Origin: Apostichopus japonicus
Lineage: Eukaryota; Echinodermata; Holothuroidea; Aspidochirotida; Stichopodidae
Assembly: GCF_037975245.1 (NCBI RefSeq)
Contig: NC_092567.1
Coordinates: 15,369,876 to 15,433,875, forward strand
DNA: 64,000 nt
Reading direction: 5' to 3'
Below are positions 1-64,000 of this stretch, piece by piece. A program made the translations under genes and the position numbers. Below the pieces are notes generated by a model. The model saw only the letters and a program-made list of their open reading frames with translations. It was not told the origin of the DNA and made no database searches. The first letter of the stretch is position 1, and each line of letters begins with the position of its first letter.

Positions 1-574
1 GGTATGAAACGATTCTCTAGGTTAAAATTTCAATTCTCTGAAAATGTTACATCGACAAAGCAACTAAGTTATGACTTTGATTGATTTCCTAATGAGATAT
101 AAATAACAACATGTTGAAGAATCTCTTTTGGTCCCTCGCAGCTATTTGGACCAACTTTACCAGAAAAGTGCTCTTGGAATGGCGAGACACCAATTTACAC
201 TGGATCAAGTATGGCCATAGAGTCCTGATATCATACACAGAGGATCTTAGTAAGAATGCCGTACGGGAGCTAGCCAGAATGATAATCTTTGGCGGAGAGA
301 TGGTACCGTTAGATTTCTTGCAGTGTACACTATTTACATTCCCATGGATATCAAGAAAACATTTAGATTTTGAGCCGCCGTTCCCGGAAGATCTAATGAA
401 ACGATACATAGATGAGGTGAACAACACATTATTGAGCAAAGGCGCGAGGCCGCTGCCTACATATCCGCCCACGTATTTGTGAGAAACAAACGTTTATCGC
501 TTCAACCAATGGAAATCCAGCTCTTCACTTACGTCACAGGATGCCTTACACGCGGTTGCACAATCTGTTGAATT
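1..574 (+). repeat. Segmental duplication, copy 1 (3' end of a sulfotransferase-like gene)
   Basis: About bases 6-574 match 31683-32309 nearly base for base, through the last intron, the last exon and the 3' flank. The second copy has a small insertion in the intron, a longer polypyrimidine tract before the acceptor, and an extra segment of about 45 bp in the 3' flank. The high identity of intron and flank shows recent duplication, not just coding conservation. Confidence 0.85.
142..482 (+). CDS. WSCD-like sulfotransferase, last exon only (gene 1, partial)
   Basis: This is the terminal coding exon of a gene whose other exons lie left of the window. The acceptor is CTCGCAG at 135-141; the exon enters in phase 1 and stops with TGA at 480-482. 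Its 341 nt equal the last exons of the three complete paralogues. The residues include the family's helix ISYTED...NAVRELARM, the KHLDFEPP segment and a C-terminus in PLPTYPPTYL. It is nearly identical to the last exon of gene 4. This part forms the C-terminal sulfotransferase helices; the PAPS-binding motifs would be in the missing exons. Whether the upstream part is intact cannot be seen. Confidence 0.85.
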
Positions 575-645
575 ATTTCTAACTAGGATACAACTTGTAT
601 GAATTCTGCTTAAGACGTTAATGTATAGCGGTTCACAAGATAATA

Positions 646-1012
646 CAAGGGCGTAGGAACCGGGGGGGGGGGCTGGGGGGCGCCAGTCCTCCCCCAGTGA
701 AAAATATGGGGGGGGCGGAAGTATCATTCCGCCCCCCGCTTCGCAAGTCAGAAAACCCTTTTTCATTTCCAAATGAGAAAAAAATCTCATTTGGAGCACC
801 AAATTGCATCTTAGTCCAGGTGAAAATGCAAAATTATTTACAAAATGGAGTGGGTGTTGAGTGTGCTATATTGCACCAAATTGCATCTGAGGCCACCTAG
901 AAATGCAAAAAATTTCCAAAGGGGAGGGGGACACCCCCTCCCCTTAGACACCTCCCCCAGGCCGGCCATCAGTCTTCATCCCCCCACTCAAAAGTACCTT
1001 CCTACGCCACTG
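646..1012. mobile_element. hAT-like non-autonomous element (MITE), 367 bp
   Basis: The ends are inverted repeats: CAAGGGCGTAGGAACC on the left, and the complement of the right end reads CAGTGGCGTAGGAAGG. A perfect 8-bp direct repeat, AGATAATA, flanks it at 638-645 and 1013-1020. Eight-base target duplications and CAGNGGCG-type ends are typical of hAT transposons. The interior is G- and C-run rich with no coding capacity. It inserted about 160 bp after the stop of gene 1 and is absent at the equivalent place after gene 4, so it postdates that duplication. Confidence 0.85.
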
Positions 1013-1020
1013 AGATAATA

Positions 1021-3330
1021 TGATACTACCGTCAAATCATATAGCTAGTATAGCTGTGACTAAGCACGATCTGCAGGTGTATCGTCCAATCACAATCCAA
1101 TACTTTACGGTCATCACAGATAATGCTATACAGAATGAGACCAAGAGCAGAAAATGTGACACAATTATTAACGTGTCCTACGTCGACATTTTCAATACAT
1201 AAAGCAGTAGGAATTCGTGACGTCATGTTTTCTTCACATAATGAATCGCATTACATATACTTATAGTGCGATTAAAACAAATCATAAAGTACCTCAAATA
1301 ATGTCTCAATTGACTTAGAACAAACGTGGTCTCCACTGGAACTCATTGTAAACACGTGACTCCTTTTCTGGTTAGCTGGTACAACCGAGGACATTGTCTT
1401 GTCATTAGAACTCAGTGTGACTTTAGTTAAGGGATGACTTAGGCAGAAGTTAGTCTTTATATGTCTCAGTCCAGAAAACAAAAATGAGCTCTTTATCGCT
1501 ATTCTGATTTTTGAGATATTCAGCATTCAAATATGCTAAATATTTGGAATGCTCTTTTAAGGCCAAATTTATGATGACGTCGGCTCCTCGGTTCATACCT
1601 TAATTACTTATTAAACCATTGTTTCATCAATTCTATTTACTCTACTAAAACAGTCTCTTTTAGATTCATATGAACAACAGAATAACTCTTGGATAACATT
1701 AAACACCATTTGTTCTTGCTAAATTTGTAAAAGGATTGTAAACCGGGTTATACTTGAGGCTATAAACCTCTAATGTATTCCTATGGATATTCTCTGTTAT
1801 ATATTTAAGGAACTGACACAAATGGGCTCAGTGTCGTAGACTAAGAAATCCAGCCACTTTAATTGTTAAGCATGCATGAGATGCTTAAAGGTTAATTTCT
1901 CATAGAATCATAAAGGGTGCACGGGTTAAGAAACAAAAACTGTTCATGTATTATATAGTCCTACGTTTTGATGCTTTTCTTTGTAATATAAGTAGATTTC
2001 AATAAATTTGTTTAATGGAAGTCGGTGCATTGTTTACAACTTGTAAACTGTCTTGCGTAATGATATTTACTCACAGTGATAAGAATTAGCAACTCCCTGG
2101 GTATGAGATACACATGCATTAAAGCATTACAACAAATATGATTGCCAAAATATATTGTATTCTTGAGACGTGATGATATCATACTTCACTGATCAGATTA
2201 AAAGCGCCCTCATATGAGCGACTGAATAATGTTTTTTGCTCACAAATATGCAAAATATGCAAATATGAGTGCTCTGAAGCGGGACATGACACTACAGTAT
2301 GGAAAAAAATTGTCCCAACTGGGTGTCGCTTAAGTGCGTCCTCTGTTTGTTGGTATTATCATTTCGGTGAGACCAGACTTCAAACGGTAATTTAATGCCT
2401 TCTGATTACCTGTTTTAGGGCACAATTAAACTAAATTGACCACGGCTTACCTGGACACTTTTGAATAAATCACGCATCACACATTCCATACAATGCCATG
2501 TAAGTACACTTAGTTGGATGTAAACAAAAAGTAATGAAAGGACTAAATTAATTAATTAAAAAACAATTAATAGTTACTCGACTGTGGAAACAGCAGCAAA
2601 CTTTTTTCTGTCGATCTCAATAGTACCTCTTGTTTAAGACATTCTATACACAAGGTGCCCCCTGATCCCCATGATTTTATCATGGGAGGCGGGGGAGGGG
2701 GGATAAATCCCCCAGAAATACATGTTTGCGCCCCTCTAAGTGGGTGTGATGTTTTATTGGATCGGGGTGGACAGGTCTGAGACGTGCGGCAAAGAGAAGG
2801 GGGGGGGGAGGAGGGTGGATGTTCATGTCATGTTCATGTCTGTGGGATACGTTTAAAATACGTTCGTCCTAGTTTTAACATGCATTTTCCATTGAACGTA
2901 TGCGTACTTATCGTGTAGTCCTATAGCCTACTGTTGGTGCCATTGGCGCATATTACTGATGAATATTACCTCTATTATGGGTTGAATTCTGTTTGTTCAA
3001 CCAGCCATGTATTTAACTGAATAACCCTATACACAAAATAAGTAAACCCAATTATATATATATCTCTCTCTATAAGTATTTGCTTTATGATTTCAGTTTC
3101 GTGAAACAGTTGAATGAGTTTGCGAATCCTTTCAAAGCTCGATTTATTAATTAAAATGCGGTATTTGCACGACTCACACGGACACACTGAATAACACAGT
3201 GACGGTACCCTTTTGGCTTTACAAGCACCAACAAGAAACGGCTTATTGAGGACAACGGTTAATTTCAATCTGTACTGTAAGTGTTGCAATGTTATCATTA
3301 TTTACTTTTTACTGCACTTACGTTACACTT
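1021..3330. other. Intergenic, no gene recognised
   Basis: No reading frame of recognisable family and no splice-consistent exon was found. It is AT-rich unique-looking sequence, with G runs at about 2690-2815. The stretch around 1840-1885 (AATCCAGCCACTTTAATTG) is the reverse complement of a short dispersed repeat also seen near 18630 and 37960. Confidence 0.5.
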
Positions 3331-3334
3331 TATA

Positions 3335-3704
3335 AAAGCATTTTAGACTCGCTCCAAACCGCGTGCCGCACTCTGAAAAAGCTAACTTTCCGTTGCTTGC
3401 AGAAGAAATTTTCTGCTTGTCGCTACAAAATGCAGACAGTAATGAAACGTGGTAGGCCTACCTTGTTATCTTTAGCTGGACCTGAGATGTCAATCGCTGT
3501 ATCGTTTATACACTGTGCTGTGGGTATTGACCGCAGCTGTATGAACTGACTGTACACTAGTGTCTAATTACAGAAGGTAGCAAGCTGTGTGCGTATTTCT
3601 GGATCGATGGTGGTGTCTAACACTTCTGTTACACCTCATTCGAAACTAAGTCTGATTACCGGCATTAGACGTTTCATTTTTTGCGCGAGTCTTCACACCC
3701 TTTA
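3335..3704 (+). mobile_element. TTAA-type MITE family A, copy 1 (degraded left end)
   Basis: This is one of four copies of a roughly 370-bp element (others 15145-15518, 45485-45853, 53187-53559). Intact copies start TTTAAAGGCATTGAAGACTC and end GAGTCTTCAGACCCTTTAA, so they have inverted ends inside a TTAA palindrome. Shared interior landmarks are TTATCTTTAGCTGGACCTG and CATTAGACGTTT. No transposase is encoded. In this copy the left terminus is eroded. Confidence 0.75.
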
Positions 3705-4212
3705 ACGCAGCAGTGAAACATGCCAACAAATTGCTGCCGGGTTACTGGGCCAGGTATAGACCGTCATCGGCCACCAATGACATCCTATGTCTGAAATAAT
3801 ATTAAAAAAAAACAGGGGAGAGTGGGAGGGCACATTTTTCTCGATGATCTCTGTCGAACAAAAAGCTGTATTGAGACTATACGCGATTATTTTTTCCGTA
3901 GGCCTGTACTCACTTTCTTAAAACAAATAGATGGTTTCATCAGAAAGTCGTGGCACCGGTATGAAGTAGGATTGGCATGAAAGTACACTAAGATTGAAAC
4001 ATACGAAGATTACTGTGAATCTGTGTAGCTCGTGTTTCTCCGATCCAAATGAATTTTACGGGACTGCCCAGTGTCATGAATCAACCAATCAGCATATTCA
4101 TGTCTCGATATAGAGAGGAACATACATATTGTATAGAGTATGAAATGATTAATGATTGGTGCTAAAAAGGTATGATTCTATGTATGCTTCCATGTACACA
4201 AAACTTCACAAT

Positions 4213-4277
4213 GTCTCCGTATATATTTATATATATATATATATATATAAATGAAAATCGTAATGAGTTGGAAAATC

Positions 4278-4333
<56 letters not shown>
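4213..4333. repeat. (TA)n microsatellite, interrupted
   Basis: Two TA tracts flank a non-repetitive core containing ATGAAAATCGTAAT. The same core flanked by TA tracts occurs inverted at about 14137-14155 in the intron of gene 3, so core and tracts seem to move or duplicate together. Confidence 0.9.
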
Positions 4334-4341
<8 letters not shown>

Positions 4342-4747
4342 TATGTATGCATACCAAAAGCCATCTATGTAATATGCACCTATGTATGGCATCTGTGCTT
4401 CCATGTATTACTATACTCATAGATAGATATAGGCTCTGTATATCACATTGGTATAAATCACTTACATAATCGAATCAGAAATTTCAAATGAAGATATTAT
4501 GTTTGTCTATTCTTCATTTTTTAACATGATTGTTGACTAGTTTGATTTGCCTTGTCATTTTCTTTTAATGACCAACTGTATCCCAAAATTATGTTGTTTC
4601 TGGTAACGATAGATGCTAAACCTTATACACACAGATATTTTTTTTCGTTTTTTCTTACGTGCAATATAATCCATTTTTCTTACCTCGTTATTGTTTGTTG
4701 ATACGTATTTTTTGGCAGGTGGGAGCTGGAATACATCGGCACACACA

Positions 4748-7700
4748 ATGACGAAAGTTACAGTTATGGTTGTAGCTATAGTAGTGTCAACGATGTTCTT
4801 AATTTATGCATATATAAATAGGATTTGTCCAATTGAGAGAGAATATCTCCAAAACCCAGGCGGAAGCAACAAAAGATGGAGGGCAGATCAAAACATACAG
4901 ATGGACCAATCACCGACCACTTTTAAAGAGCTAAACCTACTAGCGGAAGGTATGCAAATATTTTATTTACATTAAACAAAAAATATCAACAGATAAATTT
5001 CTCATTTGGTAAATTCAACAAGCTTCAAAATTTTGCTGATAATATATTTCGCACTTGTCAAGCCTGTTAAATGAGTCGGATGGTTCCTAGCTGAAATGCA
5101 TATAATCTATGAATATTCATTTTTAAACTACGGTTAATGAACACTTTTTGCGATTTGTTCTAGTGTATCGACAATTTCCACCCTCTTTAAGTACCTCAAC
5201 TCAAATTAAATTTATAACATAATATAAAAGATAACCTCATATATTTGTTTCATTAAAACGGATGGTCATTCATATACGTGTTAGCAATTCTCGAATCTGA
5301 TTGGCCCGTTGTCGTCAGCTGACCGTGCATTAACCTATGGATAATGCACGGTAATCTCACCGGCGGATTAATATAAAAAACACAAGTGTCTCGGCAAGCT
5401 TAATCCCATAGCTAGCTGCCTAAGCACAGCTAAATTCAAAGCAAGCGAATTATAGAACTTCTGTGCAACGAATCAGATCAACTATGGTATATTAGCAAGC
5501 CCCCTCGGTGTAAACACCCCTTCCTGCTTATAGGCACATAATTGTCTGTTCTGTATCGATTTTGTTACATAATCATCGGATGAGCCTACATATAATATTC
5601 TGTTTTGCCAGGTTTAAAGAACAAATCTGATTATAAGTCTAACCAATATGAAGTTTACTAATTGTCTCATTTCAGCCGTTGTTACTTATCACGGAAATAT
5701 TGTGGATGTGAATGTTGATAAGTATATAGAAAACTACAAACACACGACATTCGGTAAGTAACACAATACGTTACTATTCTAATATAGAGCTCACTACAAT
5801 AGTACCACTGAATGCTACTAAATAAAACCCACAGGAATAGGCTGGAACTATTTTATTACATTAAATATAGACCTACATGATATTAGTATAAAGATATATG
5901 ACAGACTTATTGATTCAGTGTATGTAATACGTTACTATATATGCTACTAAATCAACCCACAGGAATTAGTTGGAACTATTTTATTCACACAAAATATAGA
6001 CCTACAGGATATTATAATAAAGAATTGACTTATTGATTCAGTATATGTTATACCTTGTAACATAGGCTACTAAATCAACCTACAGGAATTGGTTGGAACT
6101 ATTTTATTCACACAATATATATATACCTACAGGATATTATAATAAAGAATAGACTTATTGATTCAGTATATGTTTTATCTTATTACATTGGCTACAAAAT
6201 CAACCTATACAGGAATTGGTTGAAACTATTTTATTTCACAATATATATTCCTACAGGATATTATGATAAAGGACAGATCTATTGATTCAAATATTTTGGC
6301 GACCCTCCATTCCAATGAAAAAGAAAAGGGTCACGACCCCCAATTTAAATACCAGGGGATCGTTTATCAAGCTTTGATCATGTGCAGTATTTATAGTGTA
6401 GATTCTATACCCTTCTGAATGGAATATAGTGATTGCCATGCCGACCGTTCACTTGACCTTTGACCGTCATAATCACTAGATTAAAATCTCAATGTATAGA
6501 ACTGGGTTTGAGAGCGGTTCATTGGTTTCTGTGCCCGGGCTCTATCTCGGGTGACCTTCGTTAAACAAAAAAATAGTTATAATATTATAATTTTTATATT
6601 TAATATATTTATCAACAGATATACTAGCTTGCTTTGATGACAAAAACAGAGAGCCTGTCACGATACCCGCATCACTTCCGATAATCCCGATTATCGCTTC
6701 TGCTCGGTCGGGTAACCGATTTATCAGAACATGTCTTAAGGATATAGCCGAAGAAAACATACTGGCCTTTAACAGAGGTAATTGTATGAAGTCTTTATTA
6801 AGCCCTAAATCAGCTTCAACAAATTCTTGAAGGTAAAAACGGAGGAAAACAAATATTCAGGTTTGGATGTGTACGTGTGCGTTTGTTTTGTATTTTGACC
6901 GAGGACTTGAACAAAAGAATATCAGGTCCTCGGTTGTGATTTCTAAAGAATCACCACGTCCTCGGAAGAATTCTATTGTATGGGGTATTGTTAAGGTTAG
7001 GGTACGTGGATTTGAACAATGGAAAATACAATGGGGTCCTCGGTCTGAATGTAATACAATCATGTTTGTGTATGTATGTATGTCTGTATGTATGTATGTA
7101 TGGATGGATGGATAAATGGATAGATGGATGGATGGATCGATTCGTGGATGGGTGGATGGATGGGTGGATGGATGGGTGGATGGATGGGTGGATGGATGGG
7201 TGGATGGATGGGTGGATGGATGGGTGAATAGATGTGTGGATGGGTGGACGGATGGATTGATGGATGGATGGATGGATGGATGGATCGATCATTACATACA
7301 ACCGTCGAATCACAGATAATCGTACGTAGCATAAACAAAAATCGTACTATCTCTTTCCCAATTTTTATGTTTTGCTTTATTCATGATATTCTCTAGCACA
7401 TGGAACGTCTTTGGGTAAGCATGGACCAACCATTAGATTACAGGTTCACGACGATGATACGATTTCACAGCATAAAGAGGGCGCTATACTCTTGATCCGT
7501 AATCCACGTGACGTCATCATTTCCGATTTCTTTCATCATCACTGCGTCTTATCGAACCAAGAAGTGGTGATTGTCACAGAATGGATACGAAACAAAACTG
7601 GTAAATAATTTAGCTGTTTTTTTTTTCTTTTATGAAATCTGGGCAAGTTTTTTGAAAGAGGGTTTCCCAGCATGCATTGGCTCTAGTCATGAGGTAAATG

Positions 7701-8468
7701 GAAGTTATGAACTTAACCAAAACCGCGTCGCTTTTTAATGAAGTCCGTTATGCATACATCATTTACTCCCCGCAATGACTCCTTGCCAATACCAATTCAT
7801 CGGTGCTATGTTCCGATTAATATATTTGCGCACTCGTTTTCCGGCTTATTTGATATTACCTTACCATTCCTATAGCCTATCACAAATTGCCTTCAGCTCT
7901 GATACCGGTACATTTTCAGTCGCGCAGTTCTATTGTAGTTTATCATTATATTATTATACAGTTAGTGTACAATTCACTTTGTCAATTTGTCCATATTATT
8001 CGCCAAAAGATTGACGTTTCCCAAATGTTTCTAATATTAAGCAGCCATGTTTAATACATATACGAGACTCTTTTTTTAAAAGATAATTTCGATTAATTCT
8101 GATTAATATCCTGTCTTATAACAACAGCTACTTGGACGGATTGGATTGACAAAAGCATCGACCAATGGAAAACAATTTATTTAGACTGGCTGGAGAAATC
8201 GGAAAGGATATTGATAGTCTATTCGGAGGATGTAGCCAAATCGCCTATCAGAGAATTTGCCAGAATGTTAGTTTTCCTAAACCAAACAGTTTCACTCGAG
8301 CAGATACAATGTGGTTATGCTCAAAACCAATGGGATCCATATCGGTATTTAGACTTTGAACCGCACTTGCCGCAAGAGCTCCTTCAACCCGCTATCGATA
8401 TCTTAAATAAGGCTCTCACTGATAAAGGAGCAAGCCCGCTGCCGACCTATGCCAACACATATCTCTAG
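4748..8468 (+). CDS. WSCD-like (sialate:O-sulfotransferase-like) type II membrane sulfotransferase, gene 2
   Basis: Coding exons are 4748-4949, 5676-5753, 6619-6777, 7397-7600 and 8128-8468. All junctions are GT-AG and all introns phase 1; the sum is 984 nt, 327 residues. A 5'-UTR exon boundary (TTTGGCAG) precedes the start at 4719. Residues 5-22 are a hydrophobic signal-anchor, predicting a Golgi type II protein. The 5'-phosphosulfate loop is at about 120-128 and the 3'-phosphate motif is RNPRDVIIS (Arg181, Ser189, spacing 8 as in PAPS sulfotransferases). C-terminal [15 protein letters not shown] matches the WSCD sulfotransferase domain; no WSC domain is present. Odd point: the phosphosulfate loop reads ASARSGNR where the paralogues have SYPRSGNR or SFPRSGNR, so the aromatic-proline pair is lost and activity is uncertain. 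Sulfuryl transfer from PAPS is family knowledge; the acceptor is unknown. Confidence 0.88.
5270..5380 (+). repeat. Short dispersed hairpin element, copy 1
   Basis: It contains a strong hairpin, ACCGTGCATTA ... TAATGCACGGT, around a CCTATGG loop, next to TCTGATTGGCCCGTTGTCGT. The same arrangement occurs inverted at about 56950-57055. It lies in intron 1 of gene 2. Confidence 0.65.
5814..6300 (+). repeat. Tandem repeat, about 125-bp unit, 4 copies
   Basis: The units start GCTACTAAATCAACC at about 5814, 5943, 6066 and 6191 (spacings 129, 123, 125) and share CACAGGAATTGGTTGGAACT and TTATTGATTCAGTATATGT. They fill most of intron 2 of gene 2. The units are diverged and the last is shortened. Confidence 0.85.
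6893..7050. mobile_element. Small fold-back element with GTCCTCGG motifs
   Basis: The left end reads TTGACCGAGGACTTGAAC; the complement of the right end reads TTCAGACCGAGGACCCC. Two more GTCCTCGG copies lie inside, next to a smaller inverted repeat (TGATTTCTAAAGAATCA). It is in intron 3 of gene 2. The class is unknown and the boundaries are approximate. Confidence 0.5.
7070..7290 (+). repeat. (GTAT)n then (GGATGGATGGGT)n array
   Basis: A short GTAT tract grades into GGAT units in which every third unit is GGGT, giving a 12-bp higher-order period, then returns to plain GGAT. It is in intron 3 of gene 2. Confidence 0.95.
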
Positions 8469-8481
8469 GAACCCAAGGCTA

Positions 8482-8903
8482 GGGATGGTTACATCTCTAT
8501 GTTCCGACGTCTCTATGTACCGAGGTCTCTATGTTCCGACAAAAAGAAATAATTCGGGACAATTTTTGTTTATCAAAAAAATCGTTTGTACCAAGAAAAC
8601 AAGTTTTCAAACATTTTTCATGGACTCAATTTTGTTGTTGATTGTGGCCGACACATTTTTTGACCAATTTTTTTGGGGACCAAAATCCCCCTCCCCCCAA
8701 AGAGACTTGTGATCCAAAATTTGTTGTGACCCACACAGTGCTTTTTTGTTTGGTCCGAAAAAATGTTGGTCCCAAGAAATTGGGGTTACAAAACTACTTT
8801 TCTTGGTACAAACAAATTTTTTGGATAAAAAAATTGCTCCGATTTGTTTCTTTTTGTCCGAACCTAGAGACGTCGGAACTTAGGGATGTCACCCTAGGGA
8901 TGA
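8482..8903. mobile_element. Fold-back element with long subterminal inverted repeats
   Basis: The left side has TCTCTATGTTCCGAC repeated with variants (TCTCTATGTACCGAGG), then GACAAAAAGAAA. The right side carries the inverse, TTTCTTTTTGTCCGAACC, then GAGACGTCGGAACTTAGGG. The interior is T-rich and non-coding. It begins about 14 bp after the stop of gene 2, so it probably forms part of that gene's 3' UTR or replaced its polyadenylation region. Confidence 0.7.
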
Positions 8904-9476
8904 AAGGTGGAAGTTATTCGTAGGGGAGGGGTTGGAGGCTTCTTCATAATTAGTCCGGCAGAAGTTTTCTTCTTAGAAAGTGAAAGTCTCAGAGGGGATG
9001 AACATCACTGATGATTTTATTCTTGTAAATAGTCAAACTAAAACTCTCGCCAAATCAACCGTCACCTCTATTTCTCAATTTAAGAATTCTCTCTGTCTGT
9101 GCCCTTTATCGTGATCAAGTTTTGTATTTTTCTTGTCTTGTATTGTTTCATGTTTAACCGGATATATGGCTCCATTCCAAATCCTTTTAATCATTTTTGC
9201 TTTGCTTTTCGACGTGTGTACTCTCATTCCCATGCACAGCACTTTTTCTATCATCTCTTATAGGCCTACCTCTTCTCTAGCACAACATTCGCTATACTTG
9301 ACCGAGCCTCTTGAACTCCATTACTACTCACATTCAGTACCGTAATTCTTTTTTTCCCCTATACGAGCAAACCTTTAAACATTACTTCATTAACAACTAT
9401 GTATAATTGGCAGGCTCCATTCTTTCTTCTTTCGTCTCTCTTCTATAACTACTTTGCTTCGGTTACCAGTGGCGGA

Positions 9477-9903
9477 GCGTCCATACAATCTGTGGGGGGG
9501 GGGGGCGGCCCCCCCCCTGACGGACTCAAATGGACTGCTGGCGACCTTTTCAGCTTTTTACCACTTTTTACTTATTCGCGATTATTGACTTTTTTATTGC
9601 GCTCTGATCTACCTATTGACATTTTCACAATTTGCTGGTGTAATTTTCTGACAAAATGCTCTAACGGCCGTCTTTAATTTATCGGCACTTCCGTTGTACG
9701 AAACTATTTCCAAGAACTGTACGTTTATCTGCAAATAAGAAAGGCCCGGAAAGGGTCATTTCCGGCGATCTAGGGAGTATCTTTACTCAAAAAATGTCTG
9801 TACGCTCCGCGCCAACCTGTGGTAGCGCTCCGTTTAGATAGTGTCGAAAGCGCCCCTACAGACCATTATCGCCCCCTGACCAATACCCATAGCTCCGCCA
9901 CTG
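9477..9903. mobile_element. hAT-like non-autonomous element, 427 bp
   Basis: Termini are CAGTGGCGGAGC and its inverse GCTCCGCCACTG. A perfect 8-bp target duplication, TCGGTTAC, lies at 9469-9476 and 9904-9911. A truncated inverted copy is at about 35400-35746. It is non-coding, with G and C homopolymer runs near the left end. Confidence 0.88.
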
Positions 9904-9911
9904 TCGGTTAC

Positions 9912-10744
9912 TACTATTATTATTTGTTTATTGATATTGTCTCCTTTGTTTGTCTCCTATAAATATGTAAAAGAGAGTTCATGCCTATAAGCTCACCTAA
10001 GCCTCGTTAGAGTGTCTTCTAAGTCTATTTGATATATTATACTACTTGAATGTTATTTTGTTTTTAAATGACCGATTTTGACTTAATTTCAATAAACGTG
10101 TTATAAAATTAACAGAAACTCAAATACCTTTTAGTCTGAAGTTATCATTCGATTGTGTTCTGTATTGCTTTGAGGAGCTTACTTAAACAGGGACGTTCCA
10201 TTGACTGAAATTTAATACAATGGTACAACCCTTAATCAGACGGAATCAGAAGTTGGAGAAAAATAGAGGGCGTCTGACATTAATTGCTTGGCTGGATTCA
10301 TTGTGTAGCCCCTTTAACAAACTTGCTGGGAATTCTCTTTACCTTAGAACCATATCCTCATAGCATTTTGAAAGGCGAAGAGGCGAATCTTTCAAATTTG
10401 GTCAAAAGATCGAGTAATAATACTAATAACAGCTAAGTAAACATTCCAAAATGTATCACTTTCCAAGAATAAATCAATAAGAATATATAATACAAGAATA
10501 TCAGCCATGATAACGTGACGTCATAGACACGCTGCTCTGATCAACTTGCTGAAGAAAGGGAGAGTTTAGAGAAAAACATAATGCGACGAAATTTTTAACT
10601 ATACAACGTACACTATTGTTCTCTTTAAGACAATTCTTCCATTGACTGCCTCACGGGTATCCATATTAGATGGTCTGTTTGCTTAAAAAAAGGCAGCCCA
10701 GCCACTTGAATTGATCAACATTGAGTTGAAGTTAAGGGTCGTTT

Positions 10745-10819
<75 letters not shown>

Positions 10820-11085
10820 TGGAGTAGAGCCTATACATACAAATGGAGTTGAAAGTCATGTTTTTGATGAGTTATTACAACATAATGGACAATGAAAATA
10901 ACTTTAATATTTAGACCTGCACCGAGTACCTTACGTCATCAATAATTGAGATTTGGGGTTTATAATTTGAATATCTTGAAAATTAATAAATGTTAAATAG
11001 GGTTTGATCCTAGCAAAAATATCTTGAATTACTTACTTAAGCAAAAACTGACAAAAGAAACATTGAAAAGAGAATGGTTCACGTA
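9912..11085. other. Intergenic, convergent to gene 3; contains a long TA tract
   Basis: No exon was recognised. A TA microsatellite is at 10749-10817. The flank at 10830-10990 (GTTTTTGATGAGTTATTA, then AATATCTTGAAAATTAATAAA) resembles 48295-48480 and appears to be an old dispersed repeat. Confidence 0.5.
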
Positions 11086-11194
11086 TTAGTTATCTATAGG
11101 GAGAGGTACATGTTTTGGTAAGAAAACGTCTAAAATGTAATACGAACTATATTCCGATGCGTAAGTCAAAAGGGTGTAGACATTATGGGATGGA

Positions 11195-11243
11195 GTGTGT
11201 GTGTGTGGGTGTGTGTGTGTGTGTGTGTGTGTGGGGGGGGGGG
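11195..11243 (+). repeat. (GT)n and poly-G tract
   Basis: A short GT dinucleotide run (11195-11233) is followed by about ten G, in the region downstream of gene 3. Confidence 0.9.
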
Positions 11244-11439
11244 AGGTGATACGGATTATGCTATAGCATATCAAGTAGAAATTTATCAACTCTGAATAAT
11301 AAAGAACACGCAACACTGATTTCAATGTAAGAAAACAAAACAAAACAAAACAAAAAGAACACCAATCTTCTTGAGCTCATGAGTTCTTGAAACAATTAAT
11401 CTTGTCTAAGTGAAATAACACAAGCTCTCCCCATCCCTC

Positions 11440-11605
11440 GCCTGCCCTGCCCTGCCCTGCCCTGCCCTGCCTTGCCCTGCCCTGCCCTGCCCTGCCCTGC
11501 CCTGCCCTGCCCTGCCCTGCCCTGCCCTGCCCTGCCCTGCCCTGCCCTGCCCTGCCCTGCCCTGCTCTGCCCTGCCCTGCCATGCCCTGCCCTGCCCTGC
11601 CCTCC
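11440..11605 (+). repeat. (CCCTG)n pentanucleotide array, about 33 copies
   Basis: Nearly perfect CCCTG units with rare substitutions (CCTTG, CTCTG, CATGC). It ends about 60 bp beyond the stop codon of gene 3, so in the transcript it would be a (CAGGG)n run in the 3' UTR. It is open in all three minus frames, which creates false reading frames. Confidence 0.95.
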
Positions 11606-11663
11606 CTCCCCTATGAATAAATCGATCAGTGAATAAATGCGCCATTTCCTTCTAGCTCGACTC

Positions 11664-14148
11664 CTAGAGATATGTGTTGGCATAGGTCGGCAGCGGGCTT
11701 GCTCCTTTATCAGTGAGAGCTTTATTTAAGACATCGATAGCGGGTTGAATAAGTTCTTGTGGCAAGTTCGGTTCGAATTCTAAGTATTTTCTCTTCCCCC
11801 ATGGGCTTTTATATATCTTACAATGTATCTCTTCGTATGACACTGTTTGGTTTAGGAACACTAACATTCGGGCAAATTCTCTGATCGGCGAATTGGCCAC
11901 ATCTTCCGTAAACACTATTAACAGCCTCTCTGCTTTGTTCAGCCAGTCCAAATAAGTTAATTTCCATATTTCTATGTTCTTTTCAATCCAATTAGTCCAG
12001 AGTTCTGTGAATAAAACAGAAAAAATAAATACAAAAAAAGAAAAGAAAAAAAAGTAAAAGTTACGGTATGCAATGGTAATCTTTAATACGTGTTAAATGC
12101 ATTGAGTGCAGTTCAACAACATGTAGCGTGTACATTTGTAGATGGTAACGATTCAACAATGCCAATGTTACCTTTACACCGACATAATTGACGTCACAAT
12201 TTAAATATATCTCTAACATGACATAAATTTGAAAAAATCAAAGTAACTGTCTAATACTTGCAACAGTTTCTGTTTTATTTCTACTTCCTTAAACACTTGA
12301 CCCGGTTAAAAAAAGACACGATGTTTTATCAATTATTCGGTCACCATTCGAAATGGTAAAATTAAAATCTAAGAATCAATTGTATAGAGATATCATTCCA
12401 TCTGTTGTATACTAGATCATATATGGTCGATGCAGTAGTCCCTCTGTAGTGACCCCGCCCCTCACCCTCCCCCTACCTTCTATCCTCCTGCTCATTGATT
12501 GGCCTTCTCTCTGTCTCTCTCTTACTCCTCTCACCCCTAGTTCCTAGACCTAAAAGTCACAAATGGTAACAATTGTATCTTATAATCAGAACTTTCCGCA
12601 TGAAAGTGTAAATGTTTGCCATTAGTCTACGCCTTAGTATCAATGATCAAAATTTTTCAGATTTTTAGTAAAAAAAAAAGACAAAAAAGAAGAAGAATAA
12701 ATTTTGATGTGATTTAAACTACCGGTAACTTGCGCGGCTCCCCCCCCCCCCCCCCCACAATGATCGTTTCGCTAGCGAGCATTATTAGCCGTTCATTCCC
12801 ACCCGCTGTTTATGTCCAGTCAACGTTATGAACACTTGGCTAGTTTGCTATATTCTTTTATCGTATCAAGCAATAATAATACAATGGGTTTGATCATAAA
12901 TGTGATATAATGCACTTTTGGCGCACCATGGCATTCTAGATTATAATAGGTAACACACCACAATTAGTGTACATCCGTTCAGAGAGTGGAGCTAAAATGA
13001 CCTAATGTAAAGCTTATTTTAGCATATAATCATTATTGCTTTTTCTGCCTTTATGTGAAAGAGCATAATTAACAGTATAGATAGTGTGAAAGTAAGGAGG
13101 ATTGAATGTGATATAAACCATTTTAGAAATTCTTTGGTGAAAAGTTGATATTACTCAGGGTTAGGGTTCAGTATGCTAAACTTGCTCCTCTTTTAGCTCA
13201 AAGTCTAAACGGTCATGACATGGAAATTAGCAAATGCCATAACATGCCAAGATCTCAACTATCATACGGTGGGTAGGATATGCCAGTTAAACACTTATAT
13301 CTTTGCTTTGGCGGGTCTTGATCGTGGCGAGTTTAGTGTGTTAGCCTCAATGGAACGATTAACTATGGGTGCGACACCTGTCGTGAAACATGACGTAATT
13401 TCACAAACCTCACTTCCTGGTTACAATAAGTGCAGATGTTGTAACCATTAATAGTTTAGCAGCTCGAAACACACTTTACAGAGAGGGATGGATGGCAGTG
13501 CCGTTCAATTACAAGGACACATTTCTTAGAGATCGAGAGGCGCAAACAGAAGGAAGCTTTGGTGGGTTGTATTTAAACGTTGGTTTCCCAGTGGATTAAT
13601 AATGTGCTAGGGCGCCCTCATTTATTGCTAGCGCCCTCGTTCATCGCTTGTTCTCAGTTTTCAAACTTCTACCTCACGATATATTCTTTGTGTTACAACC
13701 AAAGACTGAAAAAAATTACCATTACTGGTTTTGATCCATTCCGTCACAACATGGTCGTCTTGGTCCTGCTCGAAGCAGTAATAATAAAAGAAATTCGAAG
13801 TGATGACGTCACGGGGATTACGAATCAGGAGTATAGCGCCCTCTTTAAAATTCAAAATTGTTTCGTCATCGTGTCTGTTGATTTTTATGGTGGGTCCTTT
13901 TGCCCCCAAAAACGATCCATGTGCTAGAGAAGGTGAAAAAAGCAAACCCAAAGGGATATGTTAATATAAAGTTAAGGAGATTCACCAGTCTTAAAAAATA
14001 CCGTAATATTTTGAAACCTACAATTATTGTAAACAACCAAACCTATACCATCCGTCGTGGGAGAAATCTTCGTTGTCTGTTTTTATTCGCAAACTACTGC
14101 ATATATATTATATATATTATACATATATATATATGAATTACGATTTTC

Positions 14149-14190
<42 letters not shown>

Positions 14191-17158
14191 TATATATATA
14201 TTATACATATATATATTATACATATATTTTGTGACAGGCACAACATTACATGGCGTCTCCATAAAATGTCATACAATTTTTTTTATTTTGTCTGATGAAA
14301 ATGTCTTTACTTCCTTATAGTTGACATCGATTTTATACTAATTTTGCTATTTTCAACAGATGAAATACACTACTACTTTTTTTGTTTTCATCAATGTTTC
14401 AACGAAGATTCGATCAGAAATTTAAGGCTGTAATAAGCTGCAAAATTTGATATGATTGCATGGTAAAGTCCCCCCCCACCCCAATCAGACTCTGATCCAG
14501 TGATGACCCACAAATAATAAAAATAGTTATAATTATAATAACAATATTGTGGTTAGAACTAAACTTAATTCACAGCCTAAATATACCTCAGAGAGCATCA
14601 TTTTAAATCAGATTATTCTTGCGGGAGTTTCCTCGAATCCCCTTCATGTGATTCGAGTTCAACCATACCCCAGGGCCCCACCCCTCCCCTCTTTTTACAT
14701 CCTAAGATTCTTCCCTGCCGATTGACAACAAATGTTATTATGTATGGGAGAGTTTCGAGAAAGTCGAAAGTTCGGTCATTTACAAATCTGAAAAGCTAGA
14801 GCGAGTTTATCAATGACTTTTCTAAGAACATCTCTTAATCAACATGATTATGTCAGTAAAGCATGCTGAAAATAGTTTGTCACCCATATGCATGTGAACC
14901 CTGAGACACTTTTAAGTGAATGAAAAGTTTTAGTGACGTCATGGAAGTTACCACTGTTGTAGGCAAGTATGTTCCCACGTGTTATATCCCTAAGGCACGT
15001 TCTGGTATATCGGTTACCCGACCGAGGGTAGGAGACAACCGAGATGCTCGGCAATGAGGAGGGTACCGTCACAGTCTCCACACGCTCCTCATCGAAACAG
15101 ACGTGCACATCTGTTGGTCAATATTTCAACAGTTATTTCAACAGTTTAAAGGCATTGAAGACTCGCCCCAAAACCGCATGCCGCGCTCTGAAAAAGTTAA
15201 CTTTCCGTTGCGTGCAAGTGAAGTTTTCTGCTTGTCGATACAAAATACAGACAGTAATGAAACGTGATACCTTGTTATCTTTAGCTGGACCTGGGATGTC
15301 CATCGCTGTACCGTTCTTACACTGTGGTGTGGGTATTGACCGCAGCTGTATGTATTGACTGTACACTATAGTGTCTAATTATCGAAAGTAGCAAGCTGTG
15401 TGCGTATTTTCTGTGATCGATGGTGGTGTCTAACACTTCTGTTACACCTCATTCGAAACTAGGTTTAGATTACCGGCATTAGACGTTTCTTCTTGCGCGA
15501 GTCTTCAGACCCTTTAAATACGTTTCTCTCCATTTTAAATGATGTGAAAATAGTTTTATCTCATATTTCTAGTCGAGATTTGCCATATGAAATTCTCGGA
15601 CGTCTCACGACAGTCGATATAACAAATTAGTTCCAAAATAGATTACCGGCATTAGACGTTTCTTTTTGCGCGAGTCTTCAGACCCTTTAAATACGTTTCT
15701 CTCCATTTTAAATGATGTGAAAATAGTTTTATCTCATATTTCTAGTCGAGATTTGCCATATGAAATTCTCGGGCGTCTCACGACAGTCGATATAACAAAT
15801 TAGTTCCAAAATAGGACATGAAACAAAAAAAAATCCAGTTTTAATATAGCATCATACTGCATAATAATAAGAAAAGACGTTGAGTACTGAAAATATTTCA
15901 TAAATGTATTCCGATTGTCACAGTAAGAAAATGTGTCTCATGCATGTGTTTGTTATAATCGTTCAACGCATCCAAAAGGTTTTGTTATAGTCGATAACTG
16001 ATCTGTTCTGTATTGCTTACGTAGTCAAATAGGTATGTTATAGTCAACAGCATGTCAGTTCTGTATTGCTTACGTAATACAATAGGTATATTGTAGTCAA
16101 TAGCATGTCACTTCTGTATTGCTTACCGTGTTCAATTGGTTTGTAGTGGTCTATGTATTTATCAACATCGACTTCCTCTATATTTCCGTGGTAAGTAACA
16201 ATGGCTGAAATGAAACAAGTAGCAATTCTTCCATCGGCTAAAGTAAATATGAAAGATATTGTACCAAAGATCATATTTACATTTCAAATTTTTCTGTCAA
16301 GGATGTAAATACTGATACATTTGTTTTACAGTTTGATAGTTTTGGAATCTGCCGAGGTATTTAAAGTTTTTATGTAGAAAGTCGACCATGCACACAGGTT
16401 ATATTGGAAAGTTTGTTCCGTTGCTGGGATATAACATTGTGACATCTTTTCCTTTTCATTTGGATAAGCATTGAGCAATAACGTGTAAAAGTAACATATT
16501 TGAGGTATCCAGTCCGCATATAATGAAAACAGCGCAAGCTATATTAATAATATGTTTTGGAGAACAAATTTGAGCCAGCCAATCATACGCGTCTGCGCGG
16601 CCTCTCAAATTTCCATAGAAAATGTTTATCGTTTGTGAAGTTATTTTGTTTTGTTCTTGTGAATAAATTTCCCTTCGGATTTTTCCTGAAGAAGACTTAA
16701 ATGAATACGTAACACTTTTTAATAAGGTATTTAAGTCTTCGAGCAAAAACTCCAGATAAACGGACAGAATTCTCATTATCGTTACCGTCATCGTCATAGT
16801 CAAACAACAACGACAACAACAACAACAACATAAGCAAAAATATATAAATATATATATATATACTATGGTTGAATGAACAGAAGAAAAAAGGCTATGATTA
16901 TTCTTATAAATATGCATATATATACCCAAAAAGAAAAAACACTGGCATACCTTCCTCTAATAAATTCACTTTTTTAACCACCGTCCTTGGTGATTGGTCA
17001 AACTGTTTGCGTTGGGCTGTCTGAAATCTTGCAACATCCCTGCTCGTGGGCAGAATCAGTTTTACCTCGACTCGTCCTTTAACGTAGGCGTAGATAAACA
17101 AACCCAGTAATAAACATAATGAAGGGGTTATCACGATATGGACTCTAACTACAGCCAT
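11664..17158 (-). CDS. WSCD-like type II membrane sulfotransferase, gene 3
   Basis: Coding exons in transcript order are 17158-16951, 16204-16127, 15110-14952, 13923-13720 and 12004-11664. All introns are phase 1; the sum is 990 nt, 329 residues. Exons 2 to 5 have exactly the lengths of gene 2 (78, 159, 204, 341 nt), showing a recent common origin. Residues about 7-24 are a signal-anchor. The phosphosulfate loop SYPRSGNRY (122-130) is canonical, and RNPRDVITS (Arg183, Ser191) is the 3'-phosphate motif. The C-terminus ends [10 protein letters not shown] as in gene 2. It is oriented opposite to genes 1, 2 and 4. The start codon and upstream acceptor lie in a 239-bp tandem duplication. A PAPS-dependent Golgi role is family inference and the substrate is unknown. 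Confidence 0.88.
14100..14229. repeat. (TA)n tract with ATTACGATTTTCAT core
   Basis: TA-rich microsatellite in intron 3 of gene 3, sharing an inverted 14-bp core with the tract at 4213-4333. Confidence 0.9.
15145..15518 (+). mobile_element. TTAA-type MITE family A, copy 2 (best preserved ends)
   Basis: It starts TTTAAAGGCATTGAAGACTC and ends GAGTCTTCAGACCCTTTAAA. It is in intron 2 of gene 3, only 34 bp upstream (in transcript sense) of exon 3. It encodes no transposase. Confidence 0.85.
15467..15813 (+). repeat. 173-bp tandem duplication including the MITE right end
   Basis: Unit 1 is 15467-15639 and unit 2 is 15640-15813. They differ at only a few bases (for example TTTCTTCTTGCG versus TTTCTTTTTGCG). 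Each contains the right 50 bp of the MITE plus about 120 bp of flank, so the duplication followed the insertion. Confidence 0.9.
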
Positions 17159-17603
17159 TGCACTTCAGATGAGGCTTCTTCTGTTTTCACCTGCAAATAT
17201 ACAACAGAATAAGAGCGAAATGTCACGTATTAATCGCCGTGTCTAAGACGAACATTGTTGGTCTGAGTTGATTATACCAAACCAATCTCTTTGTAATTTC
17301 TGCATCCACCGTATACTCCAGTATAATGGTCATCGCAAACTTAAAATCATTGTCGATAGAGGACGGTTATCACGATATGGACTCTAACCACAGCCATTGC
17401 ACTTCAGATGAGGCTTCTTCTGTTTTCACCTGCAAATATACAACAGAATAAGAGCGAAATGTCACGTATTAATCGCCGTGTCTAAGACGAACATTGTTGG
17501 TCTGAGTTGATTATACCAAACCAATCTCGATGTAATTTCTGCATCCACCGTATACTCCAGTATAATGGTCATCGCAAACTTAAAATCATTGTCGATAGAG
17601 GAC
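17126..17603 (-). repeat. 239-bp tandem duplication spanning gene 3's start codon
   Basis: Copies 17126-17364 and 17365-17603 are almost identical (CTAACTACAGC versus CTAACCACAGC; CAATCTCTTTG versus CAATCTCGATG). Each contains, on the minus strand, the acceptor TATTTGCAG, about 33 nt of 5' UTR, and a start codon followed by MAVVRVHIVIT. The upstream copy reads a few codons further (VLYRQ) to a stop, so it could act as a 16-codon decoy or upstream reading frame. Confidence 0.92.
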
Positions 17604-18671
17604 GCTGTTTCATCGTAACACTTGTAGGTATTGTAAAAGAGTTAGAAAAAAGATGAATCAATATCACATGAAAGAGGAGAAGTGGAATGGGGTGGGGAGG
17701 GTAAGGGGGGGTGGGGTGGGGGGGGGGAAGTTGGCCATCTTGGAAACAAGTCCTCACCTGGATCTGTATAGTTCAGAGCAAAATTAATGTAAAGCGTTTA
17801 TATATACATTGATTGGATGAGGATATATGGAACACCGAAATCCCAGGCATATGGGCTCCTCAAAATAGTGAAATGTATTTCAAAAGTCTCAAATTTTCCA
17901 TTGCAAATTAATATTCGTTATCATTTCTTCACGTGATGAAGTGTTAATCTCAAGTGATAAGCTGATTGTTATACTAACTAAAATCTATACTATATCTATA
18001 CTATAATAACTAAAATCATCAACAAGTCGTGAATTAAGACGATTCTCGCACTCTCCCTTCCCACACTGGTTGACGTGCAACTAATAATTGTACCATATAG
18101 CAGTTTATTAATGATTTGAATAACCATTGAAACACATGGTAAACACCGAACCCGAGGAAGGCTCAGTATATGTCACTCCCCTATAATACATACGTGAGTT
18201 AAGTAGCCACTCAGTCGGTGTCGGTATACATTCCTGCAGTGAACCTCAGCTACAGTCTGACAACGATTGACAAGTACGAGAAATACATACCGTAAGGGAT
18301 TAGGGAATATATGTAAGAGAAATAAATATCATATACTTACAGACACATGCTGCCTACGGTTCAGCCTTCAATACTCAGTTCTTATCAGTTTTTCTGGACT
18401 TAAGCACTGCGTCATACAAATATATAGTTCAGTGTAGTTGCACGGTGTTAGGTATTGCGACAAATTAAAGCATAAATATATATTGCACCTTTGTCATAAG
18501 TCATTCAGCCGTTACGCATAGTAACAAGAAAATAATTTTATTCATTGGGCTTCATGATCCATGAAATCTTTCAAATTAAAAAAAAAAAAGAGGGAGCAAT
18601 ACAAATTTAAAAAAGGTGAGGATCATCAATTAAAGTGACTGGACTATACAGTCTGATAAACATATCAATAG
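17604..18671. other. Intergenic between gene 3 and the TATC satellite
   Basis: No exon was recognised apart from the possible 5' UTR of gene 3. G-rich run at 17690-17727. Bases 18620-18660 (AATTAAAGTGACTGGACTAT) match a short dispersed repeat seen near 37955 and, inverted, near 1850; the satellite begins inside this match. Confidence 0.5.
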
Positions 18672-23508
<4,837 letters not shown>

Positions 23509-25555
23509 CAGGACCCCGTCACAATACTCAGTCAATTACTTCATGTACTGTTATACGCATGGTAAATGATTTAAAAGATAATACTTAAAATAACCACTGT
23601 CACCAAACAAGGTGTGACATGATATAACACTTCAAAATCATTAATTGTTGGCCAAAACATTTCAGCATGATAAAGTGGTTCAAGTGTTTAAAAGTACACT
23701 TTTGTTTTTAAAGACGTTCAATATTATTCTGAACACTGAGCAGTGTTAACTCAGTCGCACTATAGATGAAAATAGTTGCAGATCAGCCGTCAAATAGTTG
23801 TACAGTCATCGTCGACTTTTGCCGGCGTGCATGGTGAACAAAGGTCGACTTTCTATATTGCCTAGACCTATATTATTTTAAAATTAGTTTATTTTGAGTT
23901 AGTTTAGTTTGAGTATTTCCCAAATGGGTGAAGCCCAGCTGTTGACTTATGGAAATATACATATGCCACTGGTCCAAGTTATTGGCAGAATGAACCTTCG
24001 CTGTTCATATAGTTAAATACATATGTTTTATGGGAACACATTGATGGACCCGATTGGCGTATAAACCCATACAGAACAGAAACCATCCAACCAAATTTTA
24101 CCAGTAACAGCTACACCGTCATAGGGAAAAGAAGTCCGTCTAGCCTCCAGATCCTATCCATCGATTAGAAACAAGAATTAGTAAAGAACCAAAAACAACC
24201 GAAGAAGCCAGCCACCACTCACCAGCATCACCACCACTCATCGCCCCCTCCAACCCTTAAAACATGCTACCTTCCTGTCACCGTCCAGCCATGTGTCTCT
24301 CCAGCCTGGTCCACAAAGTTCAAATTTAGAAAAATCTCAAATTTCCCGATCTCTCATTTTAGGAGCCTTATATTTACCGGTCAGGGGCTTTCGCCCCTGG
24401 CTCGCTGAAGCGCCATCCGGCGGAATCAGCTATTTAACAAGGTATTCAGTCAGTCAGAGGAAAGGGATGAGGATTTCAAATTTCCACCTCAGGGAGACAC
24501 ACAACCCTTTATGTTTGAGCCAGAAACAGATGAATCTGATGACGATGACAACCATGCAGGTCGAAGCAGCAGTCAATGACGTAATGCCAGCCAATCGCTT
24601 GGAGAATCTATAGACTGGTATGAAACAAACATAGTGTACATGTGTGTAAAAAAAAAGGTGTTTTTCCGCCCAAGAAATTTTCATTTGATCGTCACGCAGC
24701 TACATTGTTATTTGTCGACTGCTGTTAAAGTAGAATGCGACGCTTTCGGACCAATTACTGCTACTTCCTTCCTTCGTATCATGTGATTTGCGCGTTGGAT
24801 TTTATGATTTATATGCCCTATACAGTGTAGAATACTCGCTTAGTGATAAAGACTTGGCATTTTGCTTGTCGTGGTCCGTATTCACGTGTAGAACAAACAT
24901 ATTGTTTTCACCTCGATGATTCACAATGGCTATAAACGGCAATAACGCTCACTCATTCAAATGATATTGTAACAGAGCTTCGTTTGCCCTGGCTCAATAA
25001 AGACAACTGATTTTTTGATAACAAATCTATTGTCCCCCCACCCGCAGGACTGAGGGAAACACTTTTTTACTACAAACTCATTCAAAATGCTCAACAATGC
25101 CTAGCTTTAGTTTGGGTGTTACCGAACTTACTTTCCTCCGTCGTAGGCTGTGCTAGTAAATACGTGTCAACACTTAGTCTGCATAATTCAACAGTTTTCT
25201 GTTTCAATTTGACAAGTTTGAAGCTGCCATTTTGCTCCGGTGTGCCCCAGCTAACTGTACCTGTCAGTGAGTATCGCCCAAACCAAAATAGTAGCCTTCA
25301 TTATTTTATATCTTTGAGTTGTTTAACAAATGTTTGGTTTGCCGTAGACACGTTATAAGCCTAATTTCGTTAACATTTTGTAAAGTTGTTGCAACATAGA
25401 GTGCCTATTTCAACGTTTGTAGAGCCTGAGTAGTTTGAAATTCGTAGATAATGATGTGTTGGTTAGGGCAATGGAAGAAGTTCCAACATTTGACTGCATA
25501 GTGGAGATCAATTAAGGACATAAGAGGGATATGATGCACATGAAATGTTCTTTCT

Positions 25556-25604
<49 letters not shown>

Positions 25605-25615
25605 TTCCCCTATTA
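23509..25615. other. Intergenic; possible fragment of a coding element at 24430-24610
   Basis: Mostly unrecognised. In one plus frame around 24430-24585 an acidic segment reads LFNKVFSQSEE ... QPFMFEPETDESDDDD before a stop. That resembles acidic linkers of multicopy uncharacterised invertebrate proteins, but the match is from memory and weak. No flanking exon was identified. Confidence 0.3.
25558..25598. repeat. (TA)n microsatellite
   Basis: Twenty TA units just before the gypsy remnant. Confidence 0.95.
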
Positions 25616-25619
25616 GTAC

Positions 25620-26720
25620 TGCCACTAGGTCTATTTTCTATATAATCAGAGAGAAGGGACTTGTGTTCAATTACGAAAAATGTGAAATCAAGAAGTTGTA
25701 TTCTTTGGATCAATTTATGACCCAAAAGGTGTGCACCGGTGCAAGACCCTGACGTGTCAAGGATAACAAAACAAAATATATCAAGCCCCAAGAGCTTCAA
25801 AAATTTATAGGTTTAGTCACGTACAAATGTCTCCATGTTTCACCAGGGAGTTGTTAACTCCCTGGTTTCACTGGACAAGCTCCCATAATCAATCCTTTAA
25901 CCAGATAAAGGAGTTAATTAATTAGAAAGCAGTTAATTTTAGCGTATTCTGATCGCAATAAGGAAAGTGTCATTGAAGTGGATGCATCCGTGAAAGGAAT
26001 TGGATGTGTGTTACTGCAAGAATTTCAAACCAGTTAACTTTGCACCAAAAGCCCTAACTGAAACCGAACAAAGATATGTCAACATAGAACGTGAAATGCT
26101 GGCAGTTGTTTATACTTGCGAGAGGTTTCACACCTATATTTATGGAAAATCTTTTATTACCAAAAGTGACCACAAGCCACTTGGAATGATAAAATTGAAG
26201 AACTGTGCCGCGCTGCCTAGATTAGAGAGGTTATTATTAAGGTTACAAGGTTATGACATGAAGATTCAGTATAAACCTGGTAAGGATATGCTTATAGCTG
26301 ACGCACTGTCTAGGTTGAGTCCACTAGAGGAAGGTACAGTAGAAAGACAACAAGTTACTGTTAAATTGTTCAATTCTCTGATGAGAAAGTTAAGTCACTC
26401 CATAGTGAAACTAAGTCAGACCCAGAGTTAAACGTTTTGAAAGACATTATATTAAATGGGTGGCCTGCAAAGCGTCGTGAAGTCCCAAAAACTGATCCAA
26501 AAATACTGGTAATTTAGAGATGAACTAACGATTGAGAATGGTCTTATCATGAAAGGTGACAGAATAATTATTCCATCAACTATGCAGTCTGAAATACTCG
26601 AAAAACTTCACACTGGGCACCAAGGAATTGTAAAATGTCAGCTTAGAGCCAAAACATGCGTCTACTAGGTTAATATCAATAAGGATATCGAAGAGATGGT
26701 TAGAGTGTGTGTTCATTGTC
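25620..26720 (+). pseudogene. Ty3/gypsy retrotransposon remnant, RT-RNase H and integrase N-terminus
   Basis: Successive frames give the end of the reverse transcriptase (EKGLVFNYEKCEIKK), then the RNase H region (VIEVDASVKGIGCVLLQE and, frame-shifted, EREMLAVVYTCERFHTYIYG, SDHKPL, DALSRL). The integrase HHCC region follows (EKLHTGHQGIVKCQLRAK ... VCVHC). Stops and frameshifts occur throughout. The order RT, RNase H, integrase is that of Ty3/gypsy. The integrase is interrupted after VCVHC by a LINE, and its core resumes at about 27700. No LTRs were recognised. Confidence 0.85.
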
Positions 26721-27696
26721 TGTTCATTGATATGAATTCTATTAGTAAGATAAAATTTCTCGGGGTAATTATTGATTGTAATCTCACTTGGCAAGAACAT
26801 ATCCATAGTTTATCCTCACAAATTGCAAGCGGAGTCGGTATTATTGGTAGACTTAAATATGTAGGCCTAGGCTACCAAAGAGCGTTCTTCGCACTTTGTA
26901 CTTCACTTTGATATATCCGCATTTTACTTATTGCAGTACTGTATGATCGTGTACCAGGCAGTCTTACTTGAAACGTCTGTTTTCTTTTGCAGAAACGAGC
27001 TGTTCGACATATTTGTCATTGTGGCCCTAGTGATCACACTGATATTCTATTTAAAACATTAAATTTATTGAAACTTCGAGACATAATCAATCTAGGAACT
27101 GCTTCAATCACATATCGTTTCATACACAATCTGCTACCAGACGCTCTCTCTAACTTTTTCACAATCAATTCCCTCATTCATAACTACAATACACGGAATC
27201 CTCAGCTTCTTATGCATACTGTAAATCGCACAACCGCTTCCCACTCAAGCTTTCGTTGTCGTGCCACCAATCTTTGAAACTCATTACCCAAGGCAATAAG
27301 TGACAGGCCTAGCTTAAAATCTTTTAGGTATAACTTAAGTAATTATTATTTAAACAAATACTAACTCTTGACCAGTGATTGAAGAACTCCAATTTGTTGT
27401 ATGGACAAACGCAGGTGTTCAGATACACTGGATTGTTTTCTTCCGGGGGGGGGGGGGGTGTTATTGTTTTGTTTTGGTCTTATTGTCCTCTTGTATGAAA
27501 TTGTGTATTTTGCTTTGTTGTACTTTGATTGGTCTCTTTCTCTGTATTTTAGGGAGCGAAGCACCCCGTCAAGCCCGCAAGGGTTTTTTGTTCCGCTTTC
27601 TTCACTTCATGTATATTATTCACTACTACTTCATGTTATTTGTAAACGTTTAAATGCATGTTGTGAAAAACAAATAAATGAAATGAAATGAAAAAC
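26720..27696 (+). mobile_element. 5'-truncated CR1/L2-like LINE, nested in the gypsy remnant
   Basis: It encodes the C-terminal part of a non-LTR reverse transcriptase: IKFLGVIIDCNLTWQEHI, then QKRAVRHICHCG, LLKLRDIINL and, near the end, NSLPKAISDRPSLKSFR. Frame breaks and an internal stop (Trp to stop before NSLP) make it dead. The 3' end has GGGAGCGAAGCACCCCGTCA and a tail of AAATG-type units, as in CR1/L2 elements that end in short repeats. It is 5'-truncated. A poly-G run lies at about 27446. Confidence 0.8.
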
Positions 27697-28350
27697 ACGG
27701 TAATTCTCAAGCCTCAGAACCAGTAGACCGTGGCAAGTAATTAGGTCAGACTACCTACTACTTGCTGTCTACGAAATTCTTTATTGTCAAGTCTATACCT
27801 AAAGGCTAGTCTACTAGTAATACAGTAATTGATATGTGCAAAAGTCTATTTTCAGAATGAGGTATACCTGAACAGTTATAGTATCTGACAATGGAAGTCA
27901 ATACTAAAGCCAAAGCTTTAAGGATTTTTCAAAGCAATGGAACGTTAGTCATGTTACCTCGAGGTATCCTCAGTCTAATGGTTTCATAGAGAGACAAGTT
28001 CAAATCGTAAAAAAACCACGATGGTCAAGGCAAAGCAGACGAATACAAATGTTTATCTAGCCTTATTATGTCTTAGAACAACGCATGTAGACAGTCAAAT
28101 ACCGTCTCCAGCAGAACTACTGCTCAATCGTCAAGTGAAATCTAATCTTCCTGTCAGAATACAAAATAAGAATGTTGATTGTGATTCAAATTTTTAAGCG
28201 TATGCAGGATAGGCAAAACGCACAGAACTTCTATCATGATAACACAGCAAAGCCTTTGAGTCCGTTGGTTCCCGGACAAAGTGTATATGTACAAGACCAA
28301 AGTTCAGGCAAATGGACCACAACGTGTATTTTTCACCAGAATGTTTAGAT
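27697..28350 (+). pseudogene. Ty3/gypsy remnant, integrase core (right half)
   Basis: The frame resumes with NSQASEPV, the expected continuation after the HHCC finger. VSDNGSQ follows, then FKDFSKQWNVSHVTSRYPQ and SNGFIERQVQIVKK, the conserved Asp and Glu region of integrase, then SPAELLLNRQVKS. Stops and small deletions are scattered. It ends about 90 bp before the first coding exon of gene 4. Confidence 0.85.
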
Positions 28351-28437
28351 TAGGCCTAAGTGATACCTATGATGGATTATTCGTTTAAGGTTTAATTCCA
28401 CAAGCCATGTATTTTTCCTGTTTATTTTAGGGTATCA

Positions 28438-28990
28438 ATGGTCTTCAGAATTCATACTAAGATGAAAACCTGGATGCAATATTCGTGTGTTTTTATTCTT
28501 CTCGTCGTGGTCTTGCTAACGAAGATGATTCACAGTCCAATCATTAAGATACCGTGGAGAAGTAAAAATCATGAACAGGACCAGTTCCACGACATCTACA
28601 CACAGAGAAGTCAGGAAAACTACACGTTGTTAACCGAATCTAGTTACGACAAAGCAGGTAAGCGCGCTTAAACGACGAGAGACCGTCGACGCGTAGATGC
28701 TGGCTTTACGCGTTGGGACTACTTTCTTTATCATTTTACTGACGTGCATAGTTTATTGAAATATGCAAGAACGGTAAATAATGAGAAATGAAGAAAGGCG
28801 GGAAGGAGAAATATTAAAAAAAGAGAAGAAGGAAACGGATAGGGGGAAAACGGTTAGAGAATTAGTTGGGATAGGGAAGATAGCAAAGGAAGAAGAAATA
28901 GGTATCTTGGAAAAGTTAGGAGAATACAAATGGTCAGGTGAGATCAGAAGGAACGGAGAAACGTGGGAAGACGTAAACAGGAAAGTGGGG

Positions 28991-29074
<84 letters not shown>

Positions 29075-29171
29075 TTATGTATATATATACATACATATAT
29101 ATATATACATATATATATAGATATATATATATACATATACTTATAGATATTTATATAAATATTTATATAAA

Positions 29172-29243
<72 letters not shown>

Positions 29244-32176
29244 GAATGTGTAGCAAGTGGTATGACAGATATATAGTAAATAAATAAAGAATAAAGCACC
29301 AGAAAACTTCCACTTCACGACCGGTTTCGTCCTTTGGGACTCATCATGCGAAGGTAGGAATCGAACCCCAGGATCTTGTGATTCTACTGAATCACTGTGG
29401 TCGAGTGGTGCGGACTTCGGTCTGTGATATATATAATAATAAACTAAATAAATCATAAAATAATTATAACAATAAAAATAATGTATTTTGTTTGATTTCC
29501 ACAGTACCTAATAACAACATTGTGGATGTAGATGTAGAGTGGTACTTGGCAGATGCAGATAAATTCGGTGATACATTATTATGATCTTCATCATCATCAT
29601 CATCATCTTTATCCTCAACATCACCACCACCATCATCATCATCATCATCACCACCATCGTCGTCGTAGATTGATCGAATCGACAAAACATGAATATGCAT
29701 TCTAATATAATTTACTAAGTAACATTAATAAGATGCAAACTGGGAGAAGTCTCACATCCATTGACCGATTGCAGAGACGAGAGAGCTTAGAATCATACGG
29801 AACGGGTGGGGCTGGTGTAAAGCAAAACGGATTTACATTGGTCATGTGCATATCATATATGTACTGTGAATGGTTAGTTTCTTCTCCGTTGAGGTTTTGC
29901 ACACATTGTAGGACTTCATAATTTAGCATGGAGTGGGGAAGGTGAAAAGAGAAATGGATACCGATACATTTATTAAACGGTTTAAATCCACGCTGTGGAA
30001 ACTGCATTTCGGTTCCTCTGTTGTGTCATGAAATATGGCGGGTTTATGGGAGGGGAGGCGGGGGGGGGGGGGAGAAAGTTACATGCTCCTGCTCGCTACC
30101 TCCATTGATATTCAGCGTGGCCATAACTGATTATTTTCTCCCCTTTATCTTTGAAGACCCAGAAAGGGAATGTCCCTTGTCCATTGAGAAGGAGCAGTTG
30201 ACAATACCAACAGAGCGATTCTTAATAGCACTTGCTAGTTTCCCAAGATCTGGCAACAGGTTTACTCGGCAAAACATCTATAAGGTAACTTTGCAAAACA
30301 AACAGGCATATAATGAAGGTAAGAAAAGAGACGTAATTCTCGTAATATCATTGTGAACATTATTGTCGTTGATACCACCCTTTCTGTTATCGAAAAGATT
30401 TTCGATTCGCATATAGCCTTGATCTTTAGATAAAGCCGAGGAGGTCAGCCGTATAGAACACTCTGAACAGTGTGGTGCACGACGTCACCATAACCGACAT
30501 GGACTTCGTTCGATTGACCTGTTGTACACAAAGAGCTCTGTTGCACTGCTGCACGAAGTCTTTTGTTTTGCACAATGCTGTTAACAGACCCCTTGTGCGC
30601 TTTCACGCATGACCTGCTGTACTAATACTGTCAAATTTTAAGTTAAAAAATAAAATAAAACTGTTAGCAAACTGCTTATCGACTAGAGAGCCTGTGTAAG
30701 AGAATGTGTAAAAGTTTTAAGTTTGCTAGCAGACATGTACACCTCCTGCATGTCGGATGCTATTGCATGCGGCTGAACTTTAATACTCCCGTACAGATCG
30801 TGAAAGCAGCACAGCTGCACGCAGACATGCGCTGAGAAGCTCACTGGTCTGATATAGAGTGGTTGCTCTTGAAGTAATTACGTTATATTACAGGAAGATA
30901 TAAGAACCTATAATAAAATTAATAATCACGATTCCCGGGAGATAAGTGTGCATGAAGGTTGCACAGCTTTACGCAGACCTATTTGGAGATGTTGGTTCTG
31001 AACTAGAACAATTGATCCTGGCCTTATTATGTTACAGCAACAAGACAATAGTCTGTCCAATTGATTTATTTCAGCTCATGCTCTATTTCACCTCTATATT
31101 CCCGTTTTTGATATTTTGTTTTGGGTTCTTTGTCTCCATATACAGTACATGGTCTTGACATTAATGACACCGAACCAGATCGTATATGCTACAAGACGCA
31201 TTCGCACGGTTTGAAATACATAAAGTTCTATACAGGTGGCGCCATTTTGTTGTTGAGGAATCCTCGTGACGCGGTTGTGTCATATTTCTTTTTCACTTAC
31301 TCCGACACGGGGCAGCACGACAAGGAAACCGTTAAACAATGGATTAGAACAAATGACAGTAAGTATCAGGTTTTATATGAACGGCGGGTTTGTGGGGTGG
31401 AGCGGTCCGGGATGGGTTGGTGACGGGCGTTGTCTGGGGCGCATACTATGCAGAATGGGGGAAAGAATACTGAAAAATAGTTCATGATAAACGTTACAGA
31501 AATGACACCAGCAAAGATTTGGGACTGAACTGACCGATTCGGAACCGAAAAGGACTTAATAAAAGATACACACACAGCAACAACAATTAATCAAGAACAA
31601 AAACACACCAACGAATCACACACTAGTATAACAGATAAAGATGAAGAAAAAAAAAAAACACGAGAAACTAGACACGAAGAATAAAACGATTCTCTAGGTT
31701 AAAATTTCAATTCTCTGAAAATGTTTCATCGACAAAGCAACTTAGTTTATACTTTGATTGATTTCCTAATGAGATTGATTTCCTAATAAATAACCACATG
31801 TTTAAGAATCTCTTTTGGTCCCTCTCCTCACGCAGCTATTTGGACCAACTTTACCGGAAGAGCGCTTTTGAAATGGCGACAAACCAATTTACACTGGATC
31901 AACTATGGCCACAGAGTCATGATATCATACACAGAGGATATCAGGAAGAATGCCGTACGGGAGCTAGCCAGAATGATAATCTTTGTCGGACAGATGGTAC
32001 CGTTAGATTTCTTGCAGTGTACACTATTTACATTCCCATGGATATCAAGAAAACATTTAGATTTTGAGCCGCCGCTCCCGGAAGGACTAATGAAACGATA
32101 CATAGATGAGGTGAACAATACATTATTGAGCAAAGGCGCGAGGCCGCTGCCTACATACCCGTCCACGTATTTGTGA
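28438..32176 (+). CDS. WSCD-like type II membrane sulfotransferase, gene 4
   Basis: Coding exons are 28438-28657, 29505-29567, 30157-30318, 31146-31358 and 31836-32176. All introns are phase 1; the sum is 999 nt, 332 residues. The acceptor TTATTTTAG precedes the start by a few bases. Met9 and Met13 are alternative starts. Residues about 14-30 are a signal-anchor. The phosphosulfate loop is SFPRSGNRF (122-130) and the 3'-phosphate motif is RNPRDAVVS (Arg186, Ser194). The last exon ([18 protein letters not shown] ... [10 protein letters not shown]) is nearly identical to gene 1's and clearly apart from genes 2 and 3, giving two subgroups. The exon-2 donor is the weak GTGATA. Upstream sequence is a gypsy remnant, so its promoter or first exon may derive from it. 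Acceptor substrate unknown. Confidence 0.87.
28992..29240. repeat. (TA)n microsatellite complex
   Basis: About 250 bp of TA with TG, CA and TT interruptions in intron 1 of gene 4. Its long strand-symmetric runs could form a large hairpin. Confidence 0.95.
29300..29420 (-). ncRNA. tRNA-derived SINE-like fragment with a hammerhead ribozyme motif
   Basis: On the minus strand at 29353-29313 the order is CTTCGC, ATGATGA, stem GTCC-CAAA-GGAC, GAAA, palindrome ACCGGT, C, GTGAAG. These are the parts of a hammerhead: helix I CTTCGC/GTGAAG (one G-U), helix II GTCC/GGAC, GAAA core, and a palindromic helix III as in dimer-acting hammerheads. Position 3 is A where the active core has C, so this copy is probably inactive. 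Immediately 5' is a pol III B-box-like GGTTCGATTCC (29368-29358). On the opposite strand, TGGTCGAGTGG (29399-29409) resembles an A box. It lies in intron 1 of gene 4. Confidence 0.6.
29583..29670 (+). repeat. (CAT)n-rich imperfect trinucleotide repeat
   Basis: CATCAT runs with CAC and CGT interruptions in intron 2 of gene 4, starting 15 bp after the exon-2 donor. Confidence 0.85.
30655..30712. repeat. Fragment shared with the hammerhead element at 58.4 kb
   Basis: GCAAACTGCTTATCGACTAG and AGAGCCTGTGTAAGAGAATG recur with small changes at 58378-58420, where they directly adjoin the hammerhead-like motif. Here the hammerhead part is missing. It is in intron 3 of gene 4. Confidence 0.75.
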
Positions 32177-32309
32177 GAAACAAACGTTTATCGCTTCAAC
32201 CAATGGAAATCCAGCTCTTCACTTACGTCATAGGATACTTCGGTAATGTGAGCAAACAAATTCAATCATATTAAACATGTTGACCTAACACTCGGTTGCA
32301 CAATCTGTA
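31683..32309 (+). repeat. Segmental duplication, copy 2
   Basis: Partner of bases 6-574. It includes the end of the last intron, the last exon and about 130 bp of 3' flank of gene 4. A 13-bp repeat, TTGATTTCCTAAT, is duplicated in this copy's intron. Confidence 0.85.
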
Positions 32310-33430
32310 AAAAGCAGCATTCCGTCAATGGAGTTAAAGATTAACCCGACGTCCACCGTTGGTGACACTCTGACCAGCTGCTTCTGACGGGTCGAACTAT
32401 CGATACAACCAACATCGAGACCACGGCAGAGTTTAAAACTAATTGTCGTGTTATTGTTTTCCCTCTATGTTGCTTATAAGTTTCCGTACTTCAACTTTTT
32501 ATTTTTATTATTAACATGCGTTGTAGTTACTTGAAGAGCTCTTTGCAACCTTGCAGTTTATTTAATATTCTAACGTATAACGTTATCCATTGGAGATGTA
32601 GGTATGTTGTTGATTTGTTGCTTGTCAACGTTTCTTTAGCTGTATATTTAATAAGGGAGTGTAAAGTAGAATTAACCAGCATATTATTTGTATCGCGGCT
32701 AGGCTACTATGTTGGGGATTGTTTATACGTGGTTCTGATTGGTAAGGCCTGTGAGCTCGTTCTTAGTTATGACCAGATACTGGTCGAAAGATGTATACAG
32801 TTGCTATTAACCTACTTTCTACTAGTATACCCTAAGTTGTGTGTATATGCTAAGTTATAAGTTGAACTAGAAGTTACGGGTTCTGGTTGGCTGAATATTT
32901 CTTCCTATGTTTTAAGGCCACTGAATGTTTTGTCAAATGTAATGTACGGATGCCCTTTAGTGCCGAAAGTTTTAAACACCTACTTAAAGGTTACATGATA
33001 CTTCAGTTGGGCTTATTTGTCACCGTTTTAGGGGGAAAAACTGGTAACCATGTTGTCGCAGGATTTTCTAACTATTAAGTATGCTTTATGCTACTAGTTA
33101 CACTATTTTCTTCCTTTTTTCCTTTCAGAAATCTTACACAGTTGTTGAATAGTTTATCAATAAAAGAAAGACGACATTGCAGCAACGTGTCATAGACATC
33201 ACTTTTCTAATCGATTTATTAACATCGATTTCACAACACTAGTTATTCCACCAATACGCCTAATTTACATACAATGCTATTCATACAGTTCCCATAACTA
33301 TGACTGAGTTCTCTTCAACGAATGCTGATACAACAATACATGCTGAAACTACTATGAAAACTACAACACATATTCCCAAAGCGCCAATACACGTCTCACT
33401 TTTGAATCGGCAACCAGCATTCCTTCACTG
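32310..33430. other. Intergenic after gene 4
   Basis: No gene recognised. There are open frames of about 60-115 codons with no family resemblance. An AATAAA lies at 33160-33165. Confidence 0.4.
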
Positions 33431-33438
33431 ATGGGAAT

Positions 33439-35399
33439 TTGGATCCCAGCTTTCGATTTTTAAGGCTTCCAACTCGCGTTAAATTGTTTTACAAACGAAA
33501 ATGGAAGACTAGTGAACTAACAGTAGTTACATGCAGTCCTAACTGTAATGCCCATCAAGTTTGCGATGCCTTCAAGTTGAAGTGCATCCAACTTGTCGGT
33601 AGCGAAGGTTATCCCTCAACAGGGAGTAAGTGCAAACGAATTCCATCTGCAACTATTCGAGTACCAAGTAACAAGTCATACTCTGAGAGTTTTGTTATCG
33701 AAGTGACTGCGAACTCTTCCAATTCTAGTTTGATAACATTTCGGGATGTTACAGATTGCTTACCCATGCGTTTTCGGTCTATTTGGACGAGAAAAACCTA
33801 TCACCAGAACAGGTGCTTAAACGAACAGAAATGCTGCACAGTTCAAAATGGGTTATACTTCAAATGAATTATAGTTGAGAGCTTTTAAACGTCTAACAAC
33901 TCTGATTTTCTGAGTCATTGTAAGTCCTATCTAGGTTTTGTACAAATAGTAGTGTAATACAATTCTTCTTTATTTGGAACGGAGCTTACATCAACATACC
34001 CATGTGAACCTTCTCGGTTTTACAAATATTAATGGCATCAAATGGGCTCAGATTCAATGACCCTTCAGACGTTTTCTATTTTTCCGACTTAAAAGTTCGC
34101 GTTTCATATATGTTTAGCCAGTTCAAATGCTGAACAATTTACGAAAGGGGAATTATCCATCCCAAAATGCAAGCGTTTGTACAAAGAACCGACCCCGGCG
34201 CCCTGCCCGACAACTACTCGTGACATATCGGATTTTACGCGAGATGAAAGCAATAACTCCACACTGGTGTTGTCATAATGTTCCCACCTGGAACATGGGG
34301 TTGAATATGTACAATTCACACACAAAAAATGGAGATAGACATCAATTATAGCGCAAAGCTACATCTCTAATTTATTGTAAGTCTCTACTTGAAAGGGTAT
34401 TAAAAATAATCGGACAAGAGTATAAGAAAAGACTACATCTCTGTATCATAAGCTGTAGTCCACCTTCTATCAGAGTAATTCACTAATACACTCTCCCCTT
34501 CTTTCGTCTTCCTAACCTCTCGTCCCCAACAGGTCTTGACTTGTTCTTCCCCAGATAAACTAAAATAGAACAATAGTGTCTTTTTTGACCATGTGATGCA
34601 TCATGCATCTAAACAAGGGCGAGTCATAGATCCAGGTCAATGGTCACTGGATTGTTACTATGGGCAGTTAAAACAATAGTGTCTCTGTGACCATGTGATG
34701 CACCATGCATCTAAACAAGGGTGAATAATAGACCCATGTCAAATGTCACTGGATTGTTACTATGGGCAGTTGTTCATCTTCTGCCCACCAAGGAGAAAAC
34801 CACGGAAGCCCTTTAGGTGATACATCTTTACAGGTGTATAAAGTCAACAATTCAAAGCGATTCTCTTCGGGTACTTATGCCACCCATTCCAATGGAACCA
34901 TTACCCTGAGTAACATTTCCCAAGGAAAATCCCTGGATATTCTGAGGGGTTGCAAATTTCCCTCAACGTTGGGATGCCATTCTCAATTTGCGCAATTTTG
35001 CTTACTCTTCTGGCTACTGCGTCTTTCCTTCGTTAAGGACCAGGATGGCTAACATTATAACAATGGTCCTTTGTGCTGTTCTAGCGAAAGGACAGAAACT
35101 GTTCTTACTTGCAGCATCGGCAGCCAGAAATCCAACGTTTTGTTCTTTAATAGCCGGACTTTTTCCTGGTTAACTATCTTTTCGCTAACCTCTGCGTTAG
35201 GATTTGAAACACATCAAACGTTCTGTACTAGCAAAGTGAGGTTACATGGGAGAATTCCTTCCCGCAAATCAATCGTACATTATCTATCGCTCTGCTTCGT
35301 TGGGCCTGATGTTATCAGTTTGGCTTTGCTGACACTCCATATCTTGTTCGGCGATGCTCTTGAAATCACCTATGGCACAAATAATGCCGCCTGTTCGAT
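33439..35399 (+). pseudogene. Adhesion-family GPCR pseudogene, ectodomain and TM1-TM4
   Basis: A Cys-rich segment (CSPNCNAHQVC with further Cys, 33439-33867) is followed at about 34930 by SLNVGMPFSICAILLTLLA (TM1). After a frameshift comes LRTRMANIITMVLCAVL and KGQKLFLLAA, PTFCSLIAGL (TM2 to the start of TM3). After another shift FSWLTIFSLTSALGFETHQ (TM3) and PDVISLALLTLHILFGDAL, EITYGTNNA (TM4 and extracellular loop 2) follow. This order is that of adhesion/secretin-type receptors. At least two frameshifts and a stop make it non-functional. A hAT-like fragment interrupts it at 35400, and TM6-TM7 reappear at 37384. Linking the Cys-rich part to the receptor is inference. Confidence 0.6.
34569..34771 (+). 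repeat. 103-bp tandem duplication
   Basis: Two units starting AACAATAGTGTC at 34569 and 34672 share CATGTGATGCA, ATGCATCTAAACAAGGG and CACTGGATTGTTACTATGGG. They lie inside the GPCR pseudogene, upstream of TM1. Confidence 0.9.
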
Positions 35400-35746
35400 C
35401 TGTGGCGGAGCAAGGGGTATTGGTCAAGGGGGACGAGAATGGTCTGTAGGGGCGCTTTCAACACTATCTAAGCGGAGCGCCATCACAGGTTGGCGTTGAG
35501 CGCACAGATTTTTTTTATGTAAAGATACTTCCTAGATCGCCGGAAATGACCCTTTCCTGGCCTTGCTAATTTGCAGATAAACGAAGAACAAATAGGTGTC
35601 ATCGCCAACAAAATATGACAAATGTCAATAGGTAGATGAGAGCGCTATAAAAAAGTAATTAATCGCGAATAAGTCAAAAGTGGTAACAAGCTGAAAAGGG
35701 CGCCAGCAGTCCATTTGAGTCCGTCGGGGGGGGGGGGGGCATCCCC
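35400..35746 (-). mobile_element. Truncated hAT-like element, inverted copy of 9477-9903
   Basis: It matches the right two thirds of the 9477-9903 element in reverse: TGTGGCGGAGC, GGTATTGGTCAAGGGGG, GGCGCTTTCAACACTATCTA, and CCATTTGAGTCCGTC before the G run. The other terminus is missing. It begins exactly where the GPCR reading frame is lost. Confidence 0.8.
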
Positions 35747-35813
35747 TGATTCAGAAAAAACTCCCAGCCTCCCGGGATTTGTTCCTTATAAATATTTGTG
35801 TAAAATAAGTCGG

Positions 35814-35850
35814 CCTGACGTTTCGATTCTAGCAGAATCTTCTTCAGAGG
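35814..35850 (-). ncRNA. Hammerhead-like motif 3' of the Penelope-like element
   Basis: On the minus strand the parts in order are CCT, core CTGAAGA, one extra A, stem GATTCT-GCT-AGAATC, GAAA, CGTC, AGG. CCT/AGG forms helix I, GATTCT/AGAATC helix II, and the ACGT palindrome a minimal helix III with cleavage expected after the final C. The copy at 58426-58462 has GATCCT/AGGATC, a compensatory change that supports the stem. Hammerheads are known from Penelope-like elements. The extra A next to helix II is non-standard, so activity is uncertain. Confidence 0.65.
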
Positions 35851-36163
35851 CTAAATGACAAGTAACAGTAACAGAAGGGACGAAACACGCACAGAATACA
35901 GACAGGTTAATGAGCACGGTGAACACAATGAGATAGATGTGAGGGCATTAGTAGACAAGGGATGGAGAGAAGAAAGCAACAGGGGAAAAGGAGAGGTAGG
36001 AGATAATTAGTGGAGGGACAAAGAGAGGATTAAAGGAACGGGGTAGGGAATAAACTGGAGAAGGACAAATACAGAAAGGTGTGGAGAAAAAAGGAGTGGA
36101 AGAGAGCTGTGAGAAGAAGAGTGAAGGGGGGGGGGGGGAGGGAACAAGGGGACAGAAGAAAAG

Positions 36164-37230
36164 TTAGTCATGTCCTTCCTGAATGTTGAGCCCATGAGGT
36201 TGAATGTTGCAAAGGCGTTGCATCCACAGCCTCTCTCTGCTGATTCGTACTAGGTCAGGACGGCTACCTAAGGATTCAATCCCCTGTAGGGACATGTCGT
36301 TAATGGTATGGTTGGGAAGGTTAAAATGTTCTCCAACTGGGGTTGCAGTCTTCATGGTGTTGACTGTGGATCTGTTACCATAGAATCGCTTCTTGAGGGT
36401 GGTTTTGGTTTCGCCAACATACTGGATGCCTCAAACTCTACAAGAGATCAGATAGATTACATTGGTGGTTGTGCAAGTGATGTGACCCTTAGTCTTGTGT
36501 GTGAGTTGCATGCTGTGGCTGGTGGTGGAATTGGTTTCAACAATGTGGTGGCTGCAGACGATGCATCTCGAAGTACGATCACATTTGAAAGTACCATGCT
36601 GAATTGGTGTAGGGTTAGAAGTTAGAGGTGGAACAGCAGCACGCACAAGAAGGTCTCGTAGGTTGCGTGGTCGTCTGTAGGCGATGGTGGGTTTTTCAGG
36701 GACGGCTCGTTGGAGTCTCGCTGAAGTGAGGAGAATGTTGTGGTTGTTAGACGTGATTTTCTGAAGGGGAGGAAGATTTGGGTGGAAAGTAACAACCAGG
36801 GGCAGCTTGTTGTCGCAATCTCGTCTCTTTTTGTCCAAAGTAGATGATCTGGAAAGGGAGCGGACTCTCTGAATGGCTTCTCGCACCCTTCTGGCACTAT
36901 GGCCCCTGGCAGTAAGGTGTTTTTCCAAAGCATCTGTATGGCGAATGAAAGAGGAATTGTTAGAGCAAATGCGACGAAGACGAAGTGCTCGACTGTTGGC
37001 AATTCCAGACTTGCAGTGACGGGGATGGCAGCTTGAAGAATGGAGATACTGGTGTATGTCTGTGTGCTTGGTGTATAAGTCTGTAGAGAGAGAGAACCGT
37101 GTTCCTTGCGAACATTCACATCGAGAAAGTTAACCTGTTGGTGAAAGTAATCAGAGGTGAATTTGATGGTGCTGTGGAAAGAATTGATGTGACTGATGAA
37201 GGTGAGCAGGCTATCCTTATTAAATTTGTA
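36164..37230 (-). pseudogene. Penelope-like retroelement, RT C-terminus plus GIY-YIG endonuclease
   Basis: Minus-strand frames give FLDVNVRKEHGSLS, a frameshift, then YTKHTDIHQYLHSSSCHP, KSGIANSRALRLRRICS (the RT thumb of Penelope-like elements). A linker follows with HGTFKCDRTSRCIVCSH, then NVIYLISCRV-stop-GIQYVGET ... KKRFYGNRS (GIY-YIG nuclease), ending IQEGHD. Two lesions are seen. One is an apparent 2-bp CT expansion in a CT run near 37090. The other is a TGA at about 36429-36431 where the CRxC motif expects Cys. It is 5'-truncated. The hammerhead-like motif lies about 310 bp 3' of the ORF end, as expected for a terminal repeat. Confidence 0.85.
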
Positions 37231-37383
37231 TGAAACAGCAAGATTGCAAAGACCAATCCGGATGAACCACCAAATAATGTTTGAGTGTTATCAGATGTTC
37301 TTATGTAAGACTAAATCATTTGCCTTGAATTGAAGCCGACAGAAATCCATTGCTCTCGCTTCGTCACACATTCATCAATTCGC

Positions 37384-37560
37384 ATTCTTCCCTTTTTTCT
37401 TCAGGTTTTCTTCATTCTTGGATGAACCTGGATCACCTGCATCGTAGCCTCGATCGCAAAGAAACCATGGCTCTGGTATATCTTCGTTATCCTAACATCC
37501 CTGCAAGGAGTGTTTATCTTCATAGCATTGATTGTCAAATATAAGATCTGAAAAAAATGT
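37384..37560 (+). pseudogene. Adhesion-family GPCR pseudogene, TM6-TM7 exon
   Basis: After a TTTTCTTCAG acceptor one frame reads VFFILG-stop-TWITCIVASI, then WLWYIFVILTSLQGVFIFIA and LIVKYKI-stop. SLQGxFIFI is the signature of TM7 in adhesion receptors. Two in-frame stops show inactivation. With the piece ending at 35399 it frames the inserted hAT and Penelope-like DNA; TM5 is not found. Confidence 0.7.
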
Positions 37561-37569
37561 GGAAGAATA

Positions 37570-40500
37570 AGCTACGGATGATCCCGGATAGCACCACATC
37601 GTCACCACCGGTACCACGACAGACGGCGATCTTAAATCGTGGCAATGGTGGAGAAAGTTCTCAAGAAGCCGTCACTTCTAGTACAGTAGTATGACTAGAA
37701 TAAAAAAGTATTGACGAAAATCTCAATCATATATACCCTCCGTGAATATTGTTGGAACTTGGGAACGGTTGTATCTCCATCATATTGTTAGTGTAGTACA
37801 GCACTGACAGGACGAATTTAGGCACAAAATTAATTTTGATATGGCGCACAACATTAAAAAAAATACCCCACAGTTGTTATCAGTCCAGGTTTGGTTTTCC
37901 TATTGCACTTTTAATTTTTGAGTAATGACACTTAGAACATCTGAGAGTCATTAATTAAAGCGACTGGATTATATAGTCTAAAACACAGATCATTAGGTCA
38001 GTTCACCAGATTCAAAACAAACCTTCAAAACATGGAATTTTATGCCCTCAAATGACATATTAACAAAAAAGTAGAAGTATGTCAAGGACAATAGGGGCTC
38101 AACGTCATCTAAGCACGCCTCGTTTGTTAATATGGCGTAACATCCTTTGGTAGCGTTTTAGAACTTATACAGAACAATGGATTAACATTAACATTTAGGC
38201 CTGCACTGAACAGCCGACGACAGCATTATCAATTTAGCCTTAAAGGTGCATTCCAGAGATTTAGCTTATTTCGAAGGTGAAATATCTTGAAATCCAGACT
38301 AGCTGTAAAAACGTAACTTGCATTCAAAATTGTCCTTTTCTTCCTTTGACTGTAATATATCTTTAACAAGGTTTCTCTATAGTGCAAAACTAGGTTTGTC
38401 ACACGATAAACCCAGAATATCAATGATAAAACCAGCATTTTTGACTGATTAAACAGGATTTCCAAGCTTACTTGATATATCAGTCAAAGTCCTGGTTTAT
38501 CATAAATGAAATGTGTTTAATTACAATGTATTGATATGGTAGGTCATGAATACAATATAATTTGGTTTGCAACTGGTTTTTCGTCTGTCAAATTTATGAG
38601 TTGGACAACTACACAAGTTATCTATGAGATAGCTGGGTTGAATCGACACAGCTTCAGTTATTCTCTCAAATATTTAGTATTACACTACTCACAAGTTTAT
38701 TATTGAAAAGATGACACAGATAACAGCAAATACCAAATCATCATTTATTGATATGTATAAGACAAAGAAGATAAGTAAAATATCTATTTCTCTCCTTTTT
38801 CAAATTATAACCCAAATGACTCCCTATCAATGAGGCACTCCAGTATTTCTATAGAGGTTGCGGTCATATCAGTCAGGACTCAGTCAGGGTCAGAACCACT
38901 CACCAACATGTGAACAGTCCGGATGCTGAACTTGTATACAAAAAATTGCTGGGTGATTAACTAGTTGAAGGTTCCATGTGCTCAGTTTAGCTCAATGAGA
39001 AGAAAGAGGGCTTTTAGAAAACACAAGGTATAATGGTAGGTACTTACAAAACAATTACTTTGACCTGACGCTTCAAAATGATATTTCAAAAGATCTCTTC
39101 CTAGGGGTTCCCTCACTTGTCCCCAAGTATTCTGTTTCCCTATCAGGTGTGTTCTATACAATGTGTCACAAATGTTCTTCTCACACAGACCAATCAACCC
39201 CTCCCACCCCCCCCCCCCCTGATCACACCCCCATCTGGTCCCTATTCCTCTCCCCACTGCTTTATATATCACAAATGCGAAGAGTGCCAATTCAATTACA
39301 TGACAAAGGCAACACAACCTTTGGAAACTAACTCCAGGACAGCGTATCCTCTGCTTCAAGTCGATATAACTTTCAGGAGTATCATTTGATATGTGTGTAA
39401 TTAACATATAAACCAGTTTGTTAATATGGAAGAAATCAAAATGGCCAAATTTCTTTTTTACTTTTCTACGACAAGAAAGCTGTGTCACTTTCCAAATGTC
39501 AACATTTGGCCGAATAAATACAGGATTTGATATTACTTGACCAGCTGCATCTGTCTCCTAGATATAATAGAGCTGTGGCAAAAAAAATACAAAGCATGCC
39601 AAAAAAAAAAAAAAATTGAATTACATTGATAATTTCAATATAGAGGTGACTCTTCAACATATTTAATATGTGCTCGAGCTGACAAAACCCACACCCAGCT
39701 TCCTCCAAGGAGCACAATCCATTTTTGGCACTGATGGAGAAATCACAGTCACATGTGGGGCTCGAGTAAAGATAGGACTTTCGGGAATCCATCCGTCGTG
39801 TTTCTCCTGGTTTGTCATGATACCTTGTTTTCGATCACCTCCAAGAGGTCATGGGCTCACTTCTTGAAACCTTGGCTCATGAAAGTTGTTCTCTTAGAGA
39901 CATACAAGGTCCTCTCTGTCCCTGCCTCTCTTTCCTCAGTTGATGGAATGATACAATAGCCATTCATAACTTGTCCATGTTGACTAATCTGAAGTTTTGT
40001 TTTCATTAAAGAATCTCAAAATGGATGAAAAGAAAACTTTATGAGAAGAGCTACCGACACTACGTACAAAAATCCTATGAATTTTCAGAGTTATATCCAG
40101 TTAATACAGGCAGTCAGGGTTCAATTTAGCTATAAGGGATCACATTGTGTTACCAGTATCAAAGACGATCAAATTCTTCATTCAAAAATTATATATAAAT
40201 TTCTCAAATATGGTGGAACCCCCCCCCCCCCAAAAATACACTCTAGTGAAGACATTTCAACACTTGGTCTCCATTTGTAATTTATGCGGGACCCAACAAG
40301 CAATTAACCCTGATATTGTTTCATAAGCTTTTCTCATGAGTAAGACCTGTCGTGATCAGATGAAAGACAAACAAATGTTGGTAATTAATTCAGGCAATTA
40401 ACATCCAAGATTACCATCAGATAAGCCAAATGCTTTGTGATGCCTTTGGGTTTTTGGGGTTTTGGTTTCTTCCAAAAGAGACCTGCATTGAATTCTGGCA

Positions 40501-41150
40501 AGGAATCGAAAAGGTGTAATTTTACTGAAAATTTGAGCCCAACATAAAATTTTTCTTCCAATTAATTCTTGCAATGTAAAACATTAATTATTTATGATCC
40601 CAGTATAGGACATTTATAATATTGAGGAATGATTGTTGTGTTGAGATGGATTAGGCTCAAGCGATGTAATACACAACCATTGAAAACATTAAATTCCTCT
40701 TTACATCAGAACATAACTGATCACATTCTCACGGATCTCTTGGTAAGAATGACAGGGGTGGATAACTACCAGTGACTTTTTACACCAGGGATGAGCCTTG
40801 GGGTGAAAAAAACTTTGCAAAAAAAGCAGTATAGGCTCCAGTGTGCATATGCTACAGTGTGTTAGGATAATAGTTGTTGTCCCCGAGGTGGAAAAGAAAT
40901 CACAGATATTCCGCGAATTCGCGGAAAAAGCTCATGCCTCTTACACAGATTGGTCACAGTGACACAGAGGTACAAAATACTATTACTGAGATCAGCTAGG
41001 TGGAGCTTCAGTGAGGTGCTTGAACCCATATGCATTCAGGATGCCCTCAGTGGAATATCTCCATGGTGGTATTTCCTGAGATTTTACCAACCTACCTAAT
41101 GACACATTTCCAACCTACAGAGCCACACTAAAGAATGTTGCTTTTTTTAT
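37570..41150. other. Intergenic between the GPCR pseudogene and MED18
   Basis: No gene recognised. Bases 37905-38300 show scattered similarity to 48090-48490 (ATTAAAGCGACTGGATTATA; CAATTTAGCCTTAAAGG), an old dispersed repeat. Short homopolymers lie at 39209-39220 (C), 39601-39615 (A) and 40219-40230 (C). The end nearest MED18 may include its 3' UTR. Confidence 0.45.
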
Positions 41151-41192
41151 AACTTATACTTGTGTCTAGGGCGTTTACCCTTTCAATTGATT

Positions 41193-44111
41193 TCAATTGC
41201 TATCGAAAGGATACGGTTTCAGCTGCTCGGCGAAAGCCTTCATGTCGTCGGCAATGTTTTCCGTACCCGAGGGAGCTACGACACTCAGTTCCACCAGCTG
41301 GGATGCCGTAATGGGCTCTATGCTCTGAGTGTCGGACAGTTTCTGAATCTGAAGATTATTCATGATAATAATAAAATTATAACATCACAAGTTTGAAGAA
41401 TGTGAGGTTACCGTTATTCCAAATTAAATTTTACCCTTTTTTTTACTTCTGTTATTTTTATGCACTGTTGATATTTATCTGAGTTATTGATATTAATCTG
41501 AGTCATTTTAAAGCATATATAAAGTCATATATATATAAAATTAATAAATAAAAGAACTCATGGTCCGGAGTTTGCAAAGCTCCAAGATCATTCATAATGT
41601 ATAATGCACTGTATTCTAGATATCTGGATTGCACTCAACCACTTTCTCTACAGGAAGGTTTGAATGTTAGACTGTTGCTATTTGACTGAGCTGACCATCC
41701 CAATATGGACAATATTTGCTCACACCATTGCTATTTCAGGGTGAGGGGTGGAGGGTGGGGGAGACTGAAAAATGGGCTTGTACTCACTTTGTGTAGTTTT
41801 GAGAGAATGATCTTCATTTTGCCTTTTCTAAACATGTGACCCTGTGCAACAAATTCATGGTCTAATCTAGAAGCAAGAAAGAGGAAAGACATACATTTCC
41901 ATGACAATACGATATTTCACTGCACACTGAGATAGAGTTAATCCCCCACTTCCCCCATTTCTAACCTTTCTGATTCTCTGTTCACAAAGTAGGGAATACA
42001 TAAAGCACCTTGTATGCATAAGGACGGTATGGTACCTGCCTGATACAAGGGACCAGTTCACGACTCACCTGAAACCAATGTCATTTAGGAAGGCCGACAG
42101 GGATTCCGACGTAAGAGAATCTAAATAACTTCTGACAGTCACTGATCGACTCTTGTCACTCAGATCTGTTTGACCGAGGTATCTCAGTTGCCTAGAAAAG
42201 ATTAAAAACAGAAAAGAAAATTCAAGGAGACCAAAAACCCTAAACAATCACCTTTAGCTTATACTGTATGACAGATGTTTGTGAAGGACAACCCCTACCC
42301 CCTTCCCAATGCAGCTAAGACAAATCTTGCTCCATTTGGGAGATATACACTAGTTTTAAAAGCCATGACTGGGAGAAGCCGTTTTGTAAACCTGTGATAT
42401 CATAGTGCCCAAACGATGCGAAATGTTCACTTTTCTCCTTCGGTTTTCTTTTCATATTTTTAGTTTTCAAGGTCAAATATTTACACTGAAGCCAATGTCA
42501 CGTACCCTTAGGTCATGCGTAGAGCTTCAACAGTTTAGATGCAGTATTTGCAAATCCCATCTCAATGGCCGACAATAAACATTGCAACAACTAAAAACAT
42601 AAGAAAATGAGGCATTTGTAGCTATAGATGATGTCATAGTTTGACTTGATCAAGTCTTTGACCCTGTTTGTCAAGAAAACATTAAATCTGTAATCTCTCC
42701 AAAAGGTAAGCTCTAGTAGAATTCTGTTCCTATCATAACAGAGTAGACTGAAATAATTTTGAGCAAATTCAACTGTCAGTGTTGACACTTGATGTAATTT
42801 AGCTAACCAAGGGTTGTTTGCATGGTCCAAGGATCTCCTTGCTCTAAGCATCACCTGGTTGTTGCTCTGACCACCTGAAGAAAAAAAAAAACATACATGT
42901 AAATTTCTCTATAACACAAGGATGGCCAGGAACGTATTTGTGGGAGGTGTACAGAACCACAGAAGTGGCATTAGCCTGACTAAGTACTGTATTTCTAGAC
43001 ATGGTGGTAGGGAGAAATGCACACAACAGGCAACACCTCTCCAATGTCTGAATTCCTCTTGCCCCTGGCAACAAAATTATCGCCTTTGAATACAATTTAG
43101 TTGGTGACTGCATAATGACAAAACGGTAGTATGCAACTTGAGGTTGAACTCTGCTTGTATGTTCATCAAATGAAACAAACCCAAGTTAATATCTGTGATT
43201 GAGAAATGGCCGTGGCTATTCTTACGACTAGTCGTAACAATTATTTATAAACTATTCTTACGACATCGGCAAATTCATGCGCAGTAAAGTAAATAAAGCA
43301 TCTGGGCATGTATTAGGGGTAACCCTAACCTAACCCTAACCCAACCCCTAACCGGAAAATATTGTTACTCCTAGTCGTAAAAATAGTACTCCTAGTCGTA
43401 AAAATAGCCACGTTAAAGAAACTGCGCATGCGTAAAAGGGAATTATTGTTACGACTAGTCGTAAGAATAGCCACTTTGTAGAGAAATACTGTAAATAAAT
43501 AGCGGCACATGCATGACTGATCCGAAACTGCAAGTTGTGAAATGACCCTTTTACCAACATACCGTTTGATGTAATGTATAGCTATATGAGAATGTCTGAT
43601 TTTTGTTCATGAATCAGAAATTCCATGCCTCTTTCACAGCATTAGCAATTTTCTTTTCAGTGGGAGGTTACGTTATCATCTCTGTGCAAGGTTTGGAGAA
43701 CTTTTATAGTTCAGCTGTACATCCCTAACTTGTTACATATGGCTAAAGAGTCACACTGTCGTGTTAATACCGTTGGCTACAGGTTGCACAATCATATGAG
43801 GGATGAAGGAAAAGCACACCACTTAGCATAGTGAGCTAGTTCTATATGACAAATTACTAACAACCAATTAGAAATATTTGTACATTATCTGTCCACATAA
43901 AATCATGTAAATACTCACGTAAAACGTAAACCATCTCGTGGTCCTTGAATAATTCCATACCTTGATCAACATTATCACACAAGGCTCTCAATCTATGTAA
44001 AAGTGCTTCCGCAGAATGGTCAAGAATTGTCCCCTGAAGGACGTATTCTTGTAAGTTTGGACCACCAGAAGTACTGACCGATCCTAAATTTACTGGTAAT
44101 GACGACGACAT
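41193..44111 (-). CDS. MED18: Mediator complex subunit 18
   Basis: Coding exons in transcript order are 44111-43919, 42874-42808, 42191-42069, 41866-41788 and 41348-41193. Junctions are GT-AG with phases 1, 2, 2, 0; the sum is 618 nt, 205 residues, against about 208 in vertebrates. Recognisable segments in order are LQEYVLQGTILDHSAEALLH, RLRALCDN, DHEMVYVLR, RARRSLDHA, LRYLGQTDLSDKSRS, AFLNDIGFRLDHEFVAQGHM, FRKGKMKI, LVELSVVAPSG and DDMKAFAEQLKP. MED18 sits in the Mediator head module with MED20 and MED8 and helps link activators to RNA polymerase II in the nucleus. The gene looks intact. Intron 1 carries a 263-bp fold-back element. It is divergent from LIPT1. Confidence 0.95.
43212..43474. 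mobile_element. Fold-back MITE with ACGACTAGTCGT ends and a telomere-like core
   Basis: Left end GTGGCTATTCTTACGACTAG and its inverse at the right (CTAGTCGTAAGAATAGCCAC) form near-perfect inverted repeats of about 33 bp, each containing the palindrome ACGACTAGTCGT. Two further CTAGTCGTAAAAATAG copies lie inside. The centre (43317-43354) is a run of CCCTAA-like units. It is in intron 1 of MED18 and encodes nothing. Confidence 0.8.
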
Positions 44112-44604
44112 TTTCTCGCTGTAAGGGTCGATTAAATGTCTTATATTTCTAAGTTATGATAACAAACAATGTTATCCTTGGCTGCCAGGCCTGTACAAAA
44201 GATCATACCTTTTACTGTACTGAGTACTGACAGATTGTTATTACACTTTTCGGATCAGAAATTACTTACAATAAAAGAAAAATATTCACTACAAAAAAAC
44301 ATGATAAATATGGTGAAAAATTATTTAATACCATTTTATTAATTAATATGCATTTAAAAGTCTCAAAAAAGCAAATAAATAATTGATTTCGTTCTTTATC
44401 AATATTCAATTTTCGAATGAGCCTAAAGATGGCAGCTTCCTGTGTTTAGTCGAACGGCCGTGAACAAAAATAACATTGATGAAAATTACGAATACTTTAA
44501 TTGTATGCACTGCATAGCTATTGCATCTGAATTCTGGCTACAGAATCATTATCTTTGGTTAAAGAGAGAATATTTAGCAAATTTTCTCTCAATCCGGACG
44601 ACTG
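44112..44604. promoter_or_regulatory. Putative bidirectional promoter, MED18 / LIPT1
   Basis: About 490 bp separate the two divergent start codons. AAGATGGCAGC at 44426-44436 fits a YY1-type site, and the overlapping CTTCCTG at 44436-44442 fits an ETS/GABP-type site. Both are common in TATA-less housekeeping promoters. No TATA box is obvious near either gene. Site identities are by consensus only. Confidence 0.5.
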
Positions 44605-47600
44605 ATGAAGTTTCTGGTCAAACTGCTGAGCTTTTTAACATTAGGCCCACATTCGAACTACCTTTGCATGTTAGGATGTTATACACACTGTCGAATGGGA
44701 GTAAAAGCCAACATTGTTACACGACGAAAATATTTAACAACAGGAAGAGCATTTAGTAATACATCTGTTGACAACATTATAAAAGTAAGTAGGCCTAGGC
44801 CCAACGTTAGCCTTAAGCTTAAATGTTAGGCTATCTTGCACTGTTCAAAGAAAGACCGTGGATTTCATTTGCCTTGACTGGATAAAAAGGTCCCTGGCTT
44901 TTATATAGCATCCCTGGAATTTGTTTGAAGGCCCTGAATTATTTAAATTTTACCTGTTTGGCCTCTTAATAACTTGAACCTAGAGGATAGGTGGTGATTT
45001 TTTATAGTTAGGCTCCAAATGTAAAATTTCATCCATGGTTCACTGCAGATAGAGGCAACCCAGATCATTGGATAATTTCATGTAGGCTAGACTGTAATTC
45101 TCACAAAGCATCATGTTGTACATAGTGTTGATTAATTAAGCTCACAGTGACCTTCATTATTTTGGTATTTGAATTTTATTATGAAAAGTATTTGTTTCTG
45201 GATAAGGTGTTCTAACCTTGGGCATTTGGAAGCCTAGAACCACCAAAACACTGAGAGACCCTCAAAATGCCTTCCTGTACAAATGCAGGATGCATTACAG
45301 TAGGTGCTAAGTTTTGCCCTGGATTTTCCGGATGGAAATCGTAGAGAGGTTGGCATAGCCCTTTATGTAGAATATTTACATTAAAAAACAGGTATAGGGA
45401 AAGGGGAATGTTCAGGTAAATAGTTTGTTCTAAAGTTTGTATTGGGTTGTAACTTTCTATCACCATGACCTGCCAATGTATTAGTTAAAGGGTGTGAAGA
45501 CTCGTGCATTAAGAAACGTCTCATGCTGGTAATCTGACCTAGTTTCGAATGAGGTGTAACAGAACTACTGTATTAGACACCATCATCGATCCTAGAAAAT
45601 ACACACACAGCTTGCTACCGTCGGTATTTCGACACTAGTGTACAGTCAATACATACAGCTGCGGTCAATACCACAACAAAGTGTACATAGCAGCGATGGA
45701 CATCTCAAGTCTAGATAAAAGATAACAAGGTATCACATTTCATTACTGTCTGCATTTTGTAGCGAGAAGCAAAAAACTTCACTTGCAAGCAACGGAAAGT
45801 TAACTTTTTCAGAGGGTGGCACACGTTTTGGGGCGAGTCTTCATTGCCTTTAAGCGCCCACACATGTAATTGGAGGCACTCTTTCCAATAATACTGTAAA
45901 CTGTGGTCAGCAAATATGCTAAAAGAAACAATGAAGTACAGTAGTATTGTTGTTGCCTGTTGAATAGTAACATATATCCCACAGAAACAGTCTGCAGTAT
46001 ATATACACACTGTTTATAGATTTAGACTAGGCCTACACACTGTTGCAATGTAATATCTTTCTTATGGGAATCAACTACCAGTCAGTTGAGAGTACATTTG
46101 TGTGAGAATGGGGCAAAGTAGATATAACTTATGGAAGGAGCGTGTACATTGTGGGTAACTGTTGTAAATTAAAGGCAGCAATCTTTTTCAGTCGATGACA
46201 GTGTGAATTTACTGTACGATATGTACATGCTCCTTAAATGCAATTCTTTTTATTTCTTCCACAGGGTATAGTGTATCATTCAGCTTCTACAGATGTTTTC
46301 CATAACCTTGCCTTTGAAGACTGGTTAGTTTTGTCTTGAAAGATCTGCTTTATTGGCTCCAATTATAGCACGCTATAGCAAGGAAAGATTTGTGATTACG
46401 TAATCGACTTGCCACAGTCTTAAATCGACCACAATTAGCCTGCAAAGGCCTCTTGACACCTTTTGGCTCTTTTTGTAAACACTGTGTGGAATATGTTCAT
46501 GTCTACAGTGTAGCTAATCATACAGCGTTCACACAAGGACCCTCATACAAGACAAAATATGTGGCAGGCGTTGCAGACTAATTGGTAGAAAGAGGTCATT
46601 TTACAACCAAGGCAGGTCGATTATGTAATCTCAAGAAACTTTCCATGATAGCGTGCTATAGTTGGGGTCTATACAGCCGACTTTTAAGGACAGTTTAAGT
46701 TACAATTTTTGATTTTGTTATGTAATGGACAATTACAAGTTATATTTGCCAGACAGGTTTCATTTCCAAAGGCTCCTTCATGTTTGAAAAATTACACTTT
46801 AATCATTGCCAAGGAAGCTTAACAAGTTTTTGGACCAAGTGCTGAGGTAGCTTCATGTCAGGATACAGTATGGAGCATGATACCGAGCTCCATAATAGCT
46901 CCATGCTTAAGAGCACATTAAAACCAGTTCCTCAAAAGCTAGGAGAACAGTAGTCATGTATCTCAATAATAATGACATGTTTTGAGATGCTCTTCAATGT
47001 TGTCAATAAACAGTTTTGTACTTCGTCCGTGTGTGCACTTTAGTTAGTGTGCCAAGGTGAGAAAATTTGAATGATGAATTTAACAGAATTTATAAAACGA
47101 TGCGTTAGCATGAACAGTTTGGCTTCAAATGATTAGGAGATGTCGTTATTCAATCCATAAAATTTTCACATTTTTCACAAAGCAGAATATATATCGTAAT
47201 TTTAAAGCAAATGGACGAAGACAAATGACCTGCATTGTAAGATTGGCATCAAAATAATTAAAAATTTGCCCTTCTAATTGCAACTTGTAATTCGGGGAGA
47301 GGGGATGGACAAGAAGGAAACATGGGTATGGGAAGGTTTTTCACACCATTCGAATATAATAAAGCTAGCTGGCTTATAACTTCATACTTGCAAATTTTGC
47401 ATTACACATAATGTTCTGTGATTCATTTGAGAAATTTGAGAGTCTAAAAGTTATGTGGAACTTCCTCTGTCTATGATGTTAAAGGTGGTGAATTTTTCTG
47501 TGTTTTGCATTAGTTGTTCAGTTTTCATTATTAGAGCAAGTTGGTACAGTAGTAAACTATTAAAGACTGTTCGTAGTTTTGGCTATGTCAAAACAACTGT

Positions 47601-50600
47601 GCCAATCATCGACAACATTTGAAAAAAAAAACAGTTCCACCTCTAAAAAAAAAAAGAGCATATTGTTGAATATAGGAATAACATGAAAGAAGTCAAGTTG
47701 TCACAGTTTATATGATGTCATTTTTACCTTAATTACTCTTTTCTTTTATAACAGGGTTTACAATAACTTAGATTTAACTCATAGTGATGTTCTCCTCTTG
47801 TGGTGCAACTCTCCATGTGTTGTGGTCGGACGACACCAAAATCCATGGGCAGAGTGCAATCACAGGGTCGTAGAGGGGTCAAAGGTGAAAGTTGCACGAA
47901 GAAGGTCTGGTGGAGGGACTGTATATCATGTAAGTTATAAACGCTGAACAGAATATTTGCAAAGTTGGCAGAGAACTTGGTGAAGAAATTTATGAATGTT
48001 TCTGTTTTAAAGGATGCCTTTTATCACAAAATTAGTTCAAATGTACTCTTGGTTTCGTAGAGTTTTAGAAAACACTTCTGACCGTTCAAGTTGCAATTTT
48101 TAAACCACTTTTAATTTTTTGAGATATTACCCTTTAAAATTTGGAGGGTCACCAATGAAAGTGGCTGAACTACCTATTCTAACACCCAAAACTCAATATG
48201 GAAACAGTGTCAGTTTTAGTACTGTTTTTGAAGGACAAATAGTGTTGAATGTCATGCAGGAGTAACCTGTTGTCAATATGAAGAGAATATGAAGAGCATG
48301 TTTTTGGGTGAGTTATTAAAAATTTTTAAAAAACAATTAAAAATTATGATAAAACAATGGATTAACACTAAAATGTTAACCTGCACCTGTTGAGCCCAAC
48401 GCATCATCATCAGTTTAGCCTTAAATGAGCATCGATAAGATTAAATATATTTTCAAGCTAACCATCTTGAAAATTGGAATGGCTATAGAAACATGACATT
48501 AGGAATCAAAATTTTCACTTTAATGTAAGAATATCAAGACTAGAATTCACAGAGAGAAAAAAAAGAATCTTGCTGGATTTACCAAGTAATTTGTATGATA
48601 CATTTGTATGATATGTTTATTTGTGAAAGTGAAATTCTTGCAAAATTGTTTGAGCTAATATTTATGTATGTACAATATTTGTATGTATGTATATATGTAT
48701 TTTAGATCCTCCTGCAAGCAGGAACTCGAGAAGAAGCCTCATTGGCTTATCAAAGCCACAAGCTGACCGAAGTCAGTCTCTAAGATATCATATTTTAACG
48801 TCCATGATTATGAAATTGTCAGCAACTCCGTAACTGAACGACATACATTAATCTTGGAGTGACTCAAACTTGGGACCTTATGATTGAAAGGCACCGGCAT
48901 TAACCACTGAGCTAACACTCCTCGTATATGGAAATATGCTTCCATTATCCATGATACTGTAACGTACTGGATGTATTTCATGTAAGCCTTGATCTCGAGA
49001 TGTTCCCACGCTTAAAGTGACTCTTTTATATAAATTTCTAATTTGAAATGAATTTTTAGTTTTGTTTGTAAATGCTCTGCATTTCCCATCCCACTCCCTC
49101 CTCTCAGGACCGAGGGAATCTCAACTGTTCGTTCTTCACAAGTAGAGAGAGATATAACAGACAGAAGAATTTAAAGACCATCATCTCGGGAGTGAAGAGA
49201 AGATGGCCATTGGTTGATTTGGAGGCGACTTGTAGGGATGACATCATGTTAAACAAAGACTTCAAGGTAAAATAATCAAAATGTGAAACAGCGCCACTCT
49301 GTAATATAATTAAGATTGCAGTGCTTTGAAGCAGCATTTTAAGTCGATTTTAAGTAGATGCCCTTTTTACTGGATTTCTGGTTATGTTTGTTTTCTAATT
49401 TGCTATTTTTCATTTTGGTTATCAATAATATCATTTAGCTTGCCTCAATTTTACTCTTTTGAAATAAGTATGAACTGATTTTGTTACATTTTAAAGTCAA
49501 GGAGAACAATATGAGATAATGGTTGAAATCTATTTTCTCCAACTATGGTCAATGCATCCATTTATTGTTCTTCATTGTAGCATCCTCTCACAATATACAA
49601 CTTTCTTTATTTTAAAGTACTTTTCTTGTATGGTATTCAAGGAAAAAAGGAAAAATGTTATCAGTTTCTTTGTCATTTGGGATGTTTATTGATTACTTGT
49701 TTTCATATACTACATCTACTTTTAATGACAGGTATTGTGATAATTAAAACGACCCAGAATTTTGGGGTACAGGATTTTTTTGTGTGTCTCTGCTGTCTGT
49801 TTGAATAATATTGCTATTCATTTCAAGTTACAGTCTACCTGTTTTGAATTTCTTTTACCAGATATCGGGGTCGGCTTCTAGGCTAGGTAGAGATATCGCT
49901 TACCACCACTGTACTTTACTGCACAGCTGTAACAAAGATATGCTTCTGGAGGTACTCAATGTTAAGTCGGTAAGTGGAATATATCACAGTGTTTAATAAC
50001 ACTATTTACTTGTGGGAATACACAGTGTTATGATAGTAGTAAGTTGAAGATGTTACAAAGAAAGAAGGTAAAATATGCATGAATTGGGAAGACTAAGTGT
50101 TGAGTTAATAACTGGAATCTTTTACATTAATTGGTAAGGTATGCATCAAGGGAAATGCTCAGTGCTGCCTTGGTATTAGAATATGTTAAAATGGTGAGAA
50201 ATACGCACACCGAAGTGCTCTTTGTTATTAGTACGTATTAACTTATTAAATATTTTCAGTTTTGCTTTGTTTTATTTCTCTCTAATTACTCTGTTCATTG
50301 TTTTTTCTTTATCTTTCTGATTTGACTTTTTTTTTCAGTTTTTCAGGGAGTGAAGCTCTTCGACAAGCTCCTTGTTTTTTTTATTTTTATTTTTGTTTAT
50401 TTTAGTTTTACTGCCCTCTATTATTTTTGTTATTTTGTGCAATTTACTATGTACAATGTACTATTTTATGTTGTAGAAAAACAAAGAAATGAAATGTATG
50501 GTAAAATTTGCCATTGTTGTTGCTATTGGTTAAAAGTACTTGAAACAGTACATATCATGTTCCCATTGGTTATTCCACACAGAATGGCATTACTCACACC

Positions 50601-53600
50601 TACATGTATGATAATTTGCCATTGTTGTTGCTATTAGTTAAAAGTACTTGAAACAGTACAATTCATGTTCCCATTGGTTATTCCACACAGAATGGCATTA
50701 CTCACACCTACATGTATGGGAATTTGCCATTGTTGTTGCTATTGGTTAAAAGTACTTGAAACAGTACAATTCATGTTCCCATTGGTTATTCCACACAGAA
50801 TGGCATTACTCACACCTACATGTATGATAATTTGCCATTGTTGTTGCTATTGGTTAAAAGTACTTGAAACAGTACAATTCATGTTCCCATTGGTTATTCC
50901 ACACAGAATGGCATTACTCACACCTACATGTATGGGAATTTGCCATTGTTGTTGCTATTGGTTAAAAGTACTTGAAACAGTACAATTCATGTTCCCATTG
51001 GTTATTCCACACAGAATGGCATTACTCACACCTACATGTATGATAATTTGCCATTGTTGTTGCTATTAGTTAAAAGTACTTGAAACAGTACAATTCATGT
51101 TCCCATTGGTTATTCCACACAGAATGGCATTACTCACACCTACATGTATGGGAATTTGCCATTGTTGTTGCTATTGGTTAAAAGTACTTGAAACAGTACA
51201 ATTCATGTTCCCATTGGTTATTCCACACAGAATGGCATTACTCACACCTACATGTATGATAATTTGCCATTGTTGTTGCTATTAGTTAAAAGTACTTGAA
51301 ACAATAAATTTCATGTTCTCATAGGTTATTCCACACAGAATGGCATTACTCACACCTACATGTATGATAATTTGCCATTGTTGTTGCTATTAGTTAAAAG
51401 TACTTGAAACAGTACATTTCATGTTCTCATAGGTTATTCCATACAGGATGGCATTACTCACACCTACATGTATGGGAATTTGCCATTGTTGTTGCTAATG
51501 GTTAAAAGTACTTGAAACAGTACATTTCATGTTCTCATAGGTTATTCCATACAGGATTGCATTACTTACACCTACATGTATGGGAATTTGCCATTGTTGT
51601 TGCTATTGGTTAAAAGTACTTGAAACAGTACAATTCATGTTCCCATTGGTTATTCCACACAGAATGGCATTACTCACAAGGCGACTGCCAGTGTACCATC
51701 ACCGGTCAAGAATCTAGGAGATATGGACGCCCGTGTTTACCATGAGAGCCTCATTCAGACCATCGCTGATCAGTTCTACACTGAGAGGGAACCGTTAGGT
51801 AAACCAGTGGTATGTATCAACGATTTAAAAGTCATTTGTTCCTATGGCACTGTACAGGACAGTGGTACAGTGATATTGTCTCTAAGGAGGCCAAAACATA
51901 TCGTCCTTGATGTCGTAGAGGTACAGTAACTGAAACGAAAAAGTTGTCAAAAACAGATCAGAAATATCTCATCCCAGTTTGAATGATATCATAGGTTTTA
52001 ATTTTCCTTTTCACATAGGGCTAAAATGACTTGAGCAAGTCTAAATAAATATGACATCATGCAGCCGTATGTGTGCCAACCTTTTATGTTTTTTTTCAAA
52101 GAAAAAATGTATTATTTATTAATTACTCTTTCTTTGTTCAAGACGGGTTTTGCAAATGCGGAATCAAAAACTATCGAATCTCTGATAATGATCTACCGAT
52201 GACAGTGGTTTCCGTTGCAACACTGTCAACATTCTACCTTAATTGTGTGAAAAGAAAACAGAACAAAATGAAAGTGATCTGTGTTCAGATGGGTGGTTTC
52301 CTAATTGCTGTCACGACACACCCTAAGCTGTAACTATTGCCACCCGAAGGCCGTCGTCAAAACAGTTCCATTGCGTCAGACGAAGCTAGCACTGCGACTC
52401 CTTTTAGCCTTCTCATATATTTGTCGTAATAAAAAACACTTCAGTTTCTTTAGAAGTAGCTTTCGTTTTCGAATCCTCGACGGATGACGTTAATGGCGCC
52501 GACTCCCCTCGAGAGTGATTTTGTCGCAGCCTTTGTCGCGGCCAGTTTCCCCAGGTCGCAAACTTGATCCGTAAGCGTGTATTTGCAGTGACTTTCCAAA
52601 TAGAGAAAATAAGAGATTTGGGAAAGGCTTTCTGCTCTTCAAAGTCATTTTCATTTTGGGAATTCAGAGAACAAAGGTTGTTATAACAGAACGTAAATGT
52701 TGAAAATAAGTAGGATGAGATTTCCTGCCTCTCTCCCATCCGAGGGGGCAGAGACTGCAGGTTGTCGAGTTTCGAGAAACTAGACAGGATCGATATCATA
52801 GAACCCCCCCCCCCCCTTTTTTGATTGCGACGTTGGCTCTGGACCCCCCATTAAATGAAGTAGGAATATTTGCATATTTCATTTCATTTGGGAGACACAA
52901 AATCTCTGTATTGAATAGTCTAATCATCACTCACTCACTCATTAGGAATAGTCAGATAGTTTTTACCCACATTGATCAGGTCGGTCTCAATATCCACCCC
53001 AAACACCCTCTTCCTCCCTGACCCATTACCTCCTTTCCCCCCTCCCCCCTCTTCCGCCCCATCGCCATCTAGGTGAAACGGTCATTTGATCTCATTGTGG
53101 AGTAAGAGTGTGCTGTGGTGTCTGGATGGCGGTGGTTATTAAAACACATAGATTTAATGGATGATTTCTAGCTGATTAATTCATTCTTTAAGGCATTGAA
53201 GACTCGCCCCAAACCGCGTACGGCCATCTGAAAAGGTTAACTTTCCGTTGCTTGCAAGTGACGTTTTGTTCGTGTCGCTACAAAATGCAGACAGTACAGT
53301 AATGAAACGTGATACCTTGTTATCTTTAGCTGGACCTGAGATGTCCATCGCTGTATTGTTTGTACACTGTGTTGTGGGTATTGACTGCAGCTTTATGTAC
53401 TGACTGTACACTAGTGTCTAATTACAGAAGGTAGCAAGCTGTGTGTGTGTATTTTCTGGGATTGTATGGTGGTGTTTAACACTTCTGTTACACCTTTGAA
53501 ACTAGGTCAGATAACCGGCAATAGACGTTTCTTTTTGCGCGAGTCTTCGCACCCTTTAATCATTACAGAAGGCCAAGGCACAGATTCAGACGCAAAGTAA

Positions 53601-56600
53601 AATAGTAACCATCTACGGTGGTCTATAAAGGCCATATAGAATAATGCACTTGTCACAGGGTGTATTTAGAGCTTTAAGTTAGCTTGTCTTACAGGAAAGT
53701 ACATATCACAGGATGTAAAGCAGTGCTTGGAGCAACAATAAAAAAATCCAATCAATTGGAAGACTGTGCTTGCATTTTGTGTTCGTTGCTTGGGTTTTGT
53801 AGACCAGAGAGCAATTCTTCCATCACTGGGCAACTCCAACTTAACTCTATATTTTGGTTTTATTCCTGTGCAAAAGGCCTTGCTCAGTAGTATGATGTCT
53901 AAGAATGGGTATTTGAAAGCAAACGGTCATTTTTTTTTGTGTCTGCAGTGAACCAGGAATTTTGAAAAGGAGATTCAACAGCCCAGAAATGTATCAGAGT
54001 AATAAACTGGCTCAGCTTTGCCTCGTTAATTTTTCAGCTAGGTCACTTCACTTGTTTCGGTTGGTTTTTCTTCATGGTCAGCAAAGTCTCCCAATTTACA
54101 GTTTATTTCTTAATTAACACAACCAAAGACAAACGGGCCTGAAATAACGAATCTATCTTAAGTTTGTCAGATTTTAACCCCCTCCCCTCCCCACCCCATA
54201 GCATTGGCTCATTACCCCATGAGGTACATTAACTTTAGTTTGAGAACCACTGACTTACATGAAAAGGTATCTAATTATTTGTGACGATGACATGACTCAC
54301 AACAAAATTACACCCAGCCATACAATCTTGAGAAGTGGGAAAAACAACACTGCTCAATAATACAATATTTAAAGTACTAGTAACTTTAGTCAGTCCAGCT
54401 GTTATTTTATGATATAGGAGTACAATCTTTGTAGTCATAAAGTTCACCCAACTAAAATTCAATAATGTACAGTAATCTATACTCTATCTTTCCAATCAAT
54501 AATTTGCTCCCCTCCCCCCCTCCAATAAACAAAAGGCAAAACCAGAATCCCCATAAACTTTCAATGTCTACTTTCTATATTAAAAAAAAGTGATTTAATA
54601 TATTCAACAAAATATCTCTAGATTCTTTTCAGTATTGGTTTAATCTGTCATTTAAGTTTTTCCTGTTTGTATTTCGTTTGTTATTTTAGATTGCTCATAA
54701 AAATACAACAAAGGAAAGAGGAAGCTCAAAATGAAAGGAAAAAAAAACTTGTCATGCAATTTGCATGTTATTGCCAATTACCAATTATCCCACGACACAC
54801 TGACTCTGTCTTGTACAGACATAGTGAGTGTGTTGTGAAAGTCATAAAAGGAAAGTGAAAGATCTCGTATTACAATGAAATTTATACGGTTTTTGTAATT
54901 ATGTTCATTAACCTCAGTAAGTGTTTTGTTTTCATCAGGATTTAGGTCAATTTGAAAAACGAAAAAAAAACTATGGCATTGTGGCAATACAGAAGCCATA
55001 GCACACAGTATAGATCAGTAACGTCTATGGTAATTGAAAAAGCCACGATGCTGTGGTGACCGTTACTGTAGCTTAAAGATCTGCTTAATGGGCTCCAATC
55101 ATAGCACGCCATAGCTAGGAAAGTTTTGTGATGACGTAATAGACCTGTAAATCGACCTCGGGCTGAACAATTAGCCTGCATAGCTTCTTAAAACCATTAG
55201 GCTTTTTGTGTAAACACTGTTTGGAAATATGTCCATGTCTACAGTGTAGTTAATCATATAGCGTTCACACAAAGACCCTCATACAAGTAAAAATATGTGG
55301 CAGGCATTGCAGACTAATTGGTCAAAAAGAGGTCATTTTACGACCAAGGCAGGTGGATTACGTAATCTAAAGAAACCTCTCCATGATAGCGTGCTATAGT
55401 TGGTGTCTATACAGCAGACCTTTAAAGGAGGCACAACCTCGACCACTTTTATTGATCTAAGCTATAGACATCACACAGTTTCCCCAAACAGCTAAGAAAA
55501 TAGTTTTTTATTCCATTTGGGAGATTTACACAGATTTTAACATTCCTTCAAACACAAGGGAGCACTTGATCAAGTCTATGGAGATGAGTTTTGCAAACTT
55601 GTACTGAATCTAAAGTACCAAAGCTGTTTATGGTGTCCTAACAAATGGCATTGGTTTCAGGTTCAAGTCTGTAAAGAATCTACCGTGAAAATGAGAATAG
55701 AAAAACCCCCAAAAAGAGAGTCAAAAAGTAGTTTCAGATCCTATGACATCACAGATTTGTACAATAAACCTACTCCCGGATGTGACGTTCAAACTACGAT
55801 GCCTCTCAAATGGGACAAGGGTTTCCCTTTAATTGCCGTTGGGCAGAGTTGTCCTTTACAAAGACTTTCTCGATAAATATAAAGCTAAAGGAGATCATGG
55901 TATTTTGTTTCCTTTTGAAGCAATACCTGTATATCCTGACTGTATTAAAGTAGGACTAAATTGAAACCAATCAGTATGTATCTTTTGCCATCCGAGCCGT
56001 ACATTTACGGACAAACAGCGACTCTTGGAGCGTTTCTCTGACGTTTCGCTTCAAGCCCATCGTATATTGCCCCGACTCATCATGACCTGACCTCGGGGCA
56101 GTATTAGCTGGAAAGGTCGAAGTTAAACTTTGGCAAGCACACATTGAGACCTAAAATTGATGATTTACGAAACAAACTGCCACGTACTGAACACATCAAT
56201 TCAGGTAACTGACTCTGATCGTGTGCTTTTGTATAGCTATAAACCTACAGTATTACTCTTTTGAAAAAAGTGAATATATTGTATGACATCCCTGCTGTTA
56301 CGTTTTTACAGTTACTGAACAAGAGATCATTTTTTATGACGTACATTTGCGAGTTTTGATACCCTGGAACACTTCTCTCTCTCTTATCCCGGGAATCACT
56401 TTGAAGAGGTTCTTGTTTCGCTTTACCGCAACCCAGATTCACAATAGAAGGTAAAAATAGTGCAAGTTACTTTCCAGATTAAAGCAAGCCATATGCTGTC
56501 AGCTTCTAAATATAACAGAACCCCTGTTGCTGCCATGGGAACACTGAAGTTTTTAGTCACTTTTAATATGCTGTACATTTCTTGTATTTATCAGTTTGTA

Positions 56601-59600
56601 ATAAGTTGTGTCATGATTTCCAACAGCTGCACACTAACAATGTGAAGCCTTCATGATTTGGAAAATGTGAAAATAATGAATAAAATTTCAAGAAAATATC
56701 TCACCAAAAACTGAGAAACTTTGTAACAAATCTTCTCTTTTAATATATTGTACAATACATGTGGTACAATACATGTCCAAAACATGATATGTACATGCAG
56801 ATGGAAAAAAGATTTATACTATTTATTGTTTTTATTTTGCATAAAAATCCATGCAGTTCCTGAATTTTTGTTTACTATAAAATCCTTAAACAAACTGCGT
56901 ACAAGAATTGCCATGGCATTTTGTACACATTCTTCTTTTTCTTTGCAAAGTATATTAATCCGCCAGTGGGTATTACCGTGCAATACCCATAGGTCAGTGT
57001 ACCACGGTCAGTTGACGACAACCGGCCAATCAGATTGGAGAATTTCTAACAAGTATGAATGGAATAGGCAATTAATATAACAACATTATCAACATATATT
57101 TGAGGAAAGCATTGATACAGTTGATTGTTTTGAAAACAAACAAATTTTTTTTATCTGGATGAGAAATATCTGTTTCATAAATAGAACCATATCTAACTGA
57201 AGATAAATCTATTTCGCTTTGCATGGTTTGCCGGGTGGTTGGTGGTTGGCAGACACACAGAGTAGCAGCTTTAAAGAAATAATTTGGAAAGTTGAAAAGT
57301 TCCTGTTTAATTAGAGCAAGGAGACCAATTCAATTGTCAGTACTAACAGCTCTTCACATCTGTATGCTTTCCGTTTCGCCTGTAGAGTCCCTCCAAAGTC
57401 ATTTTCAAAGTCCTTTCCTACTGGATATGAATTTTGGATTAGGAATGAAAAATTTACTTTATTTATAGACTGTAACTCTAGATATATCTGTAATTATAGA
57501 TATGGTAACCCTAACTTGGTGTTGGAAGCACATTATTTTCTAGGTCTTAGTATCCTTGTTTATAACAAAGAAATTATTTATCAAATTTCTCGTTGGACTT
57601 GGATTAAGTGACCAATCACTGGTTGTTAAAAATTTTCAGCAATTTCTCTCCTTTTTTCTCTTTTTCTGTGTATGTGCTCATCTTTTGGTTATATCATTGG
57701 GAAATAAGAATCCATTAAGACCGGCAGATGGAGTTACTCTGAAAATGTACCTTCATGTACAGTAAGGCTCTCTATATATCCAGTCATTTGCAAATGTTAA
57801 ATATCATTTTCTTGCAGCAATTTACTGGGTATAAAAGTCACCAATGAGGTAAATGTTTGAAAATTGTGAAGGATGGAGGGGGGGGGGAGGATGGAGGGGG
57901 GGGGGTTGGAATGGCACCAGACTGGTTTGACAGATGAGATACATATTGGAAATAAATGCCAAATGTATAAAGAATAAAGTACTGTAATTTTAAAAAAAAA
58001 GAGAAAAAGTTGGTTCTCAGGGAATCCTGATCCTCAAGAATGCTAAGCCATCAAATAATAATATTTTTACTGTACCTGGATTAGAGTCACGTTTGTCATC
58101 TCATACGTAATATTACAGTAAGTATATCCATAACCCATCCATAACCCATCAGAGGGCTTGACATAATATTTGAAAGGGGCTGGGCAATATTCCATCAGTG
58201 GGCTTAGCAATTTTCGGGTTCGGGGAAGATAGAGGGCACCGATGGACGTAATGGTTTACATTAAAGCGTGTGACAAGATTGTAGATTGAAAATGAAATAA
58301 ATGGTGCAGTTCCCTGTAATTAAGTGTAATTGTGCTCACAGAAGAACAACAAAATAAAACAAAACTTTTAGCAAACTGCTTATCCACTAAAGAGCCTGTG
58401 TCAGAGAATGTGTAAAAGTTAGAGGCCTGACGTTTCGATCCTAGCAGGATCTTCTTCAGAGGGAGAAGAACAACAAAAGTAGATATCAATGATATTAAGG
58501 CATCACAGCTGTTTCCCACATGTGATAAGTTTGTCGTTGCTTTCTCTGATATCGTTAAAATCTAAAATTTTGAATATGTTTACACTTTGAAGTTTTGATG
58601 CAGGGAATGTAGAAAAGGGCAACAATCATACATACGTACAATCGTACGAACAATCGTACAAGTTATAAAGGCATCATGGGCAATTTTGTGCCATTGTTTG
58701 GAGTCATTATTGTCGAGGAGTGTCCAGACATTTTCATCTCAATGTGCACAGCTTCGATTTAAACTTGATTATTCATAGCATATTAATCTAACTTGGTGAG
58801 TACAAGAACCTTCGTGCTAGCTGAATGTAGGCTTAAGCTGTGACTGTTCTCAGTACTAACAAATTTTCTAGTTGGCTAGAATTACTATTGCTCTATACTG
58901 TATGACTAATTAACATGAAACACTTGTTAAGATGACATCATTCACTATGTTGTTGCCAAGTGCATAAACACAACATCGTAATAATTCATCTGAGAAAAAA
59001 TTCCTAATCTCCATGCAAAATGCTACTACTGTACAATGAGGTGTCCAGCTAACGATGCCAAGAAAAAAGGAAAAATGTTCCAGCATATTACGTAAGTAAA
59101 ACATTTTAACCTACTGATATATCCCTTTTACTGTGCAATGTTGTGACAGAAAATAATAATAATAATAATAATAAATAAGTTCTTAATATAGCGCCAAATA
59201 CCAAAAGGCCTCTAGGCGCTTTTACAAAACCTAAAACAAATAAAAAATAAAAAGATAGAGAAATCAAAGGAATAAAAAAGTCTAGAAAAGACATAAACGA
59301 AAATTAAACAGTATGTAAAATACGAACACAAAAATCTAAAAACACGAGAAGACTATAAAATAGACCAAAACCTATAAAAAACAAAGGAAAAACGCATAAA
59401 ATAGAGTTGTCCAAAGTAAAAGTCTAGATAAAAACACGAGTATATAAAAGTGACAAAATCACGTCGAGAAACTAAAAAGATGTGATTTTAAATTTTTCTT
59501 AAATATGGTGAGAGATTTGGCAGGAATTGCTGCTCTAGCTACAGAATATGCTCTACTGTAGTTGAAATATGCGTGACACCGACACCTATAATCCACCAGC

Positions 59601-60652
59601 GCCGTTTCATTTGTCGAGCGTTAACGAAAATTTATGGAATCCTTGTGTTTTCCTTTATTTTTTAGAGGTTGTATTTTAAATCACTCATTTGAAGCATCAA
59701 TTAATAATCATTTTCATTAGCATTGGCTCTCCACTTGCGCTTATAAAGGTGTTGTTTTTCATGTTTTAATCGCTACTTTTTTTCAAACTTTTGATAAGAT
59801 GATTATTTTCTAGTTGAAATATGAGTTGAACAGACACCACTAATCCATCAGCGTCAAAACATTAACGAAAATTTATGGAATCCTTGTGTTTTCCTTTATT
59901 TTTTAGAGGTTGTATTAAAATCACTCATTTGAAGCATCAATTAATAATCATTTTCATTAGCATCGGCTCTCCACTTGTGCTTATAAACGTGTTGTTTTTC
60001 ATGTTTTTATCGCCACTTCTTTTTCAAACTTTTGATAAGATGATTATTTTCTAGTTGAAATATGAGTTGAACAGACACCAATAATCCATCAGCGTCAAAA
60101 CATTAACGAAAATTTATGGAATCCTTGTGTTTTCCTTTATTTTTTAGAGGTTGTATTTTAAATCACTCATTTGAAGCATCAATTAATAATCATTTTCATT
60201 AGCATTGGCTCTCCACTTGCGCTTATAAACGTGTTGTTTTTCAGGTTTTTATCGCCACTTCTTTTTCAAACTTTTGATAAGATGAATATTTTCTAGTTGA
60301 AATATGAGTTGAACAGACACCAATAATCCATCAGCGTCAAAACATTAACGAAAATTGATGGAATCCTTGTGTTTTCCTTTATTTTTTAGAGGTTGTATTA
60401 AAATCACTCATTTGTAGCATCAATTAATAATAATTTTCATTAGCATTGGCTCTCCACTTGCGATTATGACGTGTTGCTTTTCAGGTTTTTATCGCCACTT
60501 TTATTTTAAAATTTTGATAAGAGTATGATTTTCTTCTGATTTTCTTTTATGTTCCCTACTTTTTTATTCTGTTCTCAACCCAGATCTATGATGTCGATCC
60601 TTCCGATGCCCAGATTTGGCCAGGTGTGCACAGTTACAGAGAAGAACTTCAA
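44605..60652 (+). CDS. LIPT1: Lipoyltransferase 1, mitochondrial (3' exons beyond the window)
   Basis: Exons are 44605-44784, 46265-46323, 47755-47929, 49108-49266, 49862-49969, 51663-51809 and 60584-60652, all GT-AG and frame-consistent; 299 codons are in view of about 370 expected. The start could also be Met22 (44668). The first exon is basic and lacks acids before TTGRAFSN, suiting a mitochondrial presequence. Family motifs in order are NLAFEDW, VVVGRHQNPWAECN, ARRRSGGGTVYHDRGNLN, FKISGSASRLGR (with the catalytic-type lysine) and IWPGVHSYREELQ. The enzyme transfers lipoyl groups to 2-oxoacid dehydrogenase E2 subunits in the mitochondrial matrix. Introns are full of repeats, including a minisatellite that copies the exon-6 acceptor. 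The C-terminal exons were not found before base 64000. Confidence 0.93.
45485..45853 (-). mobile_element. TTAA-type MITE family A, copy 3 (inverted)
   Basis: Reads GTTAAAGGGTGTGAAGACTC at the left and GAGTCTTCATTGCCTTTAA at the right, the reverse of the other copies. It is in intron 1 of LIPT1. Confidence 0.85.
46336..46687 (+). mobile_element. TTAA-type MITE family B, copy 1
   Basis: Inverted ends: TTGGCTCCAATTATAGCACG at the left against CGTGCTATAGTTGGGGTC at the right, within an element of about 350 bp ending in TTTTAA. The second copy is 55073-55425. It starts only about 12 bp after the LIPT1 exon-2 donor. Confidence 0.8.
48090..48490 (+). repeat. Old dispersed repeat, copy in LIPT1 intron 3
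   Basis: Weak but collinear similarity to 37905-38300, and in its 3' part to 10830-10990: a GTGGCTGAACTA-like start, AACAATGGATTAACA, CAGTTTAGCCTTAAA, then ATCTTGAAAATT. Boundaries and class are unknown. Confidence 0.45.
48700..48925 (-). mobile_element. tRNA-derived SINE
   Basis: On the minus strand the head reads GTGTTAGCTCAGTGGTTAAT (pol III A box, as in tRNAs) and then GGTCCCAAGTTTGAGTCA (B-box-like). A tRNA-unrelated body follows (TTGTGGCTTTGATAAGCC, TTCTTCTCGAGTTCCTGC) and a tail of ACATAC-type repeats near 48700. A box, B box, body and short-repeat tail are the structure of a SINE. It lies in intron 3 of LIPT1. Confidence 0.8.
50507..51680 (+). repeat. 108-bp minisatellite, 11 units, overlapping the LIPT1 exon-6 acceptor
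   Basis: Units begin TTTGCCATTGTTGTTGC at 50507 and every 108 bp to 51587. Each carries CCATTGGTTATTCCACACAG followed by AATGGCATTACTCACA, and the last unit's copy is the real exon-6 acceptor and first codons (51663). Units alternate between two variants (GTATGGG and GTATGAT joints), suggesting a 216-bp higher-order step. Units 9 and 10 have ATACAG|GAT instead. Because 108 is divisible by three, one plus frame runs open across the whole array; it is not a gene. Confidence 0.97.
51810..53186. other. LIPT1 intron 6, left part
   Basis: No repeat family or exon was recognised; C-runs at 52804-52816 and 53037-53050. Confidence 0.5.
53187..53559 (+). mobile_element. TTAA-type MITE family A, copy 4
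   Basis: Left end TTTAAGGCATTGAAGACTCG and right end GAGTCTTCGCACCCTTTAA. It has an 8-bp expansion of a GT run (GTGTGTGTGT) relative to copies 1 and 2. LIPT1 intron 6. Confidence 0.85.
55073..55425 (+). mobile_element. TTAA-type MITE family B, copy 2
   Basis: Begins TTAAAGATCTGCTTAATGGG and ends CAGCAGACCTTTAA. It shares GTCCATGTCTACAGTGTAG, AGCGTTCACACAA and ATATGTGGCAGGC with copy 1. LIPT1 intron 6. Confidence 0.85.
56950..57055 (-). repeat. Short dispersed hairpin element, copy 2
   Basis: Inverted copy of 5270-5380. On the minus strand it reads TCTGATTGGCCGGTTGTCGT, then a hairpin with GACCGTGGTACACTGACC and GGTATTGCACGGTAAT. The hairpin arms differ from copy 1. LIPT1 intron 6. Confidence 0.6.
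57872..57906 (+). repeat. GGATGGAGGGGGGGG direct repeat
   Basis: Two tandem copies of a G-run unit in LIPT1 intron 6. Confidence 0.85.
58373..58462 (-). ncRNA. Penelope-type fragment with hammerhead-like motif, copy 2
   Basis: The motif at 58426-58462 has the same order as at 35814-35850: helix I CCT/AGG, core CTGAAGA plus one A, stem GATCCT-GCT-AGGATC, GAAA, CGTC. The stem differs from the first copy by a T-A to C-G pair exchange. The adjacent 58378-58420 matches the fragment at 30655-30712. No reverse transcriptase is present, so this is a solo terminal-repeat-like piece. Confidence 0.65.
59150..59470 (-). repeat. Dispersed repeat with AAT microsatellite and AGCGCC/GGCGCT arms
   Basis: An (AATA/AAT)n tract is followed by TTAATATAGCGCCAAATACC and AGGCCTCTAGGCGCTTTTAC, a pattern common at the ends of invertebrate retroposons, and then an A-rich tail region. 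The class is not certain. Confidence 0.5.
59561..60534 (+). repeat. About 241-bp tandem repeat, 4 copies
   Basis: Units start GTTGAAATATGAGTTGAACA at 59561 (variant), 59813, 60054 and 60296. They share ACGAAAATTTATGGAATCCT, TTGAAGCATCAATTAATAAT and GGCTCTCCACTTGCGCTTAT. The array ends 50 bp before LIPT1 exon 7. Confidence 0.93.
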
Positions 60653-61512
60653 GTGAGTTTTGATTTTGATACGTTAATCCTACTGTAGATAGGGTTTGTC
60701 ATGAATATTAGCAGATGGCTCGCACGCTGACAAATTCAATAAAATTGGCAATAAATTGCAAATCCTTAATAAGCCGGGGATATTCCATATGGGGAAATGC
60801 TGTAAGACTGGTAGGGTAGACCCGACATATTATTTCTCCCAGCAGGTTCAAAATGTTATTAACGATATCAAGTTTCATGCGCTGAAAGATGTTTCTTTGA
60901 AATTTGCTATTCAACCTTGCTTTAATTATATACCATGATTAATCTAGAAAGTTGATATTAAACACAGTGGTTGGGCCTGTGTATCTCCTTGGGAGAGCCA
61001 AAAAAAGGTGATCGTTAAAGCCATAAATATCCGTTTTGGATTCTTGATCAATTTGATTACTTTCTTGAGATGTGATACGTTCGATATGTAAGATGCAAAT
61101 GTTCTCTAACTTCAAAGCACTTATACCTAATTACTTTTTTTTTCTTTTGTAACAATATTTGCATTTGTCTTTGGATAAATGGTTCCATATTTGAAAGGTC
61201 TCCACCCCCCATCCGCCCCCCACTCCAATTACTCTCTCTCAATAAAAAAATGTAATATACATATAAACAGAAGATTATTTCCACTTTCAGGCAATTTGGG
61301 TAGTTGCCATGGGGATAAATGTTACTTACTGTGTTTTTTGCAAAATACTGTACATCATGCTAGATTAACTAAACTTTGAAAATTTCCATCGTGTCGTAGT
61401 TAACAGGATATCAAATGCGGTTTCACCCAGTACTAGGCTAGTAATGTTAAAAAGTACAATGTATGTTTGGTTCCCCGACAACTCCCCCGCTCCTGATTGA
61501 CAATTATCTGTG

Positions 61513-61712
61513 GGCAATTGTCCGGGGGGGGGGAAATTGTCTGGGGGGAAATTGTCCGGGAGGGTAATTGTCCGGGGGGAGTCGACCGGGATGGGAATTG
61601 TCCGGGGGGAATTTTCTGGGGTGGGAACTGTCCGGGGTGGGAATTGTCCGGGGGGTAATTGTCCATGGGGGAGTTGACTGGGGGTAATTGTCCGGGGGAA
61701 GTTGTCCGGTCA
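61513..61712 (-). repeat. G-rich minisatellite (AATTGTCCGGGGGG-type units)
   Basis: About twelve degenerate units of 13-19 bp built from AATTGTCCGGGGGG with variants (GTCGACCGGG, TTTTCTGGGG). The plus strand has many runs of four or more G and could form G-quadruplexes. On the minus strand it is open and proline-rich in several frames, which is compositional and not evidence of a gene. Confidence 0.9.
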
Positions 61713-61884
61713 CCGAATGTTTTAATAGTACTAACTCTTTAATTTCTCCAGGTTCTCCATTGTACCAGAAATTAGGAAGGAAAGGAGAGATAAGGGAAGA
61801 AACAGCAAATGATGTATGCGCATGTATAAAAAATTATTGTTAAGAAAGTATGAAGCTTAATGTAGAACATAGGGGAAAGAGGAG

Positions 61885-61942
61885 CCCGGGGTGGGGGTGT
61901 GGGTGTGGGGTAGGGGTGTGGGTGTGGGTGTGGGATAGGGGT
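61885..61942 (+). repeat. (GGGTGT)n / GGGGTA G-rich tract
   Basis: Short GGGTGT units with GGGGTAGG interruptions, about 170 bp to the right of the G-rich minisatellite. Confidence 0.85.
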
Positions 61943-62081
61943 GGAGAGGGAGCTGAATGAGAGGGATAGCGCAGCTTTGCGGATGAGAAAGATGCCGAAT
62001 GTTTATGGGCCATTGTATGTGACAACTTACTTAAATTAAGGGGTATTTTGTATTTCATTATTTATGGAAAGAGTAGATGAG

Positions 62082-62082
<1 letters not shown>

Positions 62083-62112
<30 letters not shown>

Positions 62113-64000
62113 GTTGACTGCAGTTACCATGGTCACAGGTTCTGGCAAAATGATTGACATGATGTCGTGTGATTTTTTAATACTGTGAAGGTGATTTAGT
62201 ATATAAAATCAATCACACTATCAGTTTCATTTGTGATGAAAAACTTGGAAACTTAGAAACTTGACATGCAACAGCCTGTGAGCTTTACTTTTAATGGGAT
62301 AGTCCAGAGGGAAATTGATTTTTGGCTGACGAAAGAGGAACATATTCCTAGCATCCCGGTGAGAACTTTGCATTCGATTCCTACGTATCGTTCTCAAGAT
62401 ACAGACATTTGAAGTTAACATGGTCTGTACCAAAGGTGAACTTGAAGCAAACAGGTGTGATGTCGTCGATTCCGCACCGACAATTTTGTTCATCCCATGT
62501 TTCTTTTTCAAGGCTGGGATGCTTTAACATATGAGTATACCACAGTCATTGGGAGAGGGGTGGGTGGATGGGGGGGATATTGATTTTACTTTACATCACC
62601 TAAAGACAAATATTAAAACCCTAGCTAATACAAGATCAAAACGATGCAGCAAGAAAATAAAGGAAATAAAACGAAAACTCTCAGTTTAACAAAGTTCTAC
62701 GACAATCACAACCTGTGTTTCCCTCAAGTTCATTTAAATGTTACTAATACTGTGACAAATGTCAACTATCAATATCCTCTACACTTGACCCTTTCAAGCA
62801 TATTTCTTTATGAGAATGTTTATTCCCAAAGTTCTTGGATTTACTGGCCTCCTCCCTTACTTGTCTCCTCACTACCTCAGCACTCTTGTTCTACCCCGTC
62901 GAGTGCGAACTGGTAATCTTTTAACGCTGCGCGCCCTCTATGAGGTCACGATGGGTGGCCTCGTCGCTGGTAAATAACCAAACCCAGTCAACTTTGGCAT
63001 TTACAGTACAAGTGAACTTTCGTGTTAAATCTAACGATTGATTTATTCCACTTCACTAATTTCCATTTACCAATCGATGCAGAGTTACGAATTAAGCCGA
63101 TCGAGTTATCATTTTCCAAATAGTCAACAAAATCGAATCATTCTTGAAAGAGTGTTTTCCTTTCTGGCTAATTGTAAAATAAAGAAACAATAAAATTTTA
63201 ACTTAAGCTATCAGGATAGCTCTATTATTTGGTTTTCTTTCTGAAACAAATGGAACCGTTAATCACTTCCTAATTAGCTTTCATTCGTTACTAAATAAGA
63301 AAGTAGAGGAAAACCTGTAAAGATTTACAAGGACTTTTTGACTATTGTTACTTGTTATCTTACTCTGAAAACAATGACATGTTTGCTCTGACATTAAGAC
63401 TCGTTGCAAGCAACGGATGGATTCTCAGATGTTGTTTTAATTTTAACACGTTTCTCTTCCTCGTGTTCGCCAGAACAATAGTTCCCTTTTATACATACTC
63501 CCCAATCTTATGTTTTCAATACATGAATCTCGTTACTAACACGACGAGATTGAAAACAAAAGTTCATTGCAAGTTTATCAAGCTGCCAATAACTGGCTAT
63601 AGGTTATTATAGTACTTATGTACATCTACAAAGAGTTGTTGCATGCATAGCAACAGATGGCTTGTGTTTTATGTGAGGGAGGAAAAAAAAAAAAAAAAAC
63701 ATTTGTGAATATTGGTTTGAAATTAAAGAGCTGTTACTGTACATTCATATGGATGTGGAGTCGAGGGCATATTGATTTAGTGTTCTGTTTTGAAGGCTGT
63801 GAAGTTATTAACTCTTATTAATACTGTATATGGTCTCTATGTACATACAAAAAACTGCTATACAGTACATCTTTTTTATTTTACTTCAATTTGATCATCT
63901 TCGATCGTCTTTATACTTCAATTTGATCATTTTTTGTAGCAGTTTGCAATGCGAGACAAGGGAAAATTCTTCCCTGGGAGGATGAATGGTTTCAGAAAAG
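62083..64000. other. LIPT1 intron 7 or beyond, no exon recognised
   Basis: Poly-A of about 27 at 62081-62106 and 17-18 A at 63685-63701. I looked for a frame resembling the next LIPT1 segment (a TWxWxYGxTPxF-type motif) and did not find one, so the remaining exons are probably to the right of the window. Confidence 0.5.

Follow-up and report, generated by a model that had tools for sequence, protein, structure and literature searches.

Eleven near-identical splice acceptors in a 108-bp tandem array at an intron–exon boundary of a predicted LIPT1 gene of the sea cucumber Apostichopus japonicus

Introduction

How can splicing find the start of an exon when its acceptor is the last of eleven near-identical acceptors in a row? 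The question is raised by a minisatellite in the 64-kb window (the whole stretch of 64,000 nucleotides of Apostichopus japonicus DNA analysed here). A sequence-only reading had described it as a LIPT1 splice acceptor cloned eleven times over 50507..51809, such that splicing must choose the last acceptor or produce frameshifted LIPT1, and had presented it as a singular case. The array is thereby a clear-cut experiment of nature on spliceosomal choice between eleven acceptors that are nearly alike.

Tandem repeats over exon–intron boundaries, termed 'mirages', are described for lancelet Adh3 and for the lancelet globins BflGb6 and BflGb9 in PMC3087553, according to which many copies retain AG or GT, RT-PCR suggests normal splicing, and repeat lengths differ between haplotypes. 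Tandem repeats at splice sites are likewise described for lancelet PGBD5 and, as cited there, for troponin C, in PMC3902484. That lancelet paper was the only one returned by our search, of partial coverage, for echinoderm or sea-cucumber mirages, and searches of likewise partial coverage for a VNTR with a splice acceptor and for LIPT1 with a minisatellite returned none.

Results

Gene model of the array-bearing locus

A single open frame results when seven exons are joined (46265-46323, 47755-47929, 49108-49266, 49862-49969, 51663-51809, 60584-60652 and 68423-68594), the last of which, exon 'g', lies past the window end and is given in extended window numbering. The joined product matched bovine LIPT1 (2e5a) with an E value of 3.3e-79 over residues 1-264 of 297, and Pfam PF21948 with 168.1 bits (cut-off 27). 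The score of 212.6 bits against NCBIfam TIGR00545 is below the curated cut-off of 280; the located protein is incomplete, and NCBIfam models are meant for annotating bacteria and archaea. Two exons of LIPT1, the first coding one and the last, were not found. With its catalytic domain and co-linearity with the solved LIPT1, the array-bearing gene is predicted to be LIPT1, a lipoate-protein ligase. Splice sites were scored with generic, rather coarse matrices, by which the true acceptors are not singled out; all scores below are to be read in that light. Exons 'd' to 'f' are as follows.

49862..49969, + strand: exon 'd', upstream splice partner, located by tblastn with bovine LIPT1 and open frame; phase 0 end TCG/GTAAGT, donor score 5.01
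51663..51809, + strand: exon 'e', 147 nt, donor GTG/GTATGT, located by homology to bovine LIPT1 and open frame
60584..60652, + strand: exon 'f', located by tblastn with bovine LIPT1 and open frame

Exon 'e', called exon 6 in the sequence-only reading, is the fifth of the seven coding exons located. Across the junction 49969/51663 the exons are in phase and align with bovine LIPT1 2e5a over 77 residues free of gaps, the GI of NGITHKATAS pairing with the GI of QGIRSNATAS. A retrocopy that would reveal the mRNA junction was not seen, the five matches to the protein of exons a-e all lying inside the LIPT1 gene.

Anatomy of the 108-bp array

TRF on the 64-kb window placed the tandem array at 50505-51678 (period 108, 10.9 copies, 96% match); the position 51809 of the sequence-only reading marks where the exon ends, not the array. 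Splitting at AATTTGCC gave ten complete units plus a last one of 94 nt that continues into the coding exon, with unit starts at 50505 + 108k.

50494..50501, + strand: ATGTATGG, left edge of the array and its sole occurrence outside the array in 45000-60000; candidate left breakpoint of the first duplication
50505..51584, + strand: ten full 108-bp units, with the 16-nt copy of the start of exon 'e' exact in eight of ten
50583..50605, + strand: 23-nt pseudo micro-exon of unit 1, from the copied acceptor to CTACAT/GTATGA, recurring each 108 bp in the ten units
51261..51584, + strand: units 8-10, a subgroup that has diverged from unit 11, at 6, 6 and 8 positions respectively
51585..51678, + strand: unit 11, 94 nt, with the true intron end and acceptor (exon start 51663); same as units 3, 4, 5 and 7

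In every unit the acceptor follows after 78 nt and precedes 16 nt of exon, at the end of which lies the junction; each of the ten upstream units carries an intron end with AG, a 16-nt copy of the exon start, CCTAC and ATGTATGR. TTCCACACAG is exact in nine of eleven units and replaced by TTCCATACAG in units 9 and 10, and AATGGCATTACTCACA is also exact in nine of eleven, unit 9 being off by one base and unit 10 by three. AG is intact in all ten upstream units and present in all eleven acceptors; the sequence-only reading's count of eleven clonings is corrected to one original with ten additional copies. The other structural statements of the sequence-only reading were confirmed: the units carry the intron end with the first codons of the exon, the last unit alone runs into the true exon, and CTACAT is followed by GTATG in 10/10 upstream units (GTATGG in five, GTATGA in five), which places a GT exactly 23 nt after each copied acceptor. 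A TTCAT branch-like motif occurs 29 nt 5' of the exon start in 10/11 units. At up to three mismatches, an acceptor-centred 30-mer had 10 matches in the window, the eleventh copy (unit 10) exceeding three, compared with a mean of 0.00 over 100 shuffles.

Unit 11 is the same as units 3, 4, 5 and 7 over all 94 nt, and differs from units 2 and 6 at one position each, from unit 1 at two, and from units 8, 9 and 10 at six, six and eight. Nothing within these 94 nt tells the true site from several of its copies. The flanks of the acceptors (78 nt before, 16 nt after) match fully or almost fully, and whatever decides the choice must be located past unit position 94 or in the position within the row. 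Among the copies, 14 of the 108 unit columns vary, in a patterned way; the variable columns number 6/36 in the acceptor and exon copy and 8/72 elsewhere (p 0.54), giving no sign of selection on the copied splice sites of the 108-bp array.

Splice-site choice and reading frame

On the generic matrix, the true site has a score of 2.69, as have the acceptors of units 1-7, those of units 8-10 score 0.34-1.78, and the true site is among the weakest of the seven LIPT1 acceptors (2.67-10.73). Three of the 79 AGs of the region outscore 51663 by the same matrix, one of them, at 50347, with a score of 8.5 and upstream of the array; for exons 'f' and 'g', the true acceptor comes 21st of 513 and 18th of 475, respectively. 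The generic donor matrix gave 0.06 or 1.22 bits for the donors of the presumed micro-exons versus 1.89-8.22 for the seven LIPT1 donors, and ranked the donor at 51809 as the top-scoring GT from about 50500 to 51815. Thus, a 147-nt exon with a fair donor follows 51663 alone and the donors 23 nt after the copies are weak, suggesting that exon definition most likely selects the last acceptor.

The predicted consequence of a wrong choice is a stop rather than the frameshift originally suggested. As 108 nt is 36 codons, use of an upstream acceptor keeps the frame as a 5' extension of the exon, and with the rest retained a TGA was computed after 22 codons in 10/10 cases. A frameshift arises only by the 23-nt micro-exon route with its low-scoring donors; inclusion of one to four micro-exons leads to a stop each time, and although three copies restore the frame length, the stop remains.

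Source of the unit

When the unit was searched for in the 671.6-Mb genome, by a method not exhaustive for repeats, 11 matches were returned, all within the array and none elsewhere. ATGTATGG follows the filler in five of the ten units; beyond the array, 45000-60000 holds one further occurrence, at 50494. Because no other genomic copy was found in that search, and given the position of ATGTATGG and the fit of the copied 16 nt to the LIPT1 alignment, LIPT1's own intron–exon boundary is most likely the source of the array.

Other repeat arrays in the gene

Arrays of this kind are not rare in the genome, and the present one is not a singular case even within its gene. Five copies of the start and acceptor region of exon 'g' lie upstream of that exon at spacings of 176-200 bp, and this acceptor array is older than the 108-bp array. 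AG is present in three of the five copies and lost in two, an in-frame stop interrupts a single copy, and all five show several amino-acid differences from the exon, all as expected of unused copies. GTAAGA lies 19 nt after the copied exon start in 4/5 copies, three of which also have AG. Variable columns of this array number 13/46 in the exon parts versus 36/77 in the intron parts (p 0.057), a borderline difference that may be a weak hint of constraint on the exon copies. In the intron before exon 'f', there is a further minisatellite.

59621..60534, + strand: 241-bp x 3.8 minisatellite, ending 49 bp 5' of exon 'f' and not copying the exon

It holds four acceptor-like TTTATTTTTTAG/AGG sites, which score 5.12 each versus 3.63 for the true acceptor of exon 'f' on the generic matrix.

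Exon edges elsewhere in the genome

Local repeats over exon edges were surveyed at 50 of the 70 myosin-head matches in the genome (100 exon edges), with random placements of the same length in the flanks as the control (100 per locus x 50 loci). Applied to five LIPT1 loci, the survey method flagged the array-bearing locus. Four of the 100 myosin edges were straddled by a local repeat (one acceptor, three donors).

Locus L080: myosin acceptor, about 125 bp x 3, 98%, with three CTTAG/GTTGT
Locus L032: myosin donor, 53 bp x 17.4, with 19 CTAG/GTADG, the true site included
Locus L053: myosin donor, 206 bp at 91%
Locus L059: myosin donor, a weak case, with 55 bp at 80% and a distance of 400 bp

The survey counts solely repeats that reach 8 bases into the HMM match, and the exon rate is therefore a lower bound. 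Control edges were straddled in 737/10000 cases, with hits from 28 of the 50 loci, and as these draws are not independent, the Fisher p of 0.25 is only indicative; the myosin edges were, if anything, less often straddled. In the 50-match sample, exon edges are thus no more often straddled than other places, and duplication targeted to acceptors, which we considered as a cause, is not supported by these rates. The occurrence of two arrays over LIPT1 edges had a binomial p of 0.25 with 13 edges (the seven exons have 14), and that of two among its seven acceptors a p of 0.11.

Discussion

By the structural features tested, the LIPT1 array would belong to the known mirage class. Like the repeats of lancelet Adh3 and the globins, it is a head-to-tail minisatellite-like repeat (108 bp x 10.9, 96%) whose unit spans the intron end and part of the exon (78 nt + 16 nt). 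It differs from them in having 11 acceptors and a 108-bp unit, in lying in LIPT1 and in its host, Apostichopus japonicus in place of lancelets, and it is described here from the DNA of one assembly. Within the class, the array is notable for its regularity, with eleven acceptors. Together with the second acceptor array in LIPT1 and the myosin cases, it suggests that mirages are not peculiar to lancelets and arise wherever local tandem duplication is frequent. The repeat of lancelet PGBD5 lies in an unrelated gene, and its 108-bp length, which it shares with the LIPT1 array, is taken as a coincidence.

It is highly probable that the array is a neutral mirage formed by tandem duplication, the last acceptor of which is picked by exon definition, with breakpoints, choice and neutrality being what we infer. 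The most serious rival is a splicing rheostat, in which part-time use of upstream acceptors leads to the in-frame TGA and nonsense-mediated decay, and repeat number tunes the LIPT1 level between individuals. All ten upstream copies keep AG, those of units 1-7 score the same as a true site that is itself among the weakest of the gene (generic matrix), and each read-through use meets a stop after 22 codons, as such a device would have it. However, the copied sites bear no sign of constraint in their variable columns, AG is gone in two of the five copies of the older exon-g array, and lancelet mirages reportedly do not disturb splicing or alter the mRNA (PMC3087553, PMC3902484). We thus consider the rheostat unlikely. 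The stronger proposal that acceptor number is a heritable, fast-changing dial, with each unit diverting some LIPT1 transcripts to the in-frame stop and decay and so setting lipoylation capacity, is quite unlikely; if it were true and the edge rate of 4/100 held, the genome would contain very many such dials.

That the copies form real micro-exons, running from a copied acceptor to the GTATGR donor, is very unlikely. The constant spacing of 23 nt in 10/10 upstream units speaks for it, as does GTAAGA at 19 nt in the exon-g array, but the donors score below all seven real ones on the generic matrix, inclusion of one to four leads to a stop, and 23 nt is far under the usual exon size. An origin in which the repeat predates the boundary, through insertion of a mobile repeat or dispersed satellite whose internal acceptor the exon took over, would suit the density of minisatellites in the window and of local repeats at the 50 myosin matches, where they cover 15326 of the 150000 flank bases. 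Against it, no other copy of the unit was found in the genome search, which was not exhaustive for repeats, and the residues encoded by the 16 copied bases of the exon align with LIPT1 free of gaps; a dispersed-repeat origin is therefore disfavoured, and we regard it as very improbable. It is harder still to believe that assembly has created the array or distorted its number of copies, although tandem arrays are error-prone and two records of lancelet PGBD5 differed in copy number (PMC3902484). Against such an artefact, the 14 variable columns differ among the units in a patterned way, and HiFi reads, which easily span 1.2 kb, are of the type used. The assembly that is the probable source was made from such reads (PMC10344927).

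For the neutral mirage, we propose the following course of events. A tandem duplication would have run from within the LIPT1 intron, probably near ATGTATGG at 50494, to 16 nt into the exon (~51678), and may have left the CCTAC filler at its junction. Copy number would then have been raised by unequal exchange, and all copies that came to lie ahead of the original exon, behind the original intron, would have become intron with complete, unused 3' splice sites. At the end of the row, acceptor 51663 would win through exon definition. Frequent tandem duplication of this kind would be a constant source of material from which introns and exons can change. The gain of introns through tandem duplication, as cited in PMC3087553, resembles the present case in that new exons or introns can be built from duplicated boundaries, and differs from it in that the seven exons located in LIPT1 remain in frame, a new intron not being evident.

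The units also record something of how the array grew. Units 1-7 are almost uniform and units 8-10 form a diverged group, suggesting that growth or exchange was recent in the first part of the array and that unit 11 stayed with it. Unit 11 is nearer to units 3-7 than to the adjoining units 8-10. This would not be expected had the array simply grown in one direction; to account for it, units must have been exchanged within the array, or units 8-10 must form a lineage of their own.

Repeats at other exon edges

A second array lies within LIPT1, in a locus (L025) that continues the sequence of the window, and comprises five copies of the intron end preceding exon 'g' together with approximately 50 nt of the exon start.

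L025:3376-4469, exon-'g' array (L025 extends the window by 10 kb)

The AG was retained in three of the five copies, and GTAAGA was found 19 nt downstream of the copied exon start in four of them. The exon-'g' array is the older of the two LIPT1 acceptor-copying arrays. A 241-bp minisatellite of 3.8 copies (window 59621-60534), ending 49 bp upstream of the next LIPT1 coding exon, 'f', contained four acceptor-like sites, and its units carried no copy of the adjoining exon. Exon edges also lay under arrays or duplications at three myosin-head matches (L080, L053, and L032), namely one acceptor (approximately 125 bp × 3) and two donors, one of which was a 53-bp × 17 array.

Other sequence features

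A CTAT-type microsatellite of 4.8 kb (window 18672-23508; approximately 605 copies of an 8-bp unit) was open in all three forward frames. Judged by eye from its sequence, an open frame at window 25994-26431 resembles a retrotransposon polyprotein at its RNase H end. On the minus strand, an Rfam match to the hammerhead ribozyme type I (window 29313-29353; 35.3 bits, gathering threshold 34) adjoined an AT-rich repeat. Elsewhere in the assembly, another COX1-like stretch, in two pieces and not on contig 35 (G000:C29:15336-15927, contig 29), is possibly a nuclear copy or a duplicate mitochondrial contig.
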